Below are positions 1-43,440 of a stretch of 43,440 bases of DNA, piece after piece. Position 1 is the stretch's first letter. Each line of letters opens with the position of its first letter. A program made the position numbers and the translations under genes. The notes under the pieces are model-generated. The model saw nothing but the letters and a program-made list of their open reading frames with translations. It was not told where the DNA came from and did not search any database. Origin of the DNA: a virus; the IMG/VR virus record IMGVR_UViG_3300017783_000056, positions 1-43,440 of that record. The stretch is one strand, 5' to 3'.

Positions 1-875
1 ATTTTTTCAGCTAATCTGTAAATTACCATGAACTTTTTCTCATCCCAAGCTTTATAGTCAACCTCTAGATTAAAAATACCTGGAAGATTTAATTTTCTCC
101 AGTCATCTGCAATATAAGGCAAGACTTGTACAAATGCTCTATCTAAATCTACATCTTTTTCTTGTCTATCTTTAAGATACTGTGTTATTTCTTGCATAAC
201 ACCTATTGTAGGTGGTTGCATTCTAATAGTACCAGCAGAACGAGTTTTAATAACATAAGTTCTTTCTTTTTCGCTGTAATATGCTTCAATTTCTGAAGGC
301 ACAACAGAAGGTACTAGATTTTTAATAGAAAGTTCAATATCGACTTGTCTTTTTGTTTTCTCAGTTTTACCCTTTAAAATAATTTTATTTTCAGGTTCTG
401 GAAAAGATAAATCTCTAATGCTTAATAAAACAATAATTCTATCCTCTTCTAAAAGGTCTTTGTAAGATAATTTTTTATTATCCACGGTCAACTGTGTACA
501 TGATTCTACAATAGAATTCAACTTATCTTCCATGTCGATATAGTTGTTTTCGTCCATAGTTGAGAAATGTCTAATCTCTTTGGCTTTTGCCGATCTGATT
601 TGAATAATTAAATCAGCTGGGTAAAACTTACCTTTAGAAGGCAAAGTTTCTTTGTCTAAAGTGTGCCATCCTAACATTTCATCTGCAGATTTATCTGGTC
701 TTTGTTGACCAAATTTATCCATTTTTACTTTACCTAAACCAGTTGAAGAAATCTCATCGATCATCGCATTTGTTTCACCAGAATTTGATTCTTCTTGAGT
801 TCTCTTATTAATTTGGTCTTTGGCGTCTAGATGCTTCATTGCATCGCTGTCTTGATTTTTGTTGCTATCGCTCAT
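1..875 (-). CDS. Baseplate hub protein, T4 gp26-like (3' partial)
   Basis: The gene starts at the ATG whose complement is at 873-875 and runs off the left edge, so the C-terminus is missing (291 residues visible). The first 65 residues are polar and probably disordered. From about residue 68 there is a motif reading GWHTLD, then LPSKGKFYP, then a region ending FSTMDENNYIDMEDKLN. I associate this pattern with the T4 gp26-type baseplate hub subunits found in many T4-like phages. That family helps assemble the central hub of the baseplate under the tail tube. The stop codon of the small upstream gene lies one base before this start, so the two are probably translated together. Family assignment is from memory of the motif pattern, so it is moderate; the class of structural tail protein fits the late-gene neighbourhood. 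Confidence 0.5.
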   Translation of the reverse strand, partial: MSDSNKNQDSDAMKHLDAKDQINKRTQEESNSGETNAMIDEISSTGLGKVKMDKFGQQRPDKSADEMLGWHTLDKETLPSKGKFYPADLIIQIRSAKAKEIRHFSTMDENNYIDMEDKLNSIVESCTQLTVDNKKLSYKDLLEEDRIIVLLSIRDLSFPEPENKIILKGKTEKTKRQVDIELSIKNLVPSVVPSEIEAYYSEKERTYVIKTRSAGTIRMQPPTIGVMQEITQYLKDRQEKDVDLDRAFVQVLPYIADDWRKLNLPGIFNLEVDYKAWDEKKFMVIYRLAEK

Positions 876-876
876 A

Positions 877-1098
877 TTACTTTTTATTTAGGTTTTTGAC
901 AGTTTGTTTAATAAATGATTTTTGTTCTACGTCTTTTTTACTTAATTCTGCTTGAATTAACTGTCTAATCCAAGCGCTAACCGAAACTGGTCGCTCTTCG
1001 TTTTCTATCGCTTCATTTAAAATGACTCGATTAACACTAGCAACTTCGTCTTCAGTTAGAAGAACTTGGAGTTTTTTTGTTAATTTATGATTCGTCAT
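877..1098 (-). CDS. Small ribbon-helix-helix-like protein
   Basis: A 73-residue protein. Residues 7-16 (KKLQVLLTED) can form a short beta strand, followed by a helix at about 17-31 and a second helix at about 38-53 (VSAWIRQLIQAEL). This strand-helix-helix order resembles Arc/CopG/MetJ ribbon-helix-helix DNA-binding proteins, in which a dimer inserts a two-strand sheet into the major groove. The C-terminal 20 residues are basic. It is the first gene of a two-gene unit with the baseplate hub gene, separated from gp19 by a strong terminator, and has an AT-rich late-promoter-like element upstream at 1119-1135. It may be a small regulator or a virion assembly factor. The fold is inferred from pattern only. 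Confidence 0.45.
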   Translation of the reverse strand: MTNHKLTKKLQVLLTEDEVASVNRVILNEAIENEERPVSVSAWIRQLIQAELSKKDVEQKSFIKQTVKNLNKK

Positions 1099-1118
1099 AA
1101 TATTTTGATATGTTAATA

Positions 1119-1135
1119 ATATATTATATTTATCT
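1119..1135 (-). promoter_or_regulatory. Late-promoter-like element upstream of the ribbon-helix-helix gene
   Basis: On the minus strand this reads AGATAAATATAATATAT, a variant of the AGATATATAAATA element found before other structural genes in the window. It ends about 20 bases before the ATG, a plausible position. The same 17 bases also occur at 12838-12854 on the plus strand. Confidence 0.35.
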
Positions 1136-1143
1136 TACAAAAT

Positions 1144-1174
1144 AAAAGGAGGAACCATAAGGTGTCCTCCTTTT
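1144..1174 (-). terminator. Intrinsic terminator after gp19
   Basis: A perfect 10-bp stem (AAAAGGAGGA with TCCTCCTTTT) encloses an 11-base loop, directly downstream of the tail tube gene. It is flanked by A/T-rich sequence on both sides, so it may work in both directions; the main transcript here runs right to left and reads ATTTTG after the stem. Confidence 0.8.
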
Positions 1175-1185
1175 AAAAAAGTTTA

Positions 1186-1743
1186 TTAATTTAATTCTTC
1201 AGCCCAAACATCTGCTCTCCATGTAACTTCTAGGTCTGCAGCATCTGGTGCAGAGTAGTCTAGTGTACCTGTTAATGGTAAACCTGAAGTTATGAAACAA
1301 TCATCAAGTGTAATCTTTCTGTAGATGTCACCCTCTCTGTTGAACTGTACAATTACCATAGTACCGACGTAGTTCTTTTTAAGACCCATTTCGCCAGTTT
1401 CTGGGTTGTATGCAGCTCTGTACCATTGTCTCATAGTTTTGTATAAGTAAGCTTGGTTAGAGTCATTTAAGTTTAATGTAAATGCAACTGTAATATCTAG
1501 TGCAGTTTGGTCTGCCATACCTGCATACGATCTTGTACTAAACTTGTACTTTTGCTCAATTGGACCTACATCTCTATGAAGAGCTTCTAGTCCTGAAATT
1601 GTTTTTACATGCTGAAGCAATAATTCTTGACCAGCAACACCATCCGGAGGTAGTATTGTCACCTCAAATAGGTTAGCCTGTACTGGTTCAAAATTTTTGC
1701 CCTTTTTGGACGTTTGGTCCTCTGAATAATGTGGTAAAGCCAT
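1186..1743 (-). CDS. gp19: Tail tube protein gp19
   Basis: A 185-residue protein close in length to T4 gp19 (163 residues). It forms the stacked hexameric rings of the inner tail tube through which DNA passes. Recognisable family features are the N-terminal segment with FEVTILPP near residue 26, a central beta-rich domain with ISGLEALHRDVGP and YKFSTRSYAGM, and a C-terminal stretch ending in LEVTWRADVWAEE. It lies directly downstream of the sheath gene gp18, the same order as in T4 (18 then 19). It has its own late-type promoter 19 bases upstream and a strong terminator downstream, fitting a protein needed in many copies late in infection. Confidence 0.9.
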   Translation of the reverse strand: MALPHYSEDQTSKKGKNFEPVQANLFEVTILPPDGVAGQELLLQHVKTISGLEALHRDVGPIEQKYKFSTRSYAGMADQTALDITVAFTLNLNDSNQAYLYKTMRQWYRAAYNPETGEMGLKKNYVGTMVIVQFNREGDIYRKITLDDCFITSGLPLTGTLDYSAPDAADLEVTWRADVWAEELN

Positions 1744-1761
1744 ATCTTTAATTTCTTATTT

Positions 1762-1774
1762 TATTTATATATCT
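1762..1774 (-). promoter_or_regulatory. Late promoter of gp19
   Basis: The minus strand reads AGATATATAAATA, which contains the exact T4 late -10 box TATAAATA. It sits 19 bases before the gp19 ATG, giving a leader of about 12 bases. Confidence 0.75.
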
Positions 1775-1781
1775 GTTTTTA

Positions 1782-4610
1782 TTATGCGAAGTTTCCAGTT
1801 GCGATTTCTCCAGTATTTAAGATTGTTACTCTCGATACTAAGATTTCAAGACCTTTAACTGGCTCAACAAATGTATCTAAAATACCCATATTATTATCGA
1901 TTACCTCGTTAGTGTTGTTTGTACCGTCCATAATGTTTCTATAGTCGTAAACACCTCCGTCCTTTTTCACTGATTCCATAAATGAATCTGCTAAAGTTTT
2001 AATCTCTAATCTCGTTTGAGCATTGTTAAACTCGAATAAGTAGTTCTTTAAGATTTCTGCTAAACCGTCTTCAATGTAAATCATTGCTTCTCTTACGTGA
2101 GCTGAAGACAATGCTGATTGAATTCCTTGCTGTGCAGTCTTATTACCTTTGATTGTTAAACCAACGCCTCTTTCGAAAACGATTGGGTTGTAACCAAATG
2201 GCTCTAAGAAATCTCTATCTGATTTATCGAATGCAAATTCTAGACCTTGTACACCTGTACCACCTACAACACCTCTTCTTGGGCCTGCGATGATTGACCA
2301 TGGTAATGCGTCTAAATATTTGTCGATATAATTGTTAGATACGTAAGCTGCTGGTGGAATTACTTTAACTCTACCATTTTCTAACACATTAAGACCAGGA
2401 CCATAGTAGAATCCGTAGTTTGCGCCTTCATTGATAGAAGGTAATGTGTAGATTGCATCAGGGTTAAGGTCTAAATTACCTCCAGTTGAAACTAATCTTG
2501 CTTGGAACACACCTTGTGAGTCTAAGAATGAAGGATTAGTTGCAGCTTTAAATTCTTTAACCATCGGTGCGTTTAAGATAGCTGAAGCGTTTTGTCTTTC
2601 TTTACAAAGTTGCGATAATTGCTCTTTGTTTAAGATTGTACCGCCTTGGCCTAATGAACCGAATGTGTCAATGATGTATCTAAATGTAATTGCGTCTTTG
2701 TCAATTAATGTATTTGCTAAACCTGTACCCGGAATCATTGCATCTAATAATTCTTTGATAGTTTTCTCAGATTGAGTTGCACCATCTAATGGGAACATAG
2801 TATATGTTGACGTAGATTCTTCATATCTCTTAAGAGCATATAATGGTTTGTCAATAATATGTCTAGAAACACTAAATCTATAAATTGTGTTATCACCAAC
2901 TGTTTCTTTTTTGATTCTTTTAATTCTTGCAGCTTTGCCTCCGTCTGCTTTTACATACATACCAACTTTGATGGTTGACCAGTCAAAGACATCTGATGCT
3001 GTAGCTACAGTGAAAGTAAATTCTCCAGCTGAAGTATTGTTGTGTGTATATGCACCGCCACCTGCTGGGAACATTACTGCTCTGTCATTTGCTGAAATGT
3101 CATATTGTACAAAGTCTTCAGTTGCAACGTGTACGAATGGTAAAATAGTTGATAAGTTACCAGTATATTCTGTTGCATCGAATCCAACTGCACCAACTGG
3201 GTTGATTTCAGTTTTCAAAGTACCGTTGTAATCAACATTTTCAGTAATAATACCTACTTCAACAAATTCTCCTGAGTTAGTACTCTTTAAGAACTTACCT
3301 GATAAGCCGTTAGCTGTAATAGTTGCAGTATCAACAATGATAACACCTTCTGCGTTAACTGTTACTGGCACACTAGCACCAAACTCTGCAGCTACTTGTC
3401 CTGCTTGTGAATAATTTTCGTAAATTGAAACGTCTGCTGCACCTGATAATGTATAAACTGTATCAGAACCTACTAAATCGATATCTGTAACTTGTACATA
3501 CTCACCGTCTACTGCTGAAACAAACCAGCTTCCTACTAAAATATCTGCACTAACTCCTGTGCCGTCGTAATCTTTAATAGTTAATGAAGAACCATTAATT
3601 TCTACAACTTTATTTAAATTAGCAACTGTGTTAGGTGATATAGCTTGATTAACTCTATGTGAAAGTAGTTGATAATCTTGATATATGTTAAATCCGTTAC
3701 CTACTAAATCAATTTGTGATAAAGCATCTTCGTTAACTGCACAGAATAAACCTGTTCTTCTTGCTTCTATGTTAATTAAAGTTTCAATGTATAATTGACG
3801 ACCTTCATTATCCATAAATTCAGGAATTAATGAACCAGAATATTGTGCCAATAATGATACTTCTCTTAAATTAGTAAATTTAGCTAATTCAGATCTTAAT
3901 AGACCTTGAGATGTAAACATTCCACCATATGTTGGATCGTTATTTAATTCGCTTGCATCAAATTTACCTTTGAAGATGAAAACATCTACCATGTAATCTG
4001 ATACGTATTCTAAAGGATCGATACCTTCTGGAATGTTTGCTTCTCCGTACCATTCTCTTGCTGTCATTTCAAAACCAGCTGTGTTAGCAGCTTGTCTTAC
4101 GATAATAGTAATCGGGTCTTGTTTGATATTTACAAAAGAAATTGCGTTATTTGAAGAAGATTCAGTGTTGTTTGCAGATTGCAATACTTTTAAATCTGAA
4201 GGAACCCAGAATTTATCAGTGTCAAATACTGAACTGTATTGTACGCTTTGTGGAATATCGCTTAAACCTTCTTGAGAAGAGTTTGTAGCTGGAGAAACTA
4301 AAGCAACTCTATCTGCAGTATCAGCAATCGTTAAATTAAGCGCTAAAATTGGCCCTCTTGAAAGAGTTTCAATTGCCGATCTGTGGAAGTACATTCCTTT
4401 TTTCTCTAATGACTTGTCAATTCCGCCGAAAATTTGAGTAAATTGCTCAACATTTTCAATGTAAACTGGGATGTTGTATGGACCTTTTTTCGATCTACCA
4501 ACAACCAATCTAATAGTTTCAGCAGGGATATTAACCGTCTGTGATTTGTCAAACTCTAGACGATATACGCCTGAGCTCTTGAACTGTTGTAATTGAGGAC
4601 TTAATGCCAT
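1782..4610 (-). CDS. gp18: Contractile tail sheath protein gp18
   Basis: A 942-residue tail sheath subunit; six-fold rings of this protein surround the tube and contract to drive it into the host. The N-terminus (SSGVYRLEFDKS, then RLVVGRSKKGPYN and YIENVEQFTQIFGG) and the C-terminal third (PWSIIAGPRRG, FEFNNAQTRLEIK, GLEILVSRV) are typical of T4-like sheaths. T4 gp18 has 659 residues, so this one is about 280 longer. The extra length lies in the middle (roughly residues 320-620), a beta-rich, Gly/Thr/Val-rich region probably exposed on the outside of the tail. The gene sits between gp17 and gp19 as in T4. The start is supported by late promoter elements at 4639-4651 and 4669-4676. Confidence 0.92.
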   Translation of the reverse strand: MALSPQLQQFKSSGVYRLEFDKSQTVNIPAETIRLVVGRSKKGPYNIPVYIENVEQFTQIFGGIDKSLEKKGMYFHRSAIETLSRGPILALNLTIADTADRVALVSPATNSSQEGLSDIPQSVQYSSVFDTDKFWVPSDLKVLQSANNTESSSNNAISFVNIKQDPITIIVRQAANTAGFEMTAREWYGEANIPEGIDPLEYVSDYMVDVFIFKGKFDASELNNDPTYGGMFTSQGLLRSELAKFTNLREVSLLAQYSGSLIPEFMDNEGRQLYIETLINIEARRTGLFCAVNEDALSQIDLVGNGFNIYQDYQLLSHRVNQAISPNTVANLNKVVEINGSSLTIKDYDGTGVSADILVGSWFVSAVDGEYVQVTDIDLVGSDTVYTLSGAADVSIYENYSQAGQVAAEFGASVPVTVNAEGVIIVDTATITANGLSGKFLKSTNSGEFVEVGIITENVDYNGTLKTEINPVGAVGFDATEYTGNLSTILPFVHVATEDFVQYDISANDRAVMFPAGGGAYTHNNTSAGEFTFTVATASDVFDWSTIKVGMYVKADGGKAARIKRIKKETVGDNTIYRFSVSRHIIDKPLYALKRYEESTSTYTMFPLDGATQSEKTIKELLDAMIPGTGLANTLIDKDAITFRYIIDTFGSLGQGGTILNKEQLSQLCKERQNASAILNAPMVKEFKAATNPSFLDSQGVFQARLVSTGGNLDLNPDAIYTLPSINEGANYGFYYGPGLNVLENGRVKVIPPAAYVSNNYIDKYLDALPWSIIAGPRRGVVGGTGVQGLEFAFDKSDRDFLEPFGYNPIVFERGVGLTIKGNKTAQQGIQSALSSAHVREAMIYIEDGLAEILKNYLFEFNNAQTRLEIKTLADSFMESVKKDGGVYDYRNIMDGTNNTNEVIDNNMGILDTFVEPVKGLEILVSRVTILNTGEIATGNFA

Positions 4611-4638
4611 AGTTGTTCTATTTTATTTTTTTGTTCTT

Positions 4639-4676
4639 TTATTATATATCTATTCTAAATCTCGAATTTATTTATA
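4639..4676 (-). promoter_or_regulatory. Tandem late promoters of gp18
   Basis: Two elements on the minus strand. TATAAATA at 4669-4676 overlaps the gp17 stop codon; AGATATATAATAA at 4639-4651 lies 29 bases before the gp18 ATG. Tandem late boxes would fit the high demand for sheath protein. Confidence 0.65.
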
Positions 4677-6498
4677 TCAAGTCATAAATGTCATATTGTA
4701 AATCTCCGTCAGTTGCATTGTCTTTATATAGTACTTTTTCCATTACGTCATGTATGTCTGGTTCTATAAAATCTAATAACTCTTCTACAAAATCTGCATA
4801 ATCCGTTGTGTTAAAAAATTCAGTAGAACTAATCACTGTCATGATTATATCGTCGTTACCCATTTGTGCACCATAACCACCTCTAGGTAAAGCACCAAAT
4901 AAACTAGCTTCGCTGATAGTTTCATCGTGTGTTAAATCTAATCTATTTATCTTGTAAAGTTTAGCAAAATTCTGACAAAATATAGCTTTATTATCTGATT
5001 TAATTTTAATTCCTGGTTTTAAAGTTTTAGAATCGTGACGATGCCTAAATTTAACTACCATTTCATCATCAAAGTCGTTTCTTTGTGGAAAAACAGATTT
5101 TAAATATTGAAACAATACAGAACCGTATGTGTTATATTCTACAATCATTTTTACATTCTCTGAATAAAATAAATCAACAGATAATGTATATAATACTTTA
5201 GCAAAATCTTCTATTACATGTTCGTTCGATCTAAAGCACGCTACTTGTTCGAATTTAAAAAAATCATACATTGCACCAGGATTAATTGAATTTTCTATTT
5301 CAGTTTTATTCATAGGTGATATTTCAAAAATATTGATTACGGATGCGTCTCCTCCGTTTCCTTCAGCAATATCTACAGAAAATAACCAAAACTTTTGTTT
5401 ATTCTTTGTATCTTCTGTATCAAAATCAGGTCTCCATTTTAAATGGCCTTCAACGTCAATTGATATATTTTCAAATTCTTCAAAATCATGATAGACATAG
5501 TCTTTCATTCTTTTTCTCATTTTTTTCATATCTACTGGGTCTAATAGTAAATTAGAACTTGAAACGAATTCATTACCATATTGTTTATTAAATGCTTCAA
5601 TAGAACCTAGGTTTCCAAGTTCTCTTTGGTACCATGCGTCGTCTCTGTCAGGATGTTCCCACCAGTCGATACGCATAGCATGATATTCATTATCGCCTCT
5701 ATCTGCTGCTGCGTATATTTCGTAAAATTTATTGAATCCATTTGGTGTTGATGTAATTGTAATTCTAGAAACCTTAGAAGCCGACAGTGTAGGATATACG
5801 TTTTCATAAAATGAATCGGCAATAGAAGGGTGTATATGGGCAAACTCATCAAGATATAAATTATGAATCGTAAAACCAATACCTGATTTTGCAGTAGTTG
5901 ATTGACCCATCAAACGACAACCATTATCACATCTTACGTTCATCACATCATATTTGATAATACCAGGTTTCATAAAAAATGGAAGATTTTCTACAACCGT
6001 TTTTGCTTTATCAATAATTTCTTTAGTTGAATCAGATTTGTTAGCTAAAAGAAGTGTATTCTTATCTGTATTAAAAGTTAAATACCATGCATTAAAAATA
6101 CTGGCAGTAACTGTTTTACCCATTTGACGAGAAGCTAGTACAATGTTAAATCTTTCATGTTGAAAGTTTCTTAACATTTTTTTTTGATAATCTCTTAACT
6201 TTACTTGTTGAATGCCGTTATCGGTCATAACTACTGCATACTTTTCTGCAAAATATACAATATCTGTTGCACATCTAGCTAATTCTGCAACTTCTTCGTC
6301 TGTGTATTCAAAAACTATATTACCTTTACGTAAAAATTGTTTACCTTCATAAAAGGGCATGGCAACCTTAGGTCTAAAACCTTGGTCCATAGCCAATAAC
6401 AAGTCATTAACTTGCTTTGTTGACCACACGATTCTTTCTGATGCAACCTCAGTTTCATCCTTTGGAATCCATTTATTATCTCCTACGTAATCGCTCAT
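4672..6498 (-). CDS. gp17: Terminase large subunit gp17
   Basis: A 608-residue packaging motor, the same size as T4 gp17 (610). The N-terminal ATPase pumps DNA into the prohead and the C-terminal nuclease cuts the concatemer. Visible motifs: Walker A SRQMGKT at residues 123-129, Walker B LYLDEFA at 215-221 with its catalytic Glu, and coupling motif ITSTPNG at 248-254. In the RNase H-like nuclease domain the first acidic residue is in FSVDIAEG (about 374-380), a second acid is in VEYNTYGS (about 453-460), and a third is in the GNDDIIMTV segment near residue 560. It begins 3 bases after the gp16 stop, so the two terminase genes are co-transcribed, as in T4. Confidence 0.95.
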   Translation of the reverse strand: MSDYVGDNKWIPKDETEVASERIVWSTKQVNDLLLAMDQGFRPKVAMPFYEGKQFLRKGNIVFEYTDEEVAELARCATDIVYFAEKYAVVMTDNGIQQVKLRDYQKKMLRNFQHERFNIVLASRQMGKTVTASIFNAWYLTFNTDKNTLLLANKSDSTKEIIDKAKTVVENLPFFMKPGIIKYDVMNVRCDNGCRLMGQSTTAKSGIGFTIHNLYLDEFAHIHPSIADSFYENVYPTLSASKVSRITITSTPNGFNKFYEIYAAADRGDNEYHAMRIDWWEHPDRDDAWYQRELGNLGSIEAFNKQYGNEFVSSSNLLLDPVDMKKMRKRMKDYVYHDFEEFENISIDVEGHLKWRPDFDTEDTKNKQKFWLFSVDIAEGNGGDASVINIFEISPMNKTEIENSINPGAMYDFFKFEQVACFRSNEHVIEDFAKVLYTLSVDLFYSENVKMIVEYNTYGSVLFQYLKSVFPQRNDFDDEMVVKFRHRHDSKTLKPGIKIKSDNKAIFCQNFAKLYKINRLDLTHDETISEASLFGALPRGGYGAQMGNDDIIMTVISSTEFFNTTDYADFVEELLDFIEPDIHDVMEKVLYKDNATDGDLQYDIYDLI

Positions 6499-6501
6499 TT
6501 A

Positions 6502-7173
6502 TTAGTTTTCTTCTGCTTCTACGTCCTCTATATCATCCTCTTCAGTAGTTCCACCATTAATTCCTGCTTGAATTGCAGCCATTAAATCCTTTGTCCCTCT
6601 TTGAATATTTTTATTTTCAGTTGAACCGCCTGCCTCTTCAATTTCTCTAGTATCTTCTCTCTTTTTATAGATTTCAATATCTCTAGCAATTCTTTTAGTA
6701 GATTCTTCAGCTGCCATTAAATACATTGTTTGAGATTTAATTATATCTAACATTGATTTTTGTAAAGTTGCAAGAACCTCAAACATTCTTGGAGCTAATT
6801 CACCAGAATCAATAGTTTCTAAAAGAGTAGTCAATGCCTTTTCACCTGCTTGTAATTGATAAATTAAAGAAGACATTGTCATTTCGTCCATTTTCTTTTT
6901 GGCTGCAATATATTCATCCTTTTCAATGATATCTGCATCTAAATAAAACTTCATTAAACTGGTAATTGTCTTTTGTGCCTTTTTAGTTGCACCTGATTTT
7001 AATTCAGTATAATTGACGATCGGAGCCATATCTGTTGGACGAGATTTTATAGGTAAATCTCGAGGATCGCTTTCAACATCTAGTGTATTATCACCTATTA
7101 AATCGTCCAATTCTTTACGAATCTCATCTGCTTGTTCAGAAATAGTTCGTTTCTTATTGTTTTCTTCGCTCAT
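6502..7173 (-). CDS. gp16: Terminase small subunit gp16-like
   Basis: A 223-residue, mostly helical, acidic-ended protein immediately upstream of gp17. The core at about residues 75-170 is predicted helical. It contains APRMFEVLATLQKSMLDIIKSQ, which resembles the T4 gp16 stretch with HMEVFATLMGQM in both spacing and sequence. Small subunits form rings that recognise DNA and stimulate the gp17 ATPase and nuclease. The highly charged C-terminus (TTEEDDIEDVEAEEN) is longer than in T4. Position and the central motif make the call fairly secure; T4 gp16 is shorter (164 residues). Confidence 0.75.
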   Translation of the reverse strand: MSEENNKKRTISEQADEIRKELDDLIGDNTLDVESDPRDLPIKSRPTDMAPIVNYTELKSGATKKAQKTITSLMKFYLDADIIEKDEYIAAKKKMDEMTMSSLIYQLQAGEKALTTLLETIDSGELAPRMFEVLATLQKSMLDIIKSQTMYLMAAEESTKRIARDIEIYKKREDTREIEEAGGSTENKNIQRGTKDLMAAIQAGINGGTTEEDDIEDVEAEEN

Positions 7174-7185
7174 ATTATTATATTA

Positions 7186-7199
7186 TATTCTATATATCT
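7186..7199 (-). promoter_or_regulatory. Late promoter of the terminase operon
   Basis: The minus strand reads AGATATATAGAATA, 13 bases before the gp16 ATG. It keeps the AGATATATA part shared by the other late elements here but departs from TATAAATA downstream. Confidence 0.55.
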
Positions 7200-7235
7200 A
7201 AGAAAAATACTTGTAACAAATTTAGTCAAAAATTG

Positions 7236-9206
7236 TTACCTGTTTTGATTATACCTTCTTAATTGAATAGAAGGAATTGCATTATCTATGATTTTAGCAA
7301 GATGATTATCTCTAACAACATATTGTTGAAGAATATTAACATGTTGTTCTGATTCTATTACCTTAGAGAATAATCTAACATTAGTCATTTCTAATTTACC
7401 TGGCATAAGTGACCATTGTTTACTAGTATTCCAATTATATGGTAAATTGTAATCGTGTGTTTGGTTTAATACACTTGTAATAGTTTCTTGTGTTGAATTA
7501 GCAGTTTGCCAATTATTCATTGGGTCTAATCTATATAAATTTGTATTCATCGACCCATATTTATTGTTTAGATTAAATACTAAACCATACCATGTTCCAT
7601 TTTCTAAAGGAGAATCAAAATTATATGATTGTATATCTGAATTAATTTTAATGTTTATTTCAGATTGATTTGTTGATATTTCTAAACCTTCGTTACCAAC
7701 TTTACCACTAATAAGTGTTTGCTGCCCAATATTTGATGTAAAATTAGGTCTAAACCAAAGCGTTACTGCTAAATTTTCACTAGTTGAAAGTTTTGAAGCT
7801 CTTTTGTAAACTAACGCTTCTATGCCTAAATCTTTGATAGTGCTTAAATCATAGAAATTTTTACTAATAATAGTCCACTTGTTTCTTATTTGTTTATCAG
7901 AAATTAAAAGTTGATTATGAATTCTATCTCTAATACCATCACCGACTGGTGTAAATACAGTTTGATATTGTTCTGGTTTTGAGGTTTGTTGATATTCTTT
8001 TTTAATTTCTTCTCCAAAAACTTCTTCAACACCTGTTGTTAAATCATCTAATTCTGATTCTAAAATAGCATCATTAGAAGGGTCACCTGAATTAAATAAA
8101 GTACTTGTACGCTCTTCATATTTTTTAAGTAATACTCTCCAATATGTCATGTCCATATTAAATTCATCTGCAAAGGCAACTGAACTTACTTCATACATTC
8201 TATTCATTAATGGAAAATAAAGATAATCTCTGCTTATTGGACTTAAATTAGGTCCAAACGCAGATTCAAATTGAGTTTTAGTAATATGAATTTCAAAATC
8301 TTCAAAGCCCATTCCAAAAATATCATATTGGAACGTTTGTTCTGGCATAGCGTTATCCGGTACCATGATTTTAAACTCGCCCTGTTCTTTTACATTATAT
8401 AGTGAATATTCCATCAAAATCACATCACTCGATCTTTTATCAGGCTCTACTCTAAAATATTTAACAGGATGACCCCACATTTCTGTAGAAATATCACTTA
8501 TTTGAGAGTAAATCTTAGATGGTTTTGCTAAATCATATGGGTTCCACATAGCATCAGTACATTCTGCTACTATATTTGCACACCCATTTGCTAAATAAGG
8601 GTCTACACAATCTGTACAAAACTGAGGACATGATTCAATTGTACCATCTACTTGTTCCACTTCAAACTCTGTAGATATTAAAGTTAAACTACTTAAAGAA
8701 GACAATCTATCTACTGTAAATTTTAAATCTATCCAAAGAGGTTTAGTTCCGTCAAAAGTTAAACCTAAAATATCTCTAGGCCCTGCACCTATATTCAAAG
8801 GCCTTAATTCTGACATTTGGCCTCCATCTGAATCTAATGGATTTTGAGACCATCTAAACTCCATTTCAAATTGATTATTTGGGTCTGGAGTTAAATAAAA
8901 TTCTATATTTTCTGCTGTAAAGGGTGCTGGCTCAACTATTGTAAATTCAGTTGGAGAAATTACGTTATCTACTGTTAAAACATGATTTACAACTATAAAT
9001 TTATCCCCTGATGCTAAATTAAGATTTGTGTTTATACCAAAAACCGAATTGGTACCACCAACCATTGTTAATCCACCAACTGTATTTGGATTACTTAGAC
9101 CTACTAAAACAGACCAAGAATTAATCCCAGTTACATTTTGATATGGTTCTACTAATCTAGCAAAAAGAATATCACCGATCTCATCGGCTGTAAAGTTATT
9201 TACCAT
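7236..9206 (-). CDS. Neck protein, gp14-like, with C-terminal LamG-like domain
   Basis: A 656-residue structural protein with three parts. Residues 1-190 are beta-rich and unrecognised. A cysteine cluster of six Cys lies at 193-216 (CPQFCTDC and following). Residues about 280-370 contain FEIHITKTQF and DYLYFPLMNRMYEV, which parallel the T4 gp14 neck protein (a DLIYFPMDNSLFEI-type motif). Residues 475-620 (LAVTLWFRPNF, then QTLISGKVGNEGLEIST, then GTWYGLVFNLNN) look like a laminin-G/concanavalin-type jelly roll. gp14 joins the filled head to the tail; T4 gp14 is only 256 residues, so this would be an enlarged form carrying a possible glycan-binding domain on the neck. Its position upstream of gp16 fits the T4 order 13-14-15-16. 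The gp14 relation is a pattern match by eye. Confidence 0.45.
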   Translation of the reverse strand: MVNNFTADEIGDILFARLVEPYQNVTGINSWSVLVGLSNPNTVGGLTMVGGTNSVFGINTNLNLASGDKFIVVNHVLTVDNVISPTEFTIVEPAPFTAENIEFYLTPDPNNQFEMEFRWSQNPLDSDGGQMSELRPLNIGAGPRDILGLTFDGTKPLWIDLKFTVDRLSSLSSLTLISTEFEVEQVDGTIESCPQFCTDCVDPYLANGCANIVAECTDAMWNPYDLAKPSKIYSQISDISTEMWGHPVKYFRVEPDKRSSDVILMEYSLYNVKEQGEFKIMVPDNAMPEQTFQYDIFGMGFEDFEIHITKTQFESAFGPNLSPISRDYLYFPLMNRMYEVSSVAFADEFNMDMTYWRVLLKKYEERTSTLFNSGDPSNDAILESELDDLTTGVEEVFGEEIKKEYQQTSKPEQYQTVFTPVGDGIRDRIHNQLLISDKQIRNKWTIISKNFYDLSTIKDLGIEALVYKRASKLSTSENLAVTLWFRPNFTSNIGQQTLISGKVGNEGLEISTNQSEINIKINSDIQSYNFDSPLENGTWYGLVFNLNNKYGSMNTNLYRLDPMNNWQTANSTQETITSVLNQTHDYNLPYNWNTSKQWSLMPGKLEMTNVRLFSKVIESEQHVNILQQYVVRDNHLAKIIDNAIPSIQLRRYNQNR

Positions 9207-9234
9207 TAAATTTGATGACGCAACGTCTTATTTT

Positions 9235-9247
9235 TATTTATATATCT
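9235..9247 (-). promoter_or_regulatory. Late promoter of the gp14-like gene
   Basis: The minus strand reads AGATATATAAATA with an exact TATAAATA box, 29 bases before the ATG at 9206 and overlapping the stop codon of the preceding gene. Identical over 13 bases to the gp19 promoter. Confidence 0.75.
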
Positions 9248-9888
9248 GACTTTCTGTCAGTGATTAAATACATTTCTGGGTCATCAGGTTCATATGGTTC
9301 TAGAGTTTGAATCATGACATTTAAAATAGTAAAAAGCTCAGCTGTATTATTTTCAGACAAATATACATCTAATATATTTAGAAACTTTTTTACTTTAACT
9401 ACTAAATAATGTTCATTTTCTTTTAAAAGTCCACAATTAGCTAAAATTTTATTAGCCAATTCCATTTCATGTTCATTGAATATGTCAAATAATCTTAAAC
9501 TACCTCTAAGAATTTTAATACTGTATTTAATCGTTTTAATTTGGTCTACATTTACAATTCTATTGTAACTTGAATTTTTATTTAAATTACATTTAATCCA
9601 AGTTAAATTAGGCATTGTTTGTAGCGACTGATATAAAAAGTAAATAGAAGTTGCCTCTTTATGAATAGTTACATCACTTACAGATTGAAATCTATTTATA
9701 TCTGTTCTAAAATATTTTAATAGAAAGGAGTTAAGTCTATTTGCATGAATTAACAATGCATCGTCGCCTGCGCGTCTTATTGCACCGTCTCTTGACATTA
9801 TACCCCACAATTTTAAATCAATTGAATTGTATTTGTAAAGTGTAATATCAACTATCTCTGTAAAACTATCTTTAATTTCTGTAGACAT
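9238..9888 (-). CDS. Hypothetical helical protein (216 aa)
   Basis: I do not recognise this protein. It is predicted mostly alpha-helical, moderately charged, with no membrane segment, signal peptide or obvious nucleotide-binding motif. Notable stretches are MSRDGAIRRAGDDALLIH (about residues 30-48) and NRFQSVSDVTIHKEATSIYF. Its start overlaps the end of the gp62-like gene by 17 bases, so it probably belongs to the same transcript and may be translationally coupled. It sits between replication genes and the neck/terminase genes, so either a head-tail assembly role or a replication accessory role is possible. Confidence 0.55.
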   Translation of the reverse strand: MSTEIKDSFTEIVDITLYKYNSIDLKLWGIMSRDGAIRRAGDDALLIHANRLNSFLLKYFRTDINRFQSVSDVTIHKEATSIYFLYQSLQTMPNLTWIKCNLNKNSSYNRIVNVDQIKTIKYSIKILRGSLRLFDIFNEHEMELANKILANCGLLKENEHYLVVKVKKFLNILDVYLSENNTAELFTILNVMIQTLEPYEPDDPEMYLITDRKSDI

Positions 9889-10300
9889 CTATTTGCTCTT
9901 CGATTTTTTGTAAATCAGAGTAAAGCTCATCTTTGGCAAAGTGTTTTAATTCTTCAAACTCTCTCATACCAATTTCATTCTTATCTAAGAACAATTGAAT
10001 TGCCTTTTCTCCTGGAATATATTTATCCTTTTGTTTTTTCTGTGCCTTTTTAGTTTTAGTATAAAACCATCCTGGAACAGACTTAAATCGCTGAGCTACC
10101 ATTGCCCAAGATTCTACTACATTTGCACCGTTAATTCCATTTACATTAAATAAATTGGCATTAGATGGAAATTTAATAGCAAAAAATCTATTAATCATAA
10201 AATGATGTCTCTTTTTATTATGATTCTTAATTTTAGAATAAAGAGGTCTTTTCGTAAACATGATTTTTACGAAATCAAATAATTTAGTCTCGTCTAGCAT
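9872..10300 (-). CDS. gp62: Clamp-loader small subunit, gp62-like
   Basis: A 142-residue protein. The segment HHFMINRFFAI (about residues 32-42), a central GINGANVVESW stretch, a basic linker rich in Lys (KTKKAQKKQKDK) and a C-terminal helix pair (KNEIGMREFEELKHFAKDEL) match the layout I recall for the short gp62 proteins of marine T4-like phages. gp62 pairs with the gp44 ATPase to load the sliding clamp onto primed DNA. It lies in a cluster with RNase H and gp44, which supports the role. The likeness to the longer E. coli T4 gp62 (187 residues) is weak, and no invariant catalytic motif can be used, so this remains a candidate. Confidence 0.5.
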   Translation of the reverse strand: MLDETKLFDFVKIMFTKRPLYSKIKNHNKKRHHFMINRFFAIKFPSNANLFNVNGINGANVVESWAMVAQRFKSVPGWFYTKTKKAQKKQKDKYIPGEKAIQLFLDKNEIGMREFEELKHFAKDELYSDLQKIEEQIDVYRN

Positions 10301-10329
10301 ATTAATTATATGTGAAAGTTGATTAATGT

Positions 10330-10500
10330 TTACTTAATCCATTCGTCAAAGGCTGCGACATATGCTTGTAAAATATCTACGTCACCTTGGTCGATACTTT
10401 TTCTAGCAGCATCTATTACCTCTAAATGTAGGCCATGTGCTTTGGCCTCTTCAATAATTTCTTCTATTTGTTTTTCTATACTTAATTCTGGTATACTCAT
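10330..10500 (-). CDS. Small hypothetical protein (56 aa) coupled to RNase H
   Basis: A 56-residue ORF read directly from the sequence: it begins MSIPELSIEKQIEEII and ends VAAFDEWIK. It is acidic and probably two helices. Its ATG overlaps the stop codon of the RNase H gene in a TAATG arrangement, the same coupling seen at gp55-gp4 and gp4-next, which argues that it is real. No family recognised; a small replication accessory factor is possible from the neighbourhood only. Confidence 0.6.
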   Translation of the reverse strand: MSIPELSIEKQIEEIIEEAKAHGLHLEVIDAARKSIDQGDVDILQAYVAAFDEWIK

Positions 10501-11759
10501 TAGAATAACTTCTTAGATTTTGGTTTTTCTTCCGTTTTTGTTTTTTTACCAACTAATTTAATAGGTGATTTATTTTCTTCAGATGGAATATCCATACCTG
10601 CAAATGCATCTGGTCCGAACGAAGCTTCCTTGTTTAACCAGGCTGTGCCCTTTAGGATTTTCTCCATATCCATTACATTATCTATATTATCTAATGCACC
10701 TTCCCAATCTCTTTCTATAGACTCATAAATAGCCTTTTGAATCGGGTCTGGAATTGTTTTAACGTGCAATAACATTAATGAAATATTATTCTGAATAGCA
10801 ATCTTAATTAGGCCAATATTACTATGACCAACAACTCTATAAACAACATCTGCTAATTTATCTTTATATTCACTATTAAATAGATAATCAATAGTAAAGT
10901 TATCAAACTCTTTAATAAACTGTGTGTAAATGGTATCAGCCATTTTATCAGTAATTGAATATGTTCTTAGTTTACCACTTTTCATTTCTTTTTGCCAAGT
11001 AACAACAGATGGGATATTATCTGATTTATCACCGACTAGAATTTTCTTAAAGATAAACTCATCACAGTCTATTTCAGTAATGCCAATTTTATTTGCTTGA
11101 ACCCAACCTAAAATATTATTTTGATATTGGTCTCTAGACATGTGTTCGCCACCCATGTTAAATAACATATCTTCATTAGTCATTTCAGATGCAGCTGAAG
11201 TAATCATGTCTTGTTCAAAACCTTGATATCCATACAATGACTTTCTAGTATTGTAATACCAAATAGTGTGTGCGTCATTTGTATTAGAATAATTAACTAA
11301 TTGAATAAGGTCTCTATCTCCTGACCAAACAATACATGATTTACCTCTATTATTAAGAGCAGTAGACCAACCAAAGATAACATCATCTGCTTCTGCACCT
11401 TGGATTTGATGTACTGTAACACCATGTGATGCTAGAATTTTTTGAAATTCTTCATATACACCATAGACTGCAGTCCAATCTACGTTAGAGCTTTGTTTTC
11501 TTGTACCTTTGTATTCCGCTTCTGGATATAGGTCTTTTCTCCATGATTTAGAATCTACTGTCAATACAACATCATCTACAAACATTTTAAGCTTGCGCAT
11601 TTCTGAAGCAAAGTCAATAGATAACTTACGCATAAATTGTGACTTTTGTTTGTCGTCACCTAACAATTTTTGGCCATTTTTTGGCTTAGGTAAGACGAAT
11701 AATCTACTAAATACAAAGTAGTTTCCGTCTATTAGTAGTGTATGTTTTCCCACTTTCAT
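10500..11759 (-). CDS. rnh: RNase H / 5'-3' flap exonuclease (T4 Rnh family)
   Basis: A 419-residue FEN1-like nuclease that removes RNA primers and flaps from lagging-strand fragments. Acidic metal-binding motifs are in order: LLIDGNYFVFSR (residues 8-19, Asp11), VLTVDSKSWRK (Asp69), GAEADDVIFG (121-130), WSGDRDLIQL (145-154) and ILVGDKSDNIPS (240-251). The DLYPEAEYKGTR segment after motif two is typical. It is about 110 residues longer than T4 RNase H; the extra length includes an insertion after the third acidic cluster and a Lys-rich C-terminal tail ending SKKLF, which may be a sliding-clamp contact. It lies between gp44 and gp62-like, all on one strand. Confidence 0.85.
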   Translation of the reverse strand: MKVGKHTLLIDGNYFVFSRLFVLPKPKNGQKLLGDDKQKSQFMRKLSIDFASEMRKLKMFVDDVVLTVDSKSWRKDLYPEAEYKGTRKQSSNVDWTAVYGVYEEFQKILASHGVTVHQIQGAEADDVIFGWSTALNNRGKSCIVWSGDRDLIQLVNYSNTNDAHTIWYYNTRKSLYGYQGFEQDMITSAASEMTNEDMLFNMGGEHMSRDQYQNNILGWVQANKIGITEIDCDEFIFKKILVGDKSDNIPSVVTWQKEMKSGKLRTYSITDKMADTIYTQFIKEFDNFTIDYLFNSEYKDKLADVVYRVVGHSNIGLIKIAIQNNISLMLLHVKTIPDPIQKAIYESIERDWEGALDNIDNVMDMEKILKGTAWLNKEASFGPDAFAGMDIPSEENKSPIKLVGKKTKTEEKPKSKKLF

Positions 11760-11787
11760 ATCTTATGATTCTTATTACTTAGCCAAT

Positions 11788-11822
11788 ATACTAAAAATAA
11801 TTGACATGGTAAAATTATTTGC
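11788..11822 (-). promoter_or_regulatory. Candidate promoter of RNase H
   Basis: In the 71-base gap between gp44 and RNase H the minus strand reads TTTACC, 17 bases, then TATATT, close to a sigma-70-like -35/-10 pair. It is unlike the late element, which fits a replication gene. Evidence is spacing and hexamers only. Confidence 0.35.
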
Positions 11823-11830
11823 TGTTTATT

Positions 11831-12787
11831 TTAACCTTTAACAATACTTTGTAATTCATAAACACAACTCAACATTGTAATTACTGGGTCTATAACATGA
11901 ACTCTTTGAGCTTGGTGTTTAGCAACAGAAATAATAATCTGTGGAATGTCTTTAACACTTTGCAATTGTTCTTGTTGTATATATTCTACAAACTCTTCAC
12001 CTAAAGATTGTAAAACATCATCAACTCTATTAGAGTAATTACTAACTAAAAGTTGGTAATTTTTAGCAGGGTCAGTTTCATTAAAAACTAATTCAAATAC
12101 GTCTTTGTAAACTGAATTAAATTTCTTAACATCTTCTATTGTGATATTAGAAGTACCTTGTGTTTTATAGCCTTGTAATTTATTTAAAGTCGATCTCAGA
12201 TCTGGGAAATTACGTCTAACAAATTCAACCAAAGCTGGTTTTTCAATAGACATATCTTCACCGTTACAAATATCGTAAACTCTACGAATATACTTTTTAG
12301 TTAATTCTGTTTCTTCTTCTTTGTCAAAATCAAAATCAATAACTTCAAATCTTGAAAGAATTGGATCGGGTAATTTATTAATATAATTACATGTTGCAAT
12401 AAATCTAGAATTACTGGCAAAAGTTTCCATAGTTGCACGAAGTGCTTTAAAGAATTGGTCAGATACTCCATCGACCTCATCTAAAATTACTACTTTAAAC
12501 ATACCTGGTTTATCCATAATAGAAACAGTAGAACAAAAATCTGTAATTCTAGTTCTAATTACATCAACCGATGTATCTGTAGAAGCATTAATATAAAGAT
12601 ACGGTAATTCAAATTGATTAACAAGTGCCTTTGCTGTTGAAGTTTTACCTGTTCCCGGTGAACCTGCAAATAACATATTTTGAACTAAACCATCTTTAAA
12701 TTTAGACATTACTCTATCTGGTAGAATTAGCTCTTCTAAATTCTTAGGTCTGTACTTCTCTGTAAAAAGTTGATTTACTGATTGCAT
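11831..12787 (-). CDS. gp44: Clamp-loader large subunit gp44
   Basis: A 318-residue AAA+ ATPase matching T4 gp44 (319 residues). It opens and loads the gp45 sliding clamp, working with gp62. Motifs: N-terminal FTEKYRPKNLEEL typical of clamp loaders, Walker A GSPGTGKT at residues 42-49, Walker B ILDEVD at 101-106, sensor-1 region FIATCNYINK at about 129-138, and an arginine-finger motif LSRFEVIDF at about 144-152. The first gene left of the divergent intergenic region at 12788-12852, so it probably starts a transcript. That region contains CTGAAA and TATAAC 19 bases apart on the minus strand, similar to the TTGAAA/TATAAT promoters of gp45 and the membrane coiled-coil gene. Confidence 0.92.
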   Translation of the reverse strand: MQSVNQLFTEKYRPKNLEELILPDRVMSKFKDGLVQNMLFAGSPGTGKTSTAKALVNQFELPYLYINASTDTSVDVIRTRITDFCSTVSIMDKPGMFKVVILDEVDGVSDQFFKALRATMETFASNSRFIATCNYINKLPDPILSRFEVIDFDFDKEEETELTKKYIRRVYDICNGEDMSIEKPALVEFVRRNFPDLRSTLNKLQGYKTQGTSNITIEDVKKFNSVYKDVFELVFNETDPAKNYQLLVSNYSNRVDDVLQSLGEEFVEYIQQEQLQSVKDIPQIIISVAKHQAQRVHVIDPVITMLSCVYELQSIVKG

Positions 12788-12852
12788 ATATTTATTTTGT
12801 TTACTGGTTATACTCTCAAGGCTTAGATTTGTTTCAGAGATAAATATAATAT

Positions 12853-13362
12853 ATGGCTAAATCATATCTACATATTATCCTTAATAGGACCAATGGTCCA
12901 AATCCTCGTAATCGATATGGTATTATACTTGCACCTTTGCAAAAGTTTTATCGTAAATTCTTGGTGGAGAATAGACACGTTAGGAGATGGGCAGATGACG
13001 ATCGGGTCATAGAGTGCATTCTTAAAACGCAAAGACCCGTAAAACAAAATCAAAATCAAGTTAGAGGATTTTGGGATGCTCAGTCAGAAACCTTAGTAAA
13101 TTTTAAAACATTAGAAAATAATTACAATCAAATAGATTGGCAATGTGCAATAAGTTTAAAGCATATTAAGGCTAAATTTATGAACTTTGATTTAGAAAAT
13201 TTTGTTCATCCAGAATATAGAGATATTTTAAAAGCTCCAATGGTAGACAGTCGTATTTTAAAATCTTCAATTGAGTTTCGCAAGAAATGTAAAAAACTCT
13301 TGCTCGAAGAACGAGAAGAGTTTCTTAAACTTGTTAAAAAAGGAGCTAAACGCTCGCTTTAA
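12853..13362 (+). CDS. Hypothetical protein, only plus-strand gene
   Basis: A 169-residue basic protein with no family I recognise. It starts MAKSYLHIILN, carries an RNRYGII segment near residue 19 and a Lys/Arg/Glu-rich C-terminal helix (KKCKKLLLEEREEFLKLVKK). No membrane segment or catalytic motif seen. No long minus-strand ORF covers the region, so the plus-strand reading is credible. It diverges from gp44 and converges on the 571-residue gene: its stop lies two bases from that gene's stop, with no terminator between. Upstream, TTTACT and TAGATT spaced by 18 bases could be a promoter, and an AGATAAATATAATAT element abuts the ATG. Basic charge suggests nucleic-acid binding, but that is a guess. 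Confidence 0.6.
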   Translation: MAKSYLHIILNRTNGPNPRNRYGIILAPLQKFYRKFLVENRHVRRWADDDRVIECILKTQRPVKQNQNQVRGFWDAQSETLVNFKTLENNYNQIDWQCAISLKHIKAKFMNFDLENFVHPEYRDILKAPMVDSRILKSSIEFRKKCKKLLLEEREEFLKLVKKGAKRSL

Positions 13363-13364
13363 TA

Positions 13365-15080
13365 TTACATTAATGCTTTAAATTTCTGAGCAATTGACAT
13401 ACCTTCAGTCAACTTAACTGTTTTAGGTAATTCAATAACGTTTTCAGTTAATTCATATCCGCCACAATCTGGTTCTGAACAAATATCTTGATCGTGACCT
13501 GAAATTGCAGCTAATTTTAAGATAGCATCCTTTTTACCAGTATATGTTAGTGTATCATATCCCATATCCCAATATAAAGAATCATCGCCCGTAGCAACTG
13601 CTACTTTTACACCGAATTCTTTAGCTTTAGATTTTAAATATGCGTAGTTATCTTCATCAGCGTCATATGCCATTAATTCAGGCAATGTAGCTTCTTCTAT
13701 GATTTCTAAACTTTCTTCAGTTACTCCGGTTCCTTTAGCTTTTGCTAATTTATCTTTTTCGGATTTTAAAGCTGACTGAATAATCCCTAATTTATCTTTA
13801 GAGCTTTTGTCTTTCTTATCTTTTAAAGCTTCAATAGCATCTTCATACTCTTTGATTTTAGCTTTATGCTTTTTTACTTCAGGAGTCTCTTCATTACCAC
13901 CGTCTTCTTTCTTACCTGAAACTCCACTTGGTTTTAAGCTAGCTGTTGTTTTAGCGGCTGCTATTTTATCTTTTAATTCTTTTACCTTTTCTTGGTCACC
14001 TTCTTTTTCAGCAGCTTTAAGGTCTAATTCTAATTTTTTTAGCTCAACTTCAGCTTTCTTTGGCCCACTTGTAGGTTGACCATTTGGTCCTTTTGGTAAA
14101 TCGTCGATTTCAGTTTTAACTTTTTGAGAAGCTTGTTTAATCTTTTCAACCTCCTCTTCTTTCTTGCCATCTTCTTCTTTTTTACCACCGTCTTCTTTTT
14201 TACCACCGTCTTCTTTCTTGCCACCGTCTTTTTTGCCACCGTCTTCTTTCTTGGCGTCTTCTTTAGATTTTTTAGCATTTGCATCCATTGCATCTTGAGC
14301 AGTTTTAGAAGAATTACCATCATCGGTTTTTGGAGCTCCTTCAGCTGGATTTTCTTTAGCGTAATCTTTTAGTGATTTACCATCATTAGCAATTCTGTCC
14401 TCTAAAGTTTCTATCTTTAATTTTAACTGCTTTGCTTCTTCACCTGAAGTTGCTTTCATTACAATTTTAGCTGCTTGTAGTTTAGCTTTATTTTTACCCG
14501 ACGTAACAATAAGTTTTAATCCTTGTGATATTGCTAATTCATCCATTCTAGCTGAAATAGCATCAGCTTGGTCTTTTAGTGCCTTGTTCTTTGCAGTATT
14601 TGCAGCGTCTAATGTAGCTCTTCTTTCGGTACCTTTACCTGAATCTGCATCAGATGCTTGCATTTTCTTTGCAAAATCTACATCATTGATAGATATTTGC
14701 ACTAAAGCTTTTTGATACTTTTTAAGATTGTTTTTAATCTTAGTGTATTTTATAGGGCTTTTAATAATATCAATGATTTTTTCATTTAACTCTTCATCTT
14801 CTTCTATTAGTTCTTCTAATAAAATTTCATATTCGTTAAAAGCTTCGTGAATATTTAAACCCTCTTTAATATTGTCTGATAACTCAGAAAGTCTTGTTAA
14901 AATAGAATCAACATCTTTTACGATTTCAGTTCTTAAAGTTTCTCCAGCAGCATCTTGAGCAGTTGCATCAACTGCAACAGAATTAGCTGTAGTAGGTGCA
15001 CTTGCTTGTGCATTTTGTTTATCTGATGCACTTGCTGAGAAGTCTTCAAATAACATTATCTTTTTAGTTAATTTCATCAT
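13365..15080 (-). CDS. Lysine-rich coiled-coil protein, probable internal head protein
   Basis: A 571-residue protein next to the major capsid gene. The N-terminus (MKLTKKIMLFEDFSAS) resembles capsid-targeting sequences of T4 internal proteins and contains L-F-E at residues 10-12, a possible gp21 cleavage site of the (L/I)-x-E type. Residues 50-230 and 310-450 are predicted coiled coil. Residues 274-310 are a low-complexity tract of KKEDGG-type repeats. The last 110 residues are a more globular domain with FGVKVAVATGDD, ICSEPDCGGYEL and a terminal EGMSIAQKFKALM. In T4 this position holds the vertex protein gp24, but no gp24 likeness is seen. Its own late promoter at 15111-15127 supports a virion or prohead role. 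Function unproven. Confidence 0.55.
   Translation of the reverse strand: MMKLTKKIMLFEDFSASASDKQNAQASAPTTANSVAVDATAQDAAGETLRTEIVKDVDSILTRLSELSDNIKEGLNIHEAFNEYEILLEELIEEDEELNEKIIDIIKSPIKYTKIKNNLKKYQKALVQISINDVDFAKKMQASDADSGKGTERRATLDAANTAKNKALKDQADAISARMDELAISQGLKLIVTSGKNKAKLQAAKIVMKATSGEEAKQLKLKIETLEDRIANDGKSLKDYAKENPAEGAPKTDDGNSSKTAQDAMDANAKKSKEDAKKEDGGKKDGGKKEDGGKKEDGGKKEEDGKKEEEVEKIKQASQKVKTEIDDLPKGPNGQPTSGPKKAEVELKKLELDLKAAEKEGDQEKVKELKDKIAAAKTTASLKPSGVSGKKEDGGNEETPEVKKHKAKIKEYEDAIEALKDKKDKSSKDKLGIIQSALKSEKDKLAKAKGTGVTEESLEIIEEATLPELMAYDADEDNYAYLKSKAKEFGVKVAVATGDDSLYWDMGYDTLTYTGKKDAILKLAAISGHDQDICSEPDCGGYELTENVIELPKTVKLTEGMSIAQKFKALM
14151..14261 (-). repeat. KKEDGG coding repeat
   Basis: Tandem 15-18-base units encode a KKEDGG/KKDGG/KKEEDG tract in the 571-residue protein. 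The unit is visible on the plus strand as repeated ccaccgtcttcttt blocks. Such tracts expand and contract by slippage. Confidence 0.85.
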
Positions 15081-15110
15081 TGTTATATTTTTTTTAAACT
15101 TAATATTAGA

Positions 15111-15127
15111 TTATACTTTATATATCT
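15111..15127 (-). promoter_or_regulatory. Late promoter of the 571-aa gene
   Basis: The minus strand reads AGATATATAAAGTATAA, 31 bases before the ATG and just downstream of the gp23 terminator, so the gene has its own late transcript. Confidence 0.6.
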
Positions 15128-15152
15128 GTTCTAATTTGCTTAATTTCCAAAC

Positions 15153-15182
15153 AAAAAAAAGGCCCTCATTTCGAGGGCCTTT
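15153..15182 (-). terminator. Intrinsic terminator after gp23
   Basis: A perfect 10-bp stem (AAAGGCCCTC with GAGGGCCTTT, 15158-15182) with a 5-base loop, followed in the direction of gp23 transcription by an uninterrupted run of eight T. It cleanly closes the capsid transcript. Confidence 0.9.
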
Positions 15183-15205
15183 AATATTAAAATCTCTAAT
15201 CTAGA

Positions 15206-16615
15206 TTATAGTGAGAATTTAGAAGCGTCTAAAGAGAACTTCTGGTACTGCTCAGCAGTGTGGAAACCAGCTTCAACTAAAGCGTATCTTGATTTCACAG
15301 CTACTTTTGGAGCCATTGTACCTTCAGCGATCGCTTGTACTGATTCAGCCATTAAGTAAGGCATGAATACTAGACCAGGACCGTTTCCGTCACCTTTTCT
15401 ACCAACTAAGATTTCAGCTTCACCAAAGCCTAAGTTAGGGTCAGTGTATACGTTGATACCTGCAACCGAACCTACTGGGAAGATAGCACCTGCAACTTGG
15501 TTGAAAGTGTTAGCCATTGGGTTTGGTACGAATCCTGCAACACCTTGTAATGCAGATGCAACTTTACCACCTACGACAGCGAAGTTACCAGCACCTCTTC
15601 TACCTCTGATAGCAATTAAGTTAGCAGCAGCTAAAATGTTTGTTAAGATTCTTCTATGAGCATCACCTCTAGTTTCTCCACCGTCTAAAGTTAAATCAAG
15701 AGCTACACCGCTTAATAAATCAGATTTAGCGATTTCTCTCATTTTACCTAAGATGTGTTGGTTGATTGACTGAGTTAATTCGTTAGTTAATACTGACTCA
15801 ACTTGAGCTACAGCGTCAACACCGAATTGTTTTAAGTCTTGGATTTGCTCTCTAGTTACAGCAGCAGCTACTTGGAAAGTTTCCGCAGCAACTGATTTAC
15901 TGAATAATGAAAGACCCATTACTTTGTCAGCAGTCTTTTCACCAGCATCTCTATTGAAAGGCTTTCTGTAAAGAACTTCATCGTTTGCGTCTAAGACGTC
16001 AGTACCACCTGAGAATCCAGGAACGTGGTCTTCTAATGCAGCAACTAATTCAATAGTAGTTTCACCAGTGAATAAGTCAGCAATAGTTTGACCAGCGCTT
16101 AAGGCTGAACCTACTGAGTAGATTTTTAAACCGTCGATTCTTGAAGTACCTACTTCAACTTCTTTAGTTGCGTCTGCCGGAGTACCGTCAGTCTTAACGT
16201 AAGTTGGAGCTTGAGCGTTATCTAATCTACCACCTTGGTAAGTGAAGTCTAGGTAAGATAATAAGCCCATAGGACCTGCCATTGGTACAACAGGAACTAA
16301 GTCTAAACCAATTGTTTGAGCTGCAACTTGCATCGCTAAAGGAAGTAAAGTTGGAGCTTTGTCACCTGAACCAGTAGCACCGTCAGCAGCACCTTGTGAA
16401 ATGCTACCTGGGAATGTTACTGCACCCATACCTGAAAGGTTCATTGGGCCAGGGTTGTCTGATAAAGACATAATGTTTGCGTCTTCATACAGTTTGTGGT
16501 TGTGGCAGTATTGCGACATCCACGCTAATTTTTCTGATTCATTAATACCAGTTGCCTCTTCGATGATTGGCGCCCAAGTATTTCTGATCTCAGCTTCGTT
16601 TAATAAATTTGCCAT
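15206..16615 (-). CDS. gp23: Major capsid protein gp23
   Basis: A 469-residue HK97-fold capsid subunit (T4 gp23 is 521). Family hallmarks are the N-terminal region with EEATGINESEKLAWMSQYCHNH, PGPMNLSGMG near residue 55, DLVPVVPMAGPMGLLSYLDFTY at about 104-125, and the C-terminal LVFMPYLMAESVQAIAE and ALVEAGFHTAEQYQKF. In T4 the first 65 residues guide assembly on the scaffold and are removed by gp21. Here the region has candidate (L/I)-x-E sites at LNE (5-7), INE (24-26) and LYE (42-44). It follows the fused protease-scaffold gene as in T4 (21-22-23). A late promoter at 16703-16715 gives a leader of about 80 bases, longer than for other late genes. Confidence 0.95.
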   Translation of the reverse strand: MANLLNEAEIRNTWAPIIEEATGINESEKLAWMSQYCHNHKLYEDANIMSLSDNPGPMNLSGMGAVTFPGSISQGAADGATGSGDKAPTLLPLAMQVAAQTIGLDLVPVVPMAGPMGLLSYLDFTYQGGRLDNAQAPTYVKTDGTPADATKEVEVGTSRIDGLKIYSVGSALSAGQTIADLFTGETTIELVAALEDHVPGFSGGTDVLDANDEVLYRKPFNRDAGEKTADKVMGLSLFSKSVAAETFQVAAAVTREQIQDLKQFGVDAVAQVESVLTNELTQSINQHILGKMREIAKSDLLSGVALDLTLDGGETRGDAHRRILTNILAAANLIAIRGRRGAGNFAVVGGKVASALQGVAGFVPNPMANTFNQVAGAIFPVGSVAGINVYTDPNLGFGEAEILVGRKGDGNGPGLVFMPYLMAESVQAIAEGTMAPKVAVKSRYALVEAGFHTAEQYQKFSLDASKFSL

Positions 16616-16702
16616 TTTTAATGATCGTTTTTTTTATTTGTGTTTAGTTAAAAACTCGACATACTTGGGTTTTCTGCTTCTGTCACCCTATCGTCGATTA
16701 TA

Positions 16703-16715
16703 TTATTATATATCT
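16703..16715 (-). promoter_or_regulatory. Late promoter of gp23
   Basis: The minus strand reads AGATATATAATAA, ending just before the stop codon of the protease-scaffold gene. It lies 88 bases before the gp23 ATG, so the mRNA would have a long leader whose function is not evident. Confidence 0.6.
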
Positions 16716-16716
16716 T

Positions 16717-18999
16717 TTATTTGTTAAATCTTTTCTTGAAAGCTTCAGCGTACTTAGAAGTGTCATATAAGTCCTTCTTTTCTTCTACTTGCTTAGATTC
16801 TTTTACCATTTCAACTTTTTCTAAATTAACTGGAGTTTCTCTTAAATCTCTAGTTTGCCAGAAATTGCTAACTTGATACTCAGTATTTAAAGTGTGATAC
16901 TTTGCCTGAGCGTGAATCTGATTTTGCTTAGCTTCACTTAAGTTTTCCCATTTTTCAGCATACTCTGTTGGCATTGCTGAAACATATAAAGGAGCTTGAC
17001 CAGCACTTTCAACGATTAATTGTGATTCGTTAATGTGTGCTAAGATTTCTCTTTCTGTCATAAAGCCTCTTTTTGCAACTCTTTGTCTAACGTTTGTTTT
17101 AGCATCTTCACTTAATGTGTTATATGCTTCTCTTGTTTTAGATGAAACTACTCTAAAGAATGAAGGATTTTCATTTTCTTTAGCTTGAGCATTTTCAACT
17201 AATTTATCTAGTTTAGAAGAGATTTCAGTTTTATATGCTTCCAAAGGATCGTGTGCTCCTTCTTCGCCTTCAGCTTCTTCTTCGCCTTCACCTGCTTCAA
17301 CTTCTTCTGATTCATCTTCAACTTGTGCATCAGATTCTTCTGATTCATCTTCTAATTCTTCAGCTTCTTCGAAGTCTTCGCCTTCAACGTTACCCTCTTC
17401 AGAGTTATCACCTGCTTCAACTTCTTCGCCTTCGATATCTTCTACTGATTTACCTTCACCTTCTTCAGATACATCACCCTCTTCAGAGTTATCACCTGCT
17501 TCAACTTCTTCGTCTTCGATATCTTCAACATCTTTTGCGCCTTCATCAGATTCTTCAACTTCTTCAATTTCATCGTCATCGTCATCATCATCGTCGTCAT
17601 CGTCGTCGTCATCATCGTCATCATCAGACTCTTCAGCTTCAACTTCACCTTCTAGTTCTTCTTCAACTTCTTCTTCAGCTTCAACTTCAACAGCTTCGTC
17701 TTGTGATTCAGTTTCACCTTCTGGTCCAACTTCCGTAACGTCTTCTAATTCATCTTCATTATCTTCACCAGCTTCTTTTGCTACTTCTTCGCCTTCAACG
17801 TCACCTTCTCCATCGTTATCAACGATTTCTTCTGCAGATTCAGCATCTTCTTTTTCTAGACCTGGCTCTTCAGCTTCGTCTTCTTCTGTAACAAAGTTTT
17901 CATTAATTGATTCAGCGATATATTCAGCATATTCTGAAACTGATTGTAAGTTTTCTTTTAAATATTCAACATAACCAACAAGTGTTTCATGTGTTGCAGC
18001 ACCTTCATTGTGTGCTTCAGCTAAATAATCAGCAAAGTCTTTTACTTTACTAACTGCTTCAGCTAAGTGCTCTGAATATTGAATACCTTTATCTAGTTTT
18101 TCAGCAATAGATTCACTATAAGAAATACCTTGGTCTGTTTTTTCAGCAACATGTTCTGTATACTGAATAGATTCATCTAGTTTTTCAGCTAGATAACCAA
18201 CGTAATCTGATAATTTATTAACGCTTTCAACAATGTGATCGTTATGATGAGTTAAATTCTCAACTGTTTTATCTTCGCCAGCTTCTTCTTGCTTAGCGTT
18301 GATATCTTCTTTAATCGACTTGATTTCGTTCGCTAAATACTCTGAGTACTTGTTGAAGTCTTCAGCCTTTACAAATTCTGCCATGTTTTTATTTTCTTTT
18401 ATTTGTGTTGTTATAGTTTCAATGTTTTCTTTTTCAACCTTACCTTCGTTGTTCATTTCGTAAATCCATAAACCAGAATCATTATCAAATCCATAAGATT
18501 CGTTAACTCTCTTTAATTCTGCATTTTCAAAACCAGGATCGGCAACCAGGTCGTAAGTAAATAATTGTTTGATTTTTACTTTACCGTTAGATTCAACGGC
18601 ACCTGCTGCTCTTGATGAAATTTGTAAAGGAATACCAGCATCAACTAAAGCCTTAGCTTGTCTACCAGCATCAGTATCTAATAATCTAATTCTACCTCTT
18701 ACTTGCTTTGTGTCTTTATCATAATGAAGTTCTTCAATGATGTGAGATACGTTTTTAAGTGAAGTATCAAATGAAGTAGGGTGGTCCAATTCTCCTAAAA
18801 GTTTAGAAGCGTCGATCTTAGCTTGAAGTGCTTCGATCTGTGGAACATATTCAGACTCCGTATAGATACGGTTGTTTCTATTTTTCTGATCGATTTGACC
18901 AAAAATACCTTCGAGAATGTACGCTTTTTCTTCGTTCTGAACTGAGCTCAGTGCTGAAGACGACATTTCGACGATTAATAAATCGTTTGTATTTTTCAT
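16717..18999 (-). CDS. gp21-gp22: Prohead protease fused to scaffold (gp21-gp22)
   Basis: A 760-residue protein combining two T4 products. Residues 1-170 are a gp21-type serine protease: His73 in GELDHP, Ser128/129 in PLQISSRAAG and the FTYDLVADPGF segment at about 147-157. In T4 it matures the prohead by cutting after (L/I)-x-E. Residues 206-365 are coiled coil with 14-residue repeats ending (Y/H/S)-(L/I/V)-A-E. Residues 368-590 are extremely acidic, with about 19 Asp in a row near 459-477 and a near-duplicated VEAGDNSEEG block. Residues 590-760 form a mixed, more basic tail. Met206 (ATG at 18382-18384) lies just where gp21 should end (212 residues in T4) and is preceded by an A-rich leader, so a separate scaffold may start there. 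No stop or frameshift separates the parts. Confidence 0.88.
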   Translation of the reverse strand: MKNTNDLLIVEMSSSALSSVQNEEKAYILEGIFGQIDQKNRNNRIYTESEYVPQIEALQAKIDASKLLGELDHPTSFDTSLKNVSHIIEELHYDKDTKQVRGRIRLLDTDAGRQAKALVDAGIPLQISSRAAGAVESNGKVKIKQLFTYDLVADPGFENAELKRVNESYGFDNDSGLWIYEMNNEGKVEKENIETITTQIKENKNMAEFVKAEDFNKYSEYLANEIKSIKEDINAKQEEAGEDKTVENLTHHNDHIVESVNKLSDYVGYLAEKLDESIQYTEHVAEKTDQGISYSESIAEKLDKGIQYSEHLAEAVSKVKDFADYLAEAHNEGAATHETLVGYVEYLKENLQSVSEYAEYIAESINENFVTEEDEAEEPGLEKEDAESAEEIVDNDGEGDVEGEEVAKEAGEDNEDELEDVTEVGPEGETESQDEAVEVEAEEEVEEELEGEVEAEESDDDDDDDDDDDDDDDDDDEIEEVEESDEGAKDVEDIEDEEVEAGDNSEEGDVSEEGEGKSVEDIEGEEVEAGDNSEEGNVEGEDFEEAEELEDESEESDAQVEDESEEVEAGEGEEEAEGEEGAHDPLEAYKTEISSKLDKLVENAQAKENENPSFFRVVSSKTREAYNTLSEDAKTNVRQRVAKRGFMTEREILAHINESQLIVESAGQAPLYVSAMPTEYAEKWENLSEAKQNQIHAQAKYHTLNTEYQVSNFWQTRDLRETPVNLEKVEMVKESKQVEEKKDLYDTSKYAEAFKKRFNK
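17569..17625 (-). repeat. Aspartate-codon microsatellite
   Basis: A run of GAT/GAC codons (plus strand tca/tcg units) encodes about 19 consecutive Asp residues within the scaffold. Mixed codons show some sequence divergence but the tract should still be prone to slippage in multiples of three. Confidence 0.9.
17905..18204 (-). repeat. 14-residue coding repeats in the scaffold
   Basis: Encodes residues 266-365. Tetrads YLAE 269-272, HVAE 283-286, SIAE 297-300, HLAE 311-314 and YLAE 325-328 recur every 14 residues; YLKE 346-349 and YIAE 360-363 follow at 21 and 14. The spacing is a multiple of seven, so this is a coiled-coil repeat. Confidence 0.85.
18384..18410 (-). promoter_or_regulatory. 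Probable internal translation start for free scaffold
   Basis: The leader before the in-frame ATG of Met206 reads ACACAAATAAAAGAAAATAA then AAAC on the minus strand. The gp23 leader shows a similar ACACAAATAAAA block before its ATG. Starting here would give a 555-residue gp22-like scaffold without the protease. Confidence 0.4.
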
Positions 19000-19015
19000 A
19001 TTTATAGTTTTTCTA

Positions 19016-19031
19016 TTTTTAATATATATCC
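19016..19031 (-). promoter_or_regulatory. Late promoter of the protease-scaffold gene
   Basis: The minus strand reads GGATATATATTAAAAA, 16 bases before the ATG. Nearly the same 16 bases occur before the 394-residue gene at 23808-23823, forming a GGATATATATTA subclass. Confidence 0.55.
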
Positions 19032-19054
19032 TATTTTATTATTGAAATATCTTA

Positions 19055-19393
19055 TTATATGTCTGCCAGTGGATCGTCGTCCCCTCCTTCAGCTCCTTCT
19101 TCCTCTTTTTCAGCCTCTTTTTCGGCCTCTGCGTCTTCGGCAGCCTTATCTAAATAGAACCCAACTATAACGTCCATTTCTCCTTCTGCAAATGCAGCTT
19201 CACCATACTCTGCGTAAAAATAGTCTTTAAATTCATCTTCGGTTTTAGCTGTTGTAATAGCACCCAAAATCTCTGCCGCCTTAATCGTAGGACCTGAATC
19301 TAGTTTAACATCATCGACATATAATTTAGATTCTTCGCCTGCTTTAAGAGCGTCCTCTTGAATGAATTCTTCAAATGTTTGTATAATCTTCAT
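19055..19393 (-). CDS. Prohead core protein, gp67/gp68-like
   Basis: A 112-residue acidic protein between portal and protease, exactly where T4 keeps genes 67 and 68. Its N-terminus, MKIIQTFEEFIQEDA, closely resembles the capsid-targeting peptide of T4 internal proteins (a YQEFIAEA-type sequence) and contains I-Q-E at residues 11-13, a fitting gp21 cleavage site. The C-terminal 30 residues are almost all Glu, Asp, Ala and Gly (KEAEKEEEGAEGGDDDP), as in gp67. Small core proteins of this kind fill the prohead and are digested into peptides on maturation. Sequence identity with a particular T4 gene cannot be claimed; the role rests on position, the targeting motif and composition. Confidence 0.65.
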   Translation of the reverse strand: MKIIQTFEEFIQEDALKAGEESKLYVDDVKLDSGPTIKAAEILGAITTAKTEDEFKDYFYAEYGEAAFAEGEMDVIVGFYLDKAAEDAEAEKEAEKEEEGAEGGDDDPLADI

Positions 19394-19423
19394 AGTTTAT
19401 ATATTCTTTCCTTTTTTAAGATA

Positions 19424-21016
19424 TTACATTGCGAATGGGTCTTCTGGCTCTGGCGCTTCAGCGTCATCTTTAGCTTGCTTTGATTTAGCAGCATTATTAG
19501 CCCTAATCTCATCATCAGTTAGTTTAAGATATTTCTTAACTAAGTACTCTTGATCGAAGTAATATTCTTCTTCCATTGTTTCTTGATTAGTTGTCATTAA
19601 TGAATCTCTCATAGAGCCGATAAATTCTAATCTACGTTCCATGATTTCCATTGTCTTTAATTCAGCAAAGACATTTTCTTCATTAAATCTCAGTGCAACT
19701 TGTGTTTTGAACTGAGGGTCATTAGTAAACTCAGGATATTTTAGACACATTTGAATATAAAGAGGTTTCACCATAATTTCTTGGAAAACCGATCTTAATC
19801 TTTTGATAAATTTACCAAATTTGATTTCATCTCTAATCATACCATCGGCAGCAAGGTTAAAGTCACCTCCGCCATCTTCGTATAAAAATCTAGAATATGG
19901 AATTTTAGAAACATGCTTTAATTTATCAGAGAAGTATTTAAGTGCTTCTGTATCTGATAGGTCTGGACCTTCACCTCCAAGTGTTTCAATTTCTGGAGTT
20001 TCACCATCTTTAGAAGGTAACCAATATTCTTTTGAGAATTGTAACATTGGTTTACCGTCTGTGGCCAACGTTGCTGATTCCCAATCAAAATCAACCGTTT
20101 CTTTATATGAATTCATTAATTGAGCAAGTGATTGTTTTGCTCTTGTTTTAGATTTACCACCAACCGGAATAATAAACTTCATTCTGAATGAAGCGTTAGT
20201 TACAGCCCAGATAACTCTAGTGTGTTCCATAATTCTTAACAAGTTAAATGCTCTTGTTAATCTCTCAATATATGAAACTCTAGATGCAGTGGTAATTGAA
20301 GAATAAGAAAGATAAATGATTTGTGAATCATATAATTTTCTTTCTTTTACTGGATCGTCTTTATATTGTACCCAAACCTTTTTACCATCATCGTGATTGT
20401 AACCTGGAATAAGTGTGATTGGGTCTAATTCTTTAAATCCAATAATTTCTTTTTGATCGGGGGAATAAATTATCTCAAATGTTAGATAACCATCAATTAA
20501 GAATTTTCTAAAATAATACCATGCAGATTGGTCAGAATTAAAACCAAAATAGTGATAGATTTGTCTAAAGTATTTGTTTAAGTCCTTTTCTACATCGTTA
20601 GATACATCAAGCCCTAAAATCTCAGGTTGACAAAAGAAGTTTTTATCATCATATACTATAGTTTCATCACATAGAATATCTAAAATATCTTCTACTTCAT
20701 CGTTTAATGAAAATGCTCTTAGTTCGTCTCTTTTAGCTGGATAAGCTTGGTCGAAAAATGGTATGTTCTTCTTAAGATTCGTGTCCGTCATGGACATTGC
20801 GGCAAATGCACCATAGATGTCATCGCTATCAACACCATAAGGATTCATTTGGCCATATCCGATTTCTGCTTCCATCGGACCAATAGCTTGAGATTGTCTT
20901 AGAACCAAATCATCATAACGCATACCAAAACTAGATAGCGTTTTCAAAGAGTTTGAAAGGCTAAACGGTTTTGAACTATTACTTAATGGTCCATTTCTGT
21001 CTGTAAATCCTGCCAT
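19424..21016 (-). CDS. gp20: Portal protein gp20
   Basis: A 530-residue portal (T4 gp20 is 524). Twelve copies form the ring at one head vertex that initiates head assembly and passes DNA. Recognisable features: MNPYGVDSDDIYGAF near residues 57-71, ILCDETIVYD near 114-123, FRKFLIDGYLTFEIIY, FKELDPITLIPGYN, then RMKFIIPVGGKSKTRAKQ and YSRFLYEDGGGDFNLAADGMIRDE in the C-terminal half, all typical of T4-like portals. The last 40 residues are charged and ragged (KQAKDDAEAPEPEDPF). It is the first gene of the 20-67-21/22-23 head assembly block, with a late promoter at 21038-21050. Confidence 0.94.
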   Translation of the reverse strand: MAGFTDRNGPLSNSSKPFSLSNSLKTLSSFGMRYDDLVLRQSQAIGPMEAEIGYGQMNPYGVDSDDIYGAFAAMSMTDTNLKKNIPFFDQAYPAKRDELRAFSLNDEVEDILDILCDETIVYDDKNFFCQPEILGLDVSNDVEKDLNKYFRQIYHYFGFNSDQSAWYYFRKFLIDGYLTFEIIYSPDQKEIIGFKELDPITLIPGYNHDDGKKVWVQYKDDPVKERKLYDSQIIYLSYSSITTASRVSYIERLTRAFNLLRIMEHTRVIWAVTNASFRMKFIIPVGGKSKTRAKQSLAQLMNSYKETVDFDWESATLATDGKPMLQFSKEYWLPSKDGETPEIETLGGEGPDLSDTEALKYFSDKLKHVSKIPYSRFLYEDGGGDFNLAADGMIRDEIKFGKFIKRLRSVFQEIMVKPLYIQMCLKYPEFTNDPQFKTQVALRFNEENVFAELKTMEIMERRLEFIGSMRDSLMTTNQETMEEEYYFDQEYLVKKYLKLTDDEIRANNAAKSKQAKDDAEAPEPEDPFAM

Positions 21017-21037
21017 ATTGTTTTATTATTATATTCT

Positions 21038-21050
21038 TTTTTATATATCT
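21038..21050 (-). promoter_or_regulatory. Late promoter of gp20
   Basis: The minus strand reads AGATATATAAAAA, 22 bases before the portal ATG and overlapping the end of the upstream gene. Confidence 0.6.
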
Positions 21051-21655
21051 TATTTTTTAAGGTGGTTTCTAAACGCATATTTTATCTTACCAATAGTAGT
21101 TCCATTTAACTCGATAAAATCACATAGTACTATTTTAGCCCAATGTTCATAGGCCACTATTTTTTGATTTGATTTAAGTTGGGGAATGTATTGTCTAATA
21201 GCAAAATCTAATCCGAATTGCTCTAAATATTTTTTGGCACCATCATATGTAAATTTAATTTGACCTTGTTTTAATGCATTGTTACTTCGGCCGCCAGATG
21301 TTTGAGATTTAATCTCTCCTTTCATCCTATCATATATCATATCTAACATATCCTCTTTAACTCTTACTGGCAATAAATTTAAATTAATACCTAAATCATT
21401 TCCAGCTTCAGTTGGGTCTAAAGCCAATACCACTGGGTTTGAATCCCACCACGGTAACCTTTCAATATGTTTGGGTTTATCATATCTAAAAACATGAATC
21501 ATGCCAGTTTTAAATGGACGAGCATAATTTTTTACTGCACTTTCTCTAATAGATTTAGATGATTTTGCAAACCAATCTTCAGACTGTCTTCTAGCTTTAG
21601 TTTTACTACCAGCCTCTTTTGATAATTTTCTTATGTCTTTTCTAATTTGACCCAT
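21050..21655 (-). CDS. Conserved-looking phage protein (201 aa), function unknown
   Basis: A 201-residue basic protein. The first 45 residues are Lys/Arg-rich. The central region has GMIHVFRYDKPKH, then LPWWDSNPVVLALDP and LGINLNLLPVRVKEDML (about residues 51-110). I recall a similar pattern (a Tyr-x-x-Lys segment, LPYYD-type motif and GLNLHYLP-type motif) in uncharacterised proteins of several tailed phages, but not a proven function. Its ATG overlaps the gp4 stop codon (TAATG), and gp4 in turn overlaps gp55, so the three form one translationally coupled unit upstream of the portal. A head-completion or DNA-end-binding role would suit the context but is not shown. Confidence 0.6.
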   Translation of the reverse strand: MGQIRKDIRKLSKEAGSKTKARRQSEDWFAKSSKSIRESAVKNYARPFKTGMIHVFRYDKPKHIERLPWWDSNPVVLALDPTEAGNDLGINLNLLPVRVKEDMLDMIYDRMKGEIKSQTSGGRSNNALKQGQIKFTYDGAKKYLEQFGLDFAIRQYIPQLKSNQKIVAYEHWAKIVLCDFIELNGTTIGKIKYAFRNHLKK

Positions 21656-22128
21656 TATTTAAGTGTCTTCTCAGTTAAAACTATAAATCTCCAACCTCTA
21701 TTTTCTGCCCAGGCTTTAGCATATGCATACTTATCTCTATTTTTGATAAATTGCTCCGCTAAAAATTTATACGATTTAAGTGCCTTTTGACTTTTCTTTT
21801 TTGGTGGTTTTGGTTTTTTGATTTGAGCTTCAGGTTTTATCTCGACTAAAAACTCTTCATAACCTTCATCGGTTTTAGTTTTCATATAAAAGTCAGGATA
21901 ATACTTGTGTTCTCTTTTATCTGCTGTACTTATATATTTAATCTCTACAGGCTCACTGGACCACTTAACTACCGTTTCTTTAGTATCACACATAATACAA
22001 AACTTACGTTCCCATGACGATCTGTATATTATAGGCGTTGGCCCAATATACTTATCTGGATTTGTCGGTGTAAAATAACCTTGTACAAAACCCGAATTAC
22101 CGGTGGGTTTTAAGTTTTTTATAGACAT
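21655..22128 (-). CDS. gp4: Head completion protein gp4 (TnsA-like nuclease fold)
   Basis: A 157-residue protein matching T4 gp4 (also called gp50; 150 residues). Key pattern: TPTNPDKYIGP then IIYRSSWERKFCIMCD (about residues 33-48), VKWSSEPVEIKYIS, YYPDFYMK and FLVEIKPEAQIKKPKPPKK. The Glu in SSWERK, the Asp in YPDF and the Glu/Lys in EIKP are the expected residues of a TnsA/PD-(D/E)xK-like nuclease site. In T4 this product is needed to complete filled heads before tail joining. The gene overlaps gp55 and the following gene at TAATG junctions. Confidence 0.85.
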   Translation of the reverse strand: MSIKNLKPTGNSGFVQGYFTPTNPDKYIGPTPIIYRSSWERKFCIMCDTKETVVKWSSEPVEIKYISTADKREHKYYPDFYMKTKTDEGYEEFLVEIKPEAQIKKPKPPKKKSQKALKSYKFLAEQFIKNRDKYAYAKAWAENRGWRFIVLTEKTLK

Positions 22129-22508
22129 TATATATTGAACATTCCACCTCCATCATCTCCACCTTTTCCTGTGGTGATTCTATCAATAGACATTGTATTT
22201 TTATATTTTTGTGGGTGAATTTTATTCCAACCCTTCGCATAACCTCTTTTTGCTATTTCTGTAAAATAAGCAAATGCGTTAGTATATTTTGGATTAAAAT
22301 TACGCCAATATTTTAAAAGGTCTAATAGAGCAAATTGCAAACAATCTTGCCTATCGTCTTCGTTTACATAAGTTAATTTTCTAATTGTTCGCTCTGCTAA
22401 AAGAACTAACATTTTTTCTGCAGTGGGCGTTAACTTATCTTGTTGTTTAGATTCTACAATTGCATTATATAAATCTTTATTGTTTAAATAATTCTTCTTT
22501 CTAGGCAT
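22128..22508 (-). CDS. gp55: Late transcription sigma factor gp55
   Basis: A 126-residue protein resembling T4 gp55 (185 residues), the divergent sigma factor that directs host RNA polymerase to TATAAATA late promoters. Shared pattern: YLNNKDLYNAIVE near the N-terminus (gp55 has a YVNNKELLQAI-type start), a helical middle with DDRQDCLQFALLDLLKYWRNFNP, and TNAFAYFTEIAKRGYAKGWNK corresponding to the gp55 HAYITQACFNAF region. It is shorter at the C-terminus, where T4 gp55 carries its clamp-binding SLDFL-type motif; here the end is GGGMFNI. The many late-type boxes in this window support the assignment. It is co-translated with gp4. Confidence 0.82.
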   Translation of the reverse strand: MPRKKNYLNNKDLYNAIVESKQQDKLTPTAEKMLVLLAERTIRKLTYVNEDDRQDCLQFALLDLLKYWRNFNPKYTNAFAYFTEIAKRGYAKGWNKIHPQKYKNTMSIDRITTGKGGDDGGGMFNI

Positions 22509-22537
22509 GTTTAAATTGCTTTATTTGTTTTTATACG

Positions 22538-22568
22538 AAAAAAAGCTCGTTTGTTTCCAAACGAGCTT
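22538..22568 (-). terminator. Intrinsic terminator between the 394-aa gene and gp55
   Basis: An 11-bp perfect stem (AAGCTCGTTTG with CAAACGAGCTT, 22543-22568), four-base loop, followed on the minus strand by a run of seven T. It ends the transcript of the 394-residue gene; gp55 begins 26 bases further on. Confidence 0.9.
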
Positions 22569-22607
22569 CTATTAATTTGTAAGTAAAGCTCTAAGCTGTG
22601 AGGGATA

Positions 22608-23792
22608 TTAAATACCTTCTTTACTTGGGATGTTTATACTGTGTTTTTCAACTCTAAAAGGTTCGTCGTTTAAAAATACAGTTAAAATGTCGTTTTTACC
22701 TGCACTAGTATATTCTAATGCATCAACTTTAAGTTCAGTATCTGCTGCAACTCCATCAACTTCTCTTGATAAAGTAGCATCAATATATCCATCTGCAGTT
22801 GTTAGTAAATCTTCATTTTCCAATTCAGTAATTTCTTCTGAAATTCTTTTTATTTCAGAATCTAATAAATTATCAGCTGCTTTGATATCTGTTAGGTTTC
22901 TATTTGCTTCGGCTAATCTACCCTTTTGGTCCTTCAAGAAGAAAATCATTTCTTGCATTAGTGATAGTTTTTTTGTTTTAGCTTCTCTTCTTGCAACGAA
23001 AGATTCTAAAATATCTTCAACCATAAAAGTAATATCTGCTCCCGTTCTTTCAGCAACATACTCAATAGCTTCGTCAGCTAATAGTCTTTTAAATGCTGAA
23101 ATTCTAGTAGACTCGTTTAAATCGAAAACAAATGTATTATTGCCCGATCTCATTGCAACAGAAACAATATCATTATCTCTAGTCTCTGTAACGAAATCTA
23201 ACGTTTTAAATAAATTAAAGTGGTTAGAAGCTAGCTCAAATAAATTAAAAATAGCTTTATCTTCATACTTAATATAACCTGCAGAAAATACGCTTTCAGA
23301 TAATGATAAGCCTACATTTAGCATTTCTATATTATTAGCGTAAAATTTGTTTTCAGTTACATTATATGAAAATCTTACTGCAATTGAAGATTTTTTAATT
23401 GAATTAATTTCTGATTCAACTAAAGATAATTCTTCCTGCACTGTACCGACTGCTGTTTTTGTTTTTGAATTTAAACTTACTTTCTTTCTTGATTCATTTA
23501 AGAATTTTGCTTTTGCTTCTAGTTCTACTAGTTTATCAAAAGATTCTAAAGCTGCATTAGATGTTTTAGAAATTCTGGTTTTATTATTGTAATCATATAA
23601 AAATGAAATAGAATTCTCATCAAATGAAAAAGTATTTACAGCTTCTACTAATGACACAAAAGTTGAATTAACATCATCTGTCAATTCAATATTTTGGTTT
23701 GCCATTTTAAAATTATGACCAGCTACATTGAACCAAGTTGTACCTTGTTCTTCAACTACTGGTGATAAAATTGCTTTATTTAATTTTCCCAT
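22608..23792 (-). CDS. Hypothetical coiled-coil protein, late gene (394 aa)
   Basis: A 394-residue protein I do not recognise. It has an N-terminal beta-rich part (GTTWFNVAGHNFKM, residues 18-31), a coiled coil at about 85-140, a mixed middle domain, a second long coiled coil at about 265-325 (LMQEMIFFLKDQKGRLAEANRNL and following), and a beta-rich C-terminal part with ILTVFLNDEPFRVEKHSI. No membrane segment. It is flanked by a late-type promoter and a very strong terminator, so it forms a single-gene late transcript, as expected for a virion protein made in quantity. It may be a minor head, neck or tail component. Confidence 0.6.
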   Translation of the reverse strand: MGKLNKAILSPVVEEQGTTWFNVAGHNFKMANQNIELTDDVNSTFVSLVEAVNTFSFDENSISFLYDYNNKTRISKTSNAALESFDKLVELEAKAKFLNESRKKVSLNSKTKTAVGTVQEELSLVESEINSIKKSSIAVRFSYNVTENKFYANNIEMLNVGLSLSESVFSAGYIKYEDKAIFNLFELASNHFNLFKTLDFVTETRDNDIVSVAMRSGNNTFVFDLNESTRISAFKRLLADEAIEYVAERTGADITFMVEDILESFVARREAKTKKLSLMQEMIFFLKDQKGRLAEANRNLTDIKAADNLLDSEIKRISEEITELENEDLLTTADGYIDATLSREVDGVAADTELKVDALEYTSAGKNDILTVFLNDEPFRVEKHSINIPSKEGI

Positions 23793-23807
23793 TGTTTTGG
23801 TCTTTGA

Positions 23808-23823
23808 TTTTTAATATATATCC
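23808..23823 (-). promoter_or_regulatory. Late promoter of the 394-aa gene
   Basis: The minus strand reads GGATATATATTAAAAA, 15 bases before the ATG. It matches the protease-scaffold promoter at 19016-19031 over 16 bases. Confidence 0.55.
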
Positions 23824-23828
23824 TTATT

Positions 23829-24899
23829 TTATTCGTCGAATGGTAATTCAGTTCCCTCGACACCATATTGGTCTTCTAGCATAGAATTATTCCTTTGAAT
23901 CTCTTCGTCTTTTATACCTTTTTCGTTTAATCCACTGTTACCAATTGTAAACATTCTATTAGATTGTTTCTTTCTTCTGCTAACTCTTTTTAATTGAGTT
24001 TCAGTTGTTTGTTGATTACCTAGGAAATCGTTTTGAGATTCACAAGAAACACCCTCTTCAATTAAAATCCATTTTGTACCATCTGATTCCCATTTGGTGT
24101 TATTGATGCAATCTATGTAAATACTAGGTGGTACAGTTGGGTCTAAGAATCCGTTAGGGTCTCCATAGTTTCCAGTTATACCATTTGCAAATGAAGTTCT
24201 AGTAAATTTTTGATAAATGTCTTCTTCAAAATCAAATGAAGGTATAAACGAATTAACCTCTAAGCTAAACGTAACTTTATGGTTTTCTTTATCGTCAAAT
24301 GAATATTCAACTGGTCTCTCTTGTGTATAATCATCTGGCATCATATATTCAGATGAAATTCTATAAGTACCATCTTCTAAGTGACCTGCGTCGACGTGAT
24401 AGAAATTAGCTTTGTACATTTTTTTAACTATAGCTTCAGTAACTTTGAACAAATCTAATTGACTTGATACTAAAATTTCAACATCAACCCCTAAAACAAC
24501 AGGAATCATTTCAAACTCAGCTACAAAACCTTCCATTAAACCTCTTTCATTCATCATAGAATATTGTCCTAAATTTCTTTTGTTAATTAATTTAGAAGGG
24601 TCTACATTAAAAGAAGTTAAGTTTACAATACCTCTTGGTACCTTATCGTAATTGCCATCTGCAAATTGACCATCTGGGTCACAACTTAATCCGTTTACGT
24701 TTGAAAATAAAAAAGCATCTTTTAAAAAGTTTTCATCTCCAGTGACTGAATAGAAAAAGGGAACATCAACGACAACTCTTTCGTCATTAGAGACTTGTCT
24801 CCAAAAACTAAGCTTACTGTTTAAATCTGCAAGAAGACCAACTACAAGGTGTCTAATAACAGAATCGTCTTTATTGAATTTTAAATTATATGTTGCCAT
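23829..24899 (-). CDS. gp15: Tail sheath stabiliser, gp15-like
   Basis: A 356-residue protein. Features resembling T4 gp15 (272 residues): an N-terminal helix with VIRHLVVGLLADLNSKL, then VVVDVPFFYSVTGDENF; PRGIVNLTSFNVDPSKL, parallel to the gp15 PRINLHLVDFSYN segment; VVLGVDVEILVSSQLDLFKVTEAIVKKMY, parallel to its ELSIFTRYEDDMFQIVEQIL; and KVTFSLEVNSFIPSFDF near residue 230. gp15 caps the finished tail and connects it to the neck. The C-terminal 110 residues, including a Lys/Arg-rich SRRKKQS patch, are additional. The match is by eye and moderate. It is encoded just downstream of gp46, away from gp14/gp16, unlike T4. Confidence 0.6.
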   Translation of the reverse strand: MATYNLKFNKDDSVIRHLVVGLLADLNSKLSFWRQVSNDERVVVDVPFFYSVTGDENFLKDAFLFSNVNGLSCDPDGQFADGNYDKVPRGIVNLTSFNVDPSKLINKRNLGQYSMMNERGLMEGFVAEFEMIPVVLGVDVEILVSSQLDLFKVTEAIVKKMYKANFYHVDAGHLEDGTYRISSEYMMPDDYTQERPVEYSFDDKENHKVTFSLEVNSFIPSFDFEEDIYQKFTRTSFANGITGNYGDPNGFLDPTVPPSIYIDCINNTKWESDGTKWILIEEGVSCESQNDFLGNQQTTETQLKRVSRRKKQSNRMFTIGNSGLNEKGIKDEEIQRNNSMLEDQYGVEGTELPFDE

Positions 24900-24915
24900 T
24901 AATTATATATCATTT

Positions 24916-26586
24916 TTAATCTATGTTCTCAATCGTAAACTTAGAAAAGCCATTTTCTCTGTATATCTGAATTTTCTTATCAAATATTTCATGCGGAAGA
25001 ACAGAGTGATTAATAACAAATGTATTAATTTTATTCTCTTTAATAACTTGGTTTAAAATCTTAAGAATATTGTAAACACCGTCATGGTCTACCGAAGATA
25101 ATAACTCATCTAAGAAAAGGAGGTTTAACTGCGGGAATCTTAGTTTTAAGATTTTAATAATAGCAATAATGATAATAAAGTCTGCTTTTTTTCTTTCACC
25201 AGTAGAAAGAGTCATTGGATTTATTTCTTCTCCTAAATGATTGATAATACAATTAAATTTTTCATCAAATCTAATATGGAACGGTAAGTGCATGGTTTGA
25301 GCCATAGCTGCAATGTTAGTATTAAGTCCAGGTAATATAGTTTTAACTGCTAGGTTTTTTACACCATCTTCACCTAATACTTGTTCTACAATTTCCATAA
25401 AATTATAGTCAGCGTTTAATACGCCCATATTTTTAGACTTTTCAGCCTCTTTATCTTCAAATTCTTGAATCAAATTTCGCATATGATCGAAGTCTGCACC
25501 TTGTGAACTATCTTTTAATTTAATAAGTTCTGACTTTAAACCTCTCATTGCAACTTTGTTATCTGATATTTGTGTTTCTAATTCTAGTTTAGAATCTCTA
25601 GCGTTTAAAACTTTATCTTGCAGAGCATCCATCTCTGTTTTAATAGACTTAATATCATTTGTGCTGGCATCAATCTTTTCAGTAAAAGAATCTTTTTGTT
25701 TTACGTGCCAATCAGAAGTTAATTTAGTTTCACAAGTTGGACAATGTCCACTTTCGTATAGTTTTAATTTTTTATTCAGATAATCTATTTCTCTTTTTAA
25801 ATCTCCAGCTTCTGTTCTTTTTTCATTGTATTCTGTGTTGAACTTATTCATGGCATCTTCTTCTTTTTGACGACCAGTTTGAAGCTCATTAACAGTCTCA
25901 TTCAAAGATAATAGCTGTGATTTTAATTCTTCTATTTTAGATGCGTTGGCAGTCGCAGACTCTTCTAGTAAAGTATTTAATTTACCTCTAACAGAAGCAA
26001 TTGAATCCATAATTTGATTTAACTCAGCATCATATGAGTCTATATCATATTTAATATCTCTTCTTTCCTCTTTTATTTGTTTTTGCATATCATTAAGAAT
26101 AGAAAAACCAAACATCTTATCGATAATTTGTTTTTTATCTTGATTTGACATGGTTAAAAATGATTTGAAATCATTTACAGAGAGGATAATTATATTTTTA
26201 AATACATGATATGGTATTCCAAATATTTCTTCTTCCAAATAGTCTTGAACAGATTTTTTACCAGCTTTATCAAATTCTACTCCATTTAATAAGACTGTAA
26301 ATTTATTTGGCATTAAACCTCTTTCAATTTCTACTTTCATAGAATTACATTCTAACCCTATTTTTACATAAAGCTCTTTGTTAATTCTATTAGGTAAATC
26401 AGATAACTTAACGCCTTCTACTTTTCCATATAGTGCATAAATGATTGCATTGGCAATAGTGGTTTTACCATCGCCGTTTTTACCCAGCGTTAAAAACAAT
26501 TTAGATTGGTCCTTTTCAAACTCTAATCTTTGTATTTGATTTCCGTATGAAGAAAAGTTTTTAAATTCAACGTAATCTATTCTCAT
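24916..26586 (-). CDS. gp46: Recombination nuclease subunit gp46 (Rad50/SbcC-like)
   Basis: A 556-residue SMC-type ATPase close to T4 gp46 (560). With gp47 it resects DNA ends for recombination-dependent replication and degrades host DNA. Motifs: Walker A GKNGDGKT at residues 35-42, Q-loop region near 135, zinc-hook CPTC at 282-285 between two long coiled coils (165-280 and 295-390), ABC signature LSTGERKKADF at 460-470, and Walker B LLFLDELLSSVD at 489-500. The start overlaps the end of gp47 by four bases (ATGA), so they are translated together. Confidence 0.94.
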   Translation of the reverse strand: MRIDYVEFKNFSSYGNQIQRLEFEKDQSKLFLTLGKNGDGKTTIANAIIYALYGKVEGVKLSDLPNRINKELYVKIGLECNSMKVEIERGLMPNKFTVLLNGVEFDKAGKKSVQDYLEEEIFGIPYHVFKNIIILSVNDFKSFLTMSNQDKKQIIDKMFGFSILNDMQKQIKEERRDIKYDIDSYDAELNQIMDSIASVRGKLNTLLEESATANASKIEELKSQLLSLNETVNELQTGRQKEEDAMNKFNTEYNEKRTEAGDLKREIDYLNKKLKLYESGHCPTCETKLTSDWHVKQKDSFTEKIDASTNDIKSIKTEMDALQDKVLNARDSKLELETQISDNKVAMRGLKSELIKLKDSSQGADFDHMRNLIQEFEDKEAEKSKNMGVLNADYNFMEIVEQVLGEDGVKNLAVKTILPGLNTNIAAMAQTMHLPFHIRFDEKFNCIINHLGEEINPMTLSTGERKKADFIIIIAIIKILKLRFPQLNLLFLDELLSSVDHDGVYNILKILNQVIKENKINTFVINHSVLPHEIFDKKIQIYRENGFSKFTIENID

Positions 26587-27698
26587 TTTTCTATATCGTA
26601 ATTATATGCACACTGTGTGTACAATTGTTTTAGTTTCTTTTTTAATTTTTCTTTAATATCTTCATCTTCGTTTAAACCTTCAACATACATATTACATAAA
26701 TTTAATATGTTGTAATTTTTATACATATCTTCTATCTCATCAATATCGTAAAAATCTTTATCGATATAGTTGTCTTCTTGATAAATATTTGGTTCTAGTT
26801 TTCTACCAATATGTTGTATCTTATTGATTAACTTACTTAATGAATTAGTTGTAGCTATTTTAGAAGGAACAAAAAGATCGATAAAATTATTCTCTATCTG
26901 ATTCTTAAACTGTCCCAGTGGCATATCGTATAACTGTGTTAAATTATACTTTAAAAACTTAGGTGATATATCGTTTTCAAAGAAAGTCTCTTCCATTGTC
27001 TCTAAGTCAACGAGGTCAAATCCCTTTGTATTATTAGAATCAGATCTGGTCAATTGATATGGTACACCAACCATTAAAAGCTTTCCTTTATTTTGTCTAA
27101 AGTGAATATGGCCAGAATAAACTCTAGTATACTTATCATAAATATTGGAATCTGTACCGTGATCGTTTTTTACCTTTGCATTTAGGTAAATACCTCTTAC
27201 TTCTGAATGACAATAGACTATTTCAGCTTGTGGATATTCCGCTAATGTTTCAGCTTCATGTGATGCGTCTCTTCTCCAAGGCATCATTAATACTTTTCTT
27301 CCTGACCAATCTAATAGTTTGGGGTCTTTGTATATTTGAACATTAGGAATCCATTTTAAACTATCAATAGAAGTTACTTCATTTGAACTTTTGGCCCAAA
27401 TATCATGATTACCACATATAATGTGAACAGGTAAGATTTCACCTAATCTTTCGAATAAGTCAACTGCATAATTAAGTACCTTAATGTTAATACTTTGCCT
27501 GTTATCGAACGTGTCACCGACTTGTACTAAAACGTCACCTGGTTTGACATGTTTCTTAAGAGTTGGAATAAAAAGTTCTTCAAAGAAATGTTTTTGAATA
27601 TTAAGCCATTCTGTTGAATTGGCTCTAACACCAAAATGTAAATCTCCAAGAACCCAAACTCTTTTGGCACCTTGTTTGATTACTTTGGAATCAATCAT
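26583..27698 (-). CDS. gp47: Recombination nuclease subunit gp47 (Mre11/SbcD-like)
   Basis: A 371-residue metallophosphoesterase, slightly longer than T4 gp47 (339). Metal-binding motifs run in order: GDLHFG (residues 18-23), GDTFDN (61-66), ICGNHDIW (94-101), YCHSEVRG (about 160-167) and YSGHIHFRQ (about 194-202). It is the nuclease half of the gp46/gp47 complex. The gene starts exactly after the stop codon of the preceding small gene with no gap (TAAATG) and overlaps gp46 at its end, making a gp33-like/gp47/gp46 cassette. Confidence 0.94.
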   Translation of the reverse strand: MIDSKVIKQGAKRVWVLGDLHFGVRANSTEWLNIQKHFFEELFIPTLKKHVKPGDVLVQVGDTFDNRQSINIKVLNYAVDLFERLGEILPVHIICGNHDIWAKSSNEVTSIDSLKWIPNVQIYKDPKLLDWSGRKVLMMPWRRDASHEAETLAEYPQAEIVYCHSEVRGIYLNAKVKNDHGTDSNIYDKYTRVYSGHIHFRQNKGKLLMVGVPYQLTRSDSNNTKGFDLVDLETMEETFFENDISPKFLKYNLTQLYDMPLGQFKNQIENNFIDLFVPSKIATTNSLSKLINKIQHIGRKLEPNIYQEDNYIDKDFYDIDEIEDMYKNYNILNLCNMYVEGLNEDEDIKEKLKKKLKQLYTQCAYNYDIEK

Positions 27699-28136
27699 TT
27701 AAAATAATCTTTTAATGTTTTTCTTTTCTAAAATACCTGTTCTATCGTCAAGTTCTTGAATAAGGTCTTCTTTATAGACATTAGATAGTGAACTATAAAA
27801 CTTTGAAGGGTTAATGTCAAAATAAACGCATGATTCGCTAAACAAATCTATTCTACTAAATTTAGAACCCATCTCATCTACTATATAGCCATATACCGCG
27901 TTTATATCTGCCTTCTTGAGATTATTACATTTACCTAATTCATCGACTTCATTAAACACTTTAAATCTAGAAAGTCCAATTAATTCATGAATCTTTCTAG
28001 CAATCATATCGTAATGAATCTTCTCTTCTTGGTCTTGATTCTGTTTTATAGAAGGGTCTAAATCAAAATTTATACTACCGTTTAATTCAAAATCAGGAGA
28101 ATCAAATGAATTATTAAATATTTTATCGTTTGCCAT
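27699..28136 (-). CDS. Candidate late transcription co-activator, gp33-like
   Basis: A 145-residue protein. The first 40 residues are acidic and polar. The rest is helical: KIHELIGLSRFKVFNEVDELG, then NAVYGYIVDEMGSKFSRIDLFSESCVYFDINPSKFYSSL, ending KKNIKRLF. The order and spacing resemble gp33 proteins, where an EEFG- or KLSY-type helix, an ENS-I-P-type turn and a Glu-rich helix precede a C-terminal clamp-binding tail. gp33 bridges RNA polymerase to the gp45 clamp for late transcription. T4 gp33 is 112 residues and ends in a hydrophobic DFLL tail; this one ends in RLF. Alternative: an unrelated replication accessory factor, since it sits between helicase gp41 and gp47. Confidence 0.4.
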   Translation of the reverse strand: MANDKIFNNSFDSPDFELNGSINFDLDPSIKQNQDQEEKIHYDMIARKIHELIGLSRFKVFNEVDELGKCNNLKKADINAVYGYIVDEMGSKFSRIDLFSESCVYFDINPSKFYSSLSNVYKEDLIQELDDRTGILEKKNIKRLF

Positions 28137-28138
28137 AA

Positions 28139-29455
28139 TTATATACTGTGTAAATTAGAATTAGTAATATCGTCTGTTTCGACAAGTCTCATGTAATTCC
28201 AATTAATGTTTAACTTACATTTAGTTCCTTTACCTTCTCCATCTCTTATTTTGAGAACCTTTAACCAATACTCATTATTGGCTCTCATTAAATCATCTTG
28301 AATAATACCTAACATAACATCAGCTGTGTGTGAAAGACCTGCAGATTCTGCAATATCTGTCATTGTAATATCTGATGAATTATAGCCAGATCTGGTGATT
28401 TGTGTTGCTGTAACAATTAACCAATCGTTTCTAATACCCATAGCTCGAAGGTCTTCAGCGATTTGCTTAATCTTCATATAAGTATTTTCAGTATTTTGAT
28501 TTCTGTAATTTGCCAAAATATTAATATAGTCAACTACAACTGCTCCTATTTTAATTTGTCTTTCTTCTTCAATTTGACTAACGTATGCTTCAATATCTAA
28601 TACTGTTGCTTGCGATGTTGGAAATTGTTTAATAAACAGTTGGCCTGGAGGGGTAAAGCCATCTCCAACTGTTTCTAATTTTCTTTTAATAGAATCTTTA
28701 CTTTTTGCTTTTTCTGCATAATCATTGATATCAATGGTTAACAAATTTGAACCGATTCTTTTTACAAACTTGTGTGCTGCCATTTCTGCGGTAATTACTA
28801 CAGTATTGGTTCCCATTTTTACAAAGTTGGCAGCATCGTTTGCCAAGTAAATTGACTTACCGATATTCTGCTCACCTGCATAAACGACGAGGTTACCACC
28901 TTTGTCATAACCACCACCTAACATTCTATCAATAAAATTGTAACCTGTACTTACTTTTTCTGTTTCTCTTTGGTCGTGTGAATCGACATCGAAGAAGTCT
29001 AAACCTAAATCAGAATTAAAACTAAGATTATTTCTATCATTAATAAGACCTTTAACTTTAGTAACAATACTGTCTACATTCTCAGGAGTAACCTGTGTAG
29101 TCTTAATAAATTCTATAGTATCTACTAAAGAAGTGTCAAATGTACGCCATTTAATCCAAGATTCAGCGGTAGAAGTTAACCAATCTTCGTCATATTGGTC
29201 TAAATCAACTTCAAATAAAATATCTAATATATTTTCAGATATCTTTTCTTTAGCTCTTTGATTTCTTTGAGTTAATAGTGATAGGTTTTCTTTAGTTGGA
29301 GTTTCATTATATTTTGTATAGAATTGGTTAGATATTCTACTTAAAATATCGATCTCTTCAGATGTATAAAACCCAGCTTTAATGCTCTGTAAATATTTTG
29401 GCTTTGCTAAAGAAAGCTTGAAGAAAATCTTTTCAAAATCCTGTCCAAATTCCAT
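28139..29455 (-). CDS. gp41: Replicative DNA helicase gp41 (DnaB-like)
   Basis: A 438-residue hexameric helicase of the DnaB/RecA fold (T4 gp41 is 475). It unwinds the fork ahead of the leading-strand polymerase and cooperates with primase. Motifs: KVSTGYNFIDRMLGGGYDKG near residues 167-186, Walker A GEQNIGKS at 194-201, H1a-like ITAEMAAHKFVKR near 221-233, Walker B AVVVDYINILAN near 303-314 and VTATQITRSGY with the sensor Gln. No gp61-type primase is seen in the window. It lies downstream of uvsX, as in T4 (uvsX-40-41). Confidence 0.92.
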   Translation of the reverse strand: MEFGQDFEKIFFKLSLAKPKYLQSIKAGFYTSEEIDILSRISNQFYTKYNETPTKENLSLLTQRNQRAKEKISENILDILFEVDLDQYDEDWLTSTAESWIKWRTFDTSLVDTIEFIKTTQVTPENVDSIVTKVKGLINDRNNLSFNSDLGLDFFDVDSHDQRETEKVSTGYNFIDRMLGGGYDKGGNLVVYAGEQNIGKSIYLANDAANFVKMGTNTVVITAEMAAHKFVKRIGSNLLTIDINDYAEKAKSKDSIKRKLETVGDGFTPPGQLFIKQFPTSQATVLDIEAYVSQIEEERQIKIGAVVVDYINILANYRNQNTENTYMKIKQIAEDLRAMGIRNDWLIVTATQITRSGYNSSDITMTDIAESAGLSHTADVMLGIIQDDLMRANNEYWLKVLKIRDGEGKGTKCKLNINWNYMRLVETDDITNSNLHSI

Positions 29456-29480
29456 TTAATATATTTTTCGTTTATTATTG

Positions 29481-29497
29481 TATGTGAAAATCACATA
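29481..29497. repeat. Small inverted repeat before gp41
   Basis: TATGTGA-AAA-TCACATA, a perfect 7-bp inverted repeat with a 3-base spacer, in the 46-base gap before the gp41 start. It could be an operator or a weak hairpin; it is AT-rich and lacks a following T run. Confidence 0.45.
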
Positions 29498-29501
29498 TTG
29501 T

Positions 29502-29801
29502 TTACCCAAATGGGTTTTCTTTAATTTTCCAAGATAATTTACCTGGAGTTTCATTGACACTTTCGATCAAATCCAATTTAAGTAGTTCTTCAATTGAATC
29601 TAATAAATGGTCTTCACTTGTTTCTGGAAACCTATAAGTTTTTAAGGCATGTAGAGTAAAATTACCCTTGTGTCTATCTGGCATTCTAACACATAGCTTA
29701 ACTTCAGCTAGTAATATGTCAAAAGATGTTGGATAATTGGGTAAGTCCTTTTCAATACCTAAAATGTATTTTATAGGTAACTTATCCTCATTAATTTGCA
29801 T
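29502..29801 (-). CDS. Hypothetical protein (99 aa) between uvsX and gp41
   Basis: A 99-residue protein overlapping the end of uvsX by 11 bases. It has a helix-rich C-terminal half (HLLDSIEELLKLDLIESV, about residues 70-87) followed by a KLSWKIKENPFG strand, which resembles a winged-helix end, but the N-terminal part is not clearly of that type. No family recognised. The overlap with uvsX and closeness to gp41 suggest a recombination or helicase accessory role, as for T4 gp40 or gp59 in name of location only; no sequence likeness is claimed. Confidence 0.6.
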   Translation of the reverse strand: MQINEDKLPIKYILGIEKDLPNYPTSFDILLAEVKLCVRMPDRHKGNFTLHALKTYRFPETSEDHLLDSIEELLKLDLIESVNETPGKLSWKIKENPFG

Positions 29802-30900
29802 CCTCTTCTAAAATTTCGTCTAAATCTATTTCACGCTCTTCTGTGTTGTAATTAAACACATGTTTAATTCTTGCCTCAATCTTTTCTAAAACCTCTTGAG
29901 TAAAGACTTTTTCTGAGAAGAAATCTTTGTTAGGTACTGATTCGTCTAAATGTTTACAAATCCAATTTCTTGCGGTCTTTTTAGGAATCTTTTCACCTTT
30001 TTCAATTACACCTTTAGTAATACCTATTTCTTCCCAATCGATATATTGTTCTAAACCAACATATCTGTTCATGCCCTTTGTAAAATGTAAATGGAATTTG
30101 ATATTGTGTGGTTTAGCAAATCTATTTTTATTTGGTTTTGCTGTAACAATAATACCTGCTTTTTCTCCACTAGACTCTTTAAGCTGTGCTTTGTTTAAGA
30201 ATAAAACAATCGATGCAGCATATTCTGGTCCTGTTCCACCACCAGCAACTTGTCTAGAAATAAAATCTTGAGTTTGGTATGTGTGATTAGTAAAAATAAA
30301 TGGAATCTTTAAGTCTGCCAATGGTGTCATAATAATTCTAAAAATAGATTTAAGAACTTTAGACCTTGTCATGTCAGCTTTTTCACTACCTGATTTTGCA
30401 TCTTCAATTTCCTTCTGTGTTGCTAAGTTACCTGCAGAATCAAGAATCATCATAACTTTTGGTGTTTTACCACCAATTCTTTTGATTTCTTGCATTTTGC
30501 TAGTTAATGTAGTAACTGAAGTTCTAAACTCTTGAACAGTATTGATTGGCTGATAGTTAACTTTAGATGTATCAATGCCAAACTTAATCATTTGGTCTTT
30601 ATCAACAGCAGCTTCTGAGTCATAGTAAATTACACTATATCCCATATCAATTGCTCTTTTAACTGAGTTTAAAACTAAGAACGTTTTACCAGTACCTGAT
30701 GGTCCTGCAATTGAACATGTTCTACTATTTGGCCAGCCACCAAAAAGCGAACCACTTACACATGCGTTTAAGTGATAATTACCAGTGTCAATCCACTCTG
30801 TAACCTCACTGAATGTAGAATTTTCCATAACTGAACCCATTGGATTCAATTGTTTTAATTCTGCATTTATGTCGTCAAAACTGAAATCTTTCTTTGCCAT
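29791..30900 (-). CDS. uvsX: Recombinase UvsX (RecA/Rad51-like)
   Basis: A 369-residue strand-exchange protein (T4 UvsX is 391). It coats single-stranded DNA and drives strand invasion for recombination-dependent replication and repair. Motifs: Walker A GPSGTGKT at residues 66-73, a SVIYYDSEAAVDKDQM stretch near 90-105, Walker B VMMILDSAGNL near 148-158, and FIFTNHTYQTQDFISRQVAGGGTGPEYAASIVL near 200-232 with the L2-type loop. The C-terminus is acidic (EREIDLDEILEEDAN), as in other recombinases. It is the last-but-three gene of the polC-uvsX-gp41 transcript. Confidence 0.94.
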   Translation of the reverse strand: MAKKDFSFDDINAELKQLNPMGSVMENSTFSEVTEWIDTGNYHLNACVSGSLFGGWPNSRTCSIAGPSGTGKTFLVLNSVKRAIDMGYSVIYYDSEAAVDKDQMIKFGIDTSKVNYQPINTVQEFRTSVTTLTSKMQEIKRIGGKTPKVMMILDSAGNLATQKEIEDAKSGSEKADMTRSKVLKSIFRIIMTPLADLKIPFIFTNHTYQTQDFISRQVAGGGTGPEYAASIVLFLNKAQLKESSGEKAGIIVTAKPNKNRFAKPHNIKFHLHFTKGMNRYVGLEQYIDWEEIGITKGVIEKGEKIPKKTARNWICKHLDESVPNKDFFSEKVFTQEVLEKIEARIKHVFNYNTEEREIDLDEILEEDAN

Positions 30901-30931
30901 ATTATGATATTGTTTTTAGTTATATGTTAAA

Positions 30932-31141
30932 TTAGCCCTTTGTTTCTTCATTTATATCAAGTACATCTTGGTCTGGAAAAAGAGCTCTTTCTTGTTCTCT
31001 TAAATCATTTAATTCTTTAATATACTTTTTAGCCTCTGTTTGAAGCTCATCTACTTGATATTGAATATCGGCTAATTTATGCAAAATTCTTCTGTAGTTT
31101 TCTACAAAATCATGTTGCTCTTTATTTAATTTTACTTCCAT
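30932..31141 (-). CDS. Small coiled-coil protein (69 aa)
   Basis: A 69-residue, almost wholly helical protein (residues 5-52 form a heptad-rich helix, e.g. YRRILHKLADIQYQVDEL) with an acidic end. No family recognised. It starts one base after the stop of the 64-residue gene and sits between the polymerase C-terminal half and uvsX, so it is co-transcribed with replication genes. Confidence 0.55.
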   Translation of the reverse strand: MEVKLNKEQHDFVENYRRILHKLADIQYQVDELQTEAKKYIKELNDLREQERALFPDQDVLDINEETKG

Positions 31142-31142
31142 A

Positions 31143-31337
31143 TTAGTCTATGCCTCTTTGTGCAATTGTATCAACATCCTCATCGTAGTCGTCGAATATA
31201 GATAATTGCTTTTCATTTTTTGGGTTTTGTTCATTTAATTGCCAGACTAATTGTCTAACATGTTTGCCCAATTCCATGTCGTTTGGATATTTTTTTACCA
31301 AATCGATAATTGTTTTGTGTGATAGAATATTTGTCAT
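31143..31337 (-). CDS. Small hypothetical protein (64 aa)
   Basis: A 64-residue protein with an N-terminal helical part (HKTIIDLVKKYPNDMELGKHVRQLVWQLN, split at about residue 18 by YPND) and an acidic tail (FDDYDEDVDT). I have the impression of similar small ORFs in other T4-like genomes next to replication genes but cannot name one. It starts four bases after the polymerase C-terminal half ends. Confidence 0.55.
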   Translation of the reverse strand: MTNILSHKTIIDLVKKYPNDMELGKHVRQLVWQLNEQNPKNEKQLSIFDDYDEDVDTIAQRGID

Positions 31338-31341
31338 TTGT

Positions 31342-32550
31342 TTAAAATAGTGCCGAAGCGTAAATTAGATTTGTATCTAATGTTTGCAATCCAATTGCTG
31401 TTAAAACTCTATTTAATGGGTCGATCATGGACTTTTCGAATTGAGTGTCATAATCTACCGGAGGAGCAATTTCATATGGATGCTCATTAGGCATATATGC
31501 ATAAACTTCTGATATGGGTGATTTACAGTTGTAAATTTTTAGTTTTTCACCATTACCAATGAGTTTATACTTATTTTTGTACTTCTTATTATTATTAAGA
31601 AGATAATTGTAATAACCTGCAGCTTTTACGTTAGCTGGACATTTTAGGCCAACTTGTAATTCTATTTGGTCATCTACAATATATTTGTCAATGTTATTAG
31701 TTCTACGATTAAAAGATATATCGTCTACGTCTATAAGAGCAAACTCTTTTTTTGTTTGTTTCATAAACTCAACTAAAGTTTGTAAATCTTTAGATGTTGG
31801 TGTAACTCTAGACTTAAATAAAATCTTAAGAGCTTCTACTAATTTTTCTCTTACAAATTTAGGCGTTGAAGATTGAATCGTATCAAATCCAATTGTTTTT
31901 ACTTTTTTCAAAGAAGGGTGTCGATCTGTTACTTCTAATTTATCATCCCATGCAATATTTTGAATGTATTTCTTTTTACTCATCCAAATACCATTGTAAG
32001 CAAGAGATTCTAGTTCAAATATTAAGAAATTATCTGTATTTCTTTTATCTGCATATTTTTCCATACATTTAACAATGTAATCCTTTAGTCTAAAAGCATA
32101 AAATGCTAAGATAAATTCATCAATTGTTAATTGCTTAGATTCGTCTTCCCAAATAATAGACTCATAAAGGTCTTGGAACTGAACATAACAAGAATCTGTG
32201 TCAATATAGATTACTGCAGGTTTTTCTATTTTACCTTTTACTTTAATACCAAATTGTTGGTGAACAGCAGTATCTTTATGCCAAAAATCATTAACATATT
32301 TGTTGAGTATTGATTCAGAATAAAGAATTGCATTTTTACCTTGTTTAGTAATAGATTCTGCAATATCGATGTTAAAGAAGTGAAACCATTTATTACCGAA
32401 TGCTCCATAGATAGAGTTAAGTGTCAACTTAACTGCTTGTTCATATGCAGTATATTTGGCAGAAAGCTGCTCGTAATGGTCTACGAGCAGCTTCGCCTCA
32501 TCATTAGATAATTCATCTATTGGTTTTTGTTCTAACCCCTTAATATCCAT
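31342..32550 (-). CDS. gp43B: DNA polymerase gp43, C-terminal half (split gene)
   Basis: A 402-residue protein holding the second half of a family-B polymerase. Motif B KLTLNSIYGAFGNKW is at residues 41-55, motif C YIDTDS at 115-120 with the catalytic Asp pair, and the thumb-type KKKYIQ and later Lys-rich segments follow. It lacks exonuclease and motif A, which are in the ORF at 36971-38374. The first 38 residues (IDELSNDEAKLLVDHYEQLS and on) are a helix that would continue the fingers domain, so this is a natural-looking start rather than a random internal one. The end, TNLIYASALF, could be the clamp-binding tail. The gene follows gp45 by three bases. Confidence 0.9.
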   Translation of the reverse strand: MDIKGLEQKPIDELSNDEAKLLVDHYEQLSAKYTAYEQAVKLTLNSIYGAFGNKWFHFFNIDIAESITKQGKNAILYSESILNKYVNDFWHKDTAVHQQFGIKVKGKIEKPAVIYIDTDSCYVQFQDLYESIIWEDESKQLTIDEFILAFYAFRLKDYIVKCMEKYADKRNTDNFLIFELESLAYNGIWMSKKKYIQNIAWDDKLEVTDRHPSLKKVKTIGFDTIQSSTPKFVREKLVEALKILFKSRVTPTSKDLQTLVEFMKQTKKEFALIDVDDISFNRRTNNIDKYIVDDQIELQVGLKCPANVKAAGYYNYLLNNNKKYKNKYKLIGNGEKLKIYNCKSPISEVYAYMPNEHPYEIAPPVDYDTQFEKSMIDPLNRVLTAIGLQTLDTNLIYASALF

Positions 32551-32553
32551 ATA

Positions 32554-33297
32554 TTAGGCAGTTTGGCAAGTTGATACTGTCAATAAAGTCGTAGAGTCGT
32601 TTGATTCAAAAACAACTTTAGAACCAGAAACATAAACAGTTTGCTCTTCTTTGTCTAATAAGTTTAGATATTTTTTATACACGGTAACATTACCGTTACC
32701 ACTAGTGTCTGGTGTCAATAGTACGTTAAATGATTTACCGTCTACATTTACACCTGAAACATCAGATTTAATACCGAATGTTTCTTCTTTGTCAAGAGAG
32801 AATAGATTTTTAACTTTGTTAATCATGTGAGTATCAAAGCTAAAGTCAAACTCTGCATCGTTACGTGCAAAGATAACATCTCTTTGTTCTTGAGTTAGGT
32901 CTTTAAAGCCAAGAGATGGCTCTGAACACGCAAGTGTGATTTCTAATTCATCATTGAAAATTCTAAGAGTAGATGCTACTAATTCTCCTTCGTTCTCTAC
33001 GAATTCTAACTCACCTTTAATAGCGTCGCTTTCAAAGTGCTTAAGTGCATCAATAACTTTAGAACCTTCAAAGAATGCAATTTTCATTTCTTTATCGGTT
33101 TCTGGCCACTCATCTACTTGAAAAATAGAATTAGCTTCTACAGAGTGATGTTTTACCGCATCTCTTTGTGGAAGATATACAGTAGATTCAATTTGTCCAT
33201 TGTTTATCTTCATGTAAACAAAAGAGTCGATTAATTTAACTCGATTAATAAATCCAGTTAGTGCATGTTGGTCAATGCGATTAATTTGTAATTTCAT
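32554..33297 (-). CDS. gp45: Sliding clamp gp45
   Basis: A 247-residue protein (T4 gp45 is 228) with the beta-rich, acidic composition of a processivity clamp. Features: DSFVYMKINNGQIESTVYLPQRD near residues 25-47, a KVIDALKHFE helix near 80-89, ITLACSEPSLGFKDLTQEQRDVIF at about 120-143, FSFDTHMINKVKNLFSLD and a final VFESNDSTTLLTVS strand pair. Three copies form a ring tethering polymerase and, with gp33/gp55, activating late transcription. It has its own TTGAAA/TATAAT promoter, sits directly before the polymerase C-terminal half, and is separated from gp44/gp62 by about 20 kb. Confidence 0.8.
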   Translation of the reverse strand: MKLQINRIDQHALTGFINRVKLIDSFVYMKINNGQIESTVYLPQRDAVKHHSVEANSIFQVDEWPETDKEMKIAFFEGSKVIDALKHFESDAIKGELEFVENEGELVASTLRIFNDELEITLACSEPSLGFKDLTQEQRDVIFARNDAEFDFSFDTHMINKVKNLFSLDKEETFGIKSDVSGVNVDGKSFNVLLTPDTSGNGNVTVYKKYLNLLDKEEQTVYVSGSKVVFESNDSTTLLTVSTCQTA

Positions 33298-33328
33298 AAT
33301 GAATATTATTATTTAATGATGTTTGATT

Positions 33329-33358
33329 ATTATACTTGGTCTTGTTAAAATGTTTCAA
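33329..33358 (-). promoter_or_regulatory. Non-late promoter of gp45
   Basis: On the minus strand: TTGAAA (33353-33358), 18-base spacer beginning CATTTTA, then TATAAT (33329-33334), 32 bases before the gp45 ATG. It lies right after a terminator. Nearly identical to the promoter at 33846-33875. Confidence 0.75.
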
Positions 33359-33360
33359 TA

Positions 33361-33385
33361 AAAAAGAAAGGGCCGAAGCCCTTTC
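33361..33385 (-). terminator. Intrinsic terminator after the membrane coiled-coil gene
   Basis: An 8-bp stem (GAAAGGGC with GCCCTTTC, 33366-33385) closed on the minus strand by a TTCG (UUCG) tetraloop and followed by TTTTT. It separates the 134-residue gene from gp45. Confidence 0.9.
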
Positions 33386-33406
33386 AAATGTTGTCGCTGG
33401 GGTTAA

Positions 33407-33811
33407 TTAGACAGTTTCTTTCTCAGAAACAAATCTCGATTTAAGTGAATTTAGTTCGTGGAATATATTATCCACAAATGATGTGTTGTCTTTAAATTTA
33501 GTTTCAATTCTATTCTCTAATTTATCAGTTCTTGAATCAATATAAGTATAGATTTCTTCTAATTTTTTATATCGATCACTATCTAGTTTATCGATATGTT
33601 CAAATAATTTACTTTCTATTCTATCAACTCTATCAATTTCTTGATCGATCCTTCGATCGAGCATATCTGTTGATTCGTCGAAATATAGTTCAGCTCTTTT
33701 AAGCCGGTCGTTTGTGAACTCTTTAAGTTCTTTCTTAATCATAAACACTCTCAAAATAGCAATCGAAGTTACCACAGAAAGAGCACCTAAAATAAAATAT
33801 AATGTTTCCAT
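33407..33811 (-). CDS. Membrane-anchored coiled-coil protein (134 aa)
   Basis: A 134-residue protein. Residues 3-24 (LYFILGALSVVTSIAILRVF) form one N-terminal membrane segment followed by KK, then residues 28-125 are a long charged coiled coil (DRRIDQEIDRVDRIESKL and on). There is no lipobox. The topology is that of an inner-membrane protein with a rod on one side; i-spanins have this layout, but no cysteine or partner gene is seen, so lysis is only one option. It might instead anchor replication to the membrane. It is a single-gene transcript: it has its own strong promoter and is bounded by terminators on both sides. Confidence 0.65.
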   Translation of the reverse strand: METLYFILGALSVVTSIAILRVFMIKKELKEFTNDRLKRAELYFDESTDMLDRRIDQEIDRVDRIESKLFEHIDKLDSDRYKKLEEIYTYIDSRTDKLENRIETKFKDNTSFVDNIFHELNSLKSRFVSEKETV

Positions 33812-33845
33812 AATTTTGTTGTATTTTTAATTTGCGACAACATAG

Positions 33846-33875
33846 ATTATATCGTGGGGAAATAAAATGTTTCAA
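33846..33875 (-). promoter_or_regulatory. Non-late promoter of the membrane coiled-coil gene
   Basis: TTGAAA (33870-33875), 18-base spacer beginning CATTTTA, TATAAT (33846-33851), about 35 bases before the ATG. It shares the 13 bases TTGAAACATTTTA with the gp45 promoter. Confidence 0.75.
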
Positions 33876-33881
33876 AAAAGT

Positions 33882-33911
33882 AAGGCCAGGAAGTAGCGAA
33901 CTCCTGGCCTT
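33882..33911 (-). terminator. Intrinsic terminator after nrdA
   Basis: A 10-bp stem (AAGGCCAGGA with TCCTGGCCTT) with a 10-base loop. Both flanks are suitable: eight T on the plus side and TTTTTT shortly after the stem on the minus side, so it may act in both directions. Confidence 0.88.
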
Positions 33912-33917
33912 TTTTTT

Positions 33918-33958
33918 CCGAGAACTATCTCGGTCCTAAGACGTGGTCTTCAAACCAC
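33918..33958 (-). other. Two extra hairpins in the nrdA 3' region
   Basis: Between the nrdA stop and the terminator are CCGAGA-ACTA-TCTCGG (33918-33933) and GTGGT-CTTCAA-ACCAC (33943-33958). With the terminator they make three consecutive stems in about 80 bases, possibly protecting the mRNA 3' end or forming a small RNA. Function unknown. Confidence 0.5.
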
Positions 33959-33962
33959 ACCT

Positions 33963-35798
33963 TTATCCATCACATGATAGGCAATCTGGGTCTATAGCTG
34001 CTTTTGCTATATCTCCTCTCAACACCGATTCTGTTCTCATATAATAAAGTGTTTTTACACCTTGTCGATATGCTTCTAAATGTACTTGGTTAATAAACTT
34101 AGGTTCAGCTTCTTTTGGAAATGCTAAATTTAAACTAACAGATTGATCGACATATTGTTGTCTTACGCCCGCTTGCTTTACTAAATCTAGTTGATTAATT
34201 TCTTTAAATGTTTTAAATACATTTTTAACAACAATCCATTTATCTTTTTGCATTTCATTAAGCGCATCGTATTTTGCTTTAGATATTACATTTTCTTTAT
34301 TTGTAATAACTGTACCCACTTCAACATAATAATCTTGCAAGAAATCTAAACCTTGTACTGAGCCTCCGTCTTCTAGAATTTTATTCCAAGTAGCCTTAGT
34401 GTCTTTGTTAATTATTTTTAAAACGCTTTCTAGTGTTTTATTTTTTCTAATAAATGTACCTTTAGCCGTTTGCTCTGTAAAAACATTGGCTGCCCATGGT
34501 TCAATACCTGGAGAAACATTGCCGCTTAATTTAGAATTAGAAACTGTAGGTGCAACCGCTCTTAAGTGAGTGTTTCTCATTCCAGTATCTCTACACCATA
34601 GTGGTTCACCAAATTCCAACGCCATATCCCTTGATGCTTTTTCTGTTTCTGTTCTTAACTGTTGAAAAATCTTACGAGTTTCAAATTGAGCAGAAAGGCC
34701 TTCAAATGGAATTCCTCTATCTTGTAAATATGTATGCCATCCAAGAACACCCAATCCAAGAGCTCTACCTTTCTCTGCAGATCTGATTGAATTTTCAAAT
34801 CCTCTCATAAATTTAGCCTTTTGAATAAATTCTTCAAGAACACCATCTAAAAACCAAGTTGCAGTATAAATAAGGTCGGTATCTTTCCACTCGTCGTATT
34901 TGGCTAAATTTACAGATGATAAACAACAAACAAAACTGTGATTTTCATCTGTATGTAGTGTAATCTCTGAACATATGTTCGTCATAAACACCTTTAATCC
35001 ATTTTTCTTGTAAGCATCCGGATTCTGACGATTGATATTACCTTTAAAGAAAATATATGGCTCGCCTGTTGCTCTACGTTTTCTTAAAACTGCAGCCCAA
35101 CGCTTTCTTGATTCTTTATCACCAGCTTCTACTTTTTGCATAAAACCATCTGGAACCACAACACATTGATGTAAGTTTAAAGATTGTCTATTTACATCAC
35201 CTTTAGGTTCTCTAATTTCTAGCCATTCCCAAAAATCATCATGTTCAATATCAATGTTAACTGATGCTGCTCCTCTACGCACAGAACCTTGATTGGTTGC
35301 CAATATTGTTGAGTCATAGATTTTACAGAAAGGTACAACTCCATCTGATGTTCCGTTTCCTTTAATTTGTGCGCCTGCTGGTCTGATTTGATTGATTCCA
35401 ATTCCAACTCCTCCTCCATGTTTTGCCAATAGCATCATTTCTAGGTTTTTAGCACCAATGTCGTGAATAGAATCAGCAACGTCGATACCAAAGCAAGAAA
35501 TAGGAAGACCTCTTTCTAAACCTGTATTTGATAAAACTGGAGATGCTAAATTTAACCAGCCTTTCCATATATAATCAAAAAACTTGCTAGCCATTTCTGG
35601 TTTACCAAGTCTTCTTGCAATTGTAGTTGCAACTCTCCAATAAGCGTCTTTTGGTTTCTCATCATAGTATAAGTAACCATTACTTATTGTTTTAACGTAA
35701 ATTTCAGTATTTGCCCATGTAGGAAAATCAACGCCAAGTTCCCATCCTAGTTCTTCGCCATGATTTACTACATTAGTTTGTTTTTTTGCCATGTTCAT
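33963..35798 (-). CDS. nrdA: Ribonucleotide reductase large subunit NrdA (class I)
   Basis: A 611-residue alpha subunit that makes deoxyribonucleoside diphosphates with NrdB. Active-site features: LPISCFG near residue 100 (first redox Cys), NICSEITL near 273-280 with the Asn-Cys-Glu catalytic triad, FVCCLSSVNLAKYDEW (second redox Cys), and a C-terminal CLSC pair for re-reduction by thioredoxin/glutaredoxin. It is shorter than T4 or E. coli NrdA (about 750-760) and starts near the 10-stranded barrel, so the N-terminal ATP-cone is absent and dATP feedback inhibition through that domain is unlikely. An alternative ATG lies two codons downstream. The gene follows nrdB with 13 bases between. Confidence 0.93.
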   Translation of the reverse strand: MNMAKKQTNVVNHGEELGWELGVDFPTWANTEIYVKTISNGYLYYDEKPKDAYWRVATTIARRLGKPEMASKFFDYIWKGWLNLASPVLSNTGLERGLPISCFGIDVADSIHDIGAKNLEMMLLAKHGGGVGIGINQIRPAGAQIKGNGTSDGVVPFCKIYDSTILATNQGSVRRGAASVNIDIEHDDFWEWLEIREPKGDVNRQSLNLHQCVVVPDGFMQKVEAGDKESRKRWAAVLRKRRATGEPYIFFKGNINRQNPDAYKKNGLKVFMTNICSEITLHTDENHSFVCCLSSVNLAKYDEWKDTDLIYTATWFLDGVLEEFIQKAKFMRGFENSIRSAEKGRALGLGVLGWHTYLQDRGIPFEGLSAQFETRKIFQQLRTETEKASRDMALEFGEPLWCRDTGMRNTHLRAVAPTVSNSKLSGNVSPGIEPWAANVFTEQTAKGTFIRKNKTLESVLKIINKDTKATWNKILEDGGSVQGLDFLQDYYVEVGTVITNKENVISKAKYDALNEMQKDKWIVVKNVFKTFKEINQLDLVKQAGVRQQYVDQSVSLNLAFPKEAEPKFINQVHLEAYRQGVKTLYYMRTESVLRGDIAKAAIDPDCLSCDG

Positions 35799-35811
35799 TT
35801 TTTAGTTAGTA

Positions 35812-36816
35812 TTAATCAAATAAATCGTCTTCGTCCCAGTTTTCATCTTCACCTGCTTTTGCGTAATCAGTTGGTCTAACCGCAAAAAAGTCAGTGTGAG
35901 TATGACCACCTGTAAGGTGATAAAACCAATCTAACTCAGAAGCTTTATCTTCGCTAAACTCAAAAATAGAATCATAACCTAACTCCATTAATTTTTCATT
36001 AGTTCTTTTAGTAATAAAATGCTTAAGATCGTCAGCTTTCATATTATCTAAATCACCCTGTTCAAACATTTTATTAATAAACTTATGTTCCATGTCTTTC
36101 ATAAGTTTAGCTGCTTCTTTTACATCATTTTCTACAGATTGTTTCAGCTCAGGATATTCTTGACACATATGATTAAATAATTGACATCCCATTTTTGAAT
36201 GTAAAGATTCATCTCTTACTGACCATTTCATTTGTTGACCGATACCTTTAAGAAGGTTTCTCATTTGAAATGAATATAATACTGCAAATGAAGAATAAAG
36301 AGATACACCTTCTGCAAACGCAGAAAAAATAGCTAAAGACCTTGCAACTTCCTTTCTTGCTTGGGGATTTGTGGCCAAATCTTCATGTGTGTAATCTGCA
36401 GAAGTAGAAGTTAAAAGTTCAAATTTTTCAGCAATTGCTGGTTCATGAAGAAATGCTGCGAAATCTTCTAGACCCAATGTCTCGTTTAAATAAGAATAAG
36501 CTGTAGCGTGTATTGTTTCTTGAGAACCAAACATCATTGCCATTTGTTTGATTTCGTGTTTAGGAAACCATCTAGTTACCATAGTTGTCCAATAATCAGA
36601 TACTGCACATTCAGTTTGTGCAAAACCTAAAAGAATATTTCCTACGATATTCTTTTCATGTGGCATAAGATTTTCATTCCAATCCTTGACGTCGCCTTGC
36701 ATTGAAATTTCAGTGTGTAACCAAAAAGCTTGAGCTTGTTTTAACCAACCTTCAGTGTAGTACTCTGGGTACTCAAAAGGCTTAAATTCTATTCTTTCTT
36801 TAAAGAGTGATGACAT
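35812..36816 (-). CDS. nrdB: Ribonucleotide reductase small subunit NrdB
   Basis: A 334-residue beta subunit that holds the di-iron centre and tyrosyl radical. Ferritin-like helices carry the metal ligands: AQTECAVSDYW (first Glu), SQETIHATAYSYL (Glu plus His), FAEGVSLYSSF (Glu) and VRDESLHSKMGCQLFNHM (Glu plus His). The last acidic residues (DEDDLFD) probably bind NrdA. It is transcribed before nrdA, the reverse of T4 order. The 154-base gap upstream carries an inverted repeat and a TTGAAA candidate promoter. Confidence 0.93.
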   Translation of the reverse strand: MSSLFKERIEFKPFEYPEYYTEGWLKQAQAFWLHTEISMQGDVKDWNENLMPHEKNIVGNILLGFAQTECAVSDYWTTMVTRWFPKHEIKQMAMMFGSQETIHATAYSYLNETLGLEDFAAFLHEPAIAEKFELLTSTSADYTHEDLATNPQARKEVARSLAIFSAFAEGVSLYSSFAVLYSFQMRNLLKGIGQQMKWSVRDESLHSKMGCQLFNHMCQEYPELKQSVENDVKEAAKLMKDMEHKFINKMFEQGDLDNMKADDLKHFITKRTNEKLMELGYDSIFEFSEDKASELDWFYHLTGGHTHTDFFAVRPTDYAKAGEDENWDEDDLFD

Positions 36817-36863
36817 ATTGCTATTATTTTTTTTAATTATATTTTTGACATAATGGTCTTTAG

Positions 36864-36892
36864 ACTAAAAAAGGCCTATAGGCCAGTTTCAA
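36864..36892 (-). promoter_or_regulatory. Candidate nrdB promoter with palindrome in the spacer
   Basis: TTGAAA (36887-36892), 17-base spacer, TTTAGT (36864-36869). The spacer holds the perfect palindrome GGCCTATAGGCC (36873-36884), which could be an operator. On the minus strand GGCCTATAGGCC is followed by TTTTTT, so it may instead be a weak terminator for the polymerase N-terminal half. Confidence 0.35.
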
Positions 36893-36898
36893 TCTCTT

Positions 36899-36966
36899 AG
36901 AAGTTTAAATAATAGCAGCGCTGCTATGTGTTAATTTATATATCGCGCTACTATTTGAAAACTTCT
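36899..36966. repeat. Large imperfect inverted repeat at the polymerase break
   Basis: Left arm 36899-36920 (AGAAGTTTAAATAATAGC and on) pairs with right arm 36944-36966 over about 20 positions with two small bulges and one mismatch. Within it lies a perfect 16-bp palindrome ATAGCAGCGCTGCTAT (36912-36927), and a GATATATAAATTA late-like box on the minus strand (about 36932-36944). It begins five bases after the stop codon of the polymerase N-terminal half. Confidence 0.75.
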
Positions 36967-36970
36967 AAAA

Positions 36971-38374
36971 TTAGACCCTAAATTTTTTTTTAATTTCGTG
37001 AGCTTTCTCATAATATGAATAAGAAGTCTTTTTGTATTCTTTACGTTGTGCATAAAGGTCACTTAAGATTTTCTTAAGAATAGAATCTTCTTTTTTATAG
37101 ACTACTCCATTCTCACATACAATTACATTTTTATCCTTTCTTCGCTCAGCTATATCGATTTCGTTGACTTGTTCGACAAATGAATCTGGAGAAATATTAA
37201 ACTGTCTCATAATTGAAGGATATAGAGAAGCGAAATCAAAGGCGCTTACTCCACTATAATATCCAACAATCGGTTGTTTAACAAACGCGCCTTGAAACTT
37301 ACCGTCTTTTTTCGCGTCTTCTCTACCATATTCAATACCGATCTTTTTGTTTTGTTCTGCTAATTTTCTTGCAATTAACGATTCTGTTACTGCCACGGGA
37401 GACGCAGCTTTGTAAAGAGGCATTTTAGTAATAGTAGCAAGAGTTAATAGAACTTCCATCGATCTAAGTTGTTTATCTATATAGTAAACCAACACGGAGT
37501 CGACTACGTTATAGTAAACATACTTTTGAAAATCATTTTCATACAAATCTTGAAGTGAACCTGTATATTTGATTTTCTGTACATCCAATACTGCACCTGA
37601 TACAAAATCAAGTGAGTTGGATTCTTTTACAGCAACAGACCTATCATATTTGTCATAAAGTTGCATGTAATCTAAGATTCCCATATGAACTGGTCTACTA
37701 TCATTTCTATCTAACTGTCCAGTGATAGCCACCTCAGTCAGGTCGATTTGTAGTCTTTTACATCTATTAACGATATACTGCCAGTCATAGTTAATGAAAT
37801 TCCACCCTGTCATCATTGGGAACTTAGGTAAAAACTTATGCAAGAATGTATATAACATATTATATTCGTTATCGAATTTGTAATAGCTAAATTCCCAATC
37901 TTGGTCATAATTTTTCATATGTGCATTTGTATCGTCTTCAATCTTTTTAATTTGCTCTGAAGAAAGGTCTTCTAGACCTAATACAATTGCTTTTCTTTCG
38001 GGTGTAATAATGGAAAAAGTTAAGATTCTTGACTTAGCTTCTTCTGGTTTAGGGAAACCATCGACAATCTCTGTCTCAATATCGACAAAGTATGTTCTTG
38101 GCATATTGAATTCATAAATTTCTTCTCTATCCTTTTCAGGTAAACTGTCCATAAAATAAAGAAGAGAAAACTTATTAAATCCTCTTGACAAACTTCTCTT
38201 AAGTGGCCTCCCGTCCCAGTTTCTAACTGTACCATCTTTCCATTTGTCTTTTTCTTCAGTCACTACCCAATTTTGGAATTGGCTGACTGGATATCTTTTA
38301 AAAGAAACTTTACCTTCCTTATTGTAGTAGGAGATAATTAATTCTTTATCTGTTTGTTCAATGTCTAATAACAT
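36971..38374 (-). CDS. gp43A: DNA polymerase gp43, N-terminal half (split gene)
   Basis: A 467-residue protein with the N-terminal and proofreading exonuclease domains and the first part of the palm of a T4-type family-B polymerase. Exonuclease motifs: Exo I YFVDIETE (95-102, Asp98 and Glu100), Exo II NFINYDWQYIVNR (Asp197) and Exo III YYNVVDSVLVYY (Asp292). Motif A is DFASLYPS at 380-387. It stops inside the fingers domain after LYAQRKEYKK and a short helix (EKAHEIKKKFRV), before motif B. T4 gp43 is 898 residues; this half and the 402-residue ORF at 31342-32550 sum to 869. The two parts must associate to make one active site. The start overlaps the dUTPase stop by one base. Confidence 0.92.
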   Translation of the reverse strand: MLLDIEQTDKELIISYYNKEGKVSFKRYPVSQFQNWVVTEEKDKWKDGTVRNWDGRPLKRSLSRGFNKFSLLYFMDSLPEKDREEIYEFNMPRTYFVDIETEIVDGFPKPEEAKSRILTFSIITPERKAIVLGLEDLSSEQIKKIEDDTNAHMKNYDQDWEFSYYKFDNEYNMLYTFLHKFLPKFPMMTGWNFINYDWQYIVNRCKRLQIDLTEVAITGQLDRNDSRPVHMGILDYMQLYDKYDRSVAVKESNSLDFVSGAVLDVQKIKYTGSLQDLYENDFQKYVYYNVVDSVLVYYIDKQLRSMEVLLTLATITKMPLYKAASPVAVTESLIARKLAEQNKKIGIEYGREDAKKDGKFQGAFVKQPIVGYYSGVSAFDFASLYPSIMRQFNISPDSFVEQVNEIDIAERRKDKNVIVCENGVVYKKEDSILKKILSDLYAQRKEYKKTSYSYYEKAHEIKKKFRV

Positions 38375-38838
38375 TAATAGCCTCGGTTTTGTCTGTCATG
38401 ATTTTCTGCATTCTTTGCCATGTACAAGTTAACAATATCTTTAGCTGTCATTCCAATAGAAATTGCAAAATTCATATAAAAGTGCAATCCATCAATCCAC
38501 TCATAAAATAATTCTAACCTATCAGCCTCTGACAAATCTTCAACTTTCATATTAGCAGCATCTTTGTGCGTACCTTTCCAATATTTCCAAGCTGCTGAAC
38601 CAATGCCGTCATTAATGCCTCCAAGTGCATCAAACATTTCATTTAGTTCGTCTGACATTGCGTGTTTGTTTACACACCAAAAATCGGCTATCTCTTTAAG
38701 AGTCCAACCTGTAAAATCAAAACCTAAACGTTTTTGTAGTTCAATTTGTTTATTGTAAATCAAACCTAAAGTATCGTTGTCGGTATCGTAGAAGTTTGTA
38801 ACTTCTAAATCTGCACATTTGTTATCTGAATTTGCCAT
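38374..38838 (-). CDS. MazG-like all-alpha dUTPase / NTP pyrophosphohydrolase
   Basis: A 154-residue all-helical protein. Features: IELQKRLGFDFTGWT near residues 32-46, an acidic helix HAMSDELNEMFDALGG near 58-73, LFYEWIDGLHFYMNFAISIGM near 110-130, and the C-terminal LYMAKNAENHDRQNRGY, matching the K-x-x-x-N-x-x-R-type end of dimeric dUTPases. Such enzymes hydrolyse dUTP (or related NTPs) to the monophosphate with Mg ions bound by the Glu/Asp residues, supplying dUMP and keeping uracil out of DNA. It begins the polymerase N-terminal transcript and neighbours nucleotide-related genes. Confidence 0.65.
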   Translation of the reverse strand: MANSDNKCADLEVTNFYDTDNDTLGLIYNKQIELQKRLGFDFTGWTLKEIADFWCVNKHAMSDELNEMFDALGGINDGIGSAAWKYWKGTHKDAANMKVEDLSEADRLELFYEWIDGLHFYMNFAISIGMTAKDIVNLYMAKNAENHDRQNRGY

Positions 38839-38861
38839 ATATTTTTATTTGTATATTAATT

Positions 38862-39779
38862 TTATGAATTTACTGTGGGTTGTTTCATTTTTTCATCTCT
38901 TATTTCTCCCCAGTCTCTTCTAGAATCTGTAATAATTTTCGTATCTTCTAATTCTGGCTTTGGGTCTCCACCTACATTCCAAAACCAAGCACCTGGTGAA
39001 CCATGCTTTGTCATAAACTCCCATGCTTTAGCATCGTAATTCATAGCAGATGGAAACGGTGGATTATATTCTTTGTTGACATCTTGATTAAACGCTTTTG
39101 GATGAGACCACATCGTAGCCCTACCTCTTTCGCCGGCTTTTATATTTCTAGCAACAGCGACTGCATTAAATTTAGCGTCAGGCCAAGCTATTTGTAAAGA
39201 ACGTTGTAATACTCCAGTTGAAATAGCAGACCAAACTTCATCTGGATATCCATATTTTTCTGCTAAATCATACGCTACCTTTACCGCAGCTGCAGTGACT
39301 AGTTCATGTTTAAGTCCTAGTGGAATAAAAAACGCATTATTATCTTCTGCCCATTGTTTTGCGATTCTATTTAGATTTGGCATCGCCGCGACTCTTCTAA
39401 ATTTCATTTCTGCCCCTCTTTCAACACAAATAGCTTGATGATCGGAAATCTCTTTTTGAGATGGACTAAATAAAACTAATTTCTTATTATATTTTTTGGC
39501 TAAATATGCAAGTGAAATTCCAGCAAAACCATATCTCGGCTGTACGTATACTAAAGTATCTTTTGGACATGTTTGTACTAAAATATCTCCAAACCTACAC
39601 TTTGAACCAAATCCCATTAAGTCTTCTCTTACTACTTTAAATCCATCGTGGTCTACTAATTCCGGTGCAGGAAAAGGGTCAACCCAATCACCCGCAAGGT
39701 CCAACCATGCTTGTCGATTTGGCATCATTAAATTTATGTCTTGATTAAAAAGACTTTCAGTGTGTTTATTATGAGCCAT
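38862..39779 (-). CDS. Fold-type-II PLP-dependent-like enzyme
   Basis: A 305-residue protein resembling the tryptophan synthase beta / cysteine synthase / ACC deaminase fold. The stretch REDLMGFGSKCRFGDIL (51-67) matches the RED-L-x-G-x-K-x-R pattern in which the Lys (Lys60) would hold pyridoxal phosphate. QPRYGFAGISLAYLAKKYNK is a substrate-site region. SAISTGVLQRSLQIAWPDAKF (about 184-204) is where the phosphate-binding glycine loop should be. PPFPSAMNYDAKAW and GAWFWNVGG near the end recall phage and bacterial homologues of unknown substrate. It overlaps the nucleotidyltransferase gene by 11 bases. Substrate unknown; amino-acid elimination or replacement is the usual chemistry. Confidence 0.6.
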   Translation of the reverse strand: MAHNKHTESLFNQDINLMMPNRQAWLDLAGDWVDPFPAPELVDHDGFKVVREDLMGFGSKCRFGDILVQTCPKDTLVYVQPRYGFAGISLAYLAKKYNKKLVLFSPSQKEISDHQAICVERGAEMKFRRVAAMPNLNRIAKQWAEDNNAFFIPLGLKHELVTAAAVKVAYDLAEKYGYPDEVWSAISTGVLQRSLQIAWPDAKFNAVAVARNIKAGERGRATMWSHPKAFNQDVNKEYNPPFPSAMNYDAKAWEFMTKHGSPGAWFWNVGGDPKPELEDTKIITDSRRDWGEIRDEKMKQPTVNS

Positions 39780-40224
39780 ATTCGTTTGCTTTGTTTATCA
39801 ATTCAGAAGATGATTGTATTTTACCACCTCCAATATTCCATATCATATCTATGTTATACGCGCTACAAAAGCCCATTTCTGGTGTATTCTTATTTGTTCT
39901 ATCACCTCCATTTGCAAACGCAATAGAACGTTCAGGATAAAGAGAATGTACTCTCATAAGTAATTCAATTGCCGAACCAGCATCATCGTCCTTAAATGAC
40001 ATAACATCATCCACATATTTGAATGCTTCTAATATTTCGGCTCTTTCTGCAAATGACATAAATGCTTTACCCTTTTTATTAACTAACCATTGATTAGAAT
40101 TTAAGCCACATATAACTTTATGGCCCATGTTTTTAGCAGCTTTGAACATTCTAACATGACCTTTATGTACGGGGTCAAATCCTCCACTAACTACAACGAT
40201 GTCGTATTTTTTATTATCTTCCAT
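39769..40224 (-). CDS. HxGH nucleotidyltransferase (cytidylyltransferase-like)
   Basis: A 151-residue Rossmann-type nucleotidyltransferase. GGFDPVHKGHVRMFKAAK (14-31) has the HxGH nucleotide-binding motif; MSFAERAEILEAFKYVDDV near 56-74, a GGDRTNKNTPE stretch near 108-118 and GGKIQSSSELI (in place of the ISSTxxR signature) complete the fold. Relatives transfer CMP or AMP to phosphorylated sugars, alcohols or phosphopantetheine. I chose the ATG at 40222-40224 because it has an AATAAAA leader just after the upstream stop; an in-frame GTG at 40254 would add ten residues that overlap the upstream gene. Acceptor unknown. Confidence 0.75.
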   Translation of the reverse strand: MEDNKKYDIVVVSGGFDPVHKGHVRMFKAAKNMGHKVICGLNSNQWLVNKKGKAFMSFAERAEILEAFKYVDDVMSFKDDDAGSAIELLMRVHSLYPERSIAFANGGDRTNKNTPEMGFCSAYNIDMIWNIGGGKIQSSSELINKANEYGS

Positions 40225-40226
40225 TT

Positions 40227-41336
40227 TTATTCGTTTGGATAGTCTCTGCCCCACAAATATTTAGTTGTGTTAGCATTAACTAATATTTCTTTTTTTGGAT
40301 GTTTAGCTAAATTAAAGTTACCATCGAATATCCAAGTATATGGAATTCTCTTTGTAGGTGACTTAATGCCATGACTAATCGCAATGTGTTTATAGAAGAA
40401 ACATGTTTTATCTTCTACATTTAAATACTTTTGACTTTCCATTGGATTATTTGGATGATTTACGAGTACATCCATTTGTCTTAGCCATTCTTCAGCGTGT
40501 TTGTTTTCTGCAATAAATTGACCATCTTTGTCAATCGTGTATTTTACTTTTCCATTTAAATTAACTCCTCCAAATATTTGTTGCATGCCATCAAAGTGTC
40601 CAGTTCCTCCAAATAAAATAGATTCTGGGTCAACCAGATCTGGTCTACTCATTGCAACATATCTTGCTGTGTTTTTACATGGATATAATGGTGACCTAAA
40701 TCCTTGATGTTCTTTAAAATAAGCTTCTAATAATTTAGCAAATTCCATCATCGTATATGGTCTTTCTAAATCTTTAAGAATATGAACCATATCTTTTGCG
40801 GCTTTTTTAGGTCCATTAATTAACCAATCTTTGACAATAGTGCCCTTTGGATAATAGATTTGAAATAAATCATTTCTTGCATGTCTGTTTTCTACAAAAT
40901 GCGCCCTAGTCTTTTCTTCACCTTCATTAATTAAGCGAGTTATTGTACCCCAATGTTCATTTGAAAAAGAGAAAACAATGGTATAATAAAGTAGCTTCTC
41001 TAAGTCTGTTTCTTTTTGCATCATATAACAATAAGGATGCTCGTGCCAATGTAGTCTATGGGAAAATATCTGATAGTCTTCTAACAAAAGTTTATCTTCT
41101 CTCTTATCAAACTCGTGACAAAATTCAAAAAACTTTGCTAGCCTCATTTCTTCTGACCAATCTTTCATCCAACTTTCTGCTGGCTTTTTCTTTTTAAATG
41201 CAATATCTGTAGAGGTACCGTCATATGTGATATTTCTATACTCTTGTGTAACATCATCTTCAAACGTAAAGAGCGCCTCTTGTTGAGGTGTTATTACCTT
41301 TGGTTCTTTTATTATCTCTTTTATATTTTCACTCAT
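40227..41336 (-). CDS. Uncharacterised protein, paralogue A of a tandem pair (369 aa)
   Basis: A 369-residue, largely helical, His/Trp/Tyr-rich soluble protein. It shares a clear pattern with the next gene to the right: A-K-D-M-V-H-I-L-K (about residue 180), a Glu-rich helix, EHQGFRSPLYPCKNTARYV, then PDLVDPESILFGGTG. The HEHPYCYMMQKETDLEKLLYYTIVFSFSNEHWG stretch has a layout I loosely associate with alpha-glutamyl/putrescinyl thymine pyrophosphorylase-like proteins of base-hypermodifying phages, but that is a weak memory match and should not be taken as an assignment. It overlaps its paralogue by four bases (ATGA), suggesting equal production and perhaps a heterodimer. Confidence 0.55.
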   Translation of the reverse strand: MSENIKEIIKEPKVITPQQEALFTFEDDVTQEYRNITYDGTSTDIAFKKKKPAESWMKDWSEEMRLAKFFEFCHEFDKREDKLLLEDYQIFSHRLHWHEHPYCYMMQKETDLEKLLYYTIVFSFSNEHWGTITRLINEGEEKTRAHFVENRHARNDLFQIYYPKGTIVKDWLINGPKKAAKDMVHILKDLERPYTMMEFAKLLEAYFKEHQGFRSPLYPCKNTARYVAMSRPDLVDPESILFGGTGHFDGMQQIFGGVNLNGKVKYTIDKDGQFIAENKHAEEWLRQMDVLVNHPNNPMESQKYLNVEDKTCFFYKHIAISHGIKSPTKRIPYTWIFDGNFNLAKHPKKEILVNANTTKYLWGRDYPNE

Positions 41337-42541
41337 ATTGATGCTACCTTTTTTTTGTACTCTTCAACTGATACTCCAGCGCTTTGTAATATTTTATCGT
41401 CTGATGGAAATGAAGTCATTCCATTAAATGTTTCTACAAGCCCTAAATCTAACATTGCTTTTTGTCTACCGAATGGATGGTCTTTGATTTCAGAAGAATT
41501 CCAAAGAGTGTCCATATTAATGTGTGCATAATCTGCACCCGGTCTTAGATAGTTTTCTATCCATCTAATAAAATCACAAGCAACATCTTCTGCGTTATAT
41601 GGTAAAGACCCTGTGTCTTCATATATTTTGTTCATAACAGCATCTAAGAATTCTTCACTTTTTTTGCCTTTATTTTCTATTGGGTCTGCAAGATATCCAA
41701 TACATTCTACCGCATTTGTACCATAATAAAACATTGATTCTCTATTCATGAAATCTGGAAACCAATCACATACATCTGCAATAACTGCAGCATATTGAAA
41801 TCTATAAGCTCTTAGACCATTGTCTGCATTCCACTTAAACATCCACTCGCCCAATTCTCTTAAATCTTTTTTGCCACCCTGTCTTAAAAAGTTTGCCATG
41901 TCTCTGGCCATTCTTGGTGCGAATTCACATAAGAAATAATCTCCACCTCTTTTGTAAACATATTCTGGTTTACTAAAGTTTGCCATGCCTACAAAAGAAT
42001 CTTCATTTACTTCTGGCTTTGGTGGTTTTGGAAATGCAGGAAATTGATAACCAACTGAAGTATAAAATGGTGTTGGATGATATTTTACCTTTTCACACAT
42101 ATCTTCAATGGTATCACAGTCATATAAATCAAATAAGATTGTGTTATGATATCCCGATGGCTTAGTTGCGTAATTAATTGCAGAGCCACATACTCTATGT
42201 AAAATAAAAATATAAAGCCATTCTTCTAATCCAAAAACATCTCTTTTATTTGACCAATTAGTAGCAACTTCCTTTCTTTGTGTAGTATAAAGTCCAGCTT
42301 GCATTCTAGACCAATATGGATGTTCTTTTGACCATCCATAAAAACAATCATTTACTATTTGGGAGAAACCAGCAAATTTACGCTCTACTACATCGTATAG
42401 TTCGATGTGGTGCATAAGTTCATCTCCAATATTTGATTCTGCATGTGGGACATGACCTAAATTACTTAAATCTTGTTGTTTTTGTGCTAAATCAAAATAT
42501 CTTAAAAATTCTTCGTAGTATTTGGTTGTTTTTATTTGCAT
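41333..42541 (-). CDS. Uncharacterised protein, paralogue B of a tandem pair (402 aa)
   Basis: A 402-residue helical protein. Landmarks: YWSRMQAGLYTTQRKEVATNW near residues 76-96, a conspicuous ILHRVCGSAINYATKPSGYHNTILFD segment near 112-137, a Pro-rich link (FPAFPKPPKPEV), then ARDMANFLRQGG, GLRAYRFQYAAVIADV and PDFMNRESMFYYGTNAVECI, which align with the same order in the adjacent 369-residue protein. No Walker, Rossmann or metal motif is obvious. The HR-x-x-GS-x-x-x-Y type segment recalls DNA-base-modification enzymes found in phages, but this is a hypothesis. It is encoded with the PLP-like and nucleotidyltransferase genes. Confidence 0.55.
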   Translation of the reverse strand: MQIKTTKYYEEFLRYFDLAQKQQDLSNLGHVPHAESNIGDELMHHIELYDVVERKFAGFSQIVNDCFYGWSKEHPYWSRMQAGLYTTQRKEVATNWSNKRDVFGLEEWLYIFILHRVCGSAINYATKPSGYHNTILFDLYDCDTIEDMCEKVKYHPTPFYTSVGYQFPAFPKPPKPEVNEDSFVGMANFSKPEYVYKRGGDYFLCEFAPRMARDMANFLRQGGKKDLRELGEWMFKWNADNGLRAYRFQYAAVIADVCDWFPDFMNRESMFYYGTNAVECIGYLADPIENKGKKSEEFLDAVMNKIYEDTGSLPYNAEDVACDFIRWIENYLRPGADYAHINMDTLWNSSEIKDHPFGRQKAMLDLGLVETFNGMTSFPSDDKILQSAGVSVEEYKKKVASI

Positions 42542-42542
42542 A

Positions 42543-42692
42543 TTATTGTATGATTTTCCAACTAAATGCAGGTCTATTTCTTTGATATTGCCCCATAGAC
42601 CACTCTATGTCTTTGGTTTCTATTTCAATTATTTCAACTTCTTTTGATGTTGCGTAAGTAATTTCTATTTTAAATTTTTCGTCTAGTTTCAT
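42543..42692 (-). CDS. Small conserved-looking protein (49 aa)
   Basis: Read directly from the sequence: 49 residues beginning MKLDEKFKIEITYATSKEVE and ending with IEWSMGQYQRNRPAFSWKII plus Q. It looks like a short beta-alpha protein. The W-S-M-x-Q-Y-Q-R-N-R pattern seems familiar from small ORFs in other T4-like phages, but no function is known to me. It starts two bases after the upstream stop (TAATATG) and ends one base before the next start region, fitting a tight operon. Confidence 0.6.
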   Translation of the reverse strand: MKLDEKFKIEITYATSKEVEIIEIETKDIEWSMGQYQRNRPAFSWKIIQ

Positions 42693-42693
42693 A

Positions 42694-43440
42694 TTAGAAT
42701 AATGACATTGTTTGTTTGATTAATTTTTTATTTTGACAATTATTTACTAAATCCCATCTGTAAAATTCTCTAGCAATATGAACTGATTTTGGTTTTTCCA
42801 TAACATCAAACGTTAATTCTCCAATTGCGTTAAAATAAACCTCAGGGTGTTTATATGATTTCCATCCATGTTTTTCACACATATCATCAATACCTGAATT
42901 AATTTCTTTAACTAGTGCTGTTCTTTCTGACCATGTGCCAGTAAAGGGTGTGCCTTTATAGTAACCTGTTTTGGGTAAAGAACGTGATTCATTTTCAATA
43001 GGTAAAGTGTGAACCACTTCAATTTCTTCTACACCATTTTCTTGAAGTTTTAATAATTCTACTTCATAGTTAGCTAAAAGTGTTTTTACAGAGGCCGATG
43101 GATTATCTTGTCTCATTAAGTGATGACGAACATCAATATTACCCATATAAACTCTAAGTGATTTAATCCATGGATAAACATAAGTATCTAAACCTCTTTT
43201 AAGAGCTCCGTGCATAGTCAAGCCATCGTGTCGTTGAGTCATATAACCTGGTGTGTATTGACTAAACGAATGGCTATCACCAAAACAAAGCTTATCTGTT
43301 TTTTGAATACAATCAATTCTAGGAATATTATTCGCACAAATTTCTTTAATGTTGTCGATTTTATCTTCAATCGTTTTGAATAAATCCGTACCTGTGTGTA
43401 ATCTTTGATCGATTAATGTACCAATACATGGCATGTCATG
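42694..43440 (-). CDS. SGNH-hydrolase-like protein (5' partial possible)
   Basis: The reading frame stays open to the right edge, so the true start may lie outside; the last ATG inside is at 43432-43434 (246 residues from there). CFGDSHSFSQYTPGY (residues 50-64 from that Met) matches the block I Gly-Asp-Ser motif with nucleophile Ser54. MGNIDVRHHLM (97-107) matches the block III Gly-x-Asn. FDVMEKPKSVHIA (209-221) could be block V with the catalytic Asp and His. SGNH enzymes cleave esters or acyl groups on carbohydrates, lipids or other small molecules. The block I motif is some 50 residues in, so an N-terminal extension or domain is likely. It ends in TMSLF. Confidence 0.5.
   Translation of the reverse strand, partial: HDMPCIGTLIDQRLHTGTDLFKTIEDKIDNIKEICANNIPRIDCIQKTDKLCFGDSHSFSQYTPGYMTQRHDGLTMHGALKRGLDTYVYPWIKSLRVYMGNIDVRHHLMRQDNPSASVKTLLANYEVELLKLQENGVEEIEVVHTLPIENESRSLPKTGYYKGTPFTGTWSERTALVKEINSGIDDMCEKHGWKSYKHPEVYFNAIGELTFDVMEKPKSVHIAREFYRWDLVNNCQNKKLIKQTMSLF

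Follow-up and report, generated by a model that had tools for sequence, protein, structure and literature searches.

We contend that a compact block of genes at one end of an uncultured T4-like phage genome fragment probably serves the hypermodification of 5-hydroxymethylcytosine (hmC) in DNA, by a combination of amino-acid-transferase and PLP chemistry. The fragment is IMG/VR record IMGVR_UViG_3300017783_000056, whose 43,440 nucleotides are called the window here. A sequence-only reading of the block had put forward two options: that an amino acid is joined to a DNA pyrimidine, in the manner of thymine-hypermodifying phages, or that a nucleotide-activated metabolite or surface decoration is made. 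DNA modification is the better supported of the two. Its amino-acid component agrees with the structural models of two proteins, A and B, which resemble the amino acid:DNA transferase PUGT, and with the likeness of the PLP enzyme to that of phage M6. The choice of thymine fares less well, and cytosine is the more likely base because the window carries a gp56-type gene and relatives carry a dCMP-type hydroxymethylase.

The block (38374-43440) consists of six packed ORFs on the minus strand (Table 1). Seven tightly packed, overlapping genes had been counted before; the packing was borne out, the number was not. The gene for the N-terminal polymerase half overlaps the gp56-type gene by 1 nt, a gap of 23 nt follows before the PLP gene, and the next three junctions are overlaps of 11 nt (PLP and nucleotidyltransferase), 28 nt (nucleotidyltransferase and B) and 4 nt (B and A). 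A gap of 152 nt separates A from the SGNH-like gene, which lacks its 5' end because the record stops at 43440. On the minus strand, 96% of the block is taken up by ORFs that reach 150 aa or more from a Met, and none of this size arose in 500 first-order Markov resamples of the stretch. The neighboring DNA polymerase is split into two genes; in Aeromonas phage Aes151, gp43 is likewise split and adjoins gp42.

Table 1. Genes of the block and of its T4-like surroundings in the window.
Feature	Coordinates	Strand	Basis
gp41-type replicative helicase	28139..29455	-	phrog_19, E 9.6e-63
UvsX-like recombinase	29791..30900	-	phrog_97, E 3.5e-61
C-terminal half of split DNA polymerase	31342..32550	-	phrog_1918, E 7e-70
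NrdA (33963-35798) and NrdB (35812-36816)	33963..36816	-	Pfam Ribonuc_red_lgC 2e-87, Ribonuc_red_sm 4e-58
N-terminal half of split family-B DNA polymerase (gp43A type)	36971..38374	-	Pfam DNA_pol_B and exonuclease; phrog_2062
T4 gp56-type dCTP/dUTP pyrophosphatase (dCTPase/dUTPase)	38374..38838	-	BLASTP, hhalign, PHROGs, Pfam dUTPase_2
PLP fold-II (PALP) enzyme, phage DNA-hypermodification type	38862..39779	-	Pfam PALP, BLASTP, profile
HxGH nucleotidyltransferase, CTP_transf_like, accessory	39769..40254	-	Pfam; GTG start or ATG at codon 11
Protein B, 369 aa, optional member	40227..41336	-	AF2 model best matches PUGT (HhH-glycosylase-like)
Protein A, 402 aa, core member	41333..42541	-	AF2 model best matches amino acid:DNA transferase PUGT
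SGNH-like protein (GDSH ... GNIDVRHH ... VH), core member, 5'-cut	42694..43440	-	Phrog_13881/17781, family profile

The gene block recurs in many uncultured T4-like environmental phage contigs. Among 123 loci in which A is flanked by 3 kb or more in both directions, some contigs being counted more than once, the PLP and SGNH-like genes each lie within 5 kb of A in 121, the gp56-type gene in 98 and B in 82. After clustering at 99% identity, with short contigs included, PLP was found in 72, SGNH in 73 and B in 48 of the 81 clusters. The conserved core is A-PLP-SGNH; B is optional and the nucleotidyltransferase is a local member.

The gene previously described as PLP-like indeed encodes a fold-II (PALP) enzyme with a GSKxR site, the Pfam match (E 6.5e-6) lying under the curated cut-off. 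BLASTP aligned it with the PLP enzyme of M6 over 261 aa (E 8e-4). Its profile matched the M6-type enzyme over 218 columns (hhalign E 2.3e-8, 95% probability; 4e-10 with the broader family), whereas a lone cysteine-synthase-like sequence reached 0.0014 and unrelated controls 0.40 or worse. Judged by these alignments, the enzyme is related to that of M6, a thymidine-hypermodifying phage. The PLP proteins of Erythrobacter phages R6L and ZS04 and Microcystis phage Mae-JY30 belong to the same family (profile E 7e-41), but unlike the window enzyme they are fused to, or lie beside, an N6_N4 DNA-methylase fragment; the fusion was seen by hmmscan in ZS04 and by annotation in R6L.

Proteins A and B are linked to a known family through fold comparison only. 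Their AF2 models (pLDDT 71.8 and pTM 0.74 for A; 84.3 and 0.83 for B) both have PUGT (8z2n) as the best solved match, A with Z 9.4 at 3.8 A over 208 aligned residues and B with Z 9.3 at 4.3 A over 227, and the runner-up rows other than PUGT stand at Z 7.2 and 6.9, respectively, among the solved chains re-aligned. The models suggest that A and B share the PUGT fold, with Z values that are not decisive for helical proteins, given the fold tool's warning that a Z below about 13 in mainly helical models may reflect a common arrangement only. The top BFVD match of each is named amino acid:DNA transferase (56% identity for A, 53% for B). Pfam searches at E 1 gave no ADDT match in 23 members of A and 29 of B, and PF18724 (ADDT) was found in none of 16 large records. 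Comparisons of A and B by hhalign indicated no relation to the ADDT profile (E 0.31 and 0.08; 0.32 and 0.09 with broader sets) or, broader families included, to HMUDK profiles. Likewise, Pfam and PHROG searches yielded no family at a convincing level, PDB sequence searches nothing of note, and tblastn no match in 50,697 phage records. Profile comparison with base-modification families, as the sequence-only reading had suggested, thus placed the PLP enzyme with the M6 type and left A and B with no ADDT match. Towards the end of their cores both proteins have an E-x3-C (E318/C322 for A and E308/C312 for B) that, by eye, recalls the E-T-x-x-C of eight ADDT proteins, an alignment that hhalign does not find. 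The two proteins had also been taken for paralogues sharing an HR-x-x-GS-x-x-x-Y segment. That segment occurs in A (HRVCGSAINY) and not in B (HRLHWHEH), and any paralogy is at best very distant (BLASTP E 0.05; hhalign E 0.0011 or 0.0073, depending on direction).

Evidence concerning the base comes partly from the gp56-type gene. It had been called dUTPase-like, and it matches Pfam dUTPase_2; its actual type is the T4 gp56 dCTPase/dUTPase. It is therefore a T4-family gene, and the view that the set lies outside the T4 core fails for this member. The protein is 46% identical to T2 gp56 over 96 aa (BLASTP E 1e-29), its family profile matches T2 gp56 at E 4e-26 (hhalign), and the three PHROGs that it matches are those matched by T2 gp56. 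The window thus holds the gp56 dCTPase/dUTPase of T4-type hmC synthesis. As a point against, gene 56 is also present in T4 relatives that lack gene 42 (PMC2993671).

No gp42-type hydroxymethylase was seen in the window, itself a 43-kb fragment. Of 16 large contigs, 5 carry such a gene; it was not found in the other 11, which include G002, G003 and G009 (150-183 kb, possibly incomplete); it lies at most 8 kb from A in 10 of the 81 clusters at 99% identity and in 6 of 18 at 80%. The Asn/Asp position of thymidylate synthase-type enzymes governs the choice between uracil and cytosine. All 16 distinct carrier contigs compared, the partial G025 gene being left out, have the Asp of the dCMP type, as do gp42 of T2 and Aes151. 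At this position Asn is found in the dUMP hydroxymethylases of M6, SPO1L3 and a Kuttervirus. At locus L074 the order is gp42 - ... - A-B-PLP-SGNH - uvsX - gp41, and in T4 it is 42 - b-gt - segA - uvsX - 40 - 41, so that the module occupies the T4 place of the hmC beta-glucosyltransferase, between gene 42 and uvsX. In T4 and Aes151, gene 42 has the polymerase, uvsX or gene 40 close by regardless of the module, and part of the linkage could therefore be inherited gene order. A 118-aa gene near gp42, at most a possible DUF1599/NMAD1, gave no match in a Pfam search.

The last gene does contain the GDSH segment for which it had been called GDS-type. Its relatives measure 339-394 aa (79 clustered ORFs, some possibly cut), and GDSH, GNID-x-RHH and SVH are invariant across seven SGNH-like proteins. 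The PHROGs of the window protein are of unknown function, and searches gave no Pfam match and no relevant PDB match. The family was found in 43 of the 50,697 phage records. It recurs in T4-like phages of Aeromonas: ORF233c of 44RR2.8t and 31 and its counterpart in UP87 are SGNH-like along residues 1-337 (E 1.6e-51 for 44RR2.8t) and are longer, with a further C-terminal part. In the two examined, the C-terminal part weakly resembles the helical domain of 5-hmdU kinases (HMUDK_hel E 0.0036 in 44RR and 0.0022 in UP87, both sub-threshold). Compared with A, B, ADDT and HMUDK by hhalign, the 44RR C-terminal part gave nothing better than E 0.03, and tblastn found no match to A, B or PLP in 44RR2.8t, 31 or UP87.

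Given the M6-like features, the module might be thought to follow M6, ViI and phiW-14 in every respect and to hypermodify thymine by way of 5-hydroxymethyluracil. Its closest structural and PLP relatives do come from thymine-hypermodifying phages, and a dCMP deaminase, which feeds dUMP, occurs in several operons (by Pfam in L074, by tblastn in others). Nevertheless, we regard this as rather unlikely. The hydroxymethylase linked to the module is of the dCMP type, and the window contains gp56. In 12 large records, which may be fragments, PF00303 matches occurred in six and were canonical ThyA or Asp-type (for the G008 gene, divided between the two ends of its record, only one piece holds the motif), with a canonical thymidylate synthase in four and no Asn-type dUMP hydroxymethylase among them; nor did a 5-hmdU kinase (PF18723, HMUDK_hel) exceed the cut-off in any of the 12. 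The HMUDK_hel matches at L158/L159 were dropped, being two weak matches in an ORF of 608 aa that has no Walker A motif. It is similarly improbable that hmC is finally decorated with a sugar or acyl group, with the SGNH-like protein central and A, B and PLP making or finishing a small side group. What speaks for it is found around the SGNH-like gene: in Aeromonas phage 25 this gene is preceded by two others, one for a UDP-galactopyranose mutase (Pfam GLF 5e-54) and one that we interpret as a glycosyltransferase gene although Pfam does not support it, and a Galactosyl_T-like gene (sub-threshold, E 2.4e-4) stands between SGNH and A in L079-L081. The latter, the sole glycosyltransferase family counted over all loci, is however present in only 7 of the 123, and the A and B models best match an amino-acid transferase. 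In hhalign, T4 beta-glucosyltransferase also gave a weak alignment (E 0.0037, 9% probability, 67 columns) with the N-terminal part of the SGNH protein, but it is absent from the five PDB sequence matches of that protein at E 10; we make no claim of descent from this weak hint.

The structural rows below PUGT, at Z of about 6-7, comprise 8-oxoguanine DNA glycosylases, a Pyrococcus protein of unknown function and the queuine-salvage DUF2419, and could mean that A and B work as glycosylases or nucleosidases of the HhH fold (for base excision, queuine-type salvage or attack on host DNA) and not as transferases. We consider this very unlikely, as PUGT ranks above those rows for both models, and having a hypermodification-type PLP enzyme as a regular partner, with a hydroxymethylase in some lineages, fits modification better than excision. 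The nucleotide-activated metabolite or surface decoration proposed earlier is centred on the nucleotidyltransferase. That enzyme was correctly recognized as of the HxGH kind (Pfam CTP_transf_like 4.4e-15) and resembles the heptose/cytidylyltransferase type. It occurs, however, in none of the 123 well-flanked loci and in one of the 81 clusters, being restricted among the loci examined to L008/L082 (one contig) and L190. Its distribution rules it out as a core enzyme, and the interpretation that depends on it is extremely improbable.

For the preferred pathway, hypermodification of hmC, we envisage that gp56 would destroy dCTP while a gp42-type enzyme, seen in relatives and not in the window fragment, would make hydroxymethyl-dCMP, so that hmC would enter the DNA. 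After replication, the HhH-fold transferase A, often with B, may couple the 5-methylene of hmC residues in the DNA to an amino acid or amine. The M6 relative of the PLP enzyme is said to remodel a DNA-linked amino acid and, by analogy, the PALP-fold enzyme would then act on the attached group. The SGNH-like protein presumably takes part in these reactions and may help to activate or complete the group; for activation of the hydroxyl, the searches found neither a 5-hmdU-type kinase nor another enzyme. The modification would probably hide the DNA from host defences, and resistance to host nucleases would be expected.

More tentatively, it can be speculated that a widespread group of uncultured T4-like phages replaces its cytosine with an amino-acid-derived, hypermodified hmC. 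The thymine amino-acid-transfer pathway would here run without a kinase, the SGNH-like protein standing in for it. The SGNH-fusion of 44RR2.8t and 31 could then be a one-protein version of it, and the missing hmC-modifying enzyme of these phages. Aeromonas phages 44RR, 31 and 25 have genes 42 and 56 and no known glucosyltransferase (PMC2993671 for 44RR and 31), and how they treat their DNA was raised as a question in 2010. If our reading is true, the module and its SGNH branch would supply candidates for an answer and, as these three phages are cultured, that branch is open to direct testing. It would also mean that a chemistry thought to be bound to thymine works on cytosine too, in many environmental phage contigs.

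The known hmC decorations of T4-like phages are sugars, and amino-acid-type DNA decorations have been described on thymine. A literature search, with subscription papers mostly outside its coverage, found no amino-acid-modified hmC in phages. With thymidine hypermodification in M6, PaMx11, ViI and phiW-14, the module shares the PUGT-like models, a related PLP enzyme, a hydroxymethylase and operon-like packing. Those phages use ADDT/PUGT, a 5-hmdU kinase and a dUMP hydroxymethylase, with a PALP-type PLP enzyme in M6, whereas the module has the dCMP-type hydroxymethylase in relatives, no 5-hmdU kinase over the cut-off (12 records), transferase-like proteins beyond the reach of sequence profiles and an additional SGNH-like partner. 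With the hmC pathway of T4/T2 (gp56, gp42, gp1 and the alpha- and beta-glucosyltransferases) and the arabinosyl-hmC of RB69, it has the gp56 and gp42 types in common, and in some relatives it stands between gene 42 and uvsX, which is where T4 has b-gt and near where RB69 has its sugar module. Where T4 and RB69 attach sugars, however, the module core has no clear glucosyltransferase and carries transferase-like and PLP proteins instead.

The window is the entire virus record of 43,440 bases and, judged from its genes, comes from a T4-like phage. Between 38374 and 43440, where the sequence-only reading had counted seven genes, six minus-strand ORFs are found, encoding a gp56-type pyrophosphatase, a PLP enzyme, a nucleotidyltransferase, two proteins termed B and A, and an SGNH-like protein. 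The family-B DNA polymerase beside them is split, its halves being parted by NrdB, NrdA and two further genes.

Features of the module and its flanks in the window
Feature	Position	Strand	Remark
Protein B	within 38374-43440	minus	369 aa
Protein A	within 38374-43440	minus	402 aa
SGNH-like protein	within 38374-43440	minus	cut off at the record's end
Split DNA polymerase, N-half	36971-38374		flank of module
Split DNA polymerase, C-half	31342-32550		flank of module
NrdA/NrdB, UvsX, gp41-type helicase			flanking genes of module

Neighbour counts over 212 and 123 loci encoding A reveal a core of A, PLP enzyme and SGNH-like protein that B commonly joins, and show the nucleotidyltransferase to be a local addition. 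The 212 loci (several contigs fetched repeatedly, many too short for neighbours) form 81 clusters at 99% identity, of which 72 have the PLP gene within 5 kb, 73 the SGNH gene within 6 kb, 48 B and one the nucleotidyltransferase. A second count took the 123 loci whose flanks reach 3 kb or more on both sides of A and scored neighbours within 5 kb: PLP and SGNH genes each occur in 121, the gp56-type gene in 98 and B in 82, with LOG-like, Galactosyl_T-like and gp42-type genes in 28, 7 and 6 respectively and the nucleotidyltransferase in none. Locus L077 is exceptional in pairing A with SGNH and lacking both B and PLP. The frequent LOG/Lysine_decarbox-family gene lies between B and PLP at L009:12351-13025. 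On L186, a contig binned to a MAG, the module's SGNH gene has a C5-cytosine DNA methylase gene (L186:12353-13552, Pfam 1.6e-17) immediately after it. A small secreted barrel-like protein of 138 aa (L004:18487-18903) recurs next to nrdA in some carriers; it appears Bacteroidota-like by eye and may hint at the host.

The gene labelled dUTPase-like does encode a pyrophosphatase, but one of gp56 type: the 154-aa protein shares 46% identity with T2 gp56 over 96 aa (E 1e-29), both match the same three PHROGs, and the profile of its family (49 sequences) matches T2 gp56 with an E value of 4e-26 over 133 columns, as against 0.021 or worse for single-sequence controls (a Kuttervirus dUTPase and three other small phage proteins). 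By homology, it is gp56. In T-even phages, dCTP is removed by gp56 so that hydroxymethyl-dCTP can take its place. T4 relatives lacking gene 42 can also carry gene 56 (excerpt of PMC2993671).

Proteins A and B are predicted to resemble a known DNA-modifying transferase. Of the solved chains that VIA re-aligned, PUGT from phage PaMx11, a 5-phosphomethyl-deoxyuridine glycinyltransferase, is the best match to both AlphaFold models (A, 23 sequences, pLDDT 71.8, pTM 0.74; B, 29 sequences, 84.3 and 0.83), with Z 9.4 (208 residues, 3.8 A) for A and 9.3 (227 residues, 4.3 A) for B, values to be read with the tool's caveat that in helical proteins Z under about 13 can reflect a common arrangement. Next came a Pyrococcus protein of unknown function (Z 7.2) and then 8-oxoguanine glycosylases for A, and queuine salvage DUF2419 (Z 6.9) for B. 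The best BFVD matches are uncultured-phage proteins (56% identity for A, 53% for B) that UniProt names amino acid:DNA transferase; B also matched an aGPT-Pplase1 protein (2.2e-4) and the A-type protein (1.5e-4), and had weak matches (0.035-0.075) to helical domains of 5-hmdU kinases; the kinase-type matches of A (E 1.9 and 4.1) lacked significance. HMM comparison with base-modification families, proposed earlier as a check, returned no Pfam match of note for A or B, singly or across 23 A and 29 B family members, and no profile connection with the amino acid:DNA transferase family ADDT (PF18724); an E-x3-C motif, compared by eye, is common to A, B and eight ADDT proteins. The two had been taken for paralogues, a relation that is very distant at best: hhalign gave E 0.0011 starting from B (best unrelated control 0.043) and 0.0073 starting from A (one unrelated control at 0.01). 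With both, tblastn against 50,697 phage records gave no match; IMG/VR yielded 91 confirmed stretches for A (80 kept) and 415 of 448 for B (80 kept), numbers that are not comparable given the different scan patterns.

Which base would be modified can be approached through the hydroxymethylase. No more than 8 kb separate A from a gp42-type gene in 10 of the 81 clusters at 99% identity and in 6 of the 18 at 80%, in differing gene orders: gp42 - 163 aa - 118 aa - dCMP deaminase - A - B - PLP - SGNH - uvsX - 107 aa - gp41 (L074); 118-aa type - gp42 - deaminase - small ORF - A - PLP - SGNH, without B (L187); gp42 - two small genes - A - PLP - B - SGNH - uvsX (L143); and gp42 about 3 kb past PLP (L259, L261). 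The T4 order is 42 - b-gt - segA - uvsX - 40 - 41. At the position equivalent to the thymidylate-synthase Asn which reads uracil, all 16 distinct carrier contigs compared have Asp, as do T2 and Aes151 gp42; M6, SPO1L3 and a Kuttervirus have Asn there in their dUMP hydroxymethylases. The hmC-sugar module of RB69 sits between polymerase and uvsX (excerpt of PMC6024577).

The thymine pathway uses a kinase that phosphorylates 5-hmdU within DNA ahead of amine transfer (excerpt of PMC6449724); a kinase of this type was not found here. Among large records, which may be fragments, PF00303 matches in 6 of 12 were canonical ThyA or Asp-type, none of those read being dUMP-type, and neither the 5-hmdU-kinase helical domain HMUDK_hel (0 of 12) nor ADDT (0 of 16) exceeded its cut-off. 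Counting against the hmC reading, a search of 16 large contigs, which may be fragments, found gp42 in no more than 5 and not in the remaining 11, three of them 150-183 kb; phrog_160 matched 7 of 29 records in an overlapping set.

The PLP enzyme aligns with the PLP protein of M6, which adjoins ADDT there, over 261 aa (E 8e-4), and both have the C-terminal pattern FP ... YD-x-KAW ... FWN-x-G. Its profile matched the M6 type (four sequences) at 2.3e-8 and the Erythrobacter/Microcystis phage type at 7e-41, compared with 0.0014 for one cysteine-synthase-like control, 0.40 or worse for unrelated ones and 0.008 or worse for solved cysteine synthases. Relatives occur in at least 530 IMG/VR stretches, 80 of which were kept. 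In Microcystis phage Mae-JY30 the relative follows a gene with an N6_N4_Mtase match, and in Erythrobacter phage ZS04 it is part of an 812-aa protein (L161:2326-4764) with N6_N4_Mtase and PALP matches and a PAPS-reductase-like feature nearby, possibly a separate DNA modification system.

Relatives of the SGNH-like protein are 339-394 aa long, with GDSH, GNID-x-RHH and SVH invariant across seven diverse members, and occur in 43 phage records (38 Aeromonas, 3 Tenacibaculum, 2 Stenotrophomonas). The 44RR2.8t counterpart forms residues 1-337 of the 795-aa ORF233c (E 1.6e-51), whose C-terminal part matches HMUDK_hel below threshold (E 0.0036; UP87 homologue 0.0022), and hhalign of that part with ADDT, HMUDK, A and B gave nothing better than 0.03. 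A sodium:solute symporter gene (L163:4021-5544, Pfam SSF 6e-53) precedes this fusion gene. In Aeromonas phage 25, two genes precede the SGNH gene (L262:3413-5594): one for a UDP-galactopyranose mutase and one that we read, without Pfam support, as coding for a glycosyltransferase, which may mean furanosyl decoration of hmC there. 44RR and 25 each encode a canonical thymidylate synthase as well as a gp42-type protein bearing the Asp motif.

The best-supported pathway would begin with removal of dCTP by gp56 and synthesis of hydroxymethyl-dCMP by a gp42-type enzyme, two steps with clear homology behind them, gp42 being found in relatives only. Once hydroxymethylated cytosine was incorporated into DNA, A and B would transfer an amino acid or amine to it, the PLP enzyme would remodel the transferred group, and the SGNH-like protein would provide an activating or finishing step. 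These later roles are putative, judged from fold and linkage for A and B, homology to M6 for the PLP enzyme, and linkage and the 44RR fusion for the SGNH-like protein. A glycine cleavage H protein gene near A (L141:3655-3999, between dCMP deaminase and A, Pfam GCV_H 8.7e-25; L138:550-891) may hint at glycine as donor, but is local to these two related loci.

The split polymerase of the window resembles the gp43A/gp43B split in Aeromonas phage Aes151. In pelagiphages, thymidylate synthase with aGPT-Pplase1 has been interpreted as thymidine hypermodification (excerpt of PMC9599517). Modification proteins of T4 relatives have been tabulated, some phages perhaps holding an unknown one, and the excerpt names no transferase of the A/B type (PMC8056088). 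Amino-acid-modified hmC in phages was not recognised in the literature searched, which included part of PMC11411939 and left most subscription papers outside. Phage DNA hypermodification is already known; transferase/PLP machinery of the kind that here apparently acts on hmC would be new.
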